Shown here piece after piece: positions 1 to 47,604 of a stretch of 47,604 bases of DNA. The stretch is from positions 1-47,604 of the IMG/VR virus record IMGVR_UViG_3300010391_000061; one strand, 5' to 3'. The translations under genes were made by a program, and so were the position numbers. Positions within the stretch are counted from its first letter, which is position 1, and every line of letters begins with the position of its first letter. Origin of the DNA: a virus. The notes below the pieces were generated by a model. That model worked only from the letters and a program-made list of their open reading frames with translations, made no database searches and was not told where the DNA came from.

Positions 1-170
1 AGCGTGATGTCGGCTAACCCTCCTGCACAGCGGGGGCGACGCACGAGGATGCCCCAGGAGCGGCGGTTGGCGAGGGGGTCCGCTATCTCCGGTCATCCGG
101 GGGGCTGAACGCCCTGCGCAGGGCAGGCTGCGTGCCTCGCTACCAGGTCCTGACGGGGTGGCTAGCCCGG
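1..170. other. Noncoding GC-rich stretch at window edge
   Basis: I see no convincing coding frame here. The stretch lies beyond the terminator that ends the leftward late operon. It contains a perfect 14-base palindrome at 111-124 (GCCCTGCGCAGGGC) and a small AGGC/GCCT stem just after it, so it could fold as RNA. It does not match a tRNA: no T-loop signature or acceptor pairing was found. Confidence 0.4.
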
Positions 171-208
171 AAAAGGCGACTCCCGCCGGGGCGTAACCGG
201 CGGGAGTC
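171..208 (-). terminator. Intrinsic terminator of the late operon
   Basis: Reading leftward, a perfect 12-bp stem (GACTCCCGCCGG with CCGGCGGGAGTC, 7-base loop, 178-208) is followed after two bases by a run of four T (A run at 171-174 on the plus strand). It lies about 50 bases after the last leftward stop codon. This is the clearest rho-independent terminator in the window and marks the 3' end of the late transcript. Confidence 0.8.
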
Positions 209-225
209 TATGCGCAGGAGGTGAG

Positions 226-287
226 ACTGCGCGACTATGGGCAGGTCACTCCCTCCCCCTCACTCCTTCGGCAGATAGTCGCGCAGT
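226..287. repeat. 13-bp inverted repeat around last stop codon
   Basis: ACTGCGCGACTAT at 226-238 is the exact reverse complement of the 13 bases at 275-287, separated by 36 bases. The right arm is inside the 3' end of the last late gene, and its stop codon (260-262) is in the loop. It could be an mRNA structure upstream of the terminator or a protein-binding site. Confidence 0.6.
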
Positions 288-502
288 GGCGCCGCTTGCA
301 GATCGGCTGCGCTCTGGCGGTTCTTCCCCGCCCACATTCCCAGGCCGGTGATGATCCCGGCGCTGGCGCCGCACCACATCCGCACCCGCGGGTCCAGCCC
401 CGGCGTCGCCGCCAGCACCGCGAACACTACGCCGATGGGGACCATGGCCACCGCCAGGTTCGTGAGACGGCGGATCCACATCTCGAGGTGGAAGTCGCTC
501 AT
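260..502 (-). CDS. Small two-TM protein, holin candidate
   Basis: An 80-aa protein, last gene of the leftward late operon. Residues about 13-33 and 42-60 form two hydrophobic segments, with a short turn between them and a charged C-terminal tail, which is the usual layout of a class II holin. It overlaps the preceding gene by an ATGA junction. Holin function is inferred from topology and from its place in the same cluster as an NlpC/P60 peptidase. No family is recognised, and other small TM proteins in this region compete for the role. Confidence 0.6.
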   Translation of the reverse strand: MSDFHLEMWIRRLTNLAVAMVPIGVVFAVLAATPGLDPRVRMWCGASAGIITGLGMWAGKNRQSAADLQAAPLRDYLPKE

Positions 503-765
503 CCCTTCACCGCCCTCACCACCGCGCGCGCGTCGTTCTCCAGCGCCCCGAGGTTCGCCCGGGCGAACGCCAGTGCCGCGCCCTTCGCCGCCTCCCTCTC
601 CGCCGCGGTCCCCAGGCTCGCCAGATATGCCTTGACGTGTTTGTTGCCCAGGGAGCGCGTCGCGTACCCCTCCGGGGTCGGGATCGGCAATTCCGCCTCA
701 CTGGTCGCCTTGGCGAAGTAGGAGTGCCCTAGCATCAACAGCAGATTGCCCCAGAACTTGTTCAC
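499..765 (-). CDS. Hypothetical 88-aa late protein
   Basis: I do not recognise a family. The protein starts with GTG after GGAGGTGTGAGTC, has a hydrophobic N-terminal stretch (residues 3-13) and then an Ala-rich helical C-terminal half. It lies between the HExxH protein and the holin candidate and is coupled to the latter by a 4-base overlap, so it probably belongs to the lysis or late accessory set. Confidence 0.55.
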   Translation of the reverse strand: MNKFWGNLLLMLGHSYFAKATSEAELPIPTPEGYATRSLGNKHVKAYLASLGTAAEREAAKGAALAFARANLGALENDARAVVRAVKG

Positions 766-768
766 GAC

Positions 769-1128
769 TCACACCTCCTCTTCGTATGCTCGCAGAAACG
801 CCCGTGCTAGAGCGTCTACGTCTTCCTCAGCCGCCGCCGCGAACAGGCAGTGGGCGGGTTCGCTGGCCTGTAACGCGTTCGCCAACTTACATCCCGCGTA
901 ATAGGTTCTCTCGACCAGCACATGGCAGACCTCGTGACACGCCACCTTGCTCCGCGCTTTGTCCTGCGGACGGTAGGCGAAGTGCACCTCGCGAATGCAG
1001 TGATCGGCCGTCACCGTCGCCGGCGCGTGCAAGTTCTCATCCGGATGAAACGAGATCGTCCAACCGTCGTCTGTGACGAGTCGCTTCCACCACCTGAGAA
1101 TCAGCCGCTCCATCGCGTGGCGGGTCAC
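769..1128 (-). CDS. HExxH-type putative metallopeptidase-like protein
   Basis: A protein of about 119 aa. It carries the motif HEVCH at about residues 65-69, the zinc-binding signature of many metallopeptidases, within an ACHEVCHVLVE helix. I chose the GTG at 1128 because it overlaps the upstream stop as GTGA and sits four bases after GGAGG. ATG at 1113 (114 aa) is the alternative. A third metal ligand is not obvious, so activity is uncertain. It may be a small late peptidase or a degenerate fold. Confidence 0.6.
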   Translation of the reverse strand: MTRHAMERLILRWWKRLVTDDGWTISFHPDENLHAPATVTADHCIREVHFAYRPQDKARSKVACHEVCHVLVERTYYAGCKLANALQASEPAHCLFAAAAEEDVDALARAFLRAYEEEV

Positions 1129-1319
1129 TTCACCTCCACATAGGTCTCCAGGAATATCTCCCGGTCGCAGGGGTACTGCTCGCCGCGAACGCCTTCCATC
1201 AAGAAGTCGCCCGCTTTGCCCCGCATGGTCCCCTCCATCGTCTCCACGGCGAAGGGTTCCAGCATCTCCTTGGCGCGCACGATCATGGGTCGCTTCTGAT
1301 AGCGCCTCCACTCGGACAC
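1125..1319 (-). CDS. PGDYG-family small protein
   Basis: A 64-aa protein with the layout typical of phage and bacterial PGDYG-domain proteins: an N-terminal YQKRPMIVRAKE segment, then KAGDFLMEGVRGEQYPCDREIF and a C-terminal ETYVEV. The family's function is unknown. It starts with GTG behind AAGGAGGCG and overlaps the next gene by GTGA. Such proteins are common among phage accessory genes. Confidence 0.7.
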   Translation of the reverse strand: MSEWRRYQKRPMIVRAKEMLEPFAVETMEGTMRGKAGDFLMEGVRGEQYPCDREIFLETYVEVK

Positions 1320-1320
1320 T

Positions 1321-1845
1321 TCACGCCTCCTTGGGCGCGAGCATTCTACTCGCCTCTATTGCCGCCAACTGCGCCTCCACCCATGCCCGCGTCTCTGCGT
1401 GGAGTTGCATCTTCGCCTTGTTTCGCGCGTACCAGGTGGCCACTTCCGGCAGTCCGTCCTTGCCCACAAACCCCTGCGCGCGTCCCGCCCCCATCCAATC
1501 GCAGACCATCTCTAAGCGCGCCGCGGACGACATGGGCAAAACCTTTACGCCCCCTTCGTCCTCCGGGAGCATCCACCACTGCCAATGGTGGTCTCCGCGC
1601 TTCTGGTGCAGCAGCCAGGCGAAGTCGAAAGCAGCATCGCCCGTGTCCGTCGGCTTGTAGTACCCCGTTGTGTCTCGCCGCGGTTTCCCGTAGAAGAACC
1701 GCGCGTAGGGCACCCATTCGCTTGGCAATAACTTGTGCCAGTCATGCACCAGGCCGCGCCAGATCAGGCCCCGCCGCCAACACTCCACCAGCACAAACCA
1801 CTTGTGCCGAACGACGTATCGCAGATACCGCCAGTGCGCGCCCAT
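1321..1845 (-). CDS. DUF5662 family protein
   Basis: A 174-aa protein that I recognise as DUF5662-like from the opening YLRYVVRHKWFVLVECW, then the HDWHK and PSEWVPYARFF segments and a His/Trp-rich HQKRGDHHWQWW stretch around residues 80-91. The many histidines and acidic residues could form a metal site. The family is frequent in phages and has no assigned role that I know of. It starts at an ATG in a TGATG junction with the NlpC/P60 gene, behind a GGAGG site. Confidence 0.75.
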   Translation of the reverse strand: MGAHWRYLRYVVRHKWFVLVECWRRGLIWRGLVHDWHKLLPSEWVPYARFFYGKPRRDTTGYYKPTDTGDAAFDFAWLLHQKRGDHHWQWWMLPEDEGGVKVLPMSSAARLEMVCDWMGAGRAQGFVGKDGLPEVATWYARNKAKMQLHAETRAWVEAQLAAIEASRMLAPKEA

Positions 1846-2270
1846 CACGCCTCCTCGAAAAGCCCCTGAATTTTCCCCGCGCTCGTCCACTTCCGCCTCC
1901 GGCAGATCGCCACGCCTTTCCCGCCGCAGCACTCCAGCGACAGCCCGTTGCCCAGCGACAGCCCAACGTGCCGCGGCCACGCCTTCCCCGTCTTCGGCGA
2001 CATGAACAACAGGCACCCCGCGCCCTCCTGCCCCAAGGCGAATTCGAGCGGGACCGCGCGACAGGCCGCCTTCTGCTGCTGTGAGCCGTCGGGCAGGTCT
2101 ACCCCCGCCTCTCCGCAGACCGCCTTCGCAAATCCGCTGCAGTCCAGAGGCGAGCCCCACGCCGCGAGGTCTGCCAGCGTCTTGCCCGGCGGGCACTTCG
2201 CCCCGAGGAGATAGGGTATCCGACCAACAACCGCCGTGCCCAGTTCGATTGCCCGCGCTGCCCGCGTCAT
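1845..2270 (-). CDS. NlpC/P60 peptidase (cell-wall hydrolase)
   Basis: A 141-aa, single-domain cysteine peptidase. LDCSGF contains the catalytic Cys at residue 44, and His101 lies in RHVGLSLG, the usual Cys-His pair. NlpC/P60 enzymes cleave peptide bonds in peptidoglycan, mostly next to D-Glu or DAP. There is no signal peptide, so it should act as an endolysin released by a holin or as a virion-borne hydrolase. It has its own GGGAGG site eight bases before the ATG. The gene lies in frame with the preceding small TM protein across a TAG, but the ribosome site argues for separate translation. Confidence 0.8.
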   Translation of the reverse strand: MTRAARAIELGTAVVGRIPYLLGAKCPPGKTLADLAAWGSPLDCSGFAKAVCGEAGVDLPDGSQQQKAACRAVPLEFALGQEGAGCLLFMSPKTGKAWPRHVGLSLGNGLSLECCGGKGVAICRRRKWTSAGKIQGLFEEA

Positions 2271-2285
2271 GTCACTTGCCTCCCG

Positions 2286-2492
2286 CTATCTCCGCCAGAG
2301 CATTCCGAAGGCGGCGGCCAGCACCAACCCGATCAGCCACCGAATCGCCGCCCACAGCCGGCCGATCTCGCGCCCGTGCGTCACGCATGGGCCAGTGTCG
2401 CTGAAACGCTCATCGAGTCGCCGGTTCAGGTCGGCGAAACCCGATCTCACCTCGGATGTCAACTCGCCCACCTGCCTCTCAATTTCGGTCAT
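2286..2492 (-). CDS. Coiled-coil plus C-terminal TM protein (XhlA-like, putative)
   Basis: A 68-aa protein. The N-terminal half is amphipathic (MTEIERQVGELTSEV onward) and a single TM helix sits at about residues 46-65, followed by WRR. This resembles XhlA-type or holin-associated small proteins. It directly precedes the NlpC/P60 peptidase, which supports a lysis role. It ends with TAG at 2286-2288. Confidence 0.6.
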   Translation of the reverse strand: MTEIERQVGELTSEVRSGFADLNRRLDERFSDTGPCVTHGREIGRLWAAIRWLIGLVLAAAFGMLWRR

Positions 2493-2545
2493 ACCTGTCG
2501 CCTTTCACCCGGAAAACAGTCGCCAAAAGTTGCCCAGAAAGTTGC

Positions 2546-2905
2546 CTACGGCCCGCCCTCGCCCGCCAGGTCTATCGGCTCCAGAGCGAGCTTCGGCCGC
2601 GCCACGTCCCCCTGCGTGTCCCACCCGACCACCTTCGGCCGGATGTCCACGCGCTCGCGCTCCATGCACTCCTGCACCCGCTGCACCCGCGCCCCGAAGC
2701 TGTTGTCCACGGGCGCGGGCTTCGGAACCTGCACCGCCTCCGGCCGCGGGACCGGCGGCAGCCCTGCCCTGAGCGTAGCCGAAGGGGCCTCCGCGCCGTG
2801 CACCACCATCGGCGGACCCAGCATCAGCCACGCGACCGCGGCCACCACGATCACCGCCATCACTACGATCACAATCGTTCGACACACTGCCTCTCGTCTC
2901 GCCAT
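2546..2905 (-). CDS. Membrane-anchored late protein, possible spanin-like
   Basis: A 119-aa protein with an N-terminal TM anchor (residues about 9-29, nearly all Ile, Val and Ala) followed by a Pro-rich linker and a polar, charged C-terminal domain. An N-in, C-out anchored protein next to holin and peptidase genes suggests an i-spanin-like or other lysis accessory role, but no classical Rz1 partner was found. It has a strong GAGGAGG site and ends with TAG. Confidence 0.6.
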   Translation of the reverse strand: MARREAVCRTIVIVVMAVIVVAAVAWLMLGPPMVVHGAEAPSATLRAGLPPVPRPEAVQVPKPAPVDNSFGARVQRVQECMERERVDIRPKVVGWDTQGDVARPKLALEPIDLAGEGGP

Positions 2906-2915
2906 CTCAGCCTCC

Positions 2916-5009
2916 TCAGTTTGCGATAATCCCCGCGGCCCTCAGCTCTACCAAAAGGCTTCTCACGGCCGTCCGACACGCTCCGTCCTCCGACGGGCTT
3001 GCACTCGCCGCGGGACTGGTGATTGCCGCGCCTTGCACGATGGGTGCAGCTCCCCAAAAGCCCAGCTTCTGCGTCGCCCCGGTCCCGATTTCCAGCCCCG
3101 TTGTGGTGTCGGTGACGATGCTGCCGGCGTTCATGTTCATCGCGGTGATGTAGGCGCTCCCGATATACGTTCCCGACGCGCCCAGAGCGCCGGAGCCGGT
3201 AATCGCATTGGCCCCCCTCTCCAACGGGACATTCAGGGTCAATAGAGTGGCTATCGCCGTCATGTAGTTTGTCGTCCCGCTGCCGACGTTGAACTTCTGG
3301 TAGAAAACCGAGCCGTTGTAACCAGAAACGATGGAGCCGGCGTGAGTTGGTCCGCTTCCCTGCTGCCACACAAGACCTTCGGTCGCAGACGCGCCGTCAC
3401 TTGGATTCCGCAGTGTCAGCAACGTCTGTGCTCCCGCGGTGCTTGTCGAGAGCAGTGCAGTAGCGAAGGTCGGGCTACTCGCCGTCGTCAGTCCCGATAC
3501 GTCCGCCTGGGCTATCGCCGTCCACGCCGGGGCCGCCGCTCCCGTGGATTTCAGCCAGCCCGCCGCCCCCGCGAGTCGCGTCGGCGTCCCCGCGGGAGAC
3601 GCACCTCCATAGATTATGTCCCCCAACGTCGTCATCGGGTTCGTGAGCGCCCCGGTCCACTGATAGCCGTTCGCGCCGGCGTTGACCTGCAGCAACTGCA
3701 GCGCGGTCCCGATGGTGATCGCGGAGAGCGTTGTGGTCTCCGACGCGTAGGGGATGCTGTACTGCGTCCAGGAGCTCTTGTTCGTCCCCCCGTCGGCGAC
3801 CGCCACGTCCGTCCCGCCGGGCTGGTAGAAGCTCGGCGCGCTCGTCACATCCCCCCACGGAACGCCGGTCTGCCCGGAGAGCGCACCGGCGGTCCCTTTA
3901 ATGTATCCCGCCAGCGACCCCACGGTCGCGGTCCCGTCCACGTCCAGCCCGCCCTTGAGCCACAGGTCCCCGCTGTCGTTCAGCGTCGCCAGGGTCACCC
4001 AGTCCGAGGTGTTGAACGTCCCCGACCCCGCCGCCACCCGCTTCCACGCCCACCCCGCGTTGTCCAGCGTGAAGTACCCGTAGCTCGGGTACGTCGCGCT
4101 GTCCGGCCCCCATGTCCCCGTTCCCGGCGTGCCAGGGGTCAGGTTGCCGTTGTACCAGACGTTCCGTAGCAGCCCGGTGAACGCGTCCGCGTCCTCCCGA
4201 CCCGACTCAGAAAATCGTCCAAAGGGGGGGCTGCCCGACCCGTCCAACTCGACGTTCATCCCCCCCATCACGAAGTTCCGGTGCTCGGTCATCATGTACC
4301 CGAGCTCCCAGCCCCCCACCGCGGTGTAATCCGCTATGGGGTTTGCGCCTGGCGTGCACCGCCACCACACGATCCCGCCCAGGTCCCCCGGCTCGTGGGG
4401 AATCCCCGTCTCGGAGTAGATGCCGATCAGATAGGCATACTCCCCGACGTCAATGCGGTTCCACTGCGCGGCCACCGCGTCATACTCCGCGTTCACCGCC
4501 CAGTAGTAGTTCCCGCCGGACTCGAACATCCGGGTGCGCACCGTCGTCGCTTGGCTGAGCGCGTCTGCTGCTACGAAGGGCCGCACGTCCCGATAGAGAT
4601 AGCCGTGGGCCGCGTTCCCATCATCATAAGCCGTGATCGAGGTGCATCCAGGCCGTAAGTAGACCAACTGATTGGCCATCTTCGCCCGCGGGAACATCGG
4701 CTCCGCCGGAACCGCCGCGGCCGTTCCCTGGGTGATGGCCAGGACGCCAGCATCGTCCAGGGTCACCAGGTCAATGCGCGGGTTCCCCACCGGAGCGGAG
4801 AAGGCCGGGCTATTGCCGCCGGCAAAGCTAAGACGCGTGCCGTTGATGTAGACGTCGAGCGTGCTGGCGTTCACGTACACCGTCATGTTCGGCGTGGCCT
4901 GCGCCTGCTCCCGCAGGTCCTTGAACTGCCGAAATAGCAAGCTCGGCGCCTGTGCGCTAGCGACGCCACATAGGAGCAACACCGCCAGAATCGGTAACCA
5001 TCTCCGCAT
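2916..5009 (-). CDS. Tail fibre-like protein with N-terminal signal peptide
   Basis: A 697-aa protein, long, Gly/Thr/Ala-rich and repetitive in the manner of fibre shafts. The ATG at 5009 is preferred to the GTG at 5018 because it sits eight bases after GGAGG. The first about 21 residues are a textbook Sec signal: RR, then LPILAVLLLCG, then ASAQA. The middle is Trp/Tyr-rich (about residues 200-330), and the 400-600 region resembles fibre repeats with TTLGDIIYGGASPAGTP. The C-terminus ends in a short acidic/basic helix. A receptor-binding or surface role is inferred from composition and position. A Sec signal on such a protein is unusual. Confidence 0.65.
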   Translation of the reverse strand: MRRWLPILAVLLLCGVASAQAPSLLFRQFKDLREQAQATPNMTVYVNASTLDVYINGTRLSFAGGNSPAFSAPVGNPRIDLVTLDDAGVLAITQGTAAAVPAEPMFPRAKMANQLVYLRPGCTSITAYDDGNAAHGYLYRDVRPFVAADALSQATTVRTRMFESGGNYYWAVNAEYDAVAAQWNRIDVGEYAYLIGIYSETGIPHEPGDLGGIVWWRCTPGANPIADYTAVGGWELGYMMTEHRNFVMGGMNVELDGSGSPPFGRFSESGREDADAFTGLLRNVWYNGNLTPGTPGTGTWGPDSATYPSYGYFTLDNAGWAWKRVAAGSGTFNTSDWVTLATLNDSGDLWLKGGLDVDGTATVGSLAGYIKGTAGALSGQTGVPWGDVTSAPSFYQPGGTDVAVADGGTNKSSWTQYSIPYASETTTLSAITIGTALQLLQVNAGANGYQWTGALTNPMTTLGDIIYGGASPAGTPTRLAGAAGWLKSTGAAAPAWTAIAQADVSGLTTASSPTFATALLSTSTAGAQTLLTLRNPSDGASATEGLVWQQGSGPTHAGSIVSGYNGSVFYQKFNVGSGTTNYMTAIATLLTLNVPLERGANAITGSGALGASGTYIGSAYITAMNMNAGSIVTDTTTGLEIGTGATQKLGFWGAAPIVQGAAITSPAASASPSEDGACRTAVRSLLVELRAAGIIAN

Positions 5010-5010
5010 C

Positions 5011-5493
5011 TTATGCACCTCCGTCCGGGTTGGCGAAGACCAGAAAGATCATCGGCATCCCCTGCTGCAGGCTCGACTTCCATCCCCCCAGCAGGGTAAG
5101 GGTCTGTCCCGCGACTGTGAAATCGGCGGTCTCGTGGGCCGCAAGGTTGCCGATGATGAGCAGCCGTAGCCCGACCGCCGGCGTGAATCCCAAGGCATAG
5201 GCAAGCTGGTCCGTCGTCTGCACCAGCACCTTATACCGGCACTGCGCCCCGGCGATCCCTCCCCCCGGAATCGCCGATCCCATCAGCAGCCACCCGGTTT
5301 CATCGCCTGCGTACCAGTACACCTCGCCGGAATGAGCCTCCCCTGTCGGGTCGTCGCAGTGATACCAGGTGGCGTAAGGCGCACTGCCGGGCCGTACCGC
5401 GTAGAGACCGCGCAAGTGCATCGCGTTCACCTGCCGTTGCAGGTCCTCGATCGCTCTCCGCGCGTGTTGATCTCGGATGTTGCCCAGTAGCAT
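5011..5493 (-). CDS. Hypothetical virion-associated protein
   Basis: A 160-aa protein between the giant polyvalent gene and the fibre gene. The first 30 residues form a helix (DQHARRAIEDLQRQVNAMH) that could attach to a partner. The rest is predicted beta-rich with many Tyr, Trp and Gly. This short-helix-then-beta layout is common in tail attachment or fibre-adaptor proteins, but I recognise no family. The gene starts at an ATG behind GGGGGAG and ends with TAA. Confidence 0.55.
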   Translation of the reverse strand: MLLGNIRDQHARRAIEDLQRQVNAMHLRGLYAVRPGSAPYATWYHCDDPTGEAHSGEVYWYAGDETGWLLMGSAIPGGGIAGAQCRYKVLVQTTDQLAYALGFTPAVGLRLLIIGNLAAHETADFTVAGQTLTLLGGWKSSLQQGMPMIFLVFANPDGGA

Positions 5494-5495
5494 GG

Positions 5496-8400
5496 TTACC
5501 GCTCTCCCCCCGCGACGGGGATCTTGTCCAGAGGCACGACGGGCACATCCCCCATTTTCGCGATGGGGATGTCATCGAGGGAGCGCACCGGAATTGCTCC
5601 CTGGGGGGCCATGAGCGCCGCCGCAACGCCGGCGCGCTTCTGAATGGCCGCGTAATAGTCCTCGGCCATCTTCACTCGGCCCCCTTCCTCCACCCCTAAC
5701 CACCGCAAGAATTGGGCCTTATCCTCCACCCCGTAGTAGGGGCTGGCCATCTTGAGCGATTGCCCAAACCCCTTTTGGGTGCCTCCCAGCTTCACGTACG
5801 CGAGGGCATACTTCTTCATCGCCTGATCGTCATCATAGCGCAGGGCCTTCCGCAGGTTCCACAGCGCCAGACCCTTCTCGCCCACATCACCTGGCCGATA
5901 GGACTCCTTGCCGAGCACGTCTTCCCGGAAAACTGTCCGTAATTCCAAGAGGCGATAGTAGGCGGCCTCATCCACGCGAACCGGCGTTCCGGGCCTCAAT
6001 CTCGGCAGCGCCCCCTTGCCGCGCGTCTGCGGCGTGGGCCGACCAGTAGCTACAGCCACCGCTCCGCCCAGCCCCAGGCCCTGTGCGACATTGAGTAGCG
6101 GGTCACGAATCGGGCGACGCTCGAAAGGCTGGGGATAGAGAGAGCGCCCCGTAATCAGTTCCACGGGCGTTTTGTAGAGCGGCCCCAGTCCGGTCACCAC
6201 CTTTTCGGCCGGAGCGAGGGCGGTTTGCGTAAGCCAGTCACGGTAGGACAGATGTCCGTTCGCAACCTGCTTCACATCATAGGGCGCGTCGTCCAGGCCA
6301 AACCACTCGAGCAGATCCGGCACATCGCCGATGCGCCATAGCACCAGGGGATTCCCTTCCGCGTCATGCCCCAGGATCAGGTGCGGGCGCGCCGCCTCTT
6401 CAGGGGAGAGCTTCTTTTCGTCTTCCGGGAACATCCACGCGTTGTAGGCTTGGACCGCTCCGAAGAGGAGCGCGATCTTCAGCGCATACTTGCTCAACCC
6501 GAAAACCATCCCCGGCGCCTTCCCTACCGCATAGCGACCGGCCCGTCTTTCGCGGATAGCGTTCAACAGCAGGCCCTTCTCGGCCGCCGGGTTCACCTCC
6601 CACCAGGAGGCAAAGGGGACGACGTAAGTGCGCAGCCACTGCGTCAAGGGGGAGACCTGATCGTAAGCCCCCAGCCCTTCATTTGACAGCTTGTAGGCCC
6701 GGTCGCGCAGATCCTCAATCGCCATGACTTCCGCTGGATTGCTTGACCAGAAGGCATCGGGCTTTCCCGGCCCGCAGCGCGCTTCGTCCCGCTGCATCTG
6801 CTCCAGAACGTCCAGATAGGACGCATACCGCAGCAAGGCCTCCCGCGCATCCGTTGAAACGCGAGCCGCGCGCCAATAGGCCCCCCACGCGCGCTTGAGA
6901 CCATCAACCGTTCCTCCGGCCCTCTCTAGCGCGTCAGTCAACCGCCGCAGATCGTCCAGGTCCCCCATCTCCTGGGCCTGCAAGAGCCCCTGCGGCCCGC
7001 CTCGGTCCATCCATTCCTTCGCCTCTCCTGTAGGCGGGCGCGTGGTCCGAAATACCGAGTAGAGGTCCGTCACCGCCCGCTTCAGATTGTTCGGCCGAAG
7101 GGTCGAGGGGTTGCCCCGCAATACCTTGCTGAGATCGCCCGTCTCGTTTCTCAGATTATAGTTGATCCACCGGAACGGGGAGATCAGTTGCCACTGTTTC
7201 CAGGCGTTGTTGACGGCGCGCGCGATCCTTCCGGTGATGCCGACGGCGGGAGCGCGGTTGAACATCTCTAAGGCCCCAATCGCCTCCTCGGGGAGAACCA
7301 TCTCCCGGAAGCGCCCGCCCATAGAAAGCGCCGTGCGCACCTTTTCGAGAGGCACTCCCACTTCGGCAAGGAGCTGGGCCGTAGCCTCGTCCACCAACTT
7401 CTCCGGGATGGTCTTGGAGAGGTAGAAAGCATTGCCCTCGCGGGCTTGCCACAGTGCGTATCCTTCGGGGATCAGATCATGCCAGTCTACCGGCTCGCCA
7501 GCTTGCTTGGCCTTGGCCGCAGCCTTTTTCTCCAGGATAGGCCGCAGGTTGAGAGGACTGCTCTCGACTTTGGCCAACACGCGCGCTACTTCCGTGTCGT
7601 GATCCATCTGGGACAGCACTTCCCACTGCGCCTTTATCACGTCGCTGAGGTAATCCTTGGCGTTCGCCGTGCGCCCTCTCAAGAACCCCCGGCCTGTTGG
7701 CGTGTGGACGCCTCTGCGACTCACTCCTATGATCCGTTCCGACTCCAGGTAGTCAAGCACCAGATGACGGAAGTATTTCTCGCGGGTCAGTCTGCCTGAC
7801 GGGTCAAAGCCCGCCTCCCGCATCGCTTCGATGTAAACGTCCGTGACCTCCTGGGTGTGCGCGCGGAACCGACCCAGGGCCTCCCGCGCCGGGGTGGACT
7901 TCGCGAGTTCAGAGTCTACGCGCGCCAGCTCCTCGAGCAGCGTTTCCGGGGTAAGCCCATAAGGCAACTTGTCGCCTCCGACGCCGCGCTCCACGTTCTC
8001 CTGCATATCGTCCAGGAGAACTTTCCGCTGGAACAAGTCCTCAGCCCTCGGATCATCGCGAACGGGAGAGAGCACGTCTTGCAGCCGCCCCGCCGTGCGT
8101 GCGCCGGAAATCGCTTTCTGCTTGCGGAGTTTCACCAGGTCAAAGTGGAGCTGTGAATATCTCCCCTGCCCTCTGGGCATCGTAGGGAACGTCCGAGTGG
8201 TCGTGTTCTTGGCCTGCTCTGCCAAGGAGCGGAACCGCTCCCACAACCCCATCCGAGGAGGCGTCTTGGCGGCCTGATAGCGAGCCTCCACCTCCGGCGA
8301 AGTGAAGGTGAAGTCCCCGCCAGGAGGGGTTGCGCCCCCCGCCGGCGGAACCTTTCGTATGGTCAAGCCGGGCTGGGGAAGTTCTGGCTCTGGCACTTCG

Positions 8401-10052
8401 GTCTTGGCGCGTTCCGTGGCCCGCTCCGCCTCGGAACCCGCCTCCCGCGGTGCGGCCGCGCGCGCGCGCCGGGCCTCGGCCGTCGTGGGCGGGGTCGCGA
8501 CTTTCTGGCCCCCGCCCTGCCCTGCGATCTCCTGCAGCGCGTCCCCGGCCTCTCCCCGGATGGGGAAGGCCCGCAGGAAGTCCGGCAGCATCTCCTCCGG
8601 GACCTGCCACCATCCCCCGGTGGGCCGGTAGCGGGCGAGCTGCTTCCCATGTACCGTGAAGCTCTTGCCGCGCTGCGAGACCGTCATAATCCGGGGCCCC
8701 TCGACCATGATCCCCGCCTCCCCCTCGCGGGGGGAGCGCCACCGCAGATGCCAGGCCGCATTGCCAATCCCGAAGACCGGGACCTTCTCGCCCGCCTTGA
8801 TGTCCTCCAGCGCCGTCTCCGTGGTGAACTTCCCCGCGCGAGAGATGCTCTTGGCGAAGAGCTTGGCCACCGCCTCCATGCGCCCCGGCGGGATGACCAG
8901 CCCGGAGATCGACTTCCCCGTCTTGGTGTCGCGGAACGTGGTGTACTCTCGCAGGAACTGGCCATGGGCCCGATCGGACTCGGTGCGGGCCACCATCTGC
9001 ACCTGACCCATCACGGGGCGGATGATCCCCACCAAGAGGCCGTGCCGCGCACCCTTGGCGTCCTTGATCTCATGCAGGCTCAACCCATCGGCCAGCGGAG
9101 TTTCCCGCAGGATGTCCCCGGTGGATTTCGCGGTGAGCCGTCGCTCCGCGTCCTCCATCTCCGGGTTGTTGTGCACCACCTCCCGCTCGGTCAGGTAGGA
9201 ATCCAGCACGCGGTTCCCCACGTCCCAGGGCAGGAATAGCATCTCGTGCATGAGGTCCTTCACGGTGTAGCCCTGGCTGGGCACGAAGGCCTTGCGCTTC
9301 ACCCCGAGCTGCTGCAGCGCGCGCTGGTCGAACCAGCCCTTCTTGATGAAGTGCTGCTCGACCAGGTCGGCCGGCTGGAACTTGCGGAACCACTCCATCA
9401 TCGCATAGTTGTCCAGCTCGCCCCCCATCGCCAGATCGGAGATCCCTCCCACGTCCGTAGTCTCTGCCCCGCCGCGAGAGGTCGCGCCCAGCCCGCGCAG
9501 CCGCCCGCCGATAGCCGACAGGAAGCGTCGCTCCCCCGCCGATCCCAGGGAATACATGCTGATGATCGGAGAGGACACCTGGCCGGAGCGGTCTACTCGT
9601 GCCAGCCCCTGGAGGAAGGGCGTGGCCGTCCATTCGTAATCCACCAGGACCAGCACCCGCCGCCCCTTGCCCACGCCCGGAAGCTCGTTGATGTGGTGCA
9701 GAGAAAACCCCGTCTTCGCCGCCGCGGAGATCAGCGCGATGGGGACCTCCCCCGCCTGAAACTGCTTGACGTTTGCGGCGCGCTTGCTCGCGTTCTCGTC
9801 TCCGGTGATCGAAACCACCCGATCCTCCCCGAAGGCGGCCTTCAGGATCTCGTGTGGGCTTTCCAGCAGGGGTTGTTCCCGCACCCGCTCCAGCAGTTCG
9901 TCGCGCGCCGCCAGCGCCTCCGGGACCTCCCCCAGGTCGTTCAGATTCCCGTCTGAGTCCTTCTCCACCAGGTGCGTGTTGATGGCCGCGATTGCCGCTT
10001 GGAGATTGCCTTTGCCCTCTACCTGGGGACTCACATAGAGCGTGGAGACCAC
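5496..10052 (-). CDS. Giant polyvalent protein, C-terminal part: helicase C-lobe plus LPD-like region
   Basis: 1518 aa as an open frame from a GTG, but that GTG has no proper ribosome site and cuts into the first strand of the helicase C-lobe. The frame is identical to that of the 2228-aa gene upstream, separated only by TAG at 10080-10082, so this is best read as its continuation (3756 aa in all). Helicase motif V-like residues lie at about 95-117 and motif VI-like QGLARVDRSGQ at about 150. Next comes a long linker, then a region with NYNLRNETGDLSKVLRG at about 980. A hydrophobic stretch, GLSKYALKIALLFGAVQA, lies at about 1210. Such regions occur in phage large polyvalent proteins carried in the virion. 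Ends with TAA. Confidence 0.7.
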   Translation of the reverse strand: MVSTLYVSPQVEGKGNLQAAIAAINTHLVEKDSDGNLNDLGEVPEALAARDELLERVREQPLLESPHEILKAAFGEDRVVSITGDENASKRAANVKQFQAGEVPIALISAAAKTGFSLHHINELPGVGKGRRVLVLVDYEWTATPFLQGLARVDRSGQVSSPIISMYSLGSAGERRFLSAIGGRLRGLGATSRGGAETTDVGGISDLAMGGELDNYAMMEWFRKFQPADLVEQHFIKKGWFDQRALQQLGVKRKAFVPSQGYTVKDLMHEMLFLPWDVGNRVLDSYLTEREVVHNNPEMEDAERRLTAKSTGDILRETPLADGLSLHEIKDAKGARHGLLVGIIRPVMGQVQMVARTESDRAHGQFLREYTTFRDTKTGKSISGLVIPPGRMEAVAKLFAKSISRAGKFTTETALEDIKAGEKVPVFGIGNAAWHLRWRSPREGEAGIMVEGPRIMTVSQRGKSFTVHGKQLARYRPTGGWWQVPEEMLPDFLRAFPIRGEAGDALQEIAGQGGGQKVATPPTTAEARRARAAAPREAGSEAERATERAKTEVPEPELPQPGLTIRKVPPAGGATPPGGDFTFTSPEVEARYQAAKTPPRMGLWERFRSLAEQAKNTTTRTFPTMPRGQGRYSQLHFDLVKLRKQKAISGARTAGRLQDVLSPVRDDPRAEDLFQRKVLLDDMQENVERGVGGDKLPYGLTPETLLEELARVDSELAKSTPAREALGRFRAHTQEVTDVYIEAMREAGFDPSGRLTREKYFRHLVLDYLESERIIGVSRRGVHTPTGRGFLRGRTANAKDYLSDVIKAQWEVLSQMDHDTEVARVLAKVESSPLNLRPILEKKAAAKAKQAGEPVDWHDLIPEGYALWQAREGNAFYLSKTIPEKLVDEATAQLLAEVGVPLEKVRTALSMGGRFREMVLPEEAIGALEMFNRAPAVGITGRIARAVNNAWKQWQLISPFRWINYNLRNETGDLSKVLRGNPSTLRPNNLKRAVTDLYSVFRTTRPPTGEAKEWMDRGGPQGLLQAQEMGDLDDLRRLTDALERAGGTVDGLKRAWGAYWRAARVSTDAREALLRYASYLDVLEQMQRDEARCGPGKPDAFWSSNPAEVMAIEDLRDRAYKLSNEGLGAYDQVSPLTQWLRTYVVPFASWWEVNPAAEKGLLLNAIRERRAGRYAVGKAPGMVFGLSKYALKIALLFGAVQAYNAWMFPEDEKKLSPEEAARPHLILGHDAEGNPLVLWRIGDVPDLLEWFGLDDAPYDVKQVANGHLSYRDWLTQTALAPAEKVVTGLGPLYKTPVELITGRSLYPQPFERRPIRDPLLNVAQGLGLGGAVAVATGRPTPQTRGKGALPRLRPGTPVRVDEAAYYRLLELRTVFREDVLGKESYRPGDVGEKGLALWNLRKALRYDDDQAMKKYALAYVKLGGTQKGFGQSLKMASPYYGVEDKAQFLRWLGVEEGGRVKMAEDYYAAIQKRAGVAAALMAPQGAIPVRSLDDIPIAKMGDVPVVPLDKIPVAGGER

Positions 10053-10079
10053 TACCTGATAGCCCCGCTGGACCGCCTG

Positions 10080-10082
10080 CTA
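10080..10082 (-). other. In-frame amber codon inside the helicase
   Basis: The mRNA reads GAC AUC UAG CAG GCG GUC. The frame stays open for 1527 codons after the UAG, and the residues after it (QAVQRGYQVVVSTLY) are the expected first strand of the helicase C-lobe. UAG followed by C is a context often linked to readthrough. UAG otherwise serves as an ordinary stop in many genes here, including large terminase and capsid, so the code is probably standard. Readthrough, a suppressor tRNA, a mutation or a base-call error are all open. Confidence 0.75.
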
Positions 10083-13000
10083 GATGTCGGGGATGGCACG
10101 GCGCAAGCGCAAATCAGCCAGGGCGCGCTTGTTCTCATTCTGTAACTGGGCGATGATCCCGAACCCCTGAGGCCCCTTGCTCATCGCCCCGAATTGCTGA
10201 TAGGCGCGGAGGATGTCCCCGCAAAGCGCCATCCGCTCCTCGAACGCGCGCCGCTCTTCCGGCGTGAGTGTCCGCTCCTGCGTCTCGTACTCCACCCCGC
10301 CCCGCCAGAGTGACCGCGCGAGGAAGTAGCCACGGGCCTTCAGTTCCCGCATGAACTGCTCAATCTCCGCCGGCGACATGCGATAACTTCCGGTCGGAGT
10401 CTGCCGACCTTGGCCGCCCGACTCGATCTCCGACGCGTCCCCTCCGGTGGCAATCGTCGCCAGCACGTCGGCGGGCGCTTTGCCGCCCCCGCCACCCTTC
10501 ACGCGCCCGGCGCCACGCGCCATGTATTCATCGAAGGATCCCTTGCGGGTATCCCAGAGCTTCCAGCCGAACAGGTGGCGCAGGTGATCCGGCTCCTCCG
10601 CCGGCGTGCCGGAGAAGTAAGCGAAGCGCCCCCCGCTCTTGTGGCCGCGGATAGCGTCGTGCAGCTTCAGCCAGGCTCCCCCCACCTGGGCTTCCGGGTT
10701 GCGATACTCGTGCACCTCGTCTGCCAGCAGCGCGTCCGGAGCTACTGCCGTCAAGCTATCCACATAACGCCGGAGGTTCGGGAAATCCACGATATAGATG
10801 GTGGGGGCATCCGACACCGGCAGCGCCGCGGGGGTCTTCGCCCCGTGCGCCGCCCCCTTCACGTCCGTACAGCGCACGATGGTATAGGGGTACTCCCCCT
10901 TCTGGGCGTGCGGGTTGCCAGTGGCCACGATAGCCATCTCCCGCATCACTTCGTCCACGACGTTCTGATTGTGGGTGACCAGGACCATCCGCCTGGAGAG
11001 ACCCACCTCCTGCCAGTGGAGCGCCACCGCGCCGATCTCACGGGACTTTCCCAGCCCCATGTCGTCGCCCAGGAGGAAGGCGTGGCCGGCGGGCTTTTCC
11101 GGGGCGTAGGTGCGCCCCTCCACCAGGTCGGGATCGTTGGCCTGCATCGCGGAGAGGTAGCCGTCTACCTGCTCAGAGGAGAACACGCCGGCGCGGACGG
11201 CGCGCGCGACGAGGGGGTGAACGGGGACGGAAAGCGGCGGCGCGGGCACGCCGGAGAGGGTGCGGGATTCTACAACGAGTCGGGGGTGGGGAGCGTCCCG
11301 TTCCGGGCCTCGTAGAGTATATCCAGCATACAGATCGCTGTGATCCGCAGCTTCTGCGGCATCGGATCGCTCTCGTCGTAGTCGCTGCTCGATAGTTCGT
11401 CGTCCAGCACCTTCCCGAACCAGATCGCCCGTTCCTCCGGGCTCAGGCCCTTCGGTTTCGACAGATCCTGGTCCGGCATCCACGCCGGATACAGGTTCCC
11501 CTTCTCGTCCCGGACGAAGCTCCCCCACGCCTCCCTCAGGTCGTCGAGGTCCCTCGGCGGGTCCTCGAGGCGGTACACCAGGCCCTGTATCTCCTCGATC
11601 TCCATCTGGACCAACATCTCCAGCGGGTCGGTGGGGCGCGGTATCAGCGTCCCGCGGCGCTTCGGCTCCGGCGACGGTGTCGGAGACTCTTCTTCCGCCG
11701 GCGGGGGCGGGGCGGGTTGTTCCGGTGGCTTTCGGTAGCGATCGGCTCGGCGCATCTGCCTGCTCTCCTGCCGGGATTATACCACGTTCTGGCCGCGCCA
11801 CTGCGCCTCCCTGTGCCAGGGGGCGAACAATCTTTTGGTAGGACTCCCAGTCGGTCGGGGCGGCGTCGCCCGTGGCGAGCACCGGCGGCCGGCCGTCATT
11901 GTAGGGTGTCTTGTCGAAGACGTAGAGGCGGGAACCCACGTCCGTCCCGCGCGCGCGATAGGCCCCGGGCGGAGAGTCAATGATCGCCCGGATCATCCCT
12001 TTCGTCCCCAGCCACTGGCGGAAGGCGCTGTCCTCCACGGTGGGCATGATCGCCACCATCCGCCCGCCGTCCTTCAACTGGTGCTCGATCTGCCAGGCCG
12101 CGAATCGCTGGGAAAGGTCCGTGGGCTGGAACGGCAGCGGAACACGGCGGCCCGCATACCGCCCGGTGGAATACTTCCCCCAGGGCGGATTGGTCACGAT
12201 CACATCCACGGCGCGCTTCTGCCCCAGGGCGTCGGCCTGCGTGACGTCGGTGAATCCCAGGTCCCTCAGCACCGCCGCCCGGCGCGGGTCCAGCTCATTC
12301 GCCCAGACGCTCACCTGCGGGTCGGAGAGGAACGGCGCCACCAGATTGCCGGTCCCGGCAGTGGGCTCGTAGATCAGTTCCCCGGGCTGCACGTCGGCGG
12401 CGTAGACGGCCGCACCGGACACCGGGTAGGGCGTCGAAAACTGCTGCAGCTTCGTGATCTCGATACTGCGCTGCCGTCGGCCGAGTTGGGCCTCGAGCTC
12501 CTGGCCAACGCGCATGAGCGTGCCCAGATCGGACGGGGGGAGCGTGCGCCAGGCGCGGTTCATCGCGCCTTCGATGGCGTCGTAGAGGTCGTCTATGTTG
12601 AACTCTTCGGGGGCCAGGGGCGCGTCCGGGGTATCGGCGCGGTCCACGAAGCGCAGGCCCGACTTCTCCGCTACCGCGCGGCGCAGTTCCAGGGGCGTGG
12701 GGGGAAGCTGGATCTCGGAGATCGCGTCAATGAGGGTTGAAATGCGACGCTGGCGGGGGTCGGAAACCCCCTTGCGTAGACGTTCGGTCCTGGCATTCTC
12801 TGCGAGGTCGGGGGGGATGGGAGCGGGGGCAGTCGGCGGTGCTTCCTCGCCGAGCGCCTTCGTGATGGCCTTGCGCACCACGTCCGCCTGCCCCTGCCGC
12901 GGCCCAACCTGATCGGGTTCCGCCTGGAAGATACCCAGCTTCTGCTGGAGGAGATCATTCTGCCGCGCGGGGTCAGACGGCCACTCGGCGCGAGTTAGGG

Positions 13001-16000
13001 AGAGGCGCTCTGCGATTTTCCTCCCCACCTTCAACTGCACGTCAATGGAGTCGCCGATGACGCTCGCCGTGGCGGACAGGTCGCGCCCCTCGCGGATAGT
13101 CGCGACGGGGGGCTTAGGTGCGGGAGCGACCGGTGCGCCCGCGGCGGGCCGCGTCTCAGAGCCATACCCCGTGTCCGCCACGCGCAGGGTCCCGCCCTCG
13201 CCGTCCCGCGCCTGGGGCTTGATAACCTCATTGCGGATACGCTGCCCAGCCGCCCGCAGGTCCGCTTCCAATACATCGGGGAACTGCTGCTGCAGCCATG
13301 CCAGGTAGCGGGCGTCGGCCTTGCTGGGCTTCGCCTGGGCCACCACGTAGAGCGCGCGGTCCACGTCGCTCTCGAAGGTGAGCACGTACTGCTTGCGCCC
13401 GAAGGAGTAGCGCGGCTTCGCCCCGGACAGGTCGGCGGGAAGGGATTCCTTCGGACCGGGTGCTGCCCGCGGGAGCGGCGCGCGCGTCGCAGGGGCGGCG
13501 GCAACAGAGGGTGAGACTTCTGGATGCTGAGGTGGCGCGAGTTCGGCTAGCGCAGGGTAATCAGCCAATATTTCGGGAGGAACGGGCTTGCCCTCGTCCG
13601 TCGCTCGGCGGACAGCCTCCTCCGCCATCTCGCGAGTGGTGTCATCCAGCCCGAATCTGAAGGTTGACCAACGGTGGCTTGCGTATCGGCCCCTGAGATC
13701 GGCGAGCGTATTCGGGCCGCGGCTCTCCGCGATGGCCTTATCTAGCTCCCTCTTGGCATTCCTGAGGGCTAACTTATAAGCGGGTGACCACCCATCGCGC
13801 TCCCCCGCCTTCAATGCCGCCCCAAAGTGTGCGCGCGCGGCTACTTCCCCGGGATGCGTTGTGTTTCTAAGTTCATCCACCAACGCGGCCCAGTCATCAG
13901 CGGACGAAGGCGCGGAAGCAGGCTTGGGCGCAGGATGAATCGAAACAGGCGCAACCGGCTTTGCCGCCCCCGGGCTTGCCCCAATGGCAGCCTTCACTGC
14001 CGCTCGGACCACATCGGGATCGTTCTCTAGGCTCGACAATGCCCCCACGCCGGCGGCGATGTCAACGAGTTTCTCTGGCACACCGTGCTTGGCCGCGATA
14101 CGCGCCACGTTGATAGTAGCGCGCGACCGCCTGCCCCCTCGGTGAATCGCCGCATTACCCAGCCTGCCAGACTTGACCACCGCCTTCGTGATGTCGTCAA
14201 TGAGTGCGTCTGACTCGGGCGTGCCCGCTCCCTCGGCCGGGGTCTCTATCGCCCGCCCGATAGCATCCTGCCCGTGTTGCGTGGCGCGCGTGCCGCGCGC
14301 GGCCAGCTCCTGCTCTACCCCGTCAAGCTCGCGCTGCGTACGCTCCGTCTCCCCCGGGGGCGGCTCGCGCTCCTCTGCCCGGTACCGCGCGTGCGCCCTG
14401 AGTATCTCGCCCAGCCTATCTCGTTCCGCCACCAGTTCGGGGACGGACATCTGCGCAAGGTCAGGGGTGGTCACCCCCGGCGCACCCGCCCCTGTTCCCG
14501 GCTGTACGACCGCCCCCTCTGCCTGCGTGCTGGGCGTTCGCCCCTCCGGACGACCCACACCAGCCCGCCCCCCTTCGAGCGCCGCTCCTGGGGCTTCTGG
14601 CGGCGTCACGAACTCCGGGTACTCCGCGGCGAGGTCGGGGTAGGCCTCCGCCCAGCCGGGGACGACGTCCGGCGCGCGCCGGTACACCCGCCCCATTCTC
14701 AACTCGTCGTGGACTAAGCGTTGGTGTCTCTCTGCCGCCTCCCCTGGCGTAAAGCCTAGCACCGGATTCGATAGCGCTCCGACAGCCTGACGAGGGGACA
14801 TCCTGCGCGTGGCCGCGTCTAGCTGCTGTCCGATCTCATCTCTTCGCCCGTCCGTGGTGTCGGGGCGTGAGTATTCCTCTCCTAGCGCCACCACTTCCGC
14901 CACGGCGGGAGAAGGCTCCGCTGGCCCCACCGGCTCACCCGCTAATTCCTCGGACGTGAGTCCCGCGCTTCTCGGTTCCACCGCGACCGCAGGCCCAGGC
15001 CGGGCCCCCGTCGAAGACGCCCCAGGAGTAACTCCGGGGCCGAACTCAGCCGCGTCAGCCCCTTGCAGTGGAGGTTCCGCTGCAGAAGGCACGACTTCCG
15101 GGGCCTCGGCCGGCGCCGGAAGTGCCGCCCGCCCGCCCCCGCCCGCCTCCTGCCGCATCGCGTCGAGCACCCCGCTCTGCAGCGTCGCTCCCCACGTCCC
15201 GGGACGCAGGTAGATACCCCGCGTGGCCGCCGCGTCGAGCACCGACCCGTACCGTATCGCCCGCTGTCGAAATAGCTCCCAGATGGCCGTCTGTGCCGGC
15301 GTAGCTTCCGGGGAGAGGGTAATCTGGTGGACGGCTGTGTCCGGCATGAGCGGGCTTACCGGGACCTCTTCCATCCCCCCGCCCGCGCGCGCCCGCCAGG
15401 CCCGCAAGAAGGGTACACCCCCCTCGTCCGCGAACCGAGACCACGCGTTCGCGAGGTCGGCCTTCCCCACGGTCTCCGCCGTCCGCAGATCCCGCGCCGG
15501 GCCGGAGAGTTGCAAACGCGCCTCTCCCAGCCCCGCCGTGGCGGTTCCGAACAGCAGTGCCCCAGCCGCGCCCGCCGCCGCGCCCTTCGCCACCTCTACG
15601 GGCGAGGGGGCTTCTCCACGAGCGATACTCTGCGCGACCGACTCACCTACATTGAAAACTGCCCCCGGCGTGGTCTGTGTCAGCCCGCCGCGGATGATCC
15701 TCGCGGCCGAAGGGTGAGCGAAGAGCGTCTCTACCGCCCTGACTGCGGTAGGGCTGCCCGCTGCCGCCTTACGCAGCAGCCCGCTCTCCAGCGTCGCTCC
15801 CGTCTTCCCCGCCAGAGCATTCCAGCCGAGGCCCACCCCCGGAATGGCCTGTGTGCCAACAAGGGCCCCTGCCATGCGAGAAAGCCAGTTGGCCGCCTTC
15901 TCAGTACGTGACGCGCCAGCCGGCGGAACCGTGTAGACCGCCGAAGGATCGCGCGCCCCGATTGCGACCTGACCACCTTCCGGGAAGGCCCCGAGTGTGC

Positions 16001-16766
16001 GCCCCACCGGCCCCGCCGCCACGTTTGCCAGCCAGGAGTCATCGGGCACGTTCAACTCGGTCAGGCCCACATCTACATCCACTCGCCCTGCTGGACTGGG
16101 CTTCCCATACCGCGCAAGATGAGTCTTGCGGTCGGCCCGTCCCTGGCGCGCTCGCGCTTCCTCGGCCCGCTGCGCGACCGCGCGTTCGGCGTCGCGCTTC
16201 CGCCACTCCGCCTGCGCCCGCTCGTTCCGCTGCCGGCGTGCCGTTCCCGCCGCCGCCTGTGAAATCTGCACCGCGGCCCCAAGGCGGCGGCGCTCCTGGG
16301 GAGAGGCAGTGTCATAGCGAACCAATGCCTGCAAGCCCTCCCCGGACGGCGGCAACGCCTCCTGGGAGTGCAGATGAGCGAGGGTGTCGTAAATCATCCC
16401 CATGCCCGTAGGGTTGTACTCCGGGTGGTGTTTCGCGAAGTACGCTCTCCATGCCTCCTTGTCCCCTCCCGTCAGCGCGTGCTGTTCGATCATTTCTGTG
16501 AGACGTGACGGGTCCTTGAACGCCTGGATGTACTCACCGGGACTGCGGGGCGGGGTCACTGCCGGCGCGGCGGCATGATCCCGCGCCGCTATCGCCGCCA
16601 ACTCCGGGTCAATTCCGACGTCGCCGGCGTTGCCCAGCACCGAGGAGGGCCCGAAGTCCAGCACTGAGGCGACAGGAGGCGCGCTGGACTGCCCCGCCAG
16701 CGTTGCCGCCCGCTTCTCTCTCCGCCGGATCGCCACTAGCTCAGGATCGAGTATGCCAGTGCTCAT
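10080..16766 (-). CDS. Giant polyvalent protein, N-terminal part: DNA methyltransferase plus SNF2-like helicase N-lobe
   Basis: 2228 aa. Residues 1-430 look like an internal virion protein, with charged helices and a hydrophobic Ala/Gly-rich stretch near 395. A low-complexity linker follows. An adenine-type DNA methyltransferase lies at about 1440-1600, with a PTAGTGN SAM-binding motif near 1468 and catalytic NPPW near 1525. The helicase N-lobe has GDDMGLGKS (Walker A, about 1900), LLADEVHEY (DExH, about 2015) and YFSGTP (about 2050). It stops at TAG, exactly between the two RecA lobes. Methyltransferase plus helicase recalls P1 DarB, an injected antirestriction protein. The place after internal-virion genes supports ejection into the host. 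That function is inferred. Confidence 0.8.
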   Translation of the reverse strand: MSTGILDPELVAIRRREKRAATLAGQSSAPPVASVLDFGPSSVLGNAGDVGIDPELAAIAARDHAAAPAVTPPRSPGEYIQAFKDPSRLTEMIEQHALTGGDKEAWRAYFAKHHPEYNPTGMGMIYDTLAHLHSQEALPPSGEGLQALVRYDTASPQERRRLGAAVQISQAAAGTARRQRNERAQAEWRKRDAERAVAQRAEEARARQGRADRKTHLARYGKPSPAGRVDVDVGLTELNVPDDSWLANVAAGPVGRTLGAFPEGGQVAIGARDPSAVYTVPPAGASRTEKAANWLSRMAGALVGTQAIPGVGLGWNALAGKTGATLESGLLRKAAAGSPTAVRAVETLFAHPSAARIIRGGLTQTTPGAVFNVGESVAQSIARGEAPSPVEVAKGAAAGAAGALLFGTATAGLGEARLQLSGPARDLRTAETVGKADLANAWSRFADEGGVPFLRAWRARAGGGMEEVPVSPLMPDTAVHQITLSPEATPAQTAIWELFRQRAIRYGSVLDAAATRGIYLRPGTWGATLQSGVLDAMRQEAGGGGRAALPAPAEAPEVVPSAAEPPLQGADAAEFGPGVTPGASSTGARPGPAVAVEPRSAGLTSEELAGEPVGPAEPSPAVAEVVALGEEYSRPDTTDGRRDEIGQQLDAATRRMSPRQAVGALSNPVLGFTPGEAAERHQRLVHDELRMGRVYRRAPDVVPGWAEAYPDLAAEYPEFVTPPEAPGAALEGGRAGVGRPEGRTPSTQAEGAVVQPGTGAGAPGVTTPDLAQMSVPELVAERDRLGEILRAHARYRAEEREPPPGETERTQRELDGVEQELAARGTRATQHGQDAIGRAIETPAEGAGTPESDALIDDITKAVVKSGRLGNAAIHRGGRRSRATINVARIAAKHGVPEKLVDIAAGVGALSSLENDPDVVRAAVKAAIGASPGAAKPVAPVSIHPAPKPASAPSSADDWAALVDELRNTTHPGEVAARAHFGAALKAGERDGWSPAYKLALRNAKRELDKAIAESRGPNTLADLRGRYASHRWSTFRFGLDDTTREMAEEAVRRATDEGKPVPPEILADYPALAELAPPQHPEVSPSVAAAPATRAPLPRAAPGPKESLPADLSGAKPRYSFGRKQYVLTFESDVDRALYVVAQAKPSKADARYLAWLQQQFPDVLEADLRAAGQRIRNEVIKPQARDGEGGTLRVADTGYGSETRPAAGAPVAPAPKPPVATIREGRDLSATASVIGDSIDVQLKVGRKIAERLSLTRAEWPSDPARQNDLLQQKLGIFQAEPDQVGPRQGQADVVRKAITKALGEEAPPTAPAPIPPDLAENARTERLRKGVSDPRQRRISTLIDAISEIQLPPTPLELRRAVAEKSGLRFVDRADTPDAPLAPEEFNIDDLYDAIEGAMNRAWRTLPPSDLGTLMRVGQELEAQLGRRQRSIEITKLQQFSTPYPVSGAAVYAADVQPGELIYEPTAGTGNLVAPFLSDPQVSVWANELDPRRAAVLRDLGFTDVTQADALGQKRAVDVIVTNPPWGKYSTGRYAGRRVPLPFQPTDLSQRFAAWQIEHQLKDGGRMVAIMPTVEDSAFRQWLGTKGMIRAIIDSPPGAYRARGTDVGSRLYVFDKTPYNDGRPPVLATGDAAPTDWESYQKIVRPLAQGGAVARPERGIIPAGEQADAPSRSLPKATGTTRPAPAGGRRVSDTVAGAEAPRDADTAPHRPAGDVGPDGDRGDTGPGVPPRGPAEGPRRPEGGVGELRPGREGEPVSGVDAGPGSVETEGPEPGGTGDLVREGAGRRTIEQRLRRERSDAAEAADHSDLYAGYTLRGPERDAPHPRLVVESRTLSGVPAPPLSVPVHPLVARAVRAGVFSSEQVDGYLSAMQANDPDLVEGRTYAPEKPAGHAFLLGDDMGLGKSREIGAVALHWQEVGLSRRMVLVTHNQNVVDEVMREMAIVATGNPHAQKGEYPYTIVRCTDVKGAAHGAKTPAALPVSDAPTIYIVDFPNLRRYVDSLTAVAPDALLADEVHEYRNPEAQVGGAWLKLHDAIRGHKSGGRFAYFSGTPAEEPDHLRHLFGWKLWDTRKGSFDEYMARGAGRVKGGGGGKAPADVLATIATGGDASEIESGGQGRQTPTGSYRMSPAEIEQFMRELKARGYFLARSLWRGGVEYETQERTLTPEERRAFEERMALCGDILRAYQQFGAMSKGPQGFGIIAQLQNENKRALADLRLRRAIPDI

Positions 16767-16779
16767 GAGCGACTATGCC

Positions 16780-19044
16780 TTACCACTTCAACTCCGGCGC
16801 CACCGCGTACAACTGCTCCCCGATCCACGTATCCGACTTGCCCGCCGCCCGCTGCTTGCGCGCCCACGCCGCGTACTGCGGTGGCAGGCTGGAGAAGTCG
16901 TCCTTGCCGGCACCCGCGGGCTTCGGCTTGCCTCCCCTGCCCGCCAGCGGCTTCGGCTTTCCTCCCTGCTCCGCAGGAGCGTAGTCACCGAGCGGGTTGG
17001 CTCGCGTCGCTCCCGGCACCGGCACTCCCGCCGGTGGAACAACCCAATCAGCGAACCAATCCCGCACCTCCGGGACAGTACTATTCTTGGCGGCGATGAT
17101 GATGTCTGCGTCACTGTGTCCGCTCGCCCGGGCCGCCCGGAACTGATCCGCGATGCCCTTCCCCAGGTCCTTCTCGATCTGGGAGAAGTTCGATCCCCAG
17201 GAGTGACCCGATGTCGAAACGGCCCCGCCTTGCCCCGCCTGCGTCCCGCGCGGCGTCGGCGTCACCTGCTGCTGCACCTTCTCGCGCTGCGCAGTTAGCA
17301 GTTCGTACTCCGCCAGTAGCCTCTCCGCGCTGTTCTTGTCCACCGGGACCTGGCTCATACCCTTGATCGGATCACTCACGACCTTCGGCTGCAGGGCCTT
17401 GAGAATCTCCGTCTGCCGCTGCGTGATCGAGGCGATTTGGTTCGTCTGCGCCGCGCTCGCCCGCTGCGCGATGTTCGCCCACTCCGCCTCGAGCTTCTGA
17501 CCCTGCAAGGCGAGGTTCTGAGCGGTGAGCGCCAGGCGCGTCTGCCCCTGCGCCAGCAACGCCTTGTGATAGGCTCCCATGTCAGTCAGATTCTTCACCC
17601 GCGCGGCATTCAGGTTCGCCTTTCCGCCCACGCTATTGGGGTCCATGTTGTAGGCGATCTCCTGGGCGCGGCGCTGGGACTCCTCGGCCTTATACCGGAA
17701 GAGGAGGTCCTGCGCACTGCTCGCCCGCGAAGCGCCCCGCCCAAGCGCCTCCCCTCTCGCCTCCTTTGCGGCGTCGCGCGCCGCCGCCTGCTTAAAGCCG
17801 GTTGGGTCTACGATCTCCGCGTAGCTCTTGTAGCCGAGCTGCTGCGCTCCCCAGTCGTTGTTCAACCCGGACATGGGCACCCCGAAGAGCTGCTGAGCGT
17901 AACCCTCTATCTCATCGAGGTCCCGCTTCTTCGCCGCCTTGAGCCGGGTGTAGTCACCCCGGAGGCTCTTCGCCTCATCTTCGTCCATTGGCTGGTCCCA
18001 GCGAGTAGGCTCATCCGGGAACCAATACTTCGCCACGGAGAGCGGCAGCGTCTGCTGCCGCGTCGCCTTCGGCTCGAAGCCTGCCGCGATGCGGGCGGCG
18101 CGCCCCTGTTCGTCCCTGGACATGTGGTAGTCTTCCGGGGTGTTGAGGCGCGCGATCAAATCCAGCAACTGGTCTGTCGGGAGCAGCCGCTCCTGGATGA
18201 TCTGCTTCCAGATGCCGACTTTCGCCGGATCGTGATAGATGTCACGGGCCATCGGGGAGGGCGCGAGTGGGGGCGCACCCGCGAGGGTGAGCGGACCCGC
18301 CGGCGCAGGCGTGGGGGACGGCGCCGGCGCGACCCCGCCTTGCCCCACCCTCATCCCGCGCGGGGAGGGCAATACCTGGTCCCCCGGGGAGGGCGTCGAC
18401 TGCGCGAGCGCGCTCGATTCCGCTATCCCCGGAGAGCGGTGGAGGCTGGTGCTCGTCGGGGTAGGGGCTTGTGCGAGCGGGCCGAAGAGTCCCGCGCCTG
18501 CTCCTTCCGCCGACACTCTTGGCGCACCCGCCACGAAGAGGGCGGCGAGCGCAGGGCCTGACTGCAGCGGAGGTACACCTGGCAGCGAGGGCAGAGGCGG
18601 CAGCGTCGGCCGCGGCTGAATGCTCGCGGCCATCTCCGGGCTGAGTTCCACCGCAGGCGGTGCCGGCAGCGAAGGCGTCGGCGGCAGACCCAGGCTGAGA
18701 GGTCCAGGCGGCATTTTGCCCGTCAGCAGGTACAGCAGCGACGGCGGAAGCTGCTCGCTCCAGGAAAAGGGCATCTCGGCCTTCGGCGCGGGCGCGAGGT
18801 TGACCGGGTAAGGTCCGGCCAAGATGGGCTGATCCGGCGTGGGGCTTGCTGGGGCCGGCACGGGACCGCCGCCCGCCCCCGTTCCCTCCGGGGCCTCCGG
18901 CGTGTCCGGCCCGTACAACTGCCCGTAGAGATCTGCCAGCCGCTTCTGCTTCTTGTAGTTCTTCCAGAGGAGGTAGAGGTTCAGCAGGCCCCCCCCGATC
19001 TCTCCCGCGTTGTTGCGTGGCGAAGTGTAGTATGGCGCGCTCAT
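16780..19044 (-). CDS. Internal virion-type protein, 754 aa
   Basis: 754 aa, starting at the ATG that overlaps the upstream stop as ATGA. The N-terminus has a short GGGLLNLYLLW segment. A Pro/Gly/Ala-rich low-complexity stretch spans about residues 55-260, and a long helical region follows at about 430-600 (many Ala, Gln and Leu, coiled-coil-like). There are no enzymatic motifs. Size, composition and placement between hub and giant polyvalent protein suggest an internal or ejection protein. Confidence 0.6.
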   Translation of the reverse strand: MSAPYYTSPRNNAGEIGGGLLNLYLLWKNYKKQKRLADLYGQLYGPDTPEAPEGTGAGGGPVPAPASPTPDQPILAGPYPVNLAPAPKAEMPFSWSEQLPPSLLYLLTGKMPPGPLSLGLPPTPSLPAPPAVELSPEMAASIQPRPTLPPLPSLPGVPPLQSGPALAALFVAGAPRVSAEGAGAGLFGPLAQAPTPTSTSLHRSPGIAESSALAQSTPSPGDQVLPSPRGMRVGQGGVAPAPSPTPAPAGPLTLAGAPPLAPSPMARDIYHDPAKVGIWKQIIQERLLPTDQLLDLIARLNTPEDYHMSRDEQGRAARIAAGFEPKATRQQTLPLSVAKYWFPDEPTRWDQPMDEDEAKSLRGDYTRLKAAKKRDLDEIEGYAQQLFGVPMSGLNNDWGAQQLGYKSYAEIVDPTGFKQAAARDAAKEARGEALGRGASRASSAQDLLFRYKAEESQRRAQEIAYNMDPNSVGGKANLNAARVKNLTDMGAYHKALLAQGQTRLALTAQNLALQGQKLEAEWANIAQRASAAQTNQIASITQRQTEILKALQPKVVSDPIKGMSQVPVDKNSAERLLAEYELLTAQREKVQQQVTPTPRGTQAGQGGAVSTSGHSWGSNFSQIEKDLGKGIADQFRAARASGHSDADIIIAAKNSTVPEVRDWFADWVVPPAGVPVPGATRANPLGDYAPAEQGGKPKPLAGRGGKPKPAGAGKDDFSSLPPQYAAWARKQRAAGKSDTWIGEQLYAVAPELKW

Positions 19045-19703
19045 ACTGGTGCTCCCAACATTGCCGTTGCCGCTGCAGGCGCCGCCGCTTTCGCCAGGCC
19101 CATCAGCTGATCCCACACGGATGGCTGGTAAGTGGACTGCTGGTACTGCGGCTTCGCGATTCCGATCATGTTCATGTAGAGGCTCAGGAGTCGCGCCAGG
19201 GAGTTCCCCTGCTCCGACGCGGCCTGCAGCGGCAAGAGCGCCGTCTGCGATTGCAGCGCCAGCTTCCGATTGTACTGGTCGAGCTGCGTCCCCCCAATCC
19301 GGCTGGCGAGGTCGGTATCGTACTGGCGCGCCACGTTCCCCAGGGATTCGAGCATCGGGGACGAGGAGTTCTGTCCCAGGCCTCCGTAGTGCATCACGTC
19401 CCCCGCCAGCGATCGCTGCTTATCCGCCTCACCCTGAGTGCGCCAGGAGGAGAAGAGCTTATCCATGCCCGGAGCGTCCGAGGTAAGGAAGTTCGGGTCT
19501 AGGTAGCCGGATTGGATGTCCTCCGCGCGTTTCGCGAACGGCCCCGATCCGTAGGCGGCGAGCGTGCCCCCCCCAGGGAGGGACTCAGGATTCGCCGCAT
19601 ACTGCCCGAAGAGCTTGAGCAGGTTCGCGCCGGAGGTATCCCACCCCGTGATCCCCCCGACCGCCTGCGGTTTATTCTCTTCCCGCCCGAAAAAGCTACC
19701 CAT
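19041..19703 (-). CDS. Internal virion-type protein, 220 aa
   Basis: A 220-aa protein beginning MGSFFGREE, then Gly/Ser-rich, with a long Gln/Ala/Leu helix (about residues 130-175) and a C-terminal Ala-rich end (AKAAAPAAATAM). It has a strong AGGGAGG site and overlaps the next gene by ATGA. Small internal or tail-associated structural proteins of short-tailed phages often look like this. I cannot assign a family. Confidence 0.55.
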   Translation of the reverse strand: MGSFFGREENKPQAVGGITGWDTSGANLLKLFGQYAANPESLPGGGTLAAYGSGPFAKRAEDIQSGYLDPNFLTSDAPGMDKLFSSWRTQGEADKQRSLAGDVMHYGGLGQNSSSPMLESLGNVARQYDTDLASRIGGTQLDQYNRKLALQSQTALLPLQAASEQGNSLARLLSLYMNMIGIAKPQYQQSTYQPSVWDQLMGLAKAAAPAAATAMLGAPV

Positions 19704-19707
19704 GTCG

Positions 19708-20154
19708 CTATCCTCCCTGGCCACCGACGTTGATCGGCTTGCCGTACAGCACCGCCACCGGCTGATAGCCCGCCCACCGTAGACCGCGCTGCATCGCGAC
19801 GTGCGCCATTGCCACGTCCGCCACCGCATACGCGAAGCCCTGGCGTGCCCCCTCCGCCTCCAGCGCGCGGCCGAGCTTGCGCCCCGCCCAGGTGTGCGTC
19901 GAGAAGAGCTGCTCGATTACCCAGGCCGGACGGCCGCCCCCAAAGGCGGGAAAAGCCACGCCGTACCCGACCAACTCGCCCACGCGCCAGGCCGTCAAGC
20001 AGCACGCCTCCGGCCGCTCCGCGGCGCGCAGATACTCCTCGGCGCTCATCGCCAGGTCCGAATGTGACGCCATCGCCGCCGCGAACCCCGCGACCAGATC
20101 CGCGAGCGCCTCTCGGTCATTCGGATGATAGGGGAGGAGGTGGATTCCGCTCAC
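19708..20154 (-). CDS. GNAT-fold acetyltransferase-like protein in the structural module
   Basis: 148 aa from a GTG in a GTGA overlap with the hub gene. The order of elements (a polar N-terminal strand with HPNDREALADL, then GYGVAFP, then an IEQLFSTHTWAGRKLGRALE strand-helix and a C-terminal GLRWAGYQPVAVLYGKPI) fits a GNAT domain. The acetyl-CoA-binding R/Q-x-x-G-x-A/G loop would be WAGRKLGRAL at about residues 90-99. Related proteins are often found in phage virion modules. Substrate is unknown. Ends with TAG. Confidence 0.65.
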   Translation of the reverse strand: MSGIHLLPYHPNDREALADLVAGFAAAMASHSDLAMSAEEYLRAAERPEACCLTAWRVGELVGYGVAFPAFGGGRPAWVIEQLFSTHTWAGRKLGRALEAEGARQGFAYAVADVAMAHVAMQRGLRWAGYQPVAVLYGKPINVGGQGG

Positions 20155-21956
20155 TTGTTTCGCACCCGCACCTGCGCCAACACGATCACCAGCCCCATCT
20201 GCCCATTCGCCTCCGAGTTGCGCACCTCGATCTGCCAGGCCTTCCCCGCCGAGGCGAAGCCCTGCCGCACCTCCCCGCCCGCCGAGACCGGCACGGGGTA
20301 GCTCTCCTTGAGTTCCAGCCCCACCGGGTTTTCCGCCCCGTAGGCGCTCACCTGAAAGGATGACCCCGGAAGTGCAACACAGGGAAGCTGCACCTCCTGG
20401 AGATCGGTGGCCCGCACCTTCCCCTCCCTGCTCGCCCCCGGCAGGAAGATCGGCGTGCGCCGGTAGGCGTCTATCACCGCCCCGTTGCGGTTCGCGTTCA
20501 ATGCTAGGTAGTAAACGTTTCCCACCTCGTCGCCCACGAGGGTCACCGGCTGCGGGATGGACCCGGGCATATCCCATAGCCGGGTCTGCTCCTCCCAGGT
20601 GCCCTCCATGTCGGCCCACGTCACATCGGCGGCCGATAGGTCGTAGTCGGCGAAGGCGGAGAACCCCACATCAGCCGGCCACCACTCGCCACTCTGGTAG
20701 TCGTAGGCGACGCTGTGCGTATTGACGCCGGCACTGCCGCGGGTGGGGAAGCTCCAGATGGCGAGGTGCCACTCCGGGACGACCGTCCCCACGATCTTCT
20801 CCACGTATGCCAAGTCGAGCCGGTCCCACACCCACTTGCGGATTTCCTCGCCGATGGGCCGCACGCGCACGCCGTCAAAGGCGTAGAAGCGCGTCGCCCC
20901 CATCCACATCCAGAGCGCCTGCGCCCCTTCCTGGAGAACCTTCCCCTGCGCCCCCAGCCTCAGCAGCGAACCCGCGGCGCTGATCCCCTCCGGGGACGGC
21001 ACGCGCTCCCACATGATCCCCTGGGCGATGTCCGTCCACTGCCCGACCCACGGCCCCTTCTCGAAGAAGAGGTAGAGGTACTGCGCCCCACCATCCACCC
21101 CCATGATGTTGCCGTCGCCCAAGTGGAACTCGTAGACCGCGGCCACCCCCGTTCCCGGCGACCAGGTGCCGTAGTCGTTCGCGTCCGAGTGCCACAGCAT
21201 CTGCCGATCGTCGGAGAGGTTGGCCGCCACCAGCAGGTTCCGGCTGTGGTACGTGGTCAGGAACCGCGCCCGCGGCGGGTTGTCGGCCCCGTTGGTCTTT
21301 GCCAGGGCCACGAACGGCCCCGTGCCGCCGTCCCAGGAGAGAATCGGGTCTGTCCCGTTGGTGACGAGGAGCACATTCTTTCCCACCACGCCGCGGAGCA
21401 GGTCCGCGGCGCCCGCGGTGAGTGGGCGGTAGATGCCATAGGCGCCCCACGGGATATACGTCCACTCCCCCTTGTACGGCTCCACCAGCGTCAGGGAGGT
21501 GTTGCTTTCCACACTCTCGATTTCCGTCCACGCGGTGTCGGCGTGGCTGTTGAACTTGAACAGGTCCCCGGCCTGTACATTGGCCAGCCAGTACGTGCCG
21601 CTGCCCTGCACCGTTCGGCCCGTCTGGTCGTTCGCGATCCGCGCCGTCCCCGTCGCATAGTAACCCAGCGAGATGTTGCGCCAGCTATGCGATCCCGACA
21701 CGTACACGTACAGGCCTCGGCCATCGCTCGCCACCAGGAAGCGGTTTCCATCCAGCTTCACGAAGTCCGCCAGGAACCGCACCGGCCCCGGGAGCGCAGG
21801 GAGCTGCGCGTCGTAAGGCACATACCCCGGCCACTTGAGCAGCGCCCCGTCACGGACGTAGACGTTCAGGCAGTCCGGGGAACGATGTCCCGGATACCTG
21901 GGGTGAAAGCTCGGCTGCGAGCCGTCATAGCCGCCGGTGCAGAGGAACTCAGGCAT
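20151..21956 (-). CDS. Tail hub / stabilisation protein, P22 gp10-like (putative)
   Basis: 601 aa with an ATG in a TGATG junction. The N-terminus has the R-x-P-D-C-L-N-V-Y-V segment seen near the start of podoviral stabilisation/hub proteins. The body is a string of beta-rich blades with Trp and Asp-Gly turns (propeller-like), and the end is a beta-strand segment, VIVLAQVRVRNK. In P22, gp10 closes the portal channel and links gp4 to the needle. The assignment rests on layout, length and position after the adaptor. Confidence 0.6.
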   Translation of the reverse strand: MPEFLCTGGYDGSQPSFHPRYPGHRSPDCLNVYVRDGALLKWPGYVPYDAQLPALPGPVRFLADFVKLDGNRFLVASDGRGLYVYVSGSHSWRNISLGYYATGTARIANDQTGRTVQGSGTYWLANVQAGDLFKFNSHADTAWTEIESVESNTSLTLVEPYKGEWTYIPWGAYGIYRPLTAGAADLLRGVVGKNVLLVTNGTDPILSWDGGTGPFVALAKTNGADNPPRARFLTTYHSRNLLVAANLSDDRQMLWHSDANDYGTWSPGTGVAAVYEFHLGDGNIMGVDGGAQYLYLFFEKGPWVGQWTDIAQGIMWERVPSPEGISAAGSLLRLGAQGKVLQEGAQALWMWMGATRFYAFDGVRVRPIGEEIRKWVWDRLDLAYVEKIVGTVVPEWHLAIWSFPTRGSAGVNTHSVAYDYQSGEWWPADVGFSAFADYDLSAADVTWADMEGTWEEQTRLWDMPGSIPQPVTLVGDEVGNVYYLALNANRNGAVIDAYRRTPIFLPGASREGKVRATDLQEVQLPCVALPGSSFQVSAYGAENPVGLELKESYPVPVSAGGEVRQGFASAGKAWQIEVRNSEANGQMGLVIVLAQVRVRNK

Positions 21957-22525
21957 CACTGCTCCGTTACGATGAGGCTTTGCACGATCGCCGTCTTGAT
22001 GCTCTCCGTCCCCCCCGACGTCCGCCACAGGACTCTGACCACATGCTCTCCCGCGCTCAGCGCCGCCGTCTGGTACAGCACCGTGACCGTCTCGGCCGCT
22101 CCCACCACATCCTGGTGGTAGAGCATCGCCAGCCCGTTCGCCTCACTCGTCACGTTGGCGCCGTCCACCTCGAGGCTGTAGTAGACGAACTTGTACGCGC
22201 TGCTGTTGCTCGCGGTCACCACCGCCTCGATCCGCAGCCCGCCTCCCGTGGTAGTGAGGGTTTTTTTGAGCTGATCCGCCACAGCGGAGATCGCCACGAA
22301 GGTGCTGCTCGTCGTCGTCGGCGCGCCCGACGCCCAGGCGTAGTAGCAGGTACTCACCGCCGGCTTCGTGTCCAACACGGTCCACACAGACGGCGTGGCG
22401 CTCGATCCGTAGTAGATCGCCTCCGTGTCGGTAGCGAGGTAGATCCGCCCCTCCACCGCCGTCACACCCGAGACCGCGCCGCCGTCCCAATATTCACCCG
22501 CCCCTTCGGAAACAGTTGCAGCCAT
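21956..22525 (-). CDS. Fibre-like protein, C-terminal part (frameshifted from the preceding gene)
   Basis: This frame carries VEGRIYLATDTEAIYYGSS, a second copy of the pattern that ends the upstream frame (GLGRLFYATDAYTLYYGG). It is followed by a beta-rich domain ending VQSLIVTEQ. The two look like repeats of one protein, so the real product is probably about 310 aa, joined by a -1 shift (or a missing base) at the G run 22501-22504. An ATG at 22525 could start a separate 189-aa protein but has no good ribosome site. The TGATG overlap to the hub gene follows. Confidence 0.6.
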   Translation of the reverse strand: MAATVSEGAGEYWDGGAVSGVTAVEGRIYLATDTEAIYYGSSATPSVWTVLDTKPAVSTCYYAWASGAPTTTSSTFVAISAVADQLKKTLTTTGGGLRIEAVVTASNSSAYKFVYYSLEVDGANVTSEANGLAMLYHQDVVGAAETVTVLYQTAALSAGEHVVRVLWRTSGGTESIKTAIVQSLIVTEQ

Positions 22526-22887
22526 GTGCTGTTGGGGCCGCCGTAGTACAGCGTGTACGCATCCGTCGCATAGAACAGGCGGCCCAGCCCCGTGGTGCTC
22601 GAGGTGAACGCGTGCGTGATTGGGGTGAGCTTCTGCGACTCTGTCCCGATCCAGATCCGCGCGCCGCCCTCCTTGTGCATCCCGCTCTGCGAGCCGGCAT
22701 TGAATATATGCTCGGCATCCAAGCCCACCCGCAGCGTGGCCTTGTCCGCCCGCATCAAGGTGGGGAACTCGCTGGGAAGATCGGTCCCGGCCGGCTTGTT
22801 CTCGTTCCATGTCGCCCACGCGGGCAGCCCCGCCACCGCCAGCGCCACCAACATCGCCACGATCCCGCACATCCTGCCTCTGTTCAC
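22462..22887 (-). CDS. Fibre-like secreted-type protein, N-terminal part
   Basis: GTG start in a GTGA overlap, six bases after GGAGG. The first about 26 residues are a Sec signal peptide (MCGIVAMLVALAVAGL then PAWAT). Next comes a segment typical of phage fibre or head-decoration proteins, then the GRLFYATDAYTLYYGG repeat. After residue 127 this frame runs only 14 more codons (Arg-rich, out of character) and stops. The homologous continuation is in the next frame, so the natural end is likely not at 22462. Confidence 0.6.
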   Translation of the reverse strand: MNRGRMCGIVAMLVALAVAGLPAWATWNENKPAGTDLPSEFPTLMRADKATLRVGLDAEHIFNAGSQSGMHKEGGARIWIGTESQKLTPITHAFTSSTTGLGRLFYATDAYTLYYGGPNSTWLQLFPKGRVNIGTAARSRV

Positions 22888-23678
22888 ATGTAGCCTCCTC
22901 TCAGCGTCGGACCGCGCCCCCTGGCGCGCCGCGCCTTCTCCATCGCCTCCACCTGTAGTTGCTCCCCCACATCCCGCTGTGCAAGGGCGAAGTAGCCCTG
23001 CGCCTCCTGCCCCTCCCCCCGCGACACCAGCGCCATCCCCACCGCTTCATTGATTATCGCCCGCGGAAGGTTCGCGGTGAACCAGTTGGTGTCGTCCGGC
23101 AGCACGAGGGGTGCCAGGTAGCCGTTGAAGTACAAGGTGAAGTCATACGTCTGGTCCGGTGCTGGACCCAGCAGGATGTAAGGACCATCTACGCACCAGC
23201 ACTGCGGCGCGCCGGTGGCCGCATCGTCCGGCCAGGTCCCACGGATCAAGTCCGGGGTGACCCGCGCCTCGCCCACCCGCGGCGACTCGTAGACGCTCCC
23301 GAGCGACACCGGAACCGGTGTCGTCTGAGGGCTGAGGGCGAGCGCAGACCCGCCACCCAACAGCGCCGTGGTCGGGATCAGAGTGAGCCTCCCCTGGGAG
23401 TCCCGCCGGTAGAGCTTCCCCTTCTCCTTGTAGTTGGCGGGGAGCGCGAGGTACGGGTTGCCCACCACAGCCGAGAGGGTAGAATCCACCTGCCCCTCCA
23501 GACACCGCCACTCGAACCGCCGCTGGAATGACCGCAGGGCGTCGTTGAGCATCCCCGCGACCATGCTGTCGGAGGTGGCCGGGTCATCCGCCAGCGGCCG
23601 CCGCACGATGGCTTTCACCTGTGCCTGCAAGTCCGCATAGGTCGGGCCAGAATAGGTGATCGTGGGCGGTGTGCTCAC
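22884..23678 (-). CDS. Head-tail adaptor protein
   Basis: 264 aa from a GTG in a GTGA overlap. The N-terminal half is helical: DLQAQVKAIVRRP, then MLNDALRSFQRRFEWRCLE. The middle is beta-rich (YLALPANYKEKGKLYRRD). Its C-terminal half has LVLPDDTNWFTANLPRAI and a helix (QGYFALAQRDVGEQL). That segment is typical of phage adaptor or neck proteins that attach below the portal. The location between capsid and hub fits. Confidence 0.65.
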   Translation of the reverse strand: MSTPPTITYSGPTYADLQAQVKAIVRRPLADDPATSDSMVAGMLNDALRSFQRRFEWRCLEGQVDSTLSAVVGNPYLALPANYKEKGKLYRRDSQGRLTLIPTTALLGGGSALALSPQTTPVPVSLGSVYESPRVGEARVTPDLIRGTWPDDAATGAPQCWCVDGPYILLGPAPDQTYDFTLYFNGYLAPLVLPDDTNWFTANLPRAIINEAVGMALVSRGEGQEAQGYFALAQRDVGEQLQVEAMEKARRARGRGPTLRGGYM

Positions 23679-23866
23679 GTTGCCTTCCTGTGCCGCCGAC
23701 GCTGGGCGGGAGTCACCGCCTTGGGCTGGTCGCCGTGCTCGATGGCATTCAGCAGCCGGATCTGCGCGGCGGCTTTCTCGCGGGTGGTATCCCGCGAGCG
23801 CCACTCCCGCTTCTCGGCGTTGTAGGCGCCCCAGCCCTTGGCTGTCTTTCTCAGTTCATACGGCAT
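23675..23866 (-). CDS. Small conserved-looking phage protein, 63 aa
   Basis: A basic protein with MPYELRKTAKGWGAYNAEK, then TTREKAAAQIRLLNAIEHG and a C-terminal RRRHRK cluster. Short proteins of this layout occur in viruses and phages beside capsid genes. The role is unknown; nucleic-acid binding is possible from charge. It sits between the capsid and adaptor genes and overlaps the adaptor by GTGA. Confidence 0.55.
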   Translation of the reverse strand: MPYELRKTAKGWGAYNAEKREWRSRDTTREKAAAQIRLLNAIEHGDQPKAVTPAQRRRHRKAT

Positions 23867-23889
23867 CTGTCATCACCCTCGCGATGGGA

Positions 23890-23958
23890 CGGGAGGAGAG
23901 GGACGGAGATCCCGGTGGTGCCGCCAAACGCACCGGGCGGAGGCTCCCTCCCCTCCCG
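23890..23958 (-). terminator. Hairpin after capsid gene
   Basis: Twelve bases after the capsid stop codon, CGGGAGGGGAGGGA pairs with a 14-base arm (23890-23903) with one G-U. A second perfect 7-bp stem (CCCGGTG with CACCGGG, 23911-23937) is nested inside. There is no T run, so it is either a weak or rho-assisted terminator or an mRNA-stabilising structure that sets capsid output above that of downstream genes. Confidence 0.55.
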
Positions 23959-23969
23959 AAAACGGTTAT

Positions 23970-25172
23970 CTACTTGGTGGAATCGAAATCCCCCATCCCC
24001 GCGAAGATCGCATGGGCCTGCTCATTGCCCCAGCAGATGGTCCGCTCGGAGCGCCACTGTCCCTTTTCATGCTCGGCCGTATTCGCGAGAGGGATGGCCT
24101 CCTTCTTCACGTCCTCCCAGTAGCTCTCGAACGTGTAGGCCGTGTCCACGACGAACGTGTCCAGGCAGCCCATCATCGAAAGCAGCGGGTGAACCATGAA
24201 GTGGATGGTCGGCCCGCCGGTGACCAGCGTCGCCAGCCGAAAGCCGAAGTCGGCCTGACCCGGGACGAGTTGGAACTGCCCAAGCGCCTTGGCATACTCC
24301 TGCCAGAGGGCAAAGCTCTGCTGGCTGCAGAACGCCACCTTTTCCGGCGAGCCGTGCCAGAGCTGGTTCATCGCGGCCTCGACCATCTTGGGGCCGAACT
24401 TACCCGTGGAGGCGTCGAACACGTTGGTCGTCACGAAGTAGCGGGCGCCACCCTGCAACCGCACCATCGTGTTCGTCTCCGTGTCCAGCACCTCGGCGCG
24501 GGTGCCGAGGAACGCATCATTCTCCTGCTTGCACATATGCCGCCAGAGGGATCGGCTGGCCACCCGCTCCATCTCCGGTTCCCCAAACCGGGTCACGGTG
24601 CGCTTCATTTGCCCCGTGACCTGGAAGGAATCACGGTAGATCTGAATGTGGTTGTACTCCTTCGCCGGCTCATCGTAGACCGGAGTGGGGGAAAGGCCGC
24701 CCTCCGCCTCCGCGTCGCCGGCGATCACCAGGTAGTCGTTGTTGGTGAGAGCGCTGGGCGTGGTCGAAGCATAGCCCCGGCTCACCACCAGGGTGTTATC
24801 GTCCGTCGGGTTGGTGGTGACCACCATCAGCTCGGAGGTGCCGAGCCCGGCCATCGTCGCCCCGACGTAGCGCAACGCCGACCCCTTGCGGAACCACCGC
24901 GCCATGCCGTTGCCGGCGCCGTCGTCCACCTTGATGCTGGTGTCGGCGTCGGTATAGTTCGCGGCGTCATTGATGCGCACCACCATCGGCGGAATGTCGG
25001 TCTGGAAGAACGACTTTGTGGGGTCGGTGGCCTTGCTTCGGTTCATGGAGGTCTTCATCATCGCCATGAACGGGGACTTGTTGCGCCAGAACTCCAACAC
25101 GAAGGCCATGTAGTCGCCCGGGCGCGCCTCTGCCAATACTGAGTTGGTGTCCCTGAGTCCGATGAGGGGCAT
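23970..25172 (-). CDS. Major capsid protein, SU10-like (DUF5309)
   Basis: 400 aa from an ATG behind AAAGGAG. The N-terminus is RPGDYMAFVLEFWRNKSP. The middle shows the family pattern LVVSRGYASTTPSALTNNDY, then EYNHIQIYRDSFQVTGQMKRTV, then EVLDTETNTMVRLQGG. The segment VFDASTGKFGPKMVEAAMNQLW at about 250 matches the E-loop/P-domain layout of HK97-fold capsid proteins of the SU10 type. The position after a scaffold-like gene supports it. Strong ribosome site and hairpins before and after suggest high expression. Ends with TAG. Confidence 0.8.
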   Translation of the reverse strand: MPLIGLRDTNSVLAEARPGDYMAFVLEFWRNKSPFMAMMKTSMNRSKATDPTKSFFQTDIPPMVVRINDAANYTDADTSIKVDDGAGNGMARWFRKGSALRYVGATMAGLGTSELMVVTTNPTDDNTLVVSRGYASTTPSALTNNDYLVIAGDAEAEGGLSPTPVYDEPAKEYNHIQIYRDSFQVTGQMKRTVTRFGEPEMERVASRSLWRHMCKQENDAFLGTRAEVLDTETNTMVRLQGGARYFVTTNVFDASTGKFGPKMVEAAMNQLWHGSPEKVAFCSQQSFALWQEYAKALGQFQLVPGQADFGFRLATLVTGGPTIHFMVHPLLSMMGCLDTFVVDTAYTFESYWEDVKKEAIPLANTAEHEKGQWRSERTICWGNEQAHAIFAGMGDFDSTK

Positions 25173-25281
25173 GTGCCTCTCCTTTGTGGGTGGGAGCGCT
25201 ATGCGCGCGCCCGATTTCCAAAGGAGCCGACCACCGGCGACTCCCCCACCTCGAGGAGACACCGTCTCCCCTTACTTCTCA

Positions 25282-25329
25282 GTCGGCCCTGGCAGGGTGG
25301 GCTGCCCCGGTTGCAACCGGTGGGCCGAC
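25282..25329 (-). terminator. Hairpin between scaffold and capsid genes
   Basis: Thirteen bases after the scaffold-like stop, GTCGGCCC (25282-25289) pairs with GGGCCGAC (25322-25329). A perfect 14-base palindrome (25307-25320) lies inside. No T run follows. It could attenuate transcription or protect mRNA ends so that capsid message outlasts scaffold message. Confidence 0.45.
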
Positions 25330-25341
25330 CGATTTCCCGTG

Positions 25342-26415
25342 TTAGAACGTGGTGCGAGCCATGTGCTTCGCCAGGCCGCGGTCGAAAGTCCCAGCCTTAC
25401 GCTGCTCCTCGGTGAGCGTCGGGCGGGTCCCGCCTCCGCCAGCGCCCGGCCCCGTGCTGGTGACTCGCTTGCCCCCCGTGGGGGTCTCACCGACCTTCGT
25501 CGGCGTCCCCTTGGACACAACCGGAGCGGGGGCCTCCGGTGCCCCCCCCGCTGGCAGGGCCGTCCCCTTCACCCCGGCCTGACGCCACTCGCCGGCGATC
25601 ACCCCCAGTTCCGCGGTGATCTCTCGCGCCATCTGCATGAACGTCTCCGGGGGCATCATCGCCAGCGCCCGCACCCCGGCCGCCCGGTCCCTGGTCTGGA
25701 CCCCATAGCCCGCCATCACCGCGTTGGCGTGCCGCAAGAGCATCGCCTCGCGGTCAGTCCCCTTGTACAAACGGACGTCGGAGTGCGCGGCCGGAACCGC
25801 CTCCAGCAGGAACCTGGCCCGGCGCTCAGCTTCCGAGGCGATGGAGTTGCGATCGGTGTCCTGAGCCGCCAAGCCTCCGAAGATGTTGGCGAACTCGTCG
25901 CGGATCACCGCGCGCGCGAACTGCTCCTGCGCCACAAGGTACCGCTCGCGGTCGGAGCGAATCTGCTCGGCCTGCTCGGTGTCCCAGGACTCCTCGGCCC
26001 CCATCAACACCTGCCCCATCGCCTCGCGCGCGGCCGCCACGTCCGGCCGGCCGTGAAAGTCCTCCGCGGTAGCCGAGGCCGTCAGCAGGTCCCCCAGGGA
26101 CTGTGGCTCGTGCGTGATGGCGACCTGATTCAGCCAGTCAGGCTGGGTCAGGTCGGTGACTTCGAGTAGATAGGGAGGCGCCGGCGCGTCTTCCGCCGCC
26201 CCCTCGTCGCCCTCGGCCGCCTGCGGTCCTGTGTCGTCGAACGGAGCATTCCGCCCCTCCGCGCCCTCGACAACGATCTCCGGCTGGCTCTCCACGACGG
26301 GAACTACGGGCGGCGCGGCTGGTTCTACCTTTCCCGCCTCCGTCTCCACGGCGCTCAACGCGCCTTCCGGGGGAGCTTCATAGATTCCATCCAAGACCCT
26401 GTCCAGATAACTCAC
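25342..26415 (-). CDS. Scaffold-like protein
   Basis: 357 aa, GTG start in a GTGA overlap behind GGAGGTGAAAG. The N-terminal third is Pro, Glu and Ala-rich and acidic. A long helical middle follows (about 130-270), then a Gly/Thr-rich basic tail (EEQRKAGTFDRGLAKHMARTTF) that could bind capsid protein. Location just before the capsid gene and the overall composition match phage scaffolds. No protease motif was seen. The assignment is by position and composition only. Confidence 0.6.
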   Translation of the reverse strand: MSYLDRVLDGIYEAPPEGALSAVETEAGKVEPAAPPVVPVVESQPEIVVEGAEGRNAPFDDTGPQAAEGDEGAAEDAPAPPYLLEVTDLTQPDWLNQVAITHEPQSLGDLLTASATAEDFHGRPDVAAAREAMGQVLMGAEESWDTEQAEQIRSDRERYLVAQEQFARAVIRDEFANIFGGLAAQDTDRNSIASEAERRARFLLEAVPAAHSDVRLYKGTDREAMLLRHANAVMAGYGVQTRDRAAGVRALAMMPPETFMQMAREITAELGVIAGEWRQAGVKGTALPAGGAPEAPAPVVSKGTPTKVGETPTGGKRVTSTGPGAGGGGTRPTLTEEQRKAGTFDRGLAKHMARTTF

Positions 26416-26807
26416 GCTCTTTCACCTCCGGGTTTTGTTGGGACCTGCGCCTCGCGCAGGAGCTTTACGACCCACCGCAAGGCGGCGGTGTAGCCGGTGC
26501 GGTGGGTGATCTGTGCTTGTCGCGTCTGCTCATCCATCACCAGCGTCTGCCCATCCACGTTCGCCGTCATGCCCGCCGGGTAGGAGGAGAGCAACCCTCC
26601 GACGTGCTCTCCGATCTCTGCAGTGATCCGATCCATCAGTGTCGCCCACCCGGGGAGCCGTGCCGCCTCTCTCAGCAACTCCAACTCGCGCTCGCGCGCG
26701 GCCTTCTTCTCCGCCTTCGCCTGGCGTCGCTTCGGGCTGAGGTGGTCGCGCAGTGACCCGATCGGTCCCGGCGCTCCTTCGTCGTCGCCAATCCCAAGAA
26801 AGCTCAT
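26412..26807 (-). CDS. Hypothetical 131-aa head-module protein
   Basis: Helical throughout. A charged N-terminal stretch (KRRQAKAEKKAARERELELL) suggests a coiled coil, followed by a mixed C-terminal domain. It lies between the portal and scaffold genes, overlapping the flanking genes by GTGA and ATGA. I do not recognise the family; a head assembly role is likely from context. Confidence 0.55.
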   Translation of the reverse strand: MSFLGIGDDEGAPGPIGSLRDHLSPKRRQAKAEKKAARERELELLREAARLPGWATLMDRITAEIGEHVGGLLSSYPAGMTANVDGQTLVMDEQTRQAQITHRTGYTAALRWVVKLLREAQVPTKPGGERA

Positions 26808-27016
26808 GCTGCCACCTTCGGCCGCGGCTTACAGCACAGGCGCATCTGCGCGGGCGGGAGATTGCACCATCCCCCGTCTCTGCGACAGCCCGGCGCCGAC
26901 CCCGCCAGGCGGGTGACATCCAGGTCGGCGCACGCCGCGGCGATCCCGGTCGGTGCGGCCGCGGGCTGTGGCGCTCGCGCCGCTAGCGTACCCTGTGACT
27001 TCCTCGCCCTTCTCAC
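26804..27016 (-). CDS. Small Cys-rich protein, possible zinc binder
   Basis: 70 aa, GTG start in a GTGA overlap with portal behind AGGAGGAG, and ATGA to the next gene, so it is clearly translated. Five Cys lie in the C-terminal half: at about residues 29, 44, 51, then a CC pair (61-62). That pattern could bind zinc but does not match a named finger. The N-terminus is basic. Such a gene between portal and capsid is uncommon. Confidence 0.5.
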   Translation of the reverse strand: MRRARKSQGTLAARAPQPAAAPTGIAAACADLDVTRLAGSAPGCRRDGGWCNLPPAQMRLCCKPRPKVAA

Positions 27017-29004
27017 CGCGCTCCTCCTGCCATCCGCGCCATCCGCGCCAACAGCGCCGCCTCCGGCCCGCCGTCCCCCGTCAGCGGCACGAGGTCCCCC
27101 GCCTGCGCCCGTCGTTGCACTTCCTCGTCCGGGAGCACCTGCGTCTGCACCGGCGGCCGCGGTAGACCCCCGCCCTGCCCTGCAATCTCCTGCAGCGCGG
27201 CTTGCGGCTTGCGGCGAAACCGCTTCACGTCGGCGAGCCCCGCGAGCCGGGCGATCTCCTCCACCATCTCGCCCAGGTCAAACTCTCGCGAGAGAGTCTG
27301 GCTCTTGGCCACGTCCATCGCCAGCTCTTTCCAAAGCGCCGCCCACCGCTCGCGTTGCGCCGGCATGGTGAGATCCGCCGGCGCGATTTCGAGCTCGCCC
27401 TGGATCATGTCCGGGGTGATCCGCGCCCGGCCTGCCTGGAGATCTTCCCAGTCCCGCGCCGCGTCCCCGACGATCCGGTAGAATCCCTCGGTGGTCATGT
27501 GCTCCTGGAGGTCGGTGACCAGCATCTCCCCCCAGGGTTTCAGGCCCTGCTGCCACATCACTCGACCTCGCATCCCGACCCGCCCCTGGGCCTGCGCCAT
27601 CAGCATCGAGTTCTCACCCAGGGTTGTCGCGCCAGGCTCATGCTTGCCCTGAAAGATGTCCACCGCCCCAGTCTGGAGCTTGATAAGCTCCCCGAGCTCA
27701 CCCGTGGCCCCGCTGAAAGGCGTGGTGGTATCCACCCAGCGGAGCTGCTGGATCTTCTCGGACAGCGGGCGGCCGTCCGCCCTGACCGGAATACGGAGGG
27801 CGGGTTCGACGTTGTACACGTCCTCCTCGTCCACCGCCGAGGCATCGTAAGCGAGGGCGTTGTAAAGGCCTGCGCGGAGGTTCGCGGCCCGCGCGTTGAA
27901 ATACCAGTCCGCCGCCTTCTGGAGCGCCCAACACATCGCCGGGTCTCCAGGGTTGTACTGGCGGTGCGCGTCGAAGTTGGTATCCATCACGGCGATGGGG
28001 AATAGCCTGCCGGGATAGGGTTTGCAGCCGATGATGGTCGAGCCGTTGGCAACGACCACCTGCCAAATCTCCGGGTGGCTCGAATCCCCCAGGGGGAAGT
28101 TCCCCGCCTTGGTGCGGGCCGGGATCAGCCACAGGTAGACGACGCTGAGGGTGACGTAGCCCTGGTCGTCCGCGTCCACAAAGTCGGAGCTGAACTCGTA
28201 CTCACGGGGCGAACTGGTGCGCCGCTCGGATATCGAAGTAGTCTGGCGAGGGGGCATGTGGTGCAGGTTGAAGTATTCCTGGTTCTCCTGCTGAGAGACC
28301 AGCTTGGTCCAGGACACCCAGTCCTGGAAGGCCACGAACTCGCCCTTCTGTGGATCCACAGAGGAAACCCTGGGATCCGGCAGATAGAGGTACGGATCGA
28401 GCGCGCTGTTGACAGGCCCCTCTCGGCGCACCCGCCACACACGCTTGTCGAACTGCGTCTCCCCGGTGGGCCGTCCCAGGAAGTCCAGCAACGGCTGCCG
28501 GTAGTGCTCCACTACCTCCTGGTGCTCGGTCTTCCAAAGGGGGTGCATCTGGCCCTGACCGAACCACGCCGCATCGGTGATCCACTGCCAGAGCTTCGGC
28601 TCCATGCCATCGAGCATCAGCTTCTTGTCCAGGACCGCTTCCGCGGCCTGGGCTGCTTTGTCATGGGCCGGATTTGAGGCTTGCAGCGGAATGAGATGAT
28701 CTCGCCCGGTGAACGTCCCAAACCAGTAGCATATCTGCGACTGAATCGCGGGCCCGGTGAAGGGGACGACCACCTTGCGGGCGTGCAGGTTGGTGAGTTG
28801 CCCCTCGTCGTTTACCTCCGCCGGGTCAGCGTAGCTGAGGCGGAGCGCCTCGATCTGACTGAAATGCGCGTGTCGCGTGCTGACATGCCGCTTGGCCAGG
28901 TCCACGCACGCCCTCACCCTGGTGAGCAGGAGATCGTGGAGCGCCTGGCCCGGGCGCATCCCCTTCTGGTCGGGCGTCAGTTGTCGTTGCGACACAGCAG
29001 GCAT
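27013..29004 (-). CDS. Portal protein
   Basis: 663 aa, ATG behind AGGGAAGGGCC. The fold is recognised from the layout: an N-terminal helical region followed by VVVPFTGPAIQSQICYWFGT, a wing-like middle with AAQAAEAVLDKKLMLDG, then IGCKPYPGRLFPIAVMDTNFD. The stem and crown helices are represented by QKAADWYFNARAANLRAGL and GEMLVTDLQEHMTTEG. The C-terminal tail ends PLTGDGGPEAALLARMARM. Twelve copies should form the DNA-entry ring that binds terminase and adaptor. Position next to scaffold and capsid is as expected. Confidence 0.75.
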   Translation of the reverse strand: MPAVSQRQLTPDQKGMRPGQALHDLLLTRVRACVDLAKRHVSTRHAHFSQIEALRLSYADPAEVNDEGQLTNLHARKVVVPFTGPAIQSQICYWFGTFTGRDHLIPLQASNPAHDKAAQAAEAVLDKKLMLDGMEPKLWQWITDAAWFGQGQMHPLWKTEHQEVVEHYRQPLLDFLGRPTGETQFDKRVWRVRREGPVNSALDPYLYLPDPRVSSVDPQKGEFVAFQDWVSWTKLVSQQENQEYFNLHHMPPRQTTSISERRTSSPREYEFSSDFVDADDQGYVTLSVVYLWLIPARTKAGNFPLGDSSHPEIWQVVVANGSTIIGCKPYPGRLFPIAVMDTNFDAHRQYNPGDPAMCWALQKAADWYFNARAANLRAGLYNALAYDASAVDEEDVYNVEPALRIPVRADGRPLSEKIQQLRWVDTTTPFSGATGELGELIKLQTGAVDIFQGKHEPGATTLGENSMLMAQAQGRVGMRGRVMWQQGLKPWGEMLVTDLQEHMTTEGFYRIVGDAARDWEDLQAGRARITPDMIQGELEIAPADLTMPAQRERWAALWKELAMDVAKSQTLSREFDLGEMVEEIARLAGLADVKRFRRKPQAALQEIAGQGGGLPRPPVQTQVLPDEEVQRRAQAGDLVPLTGDGGPEAALLARMARMAGGAR

Positions 29005-29014
29005 GGCCCTTCCC

Positions 29015-29257
29015 TTATTTGCCCTTCTGCTTCTCGATCGTGTCCAACCGCGTCTCGATCCGGGTGAACCGCGTGCTCTGCGCCTCCTGTGCCTGCTTGA
29101 GCACCTGGTTCACCTGCGTCACGAGCTGCTGATTCCCGGCGATCTGCGCCACCGCCCCGGGGATCGTCATGTGAACCATCAGGGTCGCGAAACCGAACCC
29201 TAACAGCAACGCCGCCAGCAACATCAGTACCACCCATCCGTTCACTTGCGCTTGCAC
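29015..29257 (-). CDS. Small TM plus coiled-coil protein
   Basis: 80 aa from a GTG eight bases after GGAGG. A TM helix at residues about 9-29 (VVLMLLAALLLGFGFATL) is followed by a polar coiled coil (QQLVTQVNQVLKQAQEAQSTRF) to the C-terminus. It resembles a holin-associated or membrane-tethered assembly protein. Location between the secreted-type protein and portal is odd for lysis. Start choice is from the ribosome site. Ends with TAA. Confidence 0.55.
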   Translation of the reverse strand: MQAQVNGWVVLMLLAALLLGFGFATLMVHMTIPGAVAQIAGNQQLVTQVNQVLKQAQEAQSTRFTRIETRLDTIEKQKGK

Positions 29258-29284
29258 CGTCTGCACCTCCGTGGTGTAGTGATA

Positions 29285-29339
29285 GCCTGCGGGTGGGGGC
29301 TGGCTGTGGGTTTGACTGTATGCGCCCCCACCCGTAGGC
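29285..29339 (-). terminator. Hairpin after secreted-type virion gene
   Basis: Seven bases after the TAG at 29347-29349, GCCTACGGGTGGGGGC pairs over 16 bp with the arm 29285-29300 (one G-U). The loop is 23 bases. No T run follows. It resembles the structure after the capsid gene. Confidence 0.5.
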
Positions 29340-29346
29340 GGTTCTC

Positions 29347-30411
29347 CTACTCGTCGTCCGTCGAGAGCATTATCCAATAGCGCGTGTTGTTGATCGCGAT
29401 TTCGACCTTCGCGTCGCAGGTGTCGGCCGCCCCGCCAGTGACCACCATCGTGCCGTCGGAGGTGACCATGTTGGACGGCACGCGGATTGCGATGGCCACC
29501 ATGTTCGCCACCTGCGAGGCGGCCGTCGGAGCAGTGCCGCCTACCTCGATCCCTAATGGGGCGATCTCCGTGTAAGCGGTCGTGTCGGTGGCGGCGCCGC
29601 CGAGGAACACCTCGGCCATGGCGCCGGAGTAGGTCCCGGGGTTGGTCATTACCCCGTTCGGCAACACGATGTTGCCGCGCGAGCCAGCCGTCAGGCCAGT
29701 GTTGGAAGCGCCCGTTGACGCCAGTTCCACAGTCCACGCGCCGCCCGTGACGGCATTCCCACCCGCCGCGTCGCCCACGAGATAGGCCCGGCCGCGCATC
29801 GCGTCGCCGGAGGGCGCGGCGCTCGACGAGCTCACGCCGTAGTCCATGTTAAAGTAGAACCCGGTCTGGGAATGGGCCGCCGTCACGTTGGTCGAGGAGA
29901 GGTAGTACGAGAACGCCTTCACACCGTCCCCGCCCGCCCCAATGGATTGCCGCGTGCCAGAGGTCCCGGCGCCTCCTAGCAGTCCAACGCCGGGCACTGC
30001 AGTTTGCCCGGCCACGCACCACGTTGTCGGATCGACGAAGATGATCCCTGGCGTGCCGTCGCTCACTGAGTTAAGCGTCACGGGTCCGCCATCCGCCTGC
30101 GTGATCGTGAAGTACGCTCCCGCGTCGTAGCAGATACCGAGCGCGCCGGGGGTGATGTCCAGTACCTTTGCCGCGGCCACCCCCACGCCCAGGTGGTTCG
30201 GACCGAGGCGATACAGCCCACAGTCCTGATCGTCAATCCAGTAGATCGCGGGGCGGGCGGCAGTGCCCCCTATGACGCGAAGCTGGGCCCACACAGGAGA
30301 TACGTCCTCGCCCAGGTTGGCGGCGCTGGCGACATCGAACCCTCCCGCCCCCACCATACAGATAGCAAGACAGATCAGCAGTACGGCCCTGAGTGCTCTT
30401 ACGGTATTCAT
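29347..30411 (-). CDS. Head decoration/fibre-like protein with signal peptide
   Basis: 354 aa. The first about 31 residues form a signal peptide (ALRAVLLICLAICMVGAGG then DVASAAN, cleavage likely after ASA). The rest is Gly, Ala, Thr and Val-rich, beta-predicted and repetitive, with few charges, like decoration or fibre proteins. It sits between terminase-side small genes and the TM gene before portal. The family is not recognised; a surface-exposed virion or exported protein is inferred. Ends with TAG. Confidence 0.6.
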   Translation of the reverse strand: MNTVRALRAVLLICLAICMVGAGGFDVASAANLGEDVSPVWAQLRVIGGTAARPAIYWIDDQDCGLYRLGPNHLGVGVAAAKVLDITPGALGICYDAGAYFTITQADGGPVTLNSVSDGTPGIIFVDPTTWCVAGQTAVPGVGLLGGAGTSGTRQSIGAGGDGVKAFSYYLSSTNVTAAHSQTGFYFNMDYGVSSSSAAPSGDAMRGRAYLVGDAAGGNAVTGGAWTVELASTGASNTGLTAGSRGNIVLPNGVMTNPGTYSGAMAEVFLGGAATDTTAYTEIAPLGIEVGGTAPTAASQVANMVAIAIRVPSNMVTSDGTMVVTGGAADTCDAKVEIAINNTRYWIMLSTDDE

Positions 30412-30450
30412 GTCACCCGCGTCCTTTCGTGAACTCGTTGTCCGCCGGCG

Positions 30451-30834
30451 TCACACCGGCCAGTTCTTCATCATCCTGCCGAGGCGCGTCTGGCCCCGCC
30501 GGCTGCCCTTTTTCGCCGCGCCCTTGCCGTCCTTTTCCGCCGCGCCCTTCCGGCGCAGGGGCTTGTCAGTCGCAACCCGCGAGACCGCACCCGCACGGAG
30601 GTCGCGGGCGAAGTCCGCCGAGCGCGAGTTGACCTGGCTCAACATCTGCGCCATGTCCTGGAGTTCGTGCTTGTCGGTCTCGTTGACTATCGCCCCCCTG
30701 AGGATCTCCCGGCACTGCGCCCGCCAGTCGTTGCCGTCCCCCCCCTTACTCTCGCCCTCCTCCCCAGCCATCATGTCGGGCTGGTGGTCGGCCGCCGACG
30801 CATCGCCCTTGAGCAGGTCTCTCGGCCGCCCCAT
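30451..30834 (-). CDS. Hypothetical basic protein near terminase
   Basis: 127 aa from the ATG at 30834 in a TGATG junction (a GTG one codon earlier is possible). The central helix (QCREILRGAIVNETDKHELQ) is followed by a Lys/Arg-rich C-terminal tail (RRKGAAEKDGKGAAKKGSRR). The tail could bind DNA or the capsid interior. No family is known to me. Confidence 0.5.
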   Translation of the reverse strand: MGRPRDLLKGDASAADHQPDMMAGEEGESKGGDGNDWRAQCREILRGAIVNETDKHELQDMAQMLSQVNSRSADFARDLRAGAVSRVATDKPLRRKGAAEKDGKGAAKKGSRRGQTRLGRMMKNWPV

Positions 30835-31082
30835 CACACCCCCTCCTTGCCCTTCCGATCGGAGCCGCCGCGGAAGGAGCCACTACGCTTGTCCTTGTAC
30901 GCGCCCTTGCCAAACCGCTGCTCCCGGCCCGCGGCCTCCTCCACCAGCTTGCGAGGGTCGCCGGTGTGCCCGCCGTGCCCCGGAGGCACGCCCGCGGCCT
31001 CGCCGAACCCCTTGCGCGGGTTCGGCCCGGTCGTCTTGTTGTTGCCGAACCCTTTGGCCCGGCCCGTCCGAGAGTCACCCAT
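30834..31082 (-). CDS. Hypothetical Gly-rich basic protein
   Basis: 82 aa, low-complexity, Gly, Lys and Arg-rich with motifs such as FGNNKTTGPNPRKGFG and FRGGSDRKGKEG. It is probably disordered. The ribosome site is AGAGGAG. It lies just after the large terminase gene and may bind nucleic acid or the capsid. No family recognised. Confidence 0.5.
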   Translation of the reverse strand: MGDSRTGRAKGFGNNKTTGPNPRKGFGEAAGVPPGHGGHTGDPRKLVEEAAGREQRFGKGAYKDKRSGSFRGGSDRKGKEGV

Positions 31083-31115
31083 GTCCGATCTCCTCTATGG
31101 ATCGAGAATGTGTTA

Positions 31116-32705
31116 CTACTGATCCCAGCTCGCGCGCAGCGGTCGGCGCGCCTTCGCCGCTCCCGCCACCCTCGGCTTGTTGCTGTGCAGCCGCACCCAC
31201 TCCGAAACCGCCCAGGCCAGCACCCGATCATCGTGGTACCGACTCTTCGCCTGGGGCTTGCCGCGCGCGTCGAACTCGAACACCCGGATCTCGTTGTACA
31301 CCGCCAGCTCGCGGCAGAGCAGGTCGCCCCGCTCGATGCTCAGGTGCATATCGTCGAGTGCCTGCTTGCGCGTGGTCTCCGTGGAGAGCCACCCCGGTTT
31401 GCCGTCCGGGGCGAAGTAGATACACTCCGGCTCGATCTGGTGCAGCCGATAGGCGACCACCTCGCCCATGGTGTTGCGCTCGGGTACGACCACGCCGAGA
31501 TAGAGCTTCCACAGCAGGCGAAGCCGCGCCGCGAACGCCCAGGGCGCTTCCCGCCCGTGCCAGCTCGCGACCTGCTCGCCGGTGTCCCAATCGCGCACCA
31601 CCGCGTAGGAGTAGTCGGCTCCGCCCACCTCGCGCTCCGGGTCCGTCTCGGGCTTTTGCTCTATCCCCCGCGCCACGTCCCCAGAGGTCACGTACACCCG
31701 GCCCGGCACCGGGTCGGCCCAGATCAGCATCTTGCCGTGATCGTCCAAGACCTCGCGGAGCGGCGGGCGGCAGGCCACCTGCTCCAGGGCCCGGACGGAG
31801 AGCAGGTCGAAGAAGGGCCGGCCGGACGCCAGCAGCGATTCCTGCCACGTCTCCGGGTATTCCTGTGCGCGGATCCGCGCGTCTTTTACCGGCCGCTGCT
31901 TGAGATCGGGGCGCGTGGTCCACGGCATGAACAGCCCGACGAACCCGAACTGCCGGCCGTCGTTGTCCATCGCGTCAACCAGCACATCCGCGAACGCGTT
32001 GCCGTAGCCATTGGCGGTAGAGACCATCGCCACGATCCCCTTGAGGCCCAGCAGCGCCGCCATCGGGTCGCGCTCCAGGTAGGCCGCCTCATCCACGAAC
32101 GTCATGTACGGGTGGAACGAGCGGATGCGCCCCGGGTTGCCCGACAGCGAGTGGACCTCCGAGCCATTGGCGAACCGCTTCAGCTGCGCTGCATCTCCAC
32201 CCCGCCGGTAGATCATCCCCAGCGCCGGCGGCAGCCGTTTGACCGTGAAGTCAAAGCGCGACAGCAGGTCCACCGCTTTGGCCTCCACGTCCGAGACGAG
32301 CAGCACCTGGCACGGTGCGAACGCCCAGGCTGCATGTGCGATGAACCATGTATTGGTCCAGGACATGCCCACCCCGCGCGTCTTGTCTACGATCACGCGT
32401 GTCGGCAGCGGCTCGCCGCTCTCGCCCGGCCGGTGATAGGGAGTACCCAGTGCAAATGGCTCGAGCCGCGCCAGGTGGCGCATGTACCGCCGCTGCACGC
32501 CCCACATCTGGGTTTTGAACGTCTCCGGCGGCCGCGCCTCGTAATCCACCCCGTAGCAGAACGCGTCGGCGAACACGGCCGGGTCCGCGAGAGCGGCGGC
32601 TACCACCTCGGGGCGGGAGGCCAGCTCCCAGGGGACGGCCGCGCTCACCACGCCAGGAGCACGCGGCATTGTGGCGAGTAACTCTCTCGTGGCGAGAGTG
32701 GTCAC
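31116..32705 (-). CDS. Terminase large subunit
   Basis: 529 aa from a GTG in a GTGA overlap with the preceding gene. ATPase: the Walker A-like segment DKTRGVGMSW is at 107-116, Walker B MTFVDEAA is at about 201-208 and the coupling motif VSTANG at about 228-233. Nuclease (RNase H-like): Asp343 in TSGDVARG, Asp364 in GADYSYAVV, and late acidic residues in YHDDRVLAWAV near 500. The enzyme cuts and pumps DNA into the prohead through portal. Ends with TAG. Confidence 0.85.
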   Translation of the reverse strand: MTTLATRELLATMPRAPGVVSAAVPWELASRPEVVAAALADPAVFADAFCYGVDYEARPPETFKTQMWGVQRRYMRHLARLEPFALGTPYHRPGESGEPLPTRVIVDKTRGVGMSWTNTWFIAHAAWAFAPCQVLLVSDVEAKAVDLLSRFDFTVKRLPPALGMIYRRGGDAAQLKRFANGSEVHSLSGNPGRIRSFHPYMTFVDEAAYLERDPMAALLGLKGIVAMVSTANGYGNAFADVLVDAMDNDGRQFGFVGLFMPWTTRPDLKQRPVKDARIRAQEYPETWQESLLASGRPFFDLLSVRALEQVACRPPLREVLDDHGKMLIWADPVPGRVYVTSGDVARGIEQKPETDPEREVGGADYSYAVVRDWDTGEQVASWHGREAPWAFAARLRLLWKLYLGVVVPERNTMGEVVAYRLHQIEPECIYFAPDGKPGWLSTETTRKQALDDMHLSIERGDLLCRELAVYNEIRVFEFDARGKPQAKSRYHDDRVLAWAVSEWVRLHSNKPRVAGAAKARRPLRASWDQ

Positions 32706-33010
32706 TGCGCGGCCCCCTCTAACGCAATCATTGCTCCCCTTGGGGGGGTGCGCTCTCCAATCAGTTGCTCCCACCCATACGGAGCCACCCATACAATGCC
32801 GCCAGCGCCGTATCCTGGAGTAGCGTAGTAGCGCAGACTCTCCCAGCACTTGAACTCGCGAGGCCCCCAGAGCAGCCACCTGCGACGGAAGTGCGGCCGC
32901 AGAACCGTGAAGTACCAGTCATACTCGCGGGAGTCGTAGTGCGTTGCCCCCGCGGCCATCGCCTCGTGGATCGTGGCCTCCGGTATCGTGTACTCACCTC
33001 GCCGGATCAT
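32702..33010 (-). CDS. Hypothetical 102-aa protein between terminase genes
   Basis: I recognise no family. It begins with a short helical stretch (IPEATIHEAMAAGATHYD) and has a Trp, Tyr and Arg-rich middle (YFTVLRPHFRRRWLLWGP). It is overlapped by ATGA and GTGA with both terminase subunits, so it is expressed with them and may help packaging or bind DNA. Confidence 0.55.
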   Translation of the reverse strand: MIRRGEYTIPEATIHEAMAAGATHYDSREYDWYFTVLRPHFRRRWLLWGPREFKCWESLRYYATPGYGAGGIVWVAPYGWEQLIGERTPPRGAMIALEGAAQ

Positions 33011-33699
33011 CCTGCCCCTCCCGCCGCGGCACGCGCGCGCTGTAGCCGCATCAGCTCGAAGAGCTGCTCCACGGTCATCTCTTTGAGCGCGGGGATGCCG
33101 TGATCCGACAGGCTGGTATTGACGTTGTTGCTCTGCTCCACCAACAGCCCGTGCCGCTGCATGAGCAGCTTCAGCGCCTCCAATTTGTCCCAGAGCTTGA
33201 CTTTGACGTTGGTACCATTGGGGGTGGCCGTCTGCGACGCTTCCGAGAGCGCCGCCGCCGCGTCGTCGGAGACGAGCGACACGTCCGCCACATCACCCTC
33301 CGCCACGCCATCGGCGCCGAACCGCTCAGGTCGCTCCGTTGGGCGGATGAACACACCCACATCGCTGATTCGCACCACGTTGCGAATATCCGAGAACGCG
33401 ATCCGCGCCAGCTCCAGCTCAATCCGGTCAGCCGTCACGTCGAGCTTCTTGGCGTGGCGCGCCTGCAACTTTTCGATCTCCGCCTGAACTTGGGGCCGTT
33501 TGAACACGCGCGAGGCCGTCGAGGCGAGCGCGCTGAGGTTGTCCGACTTATAGCCCGCCGCAGCGCACGCGGCGCTCTGGTTCGGTTTTGGCCCTTGCGC
33601 CAGCAGCTCGTACACGGCAAGGCGTTCCATCGGAGTGATCGGGCGCTCCTGCGCCGTCTGTTTCGTACGCCCTCCGGTTTTCTTCCGCTTCTCCGCCAT
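33007..33699 (-). CDS. Terminase small subunit
   Basis: 230 aa. The N-terminal helix-turn-helix region (NQSAACAAAGYKS, then SRVFKRPQVQAEIEK) matches Terminase_2-type small subunits. It is followed by TADRIELELARIAFSDIRN, another family hallmark. It recognises DNA and starts packaging with the large subunit. It opens the leftward late block and ends TGA. Confidence 0.8.
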   Translation of the reverse strand: MAEKRKKTGGRTKQTAQERPITPMERLAVYELLAQGPKPNQSAACAAAGYKSDNLSALASTASRVFKRPQVQAEIEKLQARHAKKLDVTADRIELELARIAFSDIRNVVRISDVGVFIRPTERPERFGADGVAEGDVADVSLVSDDAAAALSEASQTATPNGTNVKVKLWDKLEALKLLMQRHGLLVEQSNNVNTSLSDHGIPALKEMTVEQLFELMRLQRARAAAGGAG

Positions 33700-33922
33700 G
33701 TCGCCCCTGAAAAGCCAAAGCCGCCCCCGGTCTCAGGTTCAGGTTAGCTAGACCCTACCTCAGATCGGAGGCGGCTCGATCGTTGCCGCCGTCGTCCCCT
33801 CAGCCTCGGCGAGGGCCGGGGGCCAGCTTGACTACCGCCCTACAGTTACCACGCGTGGGGGGGGGGCGTCAACGGGTTTGGCGTGATGGTTAACAGCGCT
33901 CAAAGAAATATGCGCAGGGGTA
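33700..33922. promoter_or_regulatory. Divergent regulatory region between late and rightward genes
   Basis: About 220 noncoding bases separate the leftward small terminase from the rightward cassette. They contain a ten-G run at 33857-33866 and a leftward TTGACG (33872 to 33867) that could be a weak -35 box. The matching -10 (TAACTG after 17 bases) is poor. Several GC-rich inverted segments (around 33718-33775) could be operator or mRNA leader structures. Confidence 0.45.
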
Positions 33923-33951
33923 TTGACAGCATCGCATGGCTATGCTAGTAT
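33923..33951 (+). promoter_or_regulatory. Sigma70-like promoter, rightward
   Basis: TTGACA (33923-33928) and TAGTAT (33946-33951) are separated by an ideal 17 bases. The -35 box is a perfect consensus and the -10 matches four of six. Transcription should start near 33958 and read through the coupled small genes to 36.9 kb. It is likely an early promoter recognised by host RNA polymerase. Confidence 0.8.
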
Positions 33952-34001
33952 TTGCAGGTCGGTGCAGGATAATGCTAGACGGCGCAGGAGGAATGAGGCA
34001 G

Positions 34002-34213
34002 ATGTCGATGGTACGGGTCATCGCAACCCAAGTGCACGCAGCGGAATTACAGCCAGGAGACGCGTTCTCCACGGCAGGCCCGGAGTACTGGGATCACGCC
34101 GCAGGTGGGAAGGGCGCGGTCGGGGAGCGGGTATTCTTGCGCACCAACGACCCCACCCCTCCCAGGCGGGCGAGACGATCTATCGCATCACCGTCGAGGA
34201 CTGCCAGCCATGA
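34002..34213 (+). CDS. Small conserved-looking phage protein, apparent frameshift
   Basis: The start (MSMVRVIATQ) is ten bases after AGGAGG. The first frame reads ELQPGDAF, EYWDHAAGG and GERVFLRTNDPTPP, then turns Arg-rich. The natural-looking end, QAGETIYRITVEDCQP, is in the -1 frame and stops at the ATGA overlap with the next gene. A 70-aa product results if the CCC at 34161-34163 is read twice or one C is missing. ATG at 33993 is another start. Similar short proteins with PGD...GERVYLR...ETVYRI occur in actinobacterial phages; the function is unknown. Confidence 0.5.
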
Positions 34214-34464
34214 GCAACACCGAGCTGCTCGACCGCCTCGCCAGCGAGGCCCAGGCGTCCCTGCACACCGCGCCCTCGGCCGTGCGCTGCGTGGAGTGCT
34301 GGAACGAGATCGCCCCGGCCGCCCCAGCCCACATCTGCGCTGCGTGTGGCGAGTACGTGGACCCCGGCTGCGCTATCCTGGATCTGGATACCGGCGAGGT
34401 GCTGTGCGATCATCATGGCCGGAGACGCAGGCTCTACCTCTCCGGGGTGGCCGGCGGAAAGTGA
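34210..34464 (+). CDS. Zinc-ribbon protein, 84 aa
   Basis: A double-Cys pattern: CVEC at about 27-30, CAACGEYVDPGC at about 43-54, then CDHH at about 66-69. This should bind one or two zinc ions. An N-terminal helix precedes it and the C-terminal end is basic (RRRRLYL). It is the second gene of the rightward cassette, coupled by ATGA. It may bind nucleic acid or a host protein. Confidence 0.6.
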   Translation: MSNTELLDRLASEAQASLHTAPSAVRCVECWNEIAPAAPAHICAACGEYVDPGCAILDLDTGEVLCDHHGRRRRLYLSGVAGGK

Positions 34465-34475
34465 GGTGAGGCTAG

Positions 34476-34739
34476 ATGGCTGAGGTGTACAGGCGCGTCG
34501 AAGACGGCATAGAGATATCCTACGAGATCATTGACGGCAAGGGCGGAAAGCGTCTGCGGATATGGGCGGAGAAAGACGGGAAGCGGTGTGCGGCACGGTG
34601 CACCGCCACGCTTGCAGCGTCAGTGATACTTTTTGACCGCACCAATCTGCAAGGCCCTAGGGGTAGTGCTAGTAGCTGGCAGCGGTACGAAACGGAGCCG
34701 TGGGGAATTGACCTTCCCGTGAGTGAGGCGTCCAGATGA
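34476..34739 (+). CDS. Hypothetical 87-aa protein
   Basis: Begins after GAGGTGAG. The N-terminal half has alternating charged and hydrophobic residues (GIEISYEIIDGKGGKRLRIW) suggesting beta strands, followed by a helix around TATLAASVILFD. No family recognised. ATGA overlap with the next gene shows coexpression. Confidence 0.5.
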   Translation: MAEVYRRVEDGIEISYEIIDGKGGKRLRIWAEKDGKRCAARCTATLAASVILFDRTNLQGPRGSASSWQRYETEPWGIDLPVSEASR

Positions 34740-35014
34740 ACACCGCCCACGCCAGCCTGTTCCCGGACCTCGCGCCAGCCACCTCGAGGCCGCGCGCGAT
34801 CCCCCGACGCGTCGCCTCGTGCTGCTGCTGTGGAGAGTCGGCAGAGGCCTCTGTCCGGTTCACGACCGACCCCAGGCGGCCGGCAGTAATGCTGTCGCCG
34901 CCGATCCGGGCCGAGGTGTGTAGCCGGTGTCTCACCACACAGCCGCTCGGCGCAATCTACCGCCGTCACGTCGCCAGCAAGGACTCGCAGGCGCACCGTG
35001 GAAAGAGTCGCTGA
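34736..35014 (+). CDS. Cys-rich small protein, probable zinc ribbon
   Basis: 92 aa with CCCCGES at about residues 29-35 and CSRC at about 62-65, a plausible four-Cys zinc site. The flanks are basic and Pro-rich. It lies in the rightward cassette of zinc-binding proteins. Function unknown; host takeover by binding nucleic acid or protein is possible. Confidence 0.5.
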   Translation: MNTAHASLFPDLAPATSRPRAIPRRVASCCCCGESAEASVRFTTDPRRPAVMLSPPIRAEVCSRCLTTQPLGAIYRRHVASKDSQAHRGKSR

Positions 35015-35057
35015 GTTTCCCACGAAGGTATCCCCACGAGGGAAAGGAGCCGTCAAG

Positions 35058-35111
35058 ATGCGCAAGTGGAGGGATGTTGCCGTGATGGTGCTGACAGAGA
35101 GGGGGGAGTGA
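35058..35111 (+). CDS. 17-aa micro-ORF
   Basis: ATG with a strong upstream AAAGGAG, then 17 codons (MRKWRDVAVMVLTERGE) ending TGA. The stop overlaps the next ATG as TGATG. It is too short for a normal protein; a leader peptide or a translational-coupling device is the simplest reading. Confidence 0.45.
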   Translation: MRKWRDVAVMVLTERGE

Positions 35112-35317
35112 TGCAAGCGTGGCGGCCCTGGGTGGCGGTATTCGTTTCCACAAGTGACCTCGGTGGCGCTGGCGGCGACCCCGTCCTCGCCCTGCCTGCG
35201 GCGTTTCAAATAGCAGCGAGCGCGGGTTGGCCGCATTTCACGACCGCCGCGCGTGTGGATGGCGTCGAAGGAACTTGGTTTTTCAGCCGGTGGCCCGCCG
35301 CCGAAGGAGGTGCTTGA
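35111..35317 (+). CDS. Hypothetical 68-aa protein
   Basis: Starts at the TGATG junction with GGGGGGAG before it. Trp-rich (RPWVAVFVS, GWPHF, GTWFFSRW). The fold may be a small beta-alpha domain. It is coupled by TGATG to the next gene. No family recognised. Confidence 0.5.
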   Translation: MQAWRPWVAVFVSTSDLGGAGGDPVLALPAAFQIAASAGWPHFTTAARVDGVEGTWFFSRWPAAEGGA

Positions 35318-35763
35318 TGAAGTACCTGGGTATCGCGATGATCCTGCTTGCCCTGGTGGCGAGCAACGTGACCAGCTACAACTCAGGGAGAGCGGCGGCT
35401 TATCGCGAAAACAACGCGTATCTCAACCTCATGCTCACCAGACTAAGGCAGAGCGCGGACCTGGCAAAGCAGATCGAAGCGCGACTCACAGCCTCGTCCC
35501 CGATGCGGCAGGCGAGGCAGTGCACCCTGAGCGCCTCGCTCGATCTGGTGGAGTGTCCGAGGCACACGGGCTGCTTGTCGGGCAACGCGATCTACTTCCT
35601 CGGCCCCGCAGGAGGCGTGACGCCCTACCGCACGTACTACGTGGCGGTTGTCATGGGCAGCGGGACGTTCACAATCTCCGAGCAGCCGGGCGGAGCGGCC
35701 TGCGATCTGCGTAGGCCGGACGGGGCGAACCTGTTCGCCCGCACGAAAGGAGCCGCCCGTTGA
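35317..35763 (+). CDS. Membrane-anchored or secreted small protein
   Basis: 148 aa behind GAAGGAGG. The first 20 residues are a TM anchor or signal (LGIAMILLALVASNV), then a helix (RENNAYLNLMLTRLRQSADL) and a C-terminal domain with four Cys (QCTLSASLDLVEC, GC, and AACD). The cysteines could form disulfides if exported. It may act at the envelope, for example in exclusion of other phages. This is inferred. Confidence 0.5.
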   Translation: MKYLGIAMILLALVASNVTSYNSGRAAAYRENNAYLNLMLTRLRQSADLAKQIEARLTASSPMRQARQCTLSASLDLVECPRHTGCLSGNAIYFLGPAGGVTPYRTYYVAVVMGSGTFTISEQPGGAACDLRRPDGANLFARTKGAAR

Positions 35764-35978
35764 GTACATCGCACGACCGCCGCAAGCCGCCCCCTCAACC
35801 CGCCCGCCGGTCCCGGCAGATCTCGTTTGCCGTCAGGCCCTGGCAAGAGCAAGCGCTCGCCGCCGAGGCGGAGAAACAGGGGATGAGCATCGGGGCGCTG
35901 GCCAGGAGCTTCGTTGTGCAGGAGCTACACCGCCGCGGGTATGGCCCGCGGAACACCACACAGGAGGAAAACCGATGA
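35760..35978 (+). CDS. Ribbon-helix-helix DNA-binding protein
   Basis: 72 aa from a TTG in a TTGA overlap, behind AAAGGAG. The basic, Pro-rich start is followed by RQISFAVRPWQEQALAAEAE (strand plus helix A) and GMSIGALARSFVVQEL (helix B), the Arc/CopG arrangement. It probably regulates this cassette or other early promoters as a dimer. ATGA overlap follows. Confidence 0.65.
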   Translation: MSTSHDRRKPPPQPARRSRQISFAVRPWQEQALAAEAEKQGMSIGALARSFVVQELHRRGYGPRNTTQEENR

Positions 35979-36526
35979 AACAAGCAACCGATTTACTCAA
36001 GGACTCGGAGTGGGGCCAGGCGGCAGCGGACCTGCTGCAGCACGCGATGGAGCGCCACGAAGTAACGCCCGACACCGAGGTGCACGCGGTGGCCGGGCGC
36101 GATTATGGCTACGTGCAGGAGTGGGAGCTCACCTTCGACATTGCCCTGATCGTGTACGGCGACGGCGGCGAGTCTCACTGCGCGCTCGACAAGATCGCGC
36201 CCACCGAGGAGGCCCTATACGAGTGGCTGATCCACGACGGCCTCGAGGGGATTGACGCGCTGGTGGAGTTTGCCAACGTCCGCGGTCTCGGCAAAATCAC
36301 CGAGGCAACCGCGGAGGAGGCGGACCGGGACTACTGCGTGTTGATCGAGCGCGACTACAATGGGCCGACCAGCGAGACGCGCGCTGCTGAGGATGACCAG
36401 GGCCACATTTTGACTTTGCCGACCCTCGCGGCGGCGCAGGCGTGGATAGATGAGGCCGACGCCGGGACCTACTGCCTCGCTCACAACGAGTCCGGCCGCC
36501 CGACTTACAAGATCGTTGCGGTCTAA
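35975..36526 (+). CDS. Hypothetical acidic 183-aa protein
   Basis: Acidic, no signal or TM. The first 80 residues include WELTFDIALIVYGDGGE. A second part (AQAWIDEADAGTYCLAH) may be an alpha-beta domain. It is linked to the RHH gene by ATGA. No family recognised. Acidic early phage proteins sometimes mimic DNA or inhibit host enzymes, but nothing here proves it. Confidence 0.5.
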   Translation: MKQATDLLKDSEWGQAAADLLQHAMERHEVTPDTEVHAVAGRDYGYVQEWELTFDIALIVYGDGGESHCALDKIAPTEEALYEWLIHDGLEGIDALVEFANVRGLGKITEATAEEADRDYCVLIERDYNGPTSETRAAEDDQGHILTLPTLAAAQAWIDEADAGTYCLAHNESGRPTYKIVAV

Positions 36527-36547
36527 GCCGCACCCACAGGAGGAACG

Positions 36548-36904
36548 ATGATGAAGCGGGACCGGATACTATACAAGCGGTATACCTCTGGCGCGACCCC
36601 CATCTTCTGCGTCAGCGGCTTTGCTGGCTGGCTCCGCCGCGAAGATAACCACCGGCTGGAAGCCGCCAGCGACGTGGCGGGCTTCGTCTGCCGCCTCGGG
36701 CTGAACACCGACTCCCCGACGGACGGACCTCTACAGCGCAAGATCTCCCCCGCGCGCCTCGGAGGCGCCACCCTGACCGTCATCTACGAGTTTCTCCACG
36801 GCCAGCCAAGCGGCGACCCGGCGTACACCATCTGCGACGACGATCACATCTCCCGTTTGGTCGCCGCCTACGAGTCAGACCCGCGCTGGCGCCGCCTTTG
36901 GTAG
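36548..36904 (+). CDS. Hypothetical 118-aa protein
   Basis: Ribosome site AGGAGG. The N-terminal half has GATPIFCVSGFAGWLRRE and the end is ICDDDHISRLVAAYESDPRWRRLW. No family recognised. It is the last gene of the rightward cassette. It ends with TAG. Confidence 0.5.
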   Translation: MMKRDRILYKRYTSGATPIFCVSGFAGWLRREDNHRLEAASDVAGFVCRLGLNTDSPTDGPLQRKISPARLGGATLTVIYEFLHGQPSGDPAYTICDDDHISRLVAAYESDPRWRRLW

Positions 36905-36935
36905 CCCGCCCCACCCCACCCCCACCAAACAGCGC

Positions 36936-36969
36936 GACGCCCCGGGCCGCCTAGGCGGACCGGGGCGTC
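36936..36969. terminator. Convergent terminator hairpin
   Basis: GACGCCCCGG (36936-36945) pairs perfectly with CCGGGGCGTC (36960-36969), and the 14-base loop holds a perfect 12-base palindrome (CCGCCTAGGCGG). It lies between the rightward cassette and the converging leftward block. The T run is absent, but its symmetry suits a two-way terminator. Confidence 0.65.
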
Positions 36970-37009
36970 TGCGTCGCAAGAGGGACCGCGATGCTTGTGG
37001 GTTCTGCGC

Positions 37010-37822
37010 TCAGGCGGGTGCGCCTGCCCTGGCACGCAACTCCGTCAGCCGCGCCTCCAGGCGCTCCGGGGTCCAGCTGTATCGCTTCGCGTTTAGGCAC
37101 GTGGTCTCGATCCGCCGCTTCAGCCGCTGCTCAGGGCTCAGGTTCCTCTTCCCGGTGCGACCGCCCTCAGAGCCCTGGCTGCGCTTGTTGGCCACTCCCG
37201 CCCGCTGCCGCTCGCGCTTGCGATCCTCGTCTCCCGGATCCACGCAGTATGCCACCTTCCGGCCCACGTGGATACCGAGCGCCGCCAGGTCTACCGACTT
37301 CTCCTGCTGCAACGTCGAGATCGCCTCAACCACCGCACCCAGCTGCCTCTCCGCCTCTTCCTGCCGCGATTCGAGTTCTTCTCGCAATGCCTCCAGCAAC
37401 GGCAGCACTCGCTCTCGCTGGCGCTCGATCTCCCCCATCTCGCGGTCCCGCGCGCGCGCCATCTCCTGCGCCGACTTCGCCAGGTCGCGGAGCTGCTCGG
37501 CCGACATCGCCGTCAAATCCACGATCGCCCCGCTCGGCGCGACGCCTGGCGCGGCCGCCACCGGCCGAGGCTCCGGGTCTGCCGTGCCCAGGTCACCCCG
37601 CAGGAGCTTCGCCGTGATCTTCTTCGCCGCGCTCTCCACCGCGTCCCGCGTCGTCCGATCCATCCCGTCCAGCGACAGCCTCCCCTGCCGGTAGGCCAGA
37701 GCTTTCCGGGGGATGCACTCCCCGCCCAGGTCACACCCGGCCGTCACCGTCGCCCCAGAGATGAGGCACTGCGGCTCCGTCTCGCCGAAGATCGGCTTGC
37801 CCTCGTACTTACATTTCAGCAC
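37010..37822 (-). CDS. Coiled-coil early protein, 270 aa
   Basis: GTG start with GAGGAG upstream. The N-terminal domain has four Cys (residues 4, 19, 30, 37) that could bind zinc. A long coiled coil runs at about 105-180, and a Lys/Arg-rich tail follows (EDRKRERQRAGVANKRSQ). This suggests a nucleic-acid-binding structural protein. It lies last in the leftward early block. No family recognised. Confidence 0.55.
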   Translation of the reverse strand: MLKCKYEGKPIFGETEPQCLISGATVTAGCDLGGECIPRKALAYRQGRLSLDGMDRTTRDAVESAAKKITAKLLRGDLGTADPEPRPVAAAPGVAPSGAIVDLTAMSAEQLRDLAKSAQEMARARDREMGEIERQRERVLPLLEALREELESRQEEAERQLGAVVEAISTLQQEKSVDLAALGIHVGRKVAYCVDPGDEDRKRERQRAGVANKRSQGSEGGRTGKRNLSPEQRLKRRIETTCLNAKRYSWTPERLEARLTELRARAGAPA

Positions 37823-37944
37823 CGCCCGTTTCTCCTCATTTACCTGCGTTCACTGCTGAGATTCCTCGGATAGACACGCCCGCTTCGCTCTCCCTGAGTC
37901 CATCTCGGCTTTTCGGGAAGTGGCTTGGCGAAGTTTCGTCTGCC

Positions 37945-38844
37945 TTATACATCCCCCCTCTGCGCCACCCGCAGCGCGGCCGTCACCGCCCGCGAGTCCG
38001 CCGTCGCCATCGGGTACAGCATCAGCGCCCCCTTGCTCGGTATCGCCTGCTCGAATCGCCACGCGCACGCAAACCGCCACCAGCACTTTCCCGGCTCCCA
38101 GTACTCCGGCGGGCACAGATGCTCCGCGCGCAGCCGGTCGAACTCCTCCGCGTCAGTGAACGTCCCCGCCTCCGCCAGCAGGCCTACGCCCACGATCGCG
38201 CCTACCCGTCCGCCGATCATCCCTGCCCCGAAGCCCGCCGCCGACCACGCCTCCGGATGGGCCTCGAGCATCACCTTCTTGCCGGCGTGGATCGCCACGT
38301 ACAGCGGGTACTTGGTGTTGACCACGGCGGGTTTCCAAGTGCGCGTCTCGAGACGCTTGCCCTCGCGTACCAGGGCCTCTGCCCACGGCTGCTGCACCGA
38401 GACCGCGAGCTCCACCGGCAGCCGGGCCTCGTCCCGCAGCGGGACCCACGGCGCCTCGGGGTGGCGGTAGAAGTAGAGCAGGGTCCGGGTGTTGCACATG
38501 CGCACCCCGGCCGCCAGCGCGCGGCGGAGAGCGCGGGGTGTGGTCAGGTCGTAGTGGGGAATGGCATGATGGGGGCCGCTATCCGCCGGATCCACGTCAC
38601 ACTGATACCACTCGCGCTTGAGCTCGAGGCGGTCAGCCATCCCGTGCAGCTTGTCCGGGTCCGCGCAGACCAGGTGCACGCCGTCCGTCATCACCGGATA
38701 CGACTCCGGGACGACGGCCGCGGCCACCTCGTCTGCGTCGGAGACACGGTCGGTTAGGGACAGGTCCGGCGCCGGCGGCAGCGCCTCCCCTCTCCCGTCG
38801 AAGTCGAACGGCGTGCTCGTAGGAACAGCGGCGCGGCGTCTCAT
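37945..38844 (-). CDS. DUF4031-ASCH fusion protein
   Basis: 299 aa. DUF4031 spans about 50-117: VMTDGVHLVCADPDKLHGMA, then REWYQ and HYDLTTPRALRRALAAG. It is followed by an ASCH domain (about 145-270) opening VSVQQPWAEALVREGKRLE and RTWKPAVV. ASCH domains resemble PUA and are thought to bind RNA or modified nucleotides. DUF4031 has no known role. The fusion suggests a nucleic-acid or nucleotide-sensing early protein. Ends TAA. It overlaps the preceding gene by ATGA. Confidence 0.75.
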   Translation of the reverse strand: MRRRAAVPTSTPFDFDGRGEALPPAPDLSLTDRVSDADEVAAAVVPESYPVMTDGVHLVCADPDKLHGMADRLELKREWYQCDVDPADSGPHHAIPHYDLTTPRALRRALAAGVRMCNTRTLLYFYRHPEAPWVPLRDEARLPVELAVSVQQPWAEALVREGKRLETRTWKPAVVNTKYPLYVAIHAGKKVMLEAHPEAWSAAGFGAGMIGGRVGAIVGVGLLAEAGTFTDAEEFDRLRAEHLCPPEYWEPGKCWWRFACAWRFEQAIPSKGALMLYPMATADSRAVTAALRVAQRGDV

Positions 38845-39209
38845 TCTGCAGGACCCAACGGCACGAGCACCATGTAATCATCCACCTCATCCAGCCCGCG
38901 ACCCTCTGGGTGCGGATCATGGCACAGTCGGCCGTCCCGGTATACGACCGAGTGCCTCAGCCCTCGCGCCGCCAACCCGTTCGCTATGTAGTAACCCTGC
39001 AACGGAGACATGTCATCCGCAAACCCGGCAGGGAGCCTCACCAGATAGACGCCGTGTTGCGCAGTCAACCATACGTTCCACTGCGTAAACCAACCCGATT
39101 GCTTCGGGTTCGGAAGCCCCTCAATCGGCACTTCGAGCAGCGACGCTATACATGCCGCCAAGCAATTTCCATCCGGACTGCCTAGCATGGTCTGGTACAC
39201 GGGCCGCAT
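38841..39209 (-). CDS. Cysteine-peptidase-fold (C39-like) protein
   Basis: 122 aa from an ATG in a TGATG junction (a GTG sits one codon earlier). The opening segment GNCLAACIASLLE holds a Cys like the catalytic residue of papain-fold enzymes, and a His occurs in RLCHDPHPEG near residue 100 with acidic partners. Such proteins recur in phages, often annotated only as hypothetical. Activity is not certain. Confidence 0.6.
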   Translation of the reverse strand: MRPVYQTMLGSPDGNCLAACIASLLEVPIEGLPNPKQSGWFTQWNVWLTAQHGVYLVRLPAGFADDMSPLQGYYIANGLAARGLRHSVVYRDGRLCHDPHPEGRGLDEVDDYMVLVPLGPAE

Positions 39210-40894
39210 CACACCCCACCCTTCTTCGCGCGCTTGCCCTTCACGGCCGCCTTCTTCTCCGCCTTAGCCTTCGGTTGCTTCGGCGGCTTCTTCGCGTCCG
39301 CCTCGGCCTTCACCTCGGCCGCGATGGCCGCCACGTCCACGCCGCACTCGCCCGCCAGCTCCACGAACCGCTTCGGCTCGCCCCATCGCACATCCCCGCG
39401 GATGTTGATGAGCACCACCTCCGCCAGGAACGCCCGCAGGTCAGCCAGTTCGCCGCGCAGGACCTCCAGGTGCTTTGCCAGCGCGCCGTCATAGTCACGC
39501 TGGTTGGAGCGCGCCGACTTCGGCGCGTCCAGCCCCAGGAGCTTACACAACTCCCTCTTCCGGTCGCTCTCGGTACGCCGCAGTATCCCCTCGCCCAAGA
39601 CGCCCAGGTACTCCGGCTCGCCCGCGTTGCACAGCGCCTCCACCGCCTGCTTCCGTGCGCGCAGGAACACCTCGTCGCGCTGCCGCGACTTCTCCCGCTC
39701 CGCCGCGGCCCGCACCTTCTCCTCCGGCGAGCGGACAGCCGCGCCGCTGCCGCTGCTGCTGCTGCCACCGTGCGTCTTGCACTTCGGGTCGGGGCACACC
39801 GTCAGCACCGACCCCTTCCCCGCGCCGTGGACCACCAGCGCCGACCGCGCGGAGTCGCACCGCTTGTCCTTCGGGGCGACCTTGCGGTATTCGCCGAGGA
39901 CCAGCACACCATCCAGCCCTTTTCGGTCCTGCGGGTGGACGTAACTCTCCCCCGACACCAGCAGCGGCGGCCTGCCCTCCCGCTCCTCGATTTCCCCTCG
40001 CCTGATCTCCATCGCGGCCGCGCTCTTCTTCCCGAAGCAGATCGGGTCCAGACACCGATCGCCCTTCTTCACCTCCGGGAACAGCACCGGGCTCGCCCCC
40101 GTCCGCTTGGGGCACGCGACGCACGCCCCGGCCGCTTCGTACAGGTCGGGGTTCTTCGCCGAGAACGGCGCGCCGGAGAGGTGCATCAGCACGTGATCTT
40201 CAATCCACCGCTGGAGCTGCCCCACCTGCGGTATCTCCCCGCGGTAAGTGATGCTCCCCAGATACTTCATCCCCGCCTCTTGCTGCGCCGGGATCAGCCG
40301 GCACAGCGCCTGCGCGTGACCCAGACGAATCTTGTCCGCCTCCAACGCCTTCGCCGCCGCGGGGATGAGATTGGACAGCGCGATTCTCAGGCGCACGAAC
40401 TCCTCGGGTTTGCCCACGCGCCGGCAGATCTCCGCCACGTCCCACCCCGGCCGGGTGAGCAGCGCCGCGAAGCCCACCGCCTCATCGAGCGGTTCCACGT
40501 CGCGCCGCTGCAGATTCTCAATGATCGCCGCCTCCGCCGCCTGGTCGTCAGTGAGTTCCATGACGCGGACCGGGACCGTCCCCAGCCCTGCCTCTTTCGC
40601 CGCCCGGAAGCGCCGGCTGCCAGCTACGATCTCGTAGGTCCGGCCGTGCTTGCCGGGAACGGTGCGCACCAGCAGCGGCGTCAGCAGACCCGACGCCCGC
40701 ACCGATTTCACCAGTTCCGCCATCCCCGCCGGATCGTAATGCGTGCGGGGGTTCAACGGCGACTCCACCAACTGCCCGAGTTCCACGTCCAGCGCCAGCA
40801 CGGGGCCGCGCGGCATGGTTTCCACCGCGCCGTTGCCGCCCGCGCCCTGCGCCGTCTCCGTCTCGTTGGCCTTCACTGCTCGCTTTCGCGCCAT
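39209..40894 (-). CDS. ParB/Spo0J-like protein
   Basis: 561 aa. The N-terminal ParB domain contains SPLNPR, AGSRRFRAAKEAGL (91-104, the CTP-binding-type patch), and IENLQRRDVEPLDEA (125-139), with a helix-turn-helix near 150-185. A middle segment has CVACPKR and other Cys that might bind zinc. The end is a Lys-rich tail. ParB proteins bind specific DNA and spread with CTP. In phages they may act in partition or gene control. No ParA was seen in the window. Confidence 0.8.
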   Translation of the reverse strand: MARKRAVKANETETAQGAGGNGAVETMPRGPVLALDVELGQLVESPLNPRTHYDPAGMAELVKSVRASGLLTPLLVRTVPGKHGRTYEIVAGSRRFRAAKEAGLGTVPVRVMELTDDQAAEAAIIENLQRRDVEPLDEAVGFAALLTRPGWDVAEICRRVGKPEEFVRLRIALSNLIPAAAKALEADKIRLGHAQALCRLIPAQQEAGMKYLGSITYRGEIPQVGQLQRWIEDHVLMHLSGAPFSAKNPDLYEAAGACVACPKRTGASPVLFPEVKKGDRCLDPICFGKKSAAAMEIRRGEIEEREGRPPLLVSGESYVHPQDRKGLDGVLVLGEYRKVAPKDKRCDSARSALVVHGAGKGSVLTVCPDPKCKTHGGSSSSGSGAAVRSPEEKVRAAAEREKSRQRDEVFLRARKQAVEALCNAGEPEYLGVLGEGILRRTESDRKRELCKLLGLDAPKSARSNQRDYDGALAKHLEVLRGELADLRAFLAEVVLINIRGDVRWGEPKRFVELAGECGVDVAAIAAEVKAEADAKKPPKQPKAKAEKKAAVKGKRAKKGGV

Positions 40895-40921
40895 CTGTCA
40901 TCGCCTCCTGCGATTGGATTG

Positions 40922-41161
40922 TTACTTCTCCAGCATGCCTTGCAGCACGCACTTCTCGTCTTCCGTCAACCACTCGCTCACCTCAATGCACGACACCGCG
41001 TCATCGTAGACCTTGCGCAGCGCGCCCCCTCCGTCTCTGGCCATACGCAGCCCTTCTACTACCCGTAGCCACCCAGGAAAGTTCCAGTGAGACGGGTGCG
41101 CGGTTGCGGATGCGTCTCGTTTCCTCCCCTCCGCCAATCCCTTTGAAATTTGCATGGCCAT
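40922..41161 (-). CDS. Hypothetical 79-aa early protein
   Basis: Starts at an ATG in a TGATG junction. Mostly helical with NFPGWLRVVEGLRMARDGGG and a C-terminal ECVLQGM-like end (DEKCVLQGMLEK). No family recognised. Confidence 0.5.
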   Translation of the reverse strand: MAMQISKGLAEGRKRDASATAHPSHWNFPGWLRVVEGLRMARDGGGALRKVYDDAVSCIEVSEWLTEDEKCVLQGMLEK

Positions 41162-41637
41162 CAGCTCGCCGCTCCCCCCGCGTCTTCGAGCAGCCCGCCC
41201 ATTGGCCGCCATTTCACCAGGCACCGCACCTTCACCAGCACTCCCCCGATGGGATCGTCCTGCACCTCGGCTGTGACTATGCCGGTGCATTGCGTTTCTG
41301 CCGTCGCCCGTTCCCGCTGGCCAAGCGCCTCCGCTCCCGCGTGGATAGCCTCCAGCCCTCCCGCCGCAGTCTCGGAGGCCCCACTCGCCGAGAACGCTCT
41401 CCCCAGTAGGTACACCGAGTAAACTACCCCTGGCATGGGTAGGGTTACATCGCTAGCCACCTCGACATTGAGATAGCACTCCCCCCGCCCTACCTTGCCA
41501 GGGCCCGGCAAGTCCCAGGACCACTCGACTTCGTGCACCCCCTGCCCACCGCCGCGCGCGATTAGCTCGCTCGCGATCTCAATGCGAAGTAAGTTCCGCG
41601 TGGGTAGGATGTGCCGCGATACGATCACCTCAGGCAT
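41161..41637 (-). CDS. Hypothetical 158-aa early protein
   Basis: A beta-rich, partly acidic protein that ends in the TGATG junction with the next gene. It begins MPEVIVSRHILPTRNLLRIE and has a middle with MPGVVYSVYLLGRAF. No family recognised. Coexpressed with the RuvC-like and ParB-like genes. Confidence 0.5.
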   Translation of the reverse strand: MPEVIVSRHILPTRNLLRIEIASELIARGGGQGVHEVEWSWDLPGPGKVGRGECYLNVEVASDVTLPMPGVVYSVYLLGRAFSASGASETAAGGLEAIHAGAEALGQRERATAETQCTGIVTAEVQDDPIGGVLVKVRCLVKWRPMGGLLEDAGGAAS

Positions 41638-41640
41638 AGT

Positions 41641-42288
41641 TCACCAGCTCCTTTCCGCCGCCGCCAGCCTCTCCCGCATCTGGGCCTCTCGCCGGCAGAT
41701 GCGGGAGATCGAACTTCGCAGTACCCCGGCCGCGTCGCGCACCTCTTTCCCCGCCCGACCCGCCCCCAGGTCAGCCAACGCCACACAGCTAAGCGTCATC
41801 TCCCGCCAGGCCAACGTCGCCTCCATCTCACCCACCGGCTTCACCGGCACGAATATCGCGTCCGTCGCTTGCTCGATGGCGTTCCGGAACCAGCCCACTA
41901 GGTCTTTTTGGCTTCGCACCACGGCCACGCTTACATAGTGGCGCAGGTCGCGCGATCCCCGCGACGACGAGACAAAGTGCGTCTCCCGTGTCCAGTAATC
42001 CGGAGGCCGAATCGCCAACAGCGCCTGTAGCTCCAGCGCCCAACGCTTGTCCTGAACCGCGAGCCTGTCAAAGAACGCGTCCACGTCATCCCACTCCATC
42101 GGGACCTTTCGCGGGTTGCCGTGGCGGTCCTTGACGAGCTTTTTCTCCGGTGGGTCGTGCGCCCACCTTGTCCAGCGAAAACCTCCCAGAATCAGCGCCG
42201 CGCCGGAGCGCAGGTTGACCTCCGCGAGCAGCGCGGCGCCGTCGTGTCCGGGGTCCAGAGCGAGCACAATCGCAGAACCGTCAGGCAT
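41641..42288 (-). CDS. RuvC/RNase H-fold nuclease-like protein (putative)
   Basis: 215 aa. The opening AIVLALDPGHDGAALLAEV has the Asp-Pro-Gly (Asp12) of the first strand in RuvC-type Holliday junction resolvases. Later acidic residues (about 75 WDDVDAF, about 155 GEMEA) might complete the active site, and a C-terminal helix ends RRREAQMRERL. The order of residues is looser than in true RuvC. I take it as RNase H-fold, role in recombination or replication. ATG at 42288 is behind GGGGAGGG and overlaps the previous gene by 8 bases. Confidence 0.5.
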   Translation of the reverse strand: MPDGSAIVLALDPGHDGAALLAEVNLRSGAALILGGFRWTRWAHDPPEKKLVKDRHGNPRKVPMEWDDVDAFFDRLAVQDKRWALELQALLAIRPPDYWTRETHFVSSSRGSRDLRHYVSVAVVRSQKDLVGWFRNAIEQATDAIFVPVKPVGEMEATLAWREMTLSCVALADLGAGRAGKEVRDAAGVLRSSISRICRREAQMRERLAAAERSW

Positions 42289-42574
42289 CAACCCTCCCCT
42301 TCAACCCGCGCTGCATAGCAGCGGCGCAAGCGTTTATTTCTGCGTCGTTCCAACCCAAGGCATGCAGCGTTTCCCGCGTCTCCTCGCGCACCTCGATCTC
42401 ACTTATCCCCAGGTGTCCGACACAGCCCGTGCAGACGCAGTCGTCGTGCAGGACGGCTGCGTCTACCCACACCTCCACGCCGCAGATAGAGCACTTCTCC
42501 CGGTTGCATTGAACCGGCGGGGTAGCCATCTGCGCCGTCGGGACGCAGAGCATGGTCACGCTATCGTCAAGCAT
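42281..42574 (-). CDS. Zinc-finger-like protein, 97 aa
   Basis: CNREKCSICG (about 23-32) and CVCTGC (about 46-51) form a plausible zinc site, followed by an acidic helix. It overlaps both neighbours by eight bases. The two overlaps share a near-identical sequence (see findings). No family recognised. Likely part of the replication set. Confidence 0.6.
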   Translation of the reverse strand: MLDDSVTMLCVPTAQMATPPVQCNREKCSICGVEVWVDAAVLHDDCVCTGCVGHLGISEIEVREETRETLHALGWNDAEINACAAAMQRGLKGRVDA

Positions 42575-43391
42575 CGATCCGCCCCTTTCCGAGTGCCTTG
42601 TCGAGCACCCCGCCGAGGCTCGTCATTTCCCCACCCTGGGCGTTAGACTTCACCGCCAGGCGACGCAGGTCTGCCGCCAGCTCGGGCTTGCCCAGGCGCT
42701 CCGCTTCCGCTGCGGCGTGCTCTGCGCTCGCGTCGCCTGGCGGGGCCGTGGGCCGTTTCCCTCCGGTCCCTCCAGGGCGAGCTTTATGCGAGACTCCGGC
42801 CGTGGCTGTGCCGTTTCCGGGGGCCTCGCGCGCGGGAGGTTTTTCCTCCTCCGTAACGGCCAACGGCCTGAGTGATAAATCACTCCCCGGAGGAACGGCC
42901 ACGGCCGGATCTGGCCTCTTGCTTCTTACATCTTTCTTCTGCTGGCGCGTGGGTGGTCTATTGATGGGCTGTTCCGGGTCCTGCTCGTGGTCTATATCTG
43001 GTCTATTGATGGGCTGTTCCGGGTCCGCATCCTGGCGCTGGCGCGACCGCCAATCGGGGATTGAGTAGACGCCATTAGAGAGCCCGAACAGACCAGCTTC
43101 GCAGAGCACCGCGAGGGCAGACTCCACGCGCACGCGCGCCTCATCGCACTCGCTCGCAAAGTGGCGCGCCCCCACGGGGGTGCCATTCTCCAGGCGCAGT
43201 TCCCCGCGACGGCGCGCGTCGTAGGGCGCCTCCTCGTTTACGATCACCATCCCCACGATCCAACACCGGAAGGCGAGGTGCGTGGTAAGCGCCGCGTCCT
43301 TGGACTCCGCCGGGTCAGGCAGCAGCCCGCGGACGCGCCGACGCACATCGTCATTCCACAGCTTCAGCCACGGATACCGCTCCCTCGCCAC
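42567..43391 (-). CDS. Replication-initiator-like protein (O/DnaD-type, putative)
   Basis: 274 aa, GTG start. The N-terminal 110 residues (RYPWLKLWNDDVRRRVRGLL, then CWIVGMVIVNEEAPYD, then VESALAVLCEAGLFG) resemble the winged-helix domain of phage replisome organisers. A repetitive linker follows (DPEQPINRP twice), then a Pro/Gly-rich disordered region and a small C-terminal helix. As in lambda O, the middle of the gene holds direct repeats that could be the origin. The assignment is by layout and neighbours, not by a strong signature. Confidence 0.5.
   Translation of the reverse strand: MARERYPWLKLWNDDVRRRVRGLLPDPAESKDAALTTHLAFRCWIVGMVIVNEEAPYDARRRGELRLENGTPVGARHFASECDEARVRVESALAVLCEAGLFGLSNGVYSIPDWRSRQRQDADPEQPINRPDIDHEQDPEQPINRPPTRQQKKDVRSKRPDPAVAVPPGSDLSLRPLAVTEEEKPPAREAPGNGTATAGVSHKARPGGTGGKRPTAPPGDASAEHAAAEAERLGKPELAADLRRLAVKSNAQGGEMTSLGGVLDKALGKGRIDA
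42954..43026. repeat. Iteron-like 28-bp direct repeats
   Basis: A perfect 28-bp direct repeat, TGGTCTATTGATGGGCTG followed by TTCCGGGTCC, at 42954-42981 and 42999-43026. A third copy of the core TGGTCTAT lies at 42988-42995. The repeats are inside the initiator-like gene and encode DPEQPINRP twice. Confidence 0.6.
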
Positions 43392-43424
43392 GCGTCGCCC
43401 CTATTGTGATTAGTCTGCCAACCC

Positions 43425-43859
43425 CTAACCCGTCTGCCCCGACTCCCCCGCCAACTCCCGCAGCTTCTCGATCACCTCCGCGACCTCGGCCTCCCGCATG
43501 TGCCCCGCGACCTCGGCCTCCCGCATGTGCCCGATGTGCCCTGACTCGCTATTCACCTCCAGCCACCGGTACATCGTGTCTCGGCCGGCCCCGTCCGGCG
43601 TCTCCCACTCCCCCCATACCAACCCCGCCAGGCGGTGCGCCTCCGAGCGCAGCCGCCGTAGGGCCGGGTCCGCCGGCGTGGAGAGCAGCGCCCCGTTCGG
43701 GTGCTCGCTTGCAATCGCGTTACAGTCCGGCCAGCTCGCACACCCCCACCAGTACGTGCCGGGCGTATACCGACTCGGATGGCGCACCATCCTCCCGCCG
43801 CAGTAGGGGCAGACGGGCGTATCGTCAACCGCCCGCGGCGGCCGCTGCTCTACTGTCAT
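43425..43859 (-). CDS. DUF3268 zinc-finger protein
   Basis: 144 aa. CPYCGGRMVRHP (17-28), then TYWWGCASWPDCNAI (35-49) form a zinc ribbon. It is followed by ALRRLRSEAHRLAGLVWGEW and SGHIGHMREAEVAEVIEK, the layout of the zinc-finger-containing DUF3268 family seen in many phages. The last part has a 9-residue duplication (HMREAEVAG) caused by a 27-bp tandem repeat. Function is unknown. Ends with TAG. Confidence 0.7.
   Translation of the reverse strand: MTVEQRPPRAVDDTPVCPYCGGRMVRHPSRYTPGTYWWGCASWPDCNAIASEHPNGALLSTPADPALRRLRSEAHRLAGLVWGEWETPDGAGRDTMYRWLEVNSESGHIGHMREAEVAGHMREAEVAEVIEKLRELAGESGQTG
43478..43531. repeat. 27-bp tandem duplication
   Basis: A 27-bp unit at 43478-43504 is repeated directly at 43505-43531. 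It is in frame inside the DUF3268 gene and gives HMREAEVAG twice. It points to a recent duplication or a replication slip. Confidence 0.6.
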
Positions 43860-44118
43860 CGGTTCCCTCGCCTCCTCGTTGGCCGAACAACTCCTCGCAA
43901 CCCTCGACCAGCTTCCGGCGTGCCGAACGCCCCAAATGGTAAGGGGTCTCTCCCTCCCCGTAACACTGACGCGCCCTCGCCTTCACCTCCACCTTGCCCG
44001 TCTGGGCGGTTGACGCCGTCGCCGTCGCCGCTTGGTATGGGTGACTCCCGTTTCGCGAGCAATAGGGCCCGGTCAGCCCCAGCGCCTTCAGTCGCCTGCG
44101 CGCCTCTTTGTCCGTCAT
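43825..44118 (-). CDS. Hypothetical 97-aa protein
   Basis: Begins with KEARRRLKALGLTGPYC and SRNGSHPYQAA, and has a basic middle and a Gly/Ala-rich end. Its stop lies 35 bases inside the next gene in another frame, so the C-terminal end may be a by-product. No family recognised. Confidence 0.45.
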   Translation of the reverse strand: MTDKEARRRLKALGLTGPYCSRNGSHPYQAATATASTAQTGKVEVKARARQCYGEGETPYHLGRSARRKLVEGCEELFGQRGGEGTDDSRAAAAAGG

Positions 44119-44128
44119 CCGCGCCTCC

Positions 44129-44326
44129 TCAAATCACTTGTAAGTCAACAACCCGCTTGATTACCCCACCCTCCCGCCCGTCCTGTCGTACGCAAGCCAC
44201 CTTGCCGCTCGCCGTCACTCCCTGAACCTCGCCGGTGCGCCAGGCCGCGGCGCGGGAGGTGTCACTCTCGATTCGGAAGTGCTTGTTATGCCAGCGCACT
44301 CTGTCGCCGCGCTTCACTCTCCTCAC
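44129..44326 (-). CDS. Small basic SH3/KOW-like protein
   Basis: 65 aa: RRVKRGDRVRWHNKHF, then TGEVQGVTASGKVACVRQDG. This beta-rich, basic layout with Gly turns suits a small SH3- or KOW-type RNA-binding fold. AGGAGG lies before it. The role is unknown. Confidence 0.55.
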   Translation of the reverse strand: MRRVKRGDRVRWHNKHFRIESDTSRAAAWRTGEVQGVTASGKVACVRQDGREGGVIKRVVDLQVI

Positions 44327-44438
44327 CTCCTTGCAGTGAACTGCTCAGCGGGCGGCCGGTTAGCCTATGCGGGGGAGCGTAAGGTCTTGGCCCGTCTCGG
44401 CCTCCCCGGCCGCCTCTCAGCAGTCCGCCTACGCGCCG

Positions 44439-44603
44439 CTATGCGTTCGTCGGGCACTCCAGCACAAGCGCCTCCGCCGAGTCGTAGCCCTCGGTGAACG
44501 TGTCGGCGAGTTCGTGAGACTCTGCTTCCGTGAGTGGCCCAAAAACTCTCGGCCTCCCCCCATTCTCGGGTTTAGCAACCACAGCGTGCAGCCGTTCGTC
44601 CAT
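44439..44603 (-). CDS. Small 54-aa acidic protein
   Basis: ATG at 44603 behind GGGAGAGAGG. It encodes MDERLHAVVAKPENGGRP, then PLTEAESHELADTFTEG, and ends VLECPTNA with TAG. It has a convincing start site and normal codon use, in a stretch otherwise without a gene. No family recognised. Confidence 0.6.
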   Translation of the reverse strand: MDERLHAVVAKPENGGRPRVFGPLTEAESHELADTFTEGYDSAEALVLECPTNA

Positions 44604-44646
44604 TGCCTCTCTCCCTTCCGCTGGTCGCGGTCCGTCTCACTTCAGC

Positions 44647-44695
44647 CGGGGCGGGTCAGCACTCAAGGACAAGTTGCAGATGCCGACCCGCCCCG
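44647..44695 (-). terminator. Hairpin after zinc-ribbon early gene
   Basis: Two bases after the TGA of the 588-aa gene, an 11-bp perfect stem CGGGGCGGGTC / GACCCGCCCCG (27-base loop) follows. There is no T run. Same placement as the other hairpins after stop codons. Confidence 0.5.
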
Positions 44696-44697
44696 AA

Positions 44698-46464
44698 TCA
44701 GCACTCACTCGCCGCAGATGCCTTCTCGTCGAGCTTCATCTGCAGCCAGTTCGCATACCGCTGTAGATCGCCGTCGTTCAGCTTGTGCAACTGGAACGGC
44801 TTCACCATCGCTGGCTTCGGGTCGGACTCGCGGTGGAACTCCAGCAGCGCCCCCGGCTCGAACTTGTTCAGGGCGTCCTTGCCGATCGCGTGCTTACAGA
44901 ACGCGACCAGGCCCTCCCGCTCGTCCCTGCTCATCTCCGCCGGGTCGCCGTCCACGTCGTCAACATCCAGCGCCTCAGCGCCCGCAGGAGCCTCGCTCGC
45001 CGGGGTGTCCGCTGTCTCCGGTCGTTGGGACTCCTCAGCGCCAGACTCGGGCGCAGCAGCGCCCTGGGCGGGGGCCTCCGGCGGGGCCGCCGTCCCCGGC
45101 GCGGGAGTTGGCGGCTTCCACTCCGCCAACCCGCCCAGGCCGTGCGCTTTGTAAAGCTCCTGCATGTCCACCAGCACCGCCGCATATTCGATCTGGGGTA
45201 TATCCTGCAGGCGACGCACGCCGAACCGCAACTGAGTCCACGCCGTGGTGTGCTCGTTCCACGCGAGCTTGCCATCGCCGAGCTTTAACGGTTTGCGGTC
45301 AGTCCCGTGCTTCACAAACAACTTCACGCGCAAGTCGCTGATTTTCTGCAGGTCGGGGTGAACCTTCCCTCCCGCGGCCGCCCCCGTTCCGTTGCCGCCG
45401 GCATCCGGCTCTTTGAGGTCTCGCGGCGGCCTTTCCTTGCACCAGGCGCCATCCGCGAGCTTCTTCGGGCAGGCCCACCAGCTGGTGACTTCGCCGGTGC
45501 TCTCATCCGTCGTGCTACGCTTCACGAAGGGGACGTTGTGGACCGGGCACAGGCCCTTCGGGGCGCCCTGAGCCGGCGGCGCGGCCGCGGGAGCGGGTGA
45601 AGAGGAGCCGTTGCCGTTCGCCCGGGCGAATTCCTGGGGCGCGGCGTCATCCCCGGTGGGAGCAGGTTCGTCCGCCTCTGCCGCGCTCCGCCCGGTCGGC
45701 TTCTCCTTGCACCACTTGCCGTCAGCCCCCTTGGTCGGGCAGTACGGCCCGTAGTCCCCCTCTATGAAGGGCCTATTGTGAGCCGGGCAGATGCCGAGCG
45801 GAGCCTCGCGGTCAGCGCCCGCCGTATCCTCCACGTCCTGGGTATAGCTCTCGCTGGCCGGCGTGAACATCAGTGCCGCCGCGACCCAGGCCCGCTTGTC
45901 CGCCATCTTCGCGATGGTATTCTTTTGGTCGGCTATTCGTTGACTCGGGGCGACGAAGCGCACCGGCCCGCTGCACTGCGGGCAGGACTCGCCCGTCGGC
46001 TTCTCCTCAGAGCGCCACTTGCAGCTCTTGCGCTTCTCCCCACGGCAGCGCCAGGAGGCGACGCGCGCGTTACGATACTTCGCCTCCTCGGAGTTGCAGT
46101 TCGCGTGCACCGTGCCAAGCACCGCCCCGGTCGGAACGTACCGACCACGGCCGACGTCATCATAGTCGAGCACCTCGCCCAGCACATCCGTGCGGCTGCT
46201 GGGCAGAATCTCCACGTCTACCACCAGTCCGTAGTAGCGCAAGGCCTTCTGCGCGCCCGGCTTGAGCAGCGTCGGCTTCGTCCCTGTGCCCGGGATGACA
46301 CCGTAATCCACGTTGGGTCGCAGGGCGACATCCATATACTGGCGGAACGCGGCGAGTTCGGCTTGCGCCCCATCCGCGCTCAAAACCGGGACCATCGCGA
46401 CAGTGTTGCCCTGCTCGTCGAGCAGTTCGCCCCGCAGAACATGCCCCTGTGCCTCCGCGCTCAT
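44698..46464 (-). CDS. Zinc-ribbon early protein with YGVIPGTG motif
   Basis: 588 aa from an ATG in an ATGA overlap. The N-terminal domain holds VDYGVIPGTGTKPTLLKPG (52-70), a phage-conserved motif of unknown role. A Cys-rich ribbon (RKSCKWR ... SCPQCSG) lies at about 133-155. Two similar zinc modules follow: ICPAHNRPF ... YCPTKGADGKWCKE (about 219-247) and LCPVHNVPF ... WACPKKLADGAWCKE (about 301-340). A helical C-terminal part ends WLQMKLDEKASAASEC. It may bind single-stranded DNA or RNA. It sits beside the coiled-coil recombination-type protein. Exact function is not known to me. Confidence 0.6.
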   Translation of the reverse strand: MSAEAQGHVLRGELLDEQGNTVAMVPVLSADGAQAELAAFRQYMDVALRPNVDYGVIPGTGTKPTLLKPGAQKALRYYGLVVDVEILPSSRTDVLGEVLDYDDVGRGRYVPTGAVLGTVHANCNSEEAKYRNARVASWRCRGEKRKSCKWRSEEKPTGESCPQCSGPVRFVAPSQRIADQKNTIAKMADKRAWVAAALMFTPASESYTQDVEDTAGADREAPLGICPAHNRPFIEGDYGPYCPTKGADGKWCKEKPTGRSAAEADEPAPTGDDAAPQEFARANGNGSSSPAPAAAPPAQGAPKGLCPVHNVPFVKRSTTDESTGEVTSWWACPKKLADGAWCKERPPRDLKEPDAGGNGTGAAAGGKVHPDLQKISDLRVKLFVKHGTDRKPLKLGDGKLAWNEHTTAWTQLRFGVRRLQDIPQIEYAAVLVDMQELYKAHGLGGLAEWKPPTPAPGTAAPPEAPAQGAAAPESGAEESQRPETADTPASEAPAGAEALDVDDVDGDPAEMSRDEREGLVAFCKHAIGKDALNKFEPGALLEFHRESDPKPAMVKPFQLHKLNDGDLQRYANWLQMKLDEKASAASEC

Positions 46465-46664
46465 CCCTCTCCCCCTTCCTCGCCCTCGCCGGGGCGGAAC
46501 GGGCAGCCGCACGTCGCGGCCTCGTGGGAGCTGATGTCCACGTCCGGCCAGGGGCAGGGCACGCCGGCGAACGCACGCGCCTGCACCGCGTTGGAGGCGA
46601 GGTTGCGCGCCGAGGGAGAATCATCCCGGAACACCGCCGGGTCGGGGCCAAAGAGTGTACGCAT
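46461..46664 (-). CDS. Hypothetical 67-aa early protein
   Basis: ATG at 46664 in a TGATG junction, ribosome site GGAAGGTGAG (a GTG sits one codon earlier). The N-terminal half is polar with a short helix; PCPWPDVD and ATCGCPF carry three Cys. No family recognised. Overlaps the zinc-ribbon gene by ATGA. Confidence 0.5.
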   Translation of the reverse strand: MRTLFGPDPAVFRDDSPSARNLASNAVQARAFAGVPCPWPDVDISSHEAATCGCPFRPGEGEEGGEG

Positions 46665-47407
46665 CACACACTCACCTTCCCCGACCGCCTCGCCTCGCGC
46701 TGGGAGTACACGCGCACGCCTGGGATGTCAGTCTCCCCCTTCAGTGCCCTAACCACGCCCCCGATGGCCGACTCGTTGACCGTTAGGTACTTGCGGGGGA
46801 TTAGGGTCGCGTCAACGATCTCGAACTTCCAAACCTCCACCATCACGCCCGCCCCCGCCACCTTCGGCGGGGCGGACACAACAGGACAGGAGACGGGAGC
46901 TACCTCCACCGGCATGTCCAGCACCTTTGCGGCGAGATCGGAATCGCCCATCTCCTCTACGCCGATCGCCGCCTTGAGCCGGCCATCCTCCGCCTGCCGT
47001 CGCGCCTCGGCCTCCAGCCGCCGCTGCTCGATTCGCGCCTCTTCCGCGGCCACCGCCTGCCGTCGCCGCTTCTCCGCATCCCGGTCGTTGATCTTCTGCC
47101 GGACGACCTGATCCGGCCCTGTCAGCCTTGCCAGCCATGCAGACTCCTGATCGCAGAGATCCTGCCAGGGCTTGCGCGCCGCCGCCTTCGGCTCCTTGAA
47201 CGTCCCCTTGATGGCCTTTTCCAGCGTCCCGATGCTGGTGATGATCGCCCAGGCGTCCGCCTCAGACTCCGGGCTGTCAATCACCAACGCGGCCGCGCCC
47301 GCGGCGAGGCGTCCCTGCTCCAACTCGATTTTCGCTACCTTCTCCGGGGGTAGTGCCAGGGCGACGGCCGCCCCGCCGCCCTCCTCCTGCTCCTGCACCT
47401 CTGTCAT
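46664..47407 (-). CDS. Coiled-coil phage protein with PRKYLxVNE end (recombination-type cluster)
   Basis: 247 aa behind AGGAGGAG. A charged coiled coil (KINDRDAEKRRRQAVAAEEA) lies at about 105-150. The C-terminal domain, IPRKYLTVNESAIGGVVRALKG and IPGVRVYSQ, is a pattern seen in phage proteins next to single-strand annealing genes. The link to recombination is by association with such families. It starts the visible part of the early block. Confidence 0.6.
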   Translation of the reverse strand: MTEVQEQEEGGGAAVALALPPEKVAKIELEQGRLAAGAAALVIDSPESEADAWAIITSIGTLEKAIKGTFKEPKAAARKPWQDLCDQESAWLARLTGPDQVVRQKINDRDAEKRRRQAVAAEEARIEQRRLEAEARRQAEDGRLKAAIGVEEMGDSDLAAKVLDMPVEVAPVSCPVVSAPPKVAGAGVMVEVWKFEIVDATLIPRKYLTVNESAIGGVVRALKGETDIPGVRVYSQREARRSGKVSV

Positions 47408-47438
47408 CGTCGTCTCCTCCTGCGTTTGGTTCGCGGCG

Positions 47439-47604
47439 CTACGCCAGCGCCGTTCGACTCATCCGCGGCTGCACGAAGATCAGCAAGCCCAACACGCGCA
47501 GCACCCTCAACAGTTCACGCCACGCCTTGCGCGCCCGGTCGGGTTCGTCCAACGCCGCCTGCCGCAAGGCCACCATCGCCATTACTCCGTCGTCCAGCAC
47601 TCTC
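47439..47604 (-). CDS. Partial CDS at window edge
   Basis: The last 54 codons of a leftward frame that enters from beyond the window. The visible part is helical (RQAALDEPDRARKAWRELL) and a Leu-rich end (RVLRVLGLLIFV) precedes a TAG at 47439-47441. No family can be named from this fragment. Confidence 0.5.
   Translation of the reverse strand, partial: RVLDDGVMAMVALRQAALDEPDRARKAWRELLRVLRVLGLLIFVQPRMSRTALA

Follow-up and report, generated by a model that had tools for sequence, protein, structure and literature searches.

The window analysed here is a 47,604-base IMG/VR virus record with 66% GC. Its minus strand carries the head module of a tailed phage, with small and large terminase, an SU10-like portal, the major head protein and structural proteins. 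Adjoining these head genes is a giant methylase-helicase gene, which is interrupted by one in-frame TAG and which carries a smaller ORF nested in its +1 frame. The features of the locus, in the direction of transcription, are:

10083-16766, minus strand: first 2,228 codons of the giant gene, from an ATG (16766) with a weak Shine-Dalgarno sequence (AAGG)
11904-12464, minus strand: adenine-methyltransferase-like domain, residues 1435-1621, with STP and NPPW motifs and PHROG methyltransferase matches
11765-11769, minus strand: Shine-Dalgarno sequence AGGAG of the nested ORF, 9 bases before its ATG
11270-11755, minus strand: 161-aa ORF with an ATG start, nested within the giant gene in its +1 frame, in the methylase-helicase linker, with a coding signature
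10554-11291, minus strand: helicase N-lobe, residues 1826-2071 (Pfam AAA_34, 3e-16, 59.6 bits, cut-off 27)
10080-10082, minus strand: in-frame TAG, codon 2229; every relative aligned at this point has a sense codon, mostly E, K, R or Q
10050-10052, minus strand: GTG, codon 2239, the first possible restart, with no Shine-Dalgarno sequence, inside the first C-lobe strand
5496-10079, minus strand: the 1,527 codons of the giant gene that follow the TAG, closed by the TAA (5498-5496), strongly coding, with no Shine-Dalgarno start at their head
9189-9782, minus strand: helicase C-lobe, residues 2329-2526 (Pfam Helicase_C_4, 2e-20, 74 bits, cut-off 30.5)
5628-7484, minus strand: conserved C-terminal domain, residues 3095-3713, also present at the C-terminus of giant proteins from other phages

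A methylase-helicase polyvalent protein

AAA_34 is followed by Helicase_C_4, both above their gathering scores, which is the domain order of a Strawberry-notch-type SF2 helicase. Taken together, both parts of the gene encode one 3,756-residue polyvalent protein with a methyltransferase and a Strawberry-notch-type SWI2/SNF2 helicase. Pfam gave no match in residues 1-1150 of the giant protein; in DarB-like dyads an LPD36 domain lies on the N-terminal side of the methyltransferase. The C-terminal domain (~620 aa) has no Pfam family; it is 26-40% conserved in ~30 other viral contigs, where it follows differing upstream modules.

The DNA methylase-helicase dyad is known from polyvalent proteins, with DarB of phage P1 as its archetype and Strawberry-notch as the rarer helicase type (Iyer et al. 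2017, PMC5512222). Like the P1 dyad, the window protein is a giant tailed-phage protein in which an N6-adenine-methyltransferase-like domain is fused to an SF2 helicase of the SWI2/SNF2 type, and its gene adjoins head genes. The methyltransferase lies N-terminal to the helicase, and its STP and NPPW motifs correspond to the TP and NPP(Y/F) type of the dyad. Unlike DarB, the window helicase is of the Strawberry-notch type, with no HMM match to DarB, and its gene is TAG-interrupted and carries the +1 nested ORF in its linker. The order of methyltransferase, AAA_34 and Helicase_C_4 is shared with plasmid Strawberry-notch methyltransferase-helicases from Sphingobium, Mesorhizobium and Nostoc. In contrast to the window protein, the plasmid proteins are only ~1,250-1,470 aa long, have no C-terminal virion domain, and no nested family was found in them. 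The head-gene neighbourhood suggests that the giant protein may be packaged into the virion and injected.

No close relative emerged when IMG/VR and genome contigs were scanned with single proteins, megablast and blastn against cultured phages returned none, and an exact DNA pattern across the TAG, with the stop codon left open, had no match among the records covered, which may not include near-identical ones. The window helicase is very divergent: its nearest helicase relatives are only ~25-28% identical, and a tree of the helicases gave it no firm place (end branch 10).

An in-frame TAG within the helicase motor

As the initial annotation had reported, the upstream frame ends at a TAG (10082-10080, read on the minus strand) and stays open for 1,527 more codons, or 1,518 aa if the downstream ORF is counted from the GTG. 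This TAG is the sole stop in 3,756 codons ahead of the final TAA. With a codon-usage score trained on the genes of the window, the extension behind the TAG scores +455 as coding, while the frames behind every other predicted gene range from -96 to +59, with positive values only where a neighbouring gene lies in the same frame. The open frame after the TAG is thus far outside chance, and no decay is seen in it. The TAG truly cuts the giant gene within its motor domain.

We modelled residues 1830-2540 with AlphaFold, using 64 aligned sequences (mean pLDDT 77, pTM 0.79). The model has a two-lobe SWI2/SNF2-like fold, and its best PDB matches are the SWI2/SNF2 motors CSB, ISW1, CHD4 and RapA. Codon 2229 corresponds to model residue 400, near the end of a long helix (370-404, block pLDDT 96), which is directly followed by the strand 408-413 (QVVVST). 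In the predicted structure the TAG therefore breaks a folded C-lobe helix and not a linker. The Pfam halves and the model agree with the earlier placement of the TAG between the RecA lobes, directly before the first C-lobe strand. It was also rightly noted that the GTG at 10052 lacks a ribosome site and cuts this strand, and all in-frame starts after it fall deeper in the C-lobe.

A first alignment comprised the plasmid Strawberry-notch proteins and an Acinetobacter phage. It was followed by 82 viral contigs, consisting of 80 loci from a profile scan of IMG/VR and two found via the C-terminal domain. A single open frame spans the two lobes in all 82 viral contigs (77 distinct helicase sequences), in 7 of 7 plasmid or phage records (six plasmid genes and the Acinetobacter phage) and in 79 of the 80 loci from bacterial genomes. 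The related genomes do have a sense codon at the TAG, as the initial annotation had suggested checking: across 82 distinct sequences the column holds E 31 times, K 15, R 14, Q 7, D 5 and H 4 besides other residues, and never a stop. It is a surface-type helix position. The same annotation had named homologues whose halves are always separate genes as the observation that would speak against an interrupted helicase; we found the opposite, since the lobes share one gene in all relatives except a Symploca MAG (L192). There the break lies inside the N-lobe, with two ORFs (7929-9896 and 9797-12430) which overlap in different frames, possibly owing to a frameshift.

Several other loci deserve mention. 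In one relative (L064/L128) the giant gene is naturally divided past the helicase (L064, 12217-12253; L128, 7991-8027), giving two ORFs that overlap, the second of which holds the C-terminal domain. One locus (L033, 9799-12186) has ~320 extra residues between two parts of the N-lobe within one ORF, possibly an inserted domain or an intein. Long same-frame extensions behind the giant ORFs of seven relatives (L048, L059, L065, L072, L090, L101 and L115) were considered as further breaks and rejected; they hold no part of the giant protein and mostly look like separate neighbouring genes. The first relatives found (L002-L040) turned out to be ordinary standalone SNF2-like helicases and served only as a control, with both lobes in one ORF each.

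Of the explanations offered by the initial annotation, a point change that broke the gene is the one supported by the unbroken relatives. We consider it likely (roughly 85%) that the TAG is either a sporadic nonsense lesion, meaning a mutation that arose very recently in this lineage or allele, or else an error at one base of the consensus of the assembled metagenomic contig. The normal product would then be the single 3,756-residue protein. As the sequence reads, ribosomes would stop once the methylase and the helicase N-lobe had been made, and with no efficient restart the short product would have neither a working motor nor the C-terminal domain. If the downstream frame had been unconstrained since the break, at most ~90 substitutions (~2% per site) could have accumulated without a second stop at the 5% level, which argues that the TAG is young or not real. 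We infer recency or error, rather than function, from this bound together with the relatives; the lack of decay in the downstream frame weighs against it.

Programmed readthrough of the UAG, yielding a short product with the methylase and a long one with both methylase and helicase, would fit a single stop followed by 1,527 intact codons with no restart site, and it had been proposed on these grounds. However, the stop is conserved in no relative, and the TAG lies inside the C-lobe helix and not in a linker. We found no RNA structure downstream of the TAG beyond that of shuffled sequences (z +0.3 to +0.7), so no stimulatory structure, and no repeats around it. The base after the stop, which had been taken as prone to readthrough, points the other way for bacterial amber suppression: UAG-C is a poor suppression context in E. 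coli, because a change from C to A after the amber codon raised SupE suppression ~10-fold (PMC6266110). Moreover, where the giant gene is divided in a relative (L064), the split is after the helicase and not between the lobes. With the nearest helicases only ~25-28% identical there is room for a readthrough peculiar to the narrow lineage of the window, but we consider programmed readthrough very unlikely.

Amber-suppressing phages and hosts exist, and the window may be an incomplete genome, so that a sense reading of the TAG, through recoding or through a tRNA(CUA) of the phage or its host, has also to be weighed. Against it, the 3,756 codons of the giant gene hold no second in-frame TAG, and no other gene of the window has one. 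TAG also serves as the ordinary stop of other window genes, those of the major capsid protein and the large terminase among them; what follows it there is non-coding, and in the large terminase gene a TAA comes immediately after. The window was searched for the tRNA with a CUA anticodon that had been suggested, and it holds no tRNA gene of any kind. A sense TAG, including the suppressor tRNA put forward earlier, is therefore extremely unlikely.

A true gene split would require that a second polypeptide starts at the GTG and that the two halves reassemble into one helicase. The GTG lies just 9 codons past the TAG, and the natural split in L064/L128 shows that a giant gene of this kind can be divided. 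Yet this GTG has no Shine-Dalgarno sequence, a start there removes part of the first C-lobe strand, and no relative is split between the lobes, which makes a working split highly improbable. We hence retain the sporadic lesion or consensus error as our reading of the TAG.

A +1 reading frame in the methylase-helicase linker

The coding profile of the giant gene has one stretch, residues ~1651-1830, that loses the giant-frame signature while the +1 frame gains it. Here the giant protein is a Gly/Pro/Arg-rich low-complexity linker, and the nested ORF lies in it. At the three codon positions the GC content is 0.67/0.45/0.86 for the nested frame vs 0.85/0.66/0.46 for the giant frame. The nested frame scores 0.30 per codon. 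When the giant protein was reshuffled synonymously 5,000 times, the score was 0.01 (sd 0.05, max 0.21); none of the reshuffles reached the nested score, though 23% of them keep the frame open that long. Exactly one ORF with an ATG, a Shine-Dalgarno of at least 5 and at least 90 codons is present in the giant gene of the window, and it is the one at this slot. Its predicted product has a pI of 4.5 and a charge of -12.

Comparable ORFs are widespread among the relatives. When 92 of them were scanned blind, 55 were flagged, almost all at the linker slot and always in frame +1. Under the same requirements for start, Shine-Dalgarno sequence and length, 57 nested ORFs were found in 78 distinct giant genes (296,549 residues), and 45 of them fall in one 65-residue slot. 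Starting from 18 nested-ORF seeds, we grew a profile that recovers 71 of 83 loci (E-values down to 1e-35) and gives no match to this DNA translated in the giant frame. By this HMM the nested family is present in 71 of the 82 viral contigs. The remaining viral contigs comprise six with a +1 ORF and a strong Shine-Dalgarno sequence in the slot, though with no HMM match, two that begin at the contig edge and three short plasmid-like genes without the family. It is also found in four phage-like giant genes of bacterial genomes. Measured from the NPPx motif, the nested ORFs start at a median distance of 119 residues, and those of the family end 30-51 residues before the start of the helicase profile. 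The family products are mostly acidic, with a median pI of 5.0.

Both frames appear to be maintained. Each of 17 close pairs shows stronger conservation of the nested protein than of the giant protein encoded by the same bases, and in most of these pairs the changes crowd into the nested third position, the pattern of purifying selection on the family in the relatives. The hidden frame being more conserved than the giant frame, it is probably the small protein, and not the linker, that is under selection there. Given the nested protein alone, the median probability that the giant frame is stop-free by chance is 0.012 per gene, but it is open in 65 of 65 genes tested, so both frames are kept. 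By the codon-usage criterion for telling the older from the overprinted frame, as reviewed in PMC8227390, the older coding frame would seem to be the nested one, with the linker as the overprint, an arrangement proposed there for HBV P/S as well.

The nested ORF of the window has no HMM match to the nested family of the relatives (hhalign probability 0.4%, E 0.16), and it reaches the helicase start where the ORFs of the relatives end ~40 residues earlier. Its slot, frame, Shine-Dalgarno sequence and coding signature mark it as a candidate gene. As a negative control for the nested signature we used P1 darB (L158). Its 177-codon open +1 stretch before the helicase (residues 647-824) was rejected as a nested gene, since its codon-position signature is that of darB alone (length p 0.025). 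The cultured Bacteroides phage BS-TP4 (L159, PQ571277.1) has an unannotated 119-aa +1 ORF in the slot, at residues 1475-1596 of its giant protein. The GC content of this ORF in the nested frame is 0.52/0.32/0.65, which is the nested signature, and its length alone is not unusual (p 0.3).

Taken together, giant methylase and Strawberry-notch helicase genes of tailed phages, including that of the window, very probably hide a linker gene of ~110-160 codons in the +1 frame, with its own Shine-Dalgarno sequence and a mostly acidic product, while the giant frame is kept open across it as an overprinted low-complexity linker. A reasonable guess is that the product may act as a small partner of the methylase or of the motor, or as an anti-defence protein.

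Novelty and significance

Complete small genes in a shifted frame are known from other viruses, such as gene E within D of phiX174 and S within P of HBV, and for HBV it has been proposed that the small gene lies between two fused domains (PMC8227390), as it appears to do here. Unlike these examples, the present case sits in a giant gene of dsDNA tailed phages, and its slot is conserved across very divergent phages. Searches of the nested proteins against Pfam and PHROG gave no family match beyond isolated weak hits, and a search with one member of the nested family returned nothing from 50,697 cultured-phage records. We found no earlier report of the family in the literature covered, which lies mostly outside the subscription journals; the family is probably new.

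The result for the TAG closes the readthrough story for this giant phage helicase, as all comparable genes are unbroken. If the reading of the linker is true, the nested gene would be an old and widespread phage family of a kind that tends to be overlooked in automatic annotation, since gene callers discard long overlaps on one strand. As BS-TP4 is a cultured phage, the idea of a nested gene is open to bench testing. Such a gene would sit within a gene that is itself thought to protect the injected DNA.
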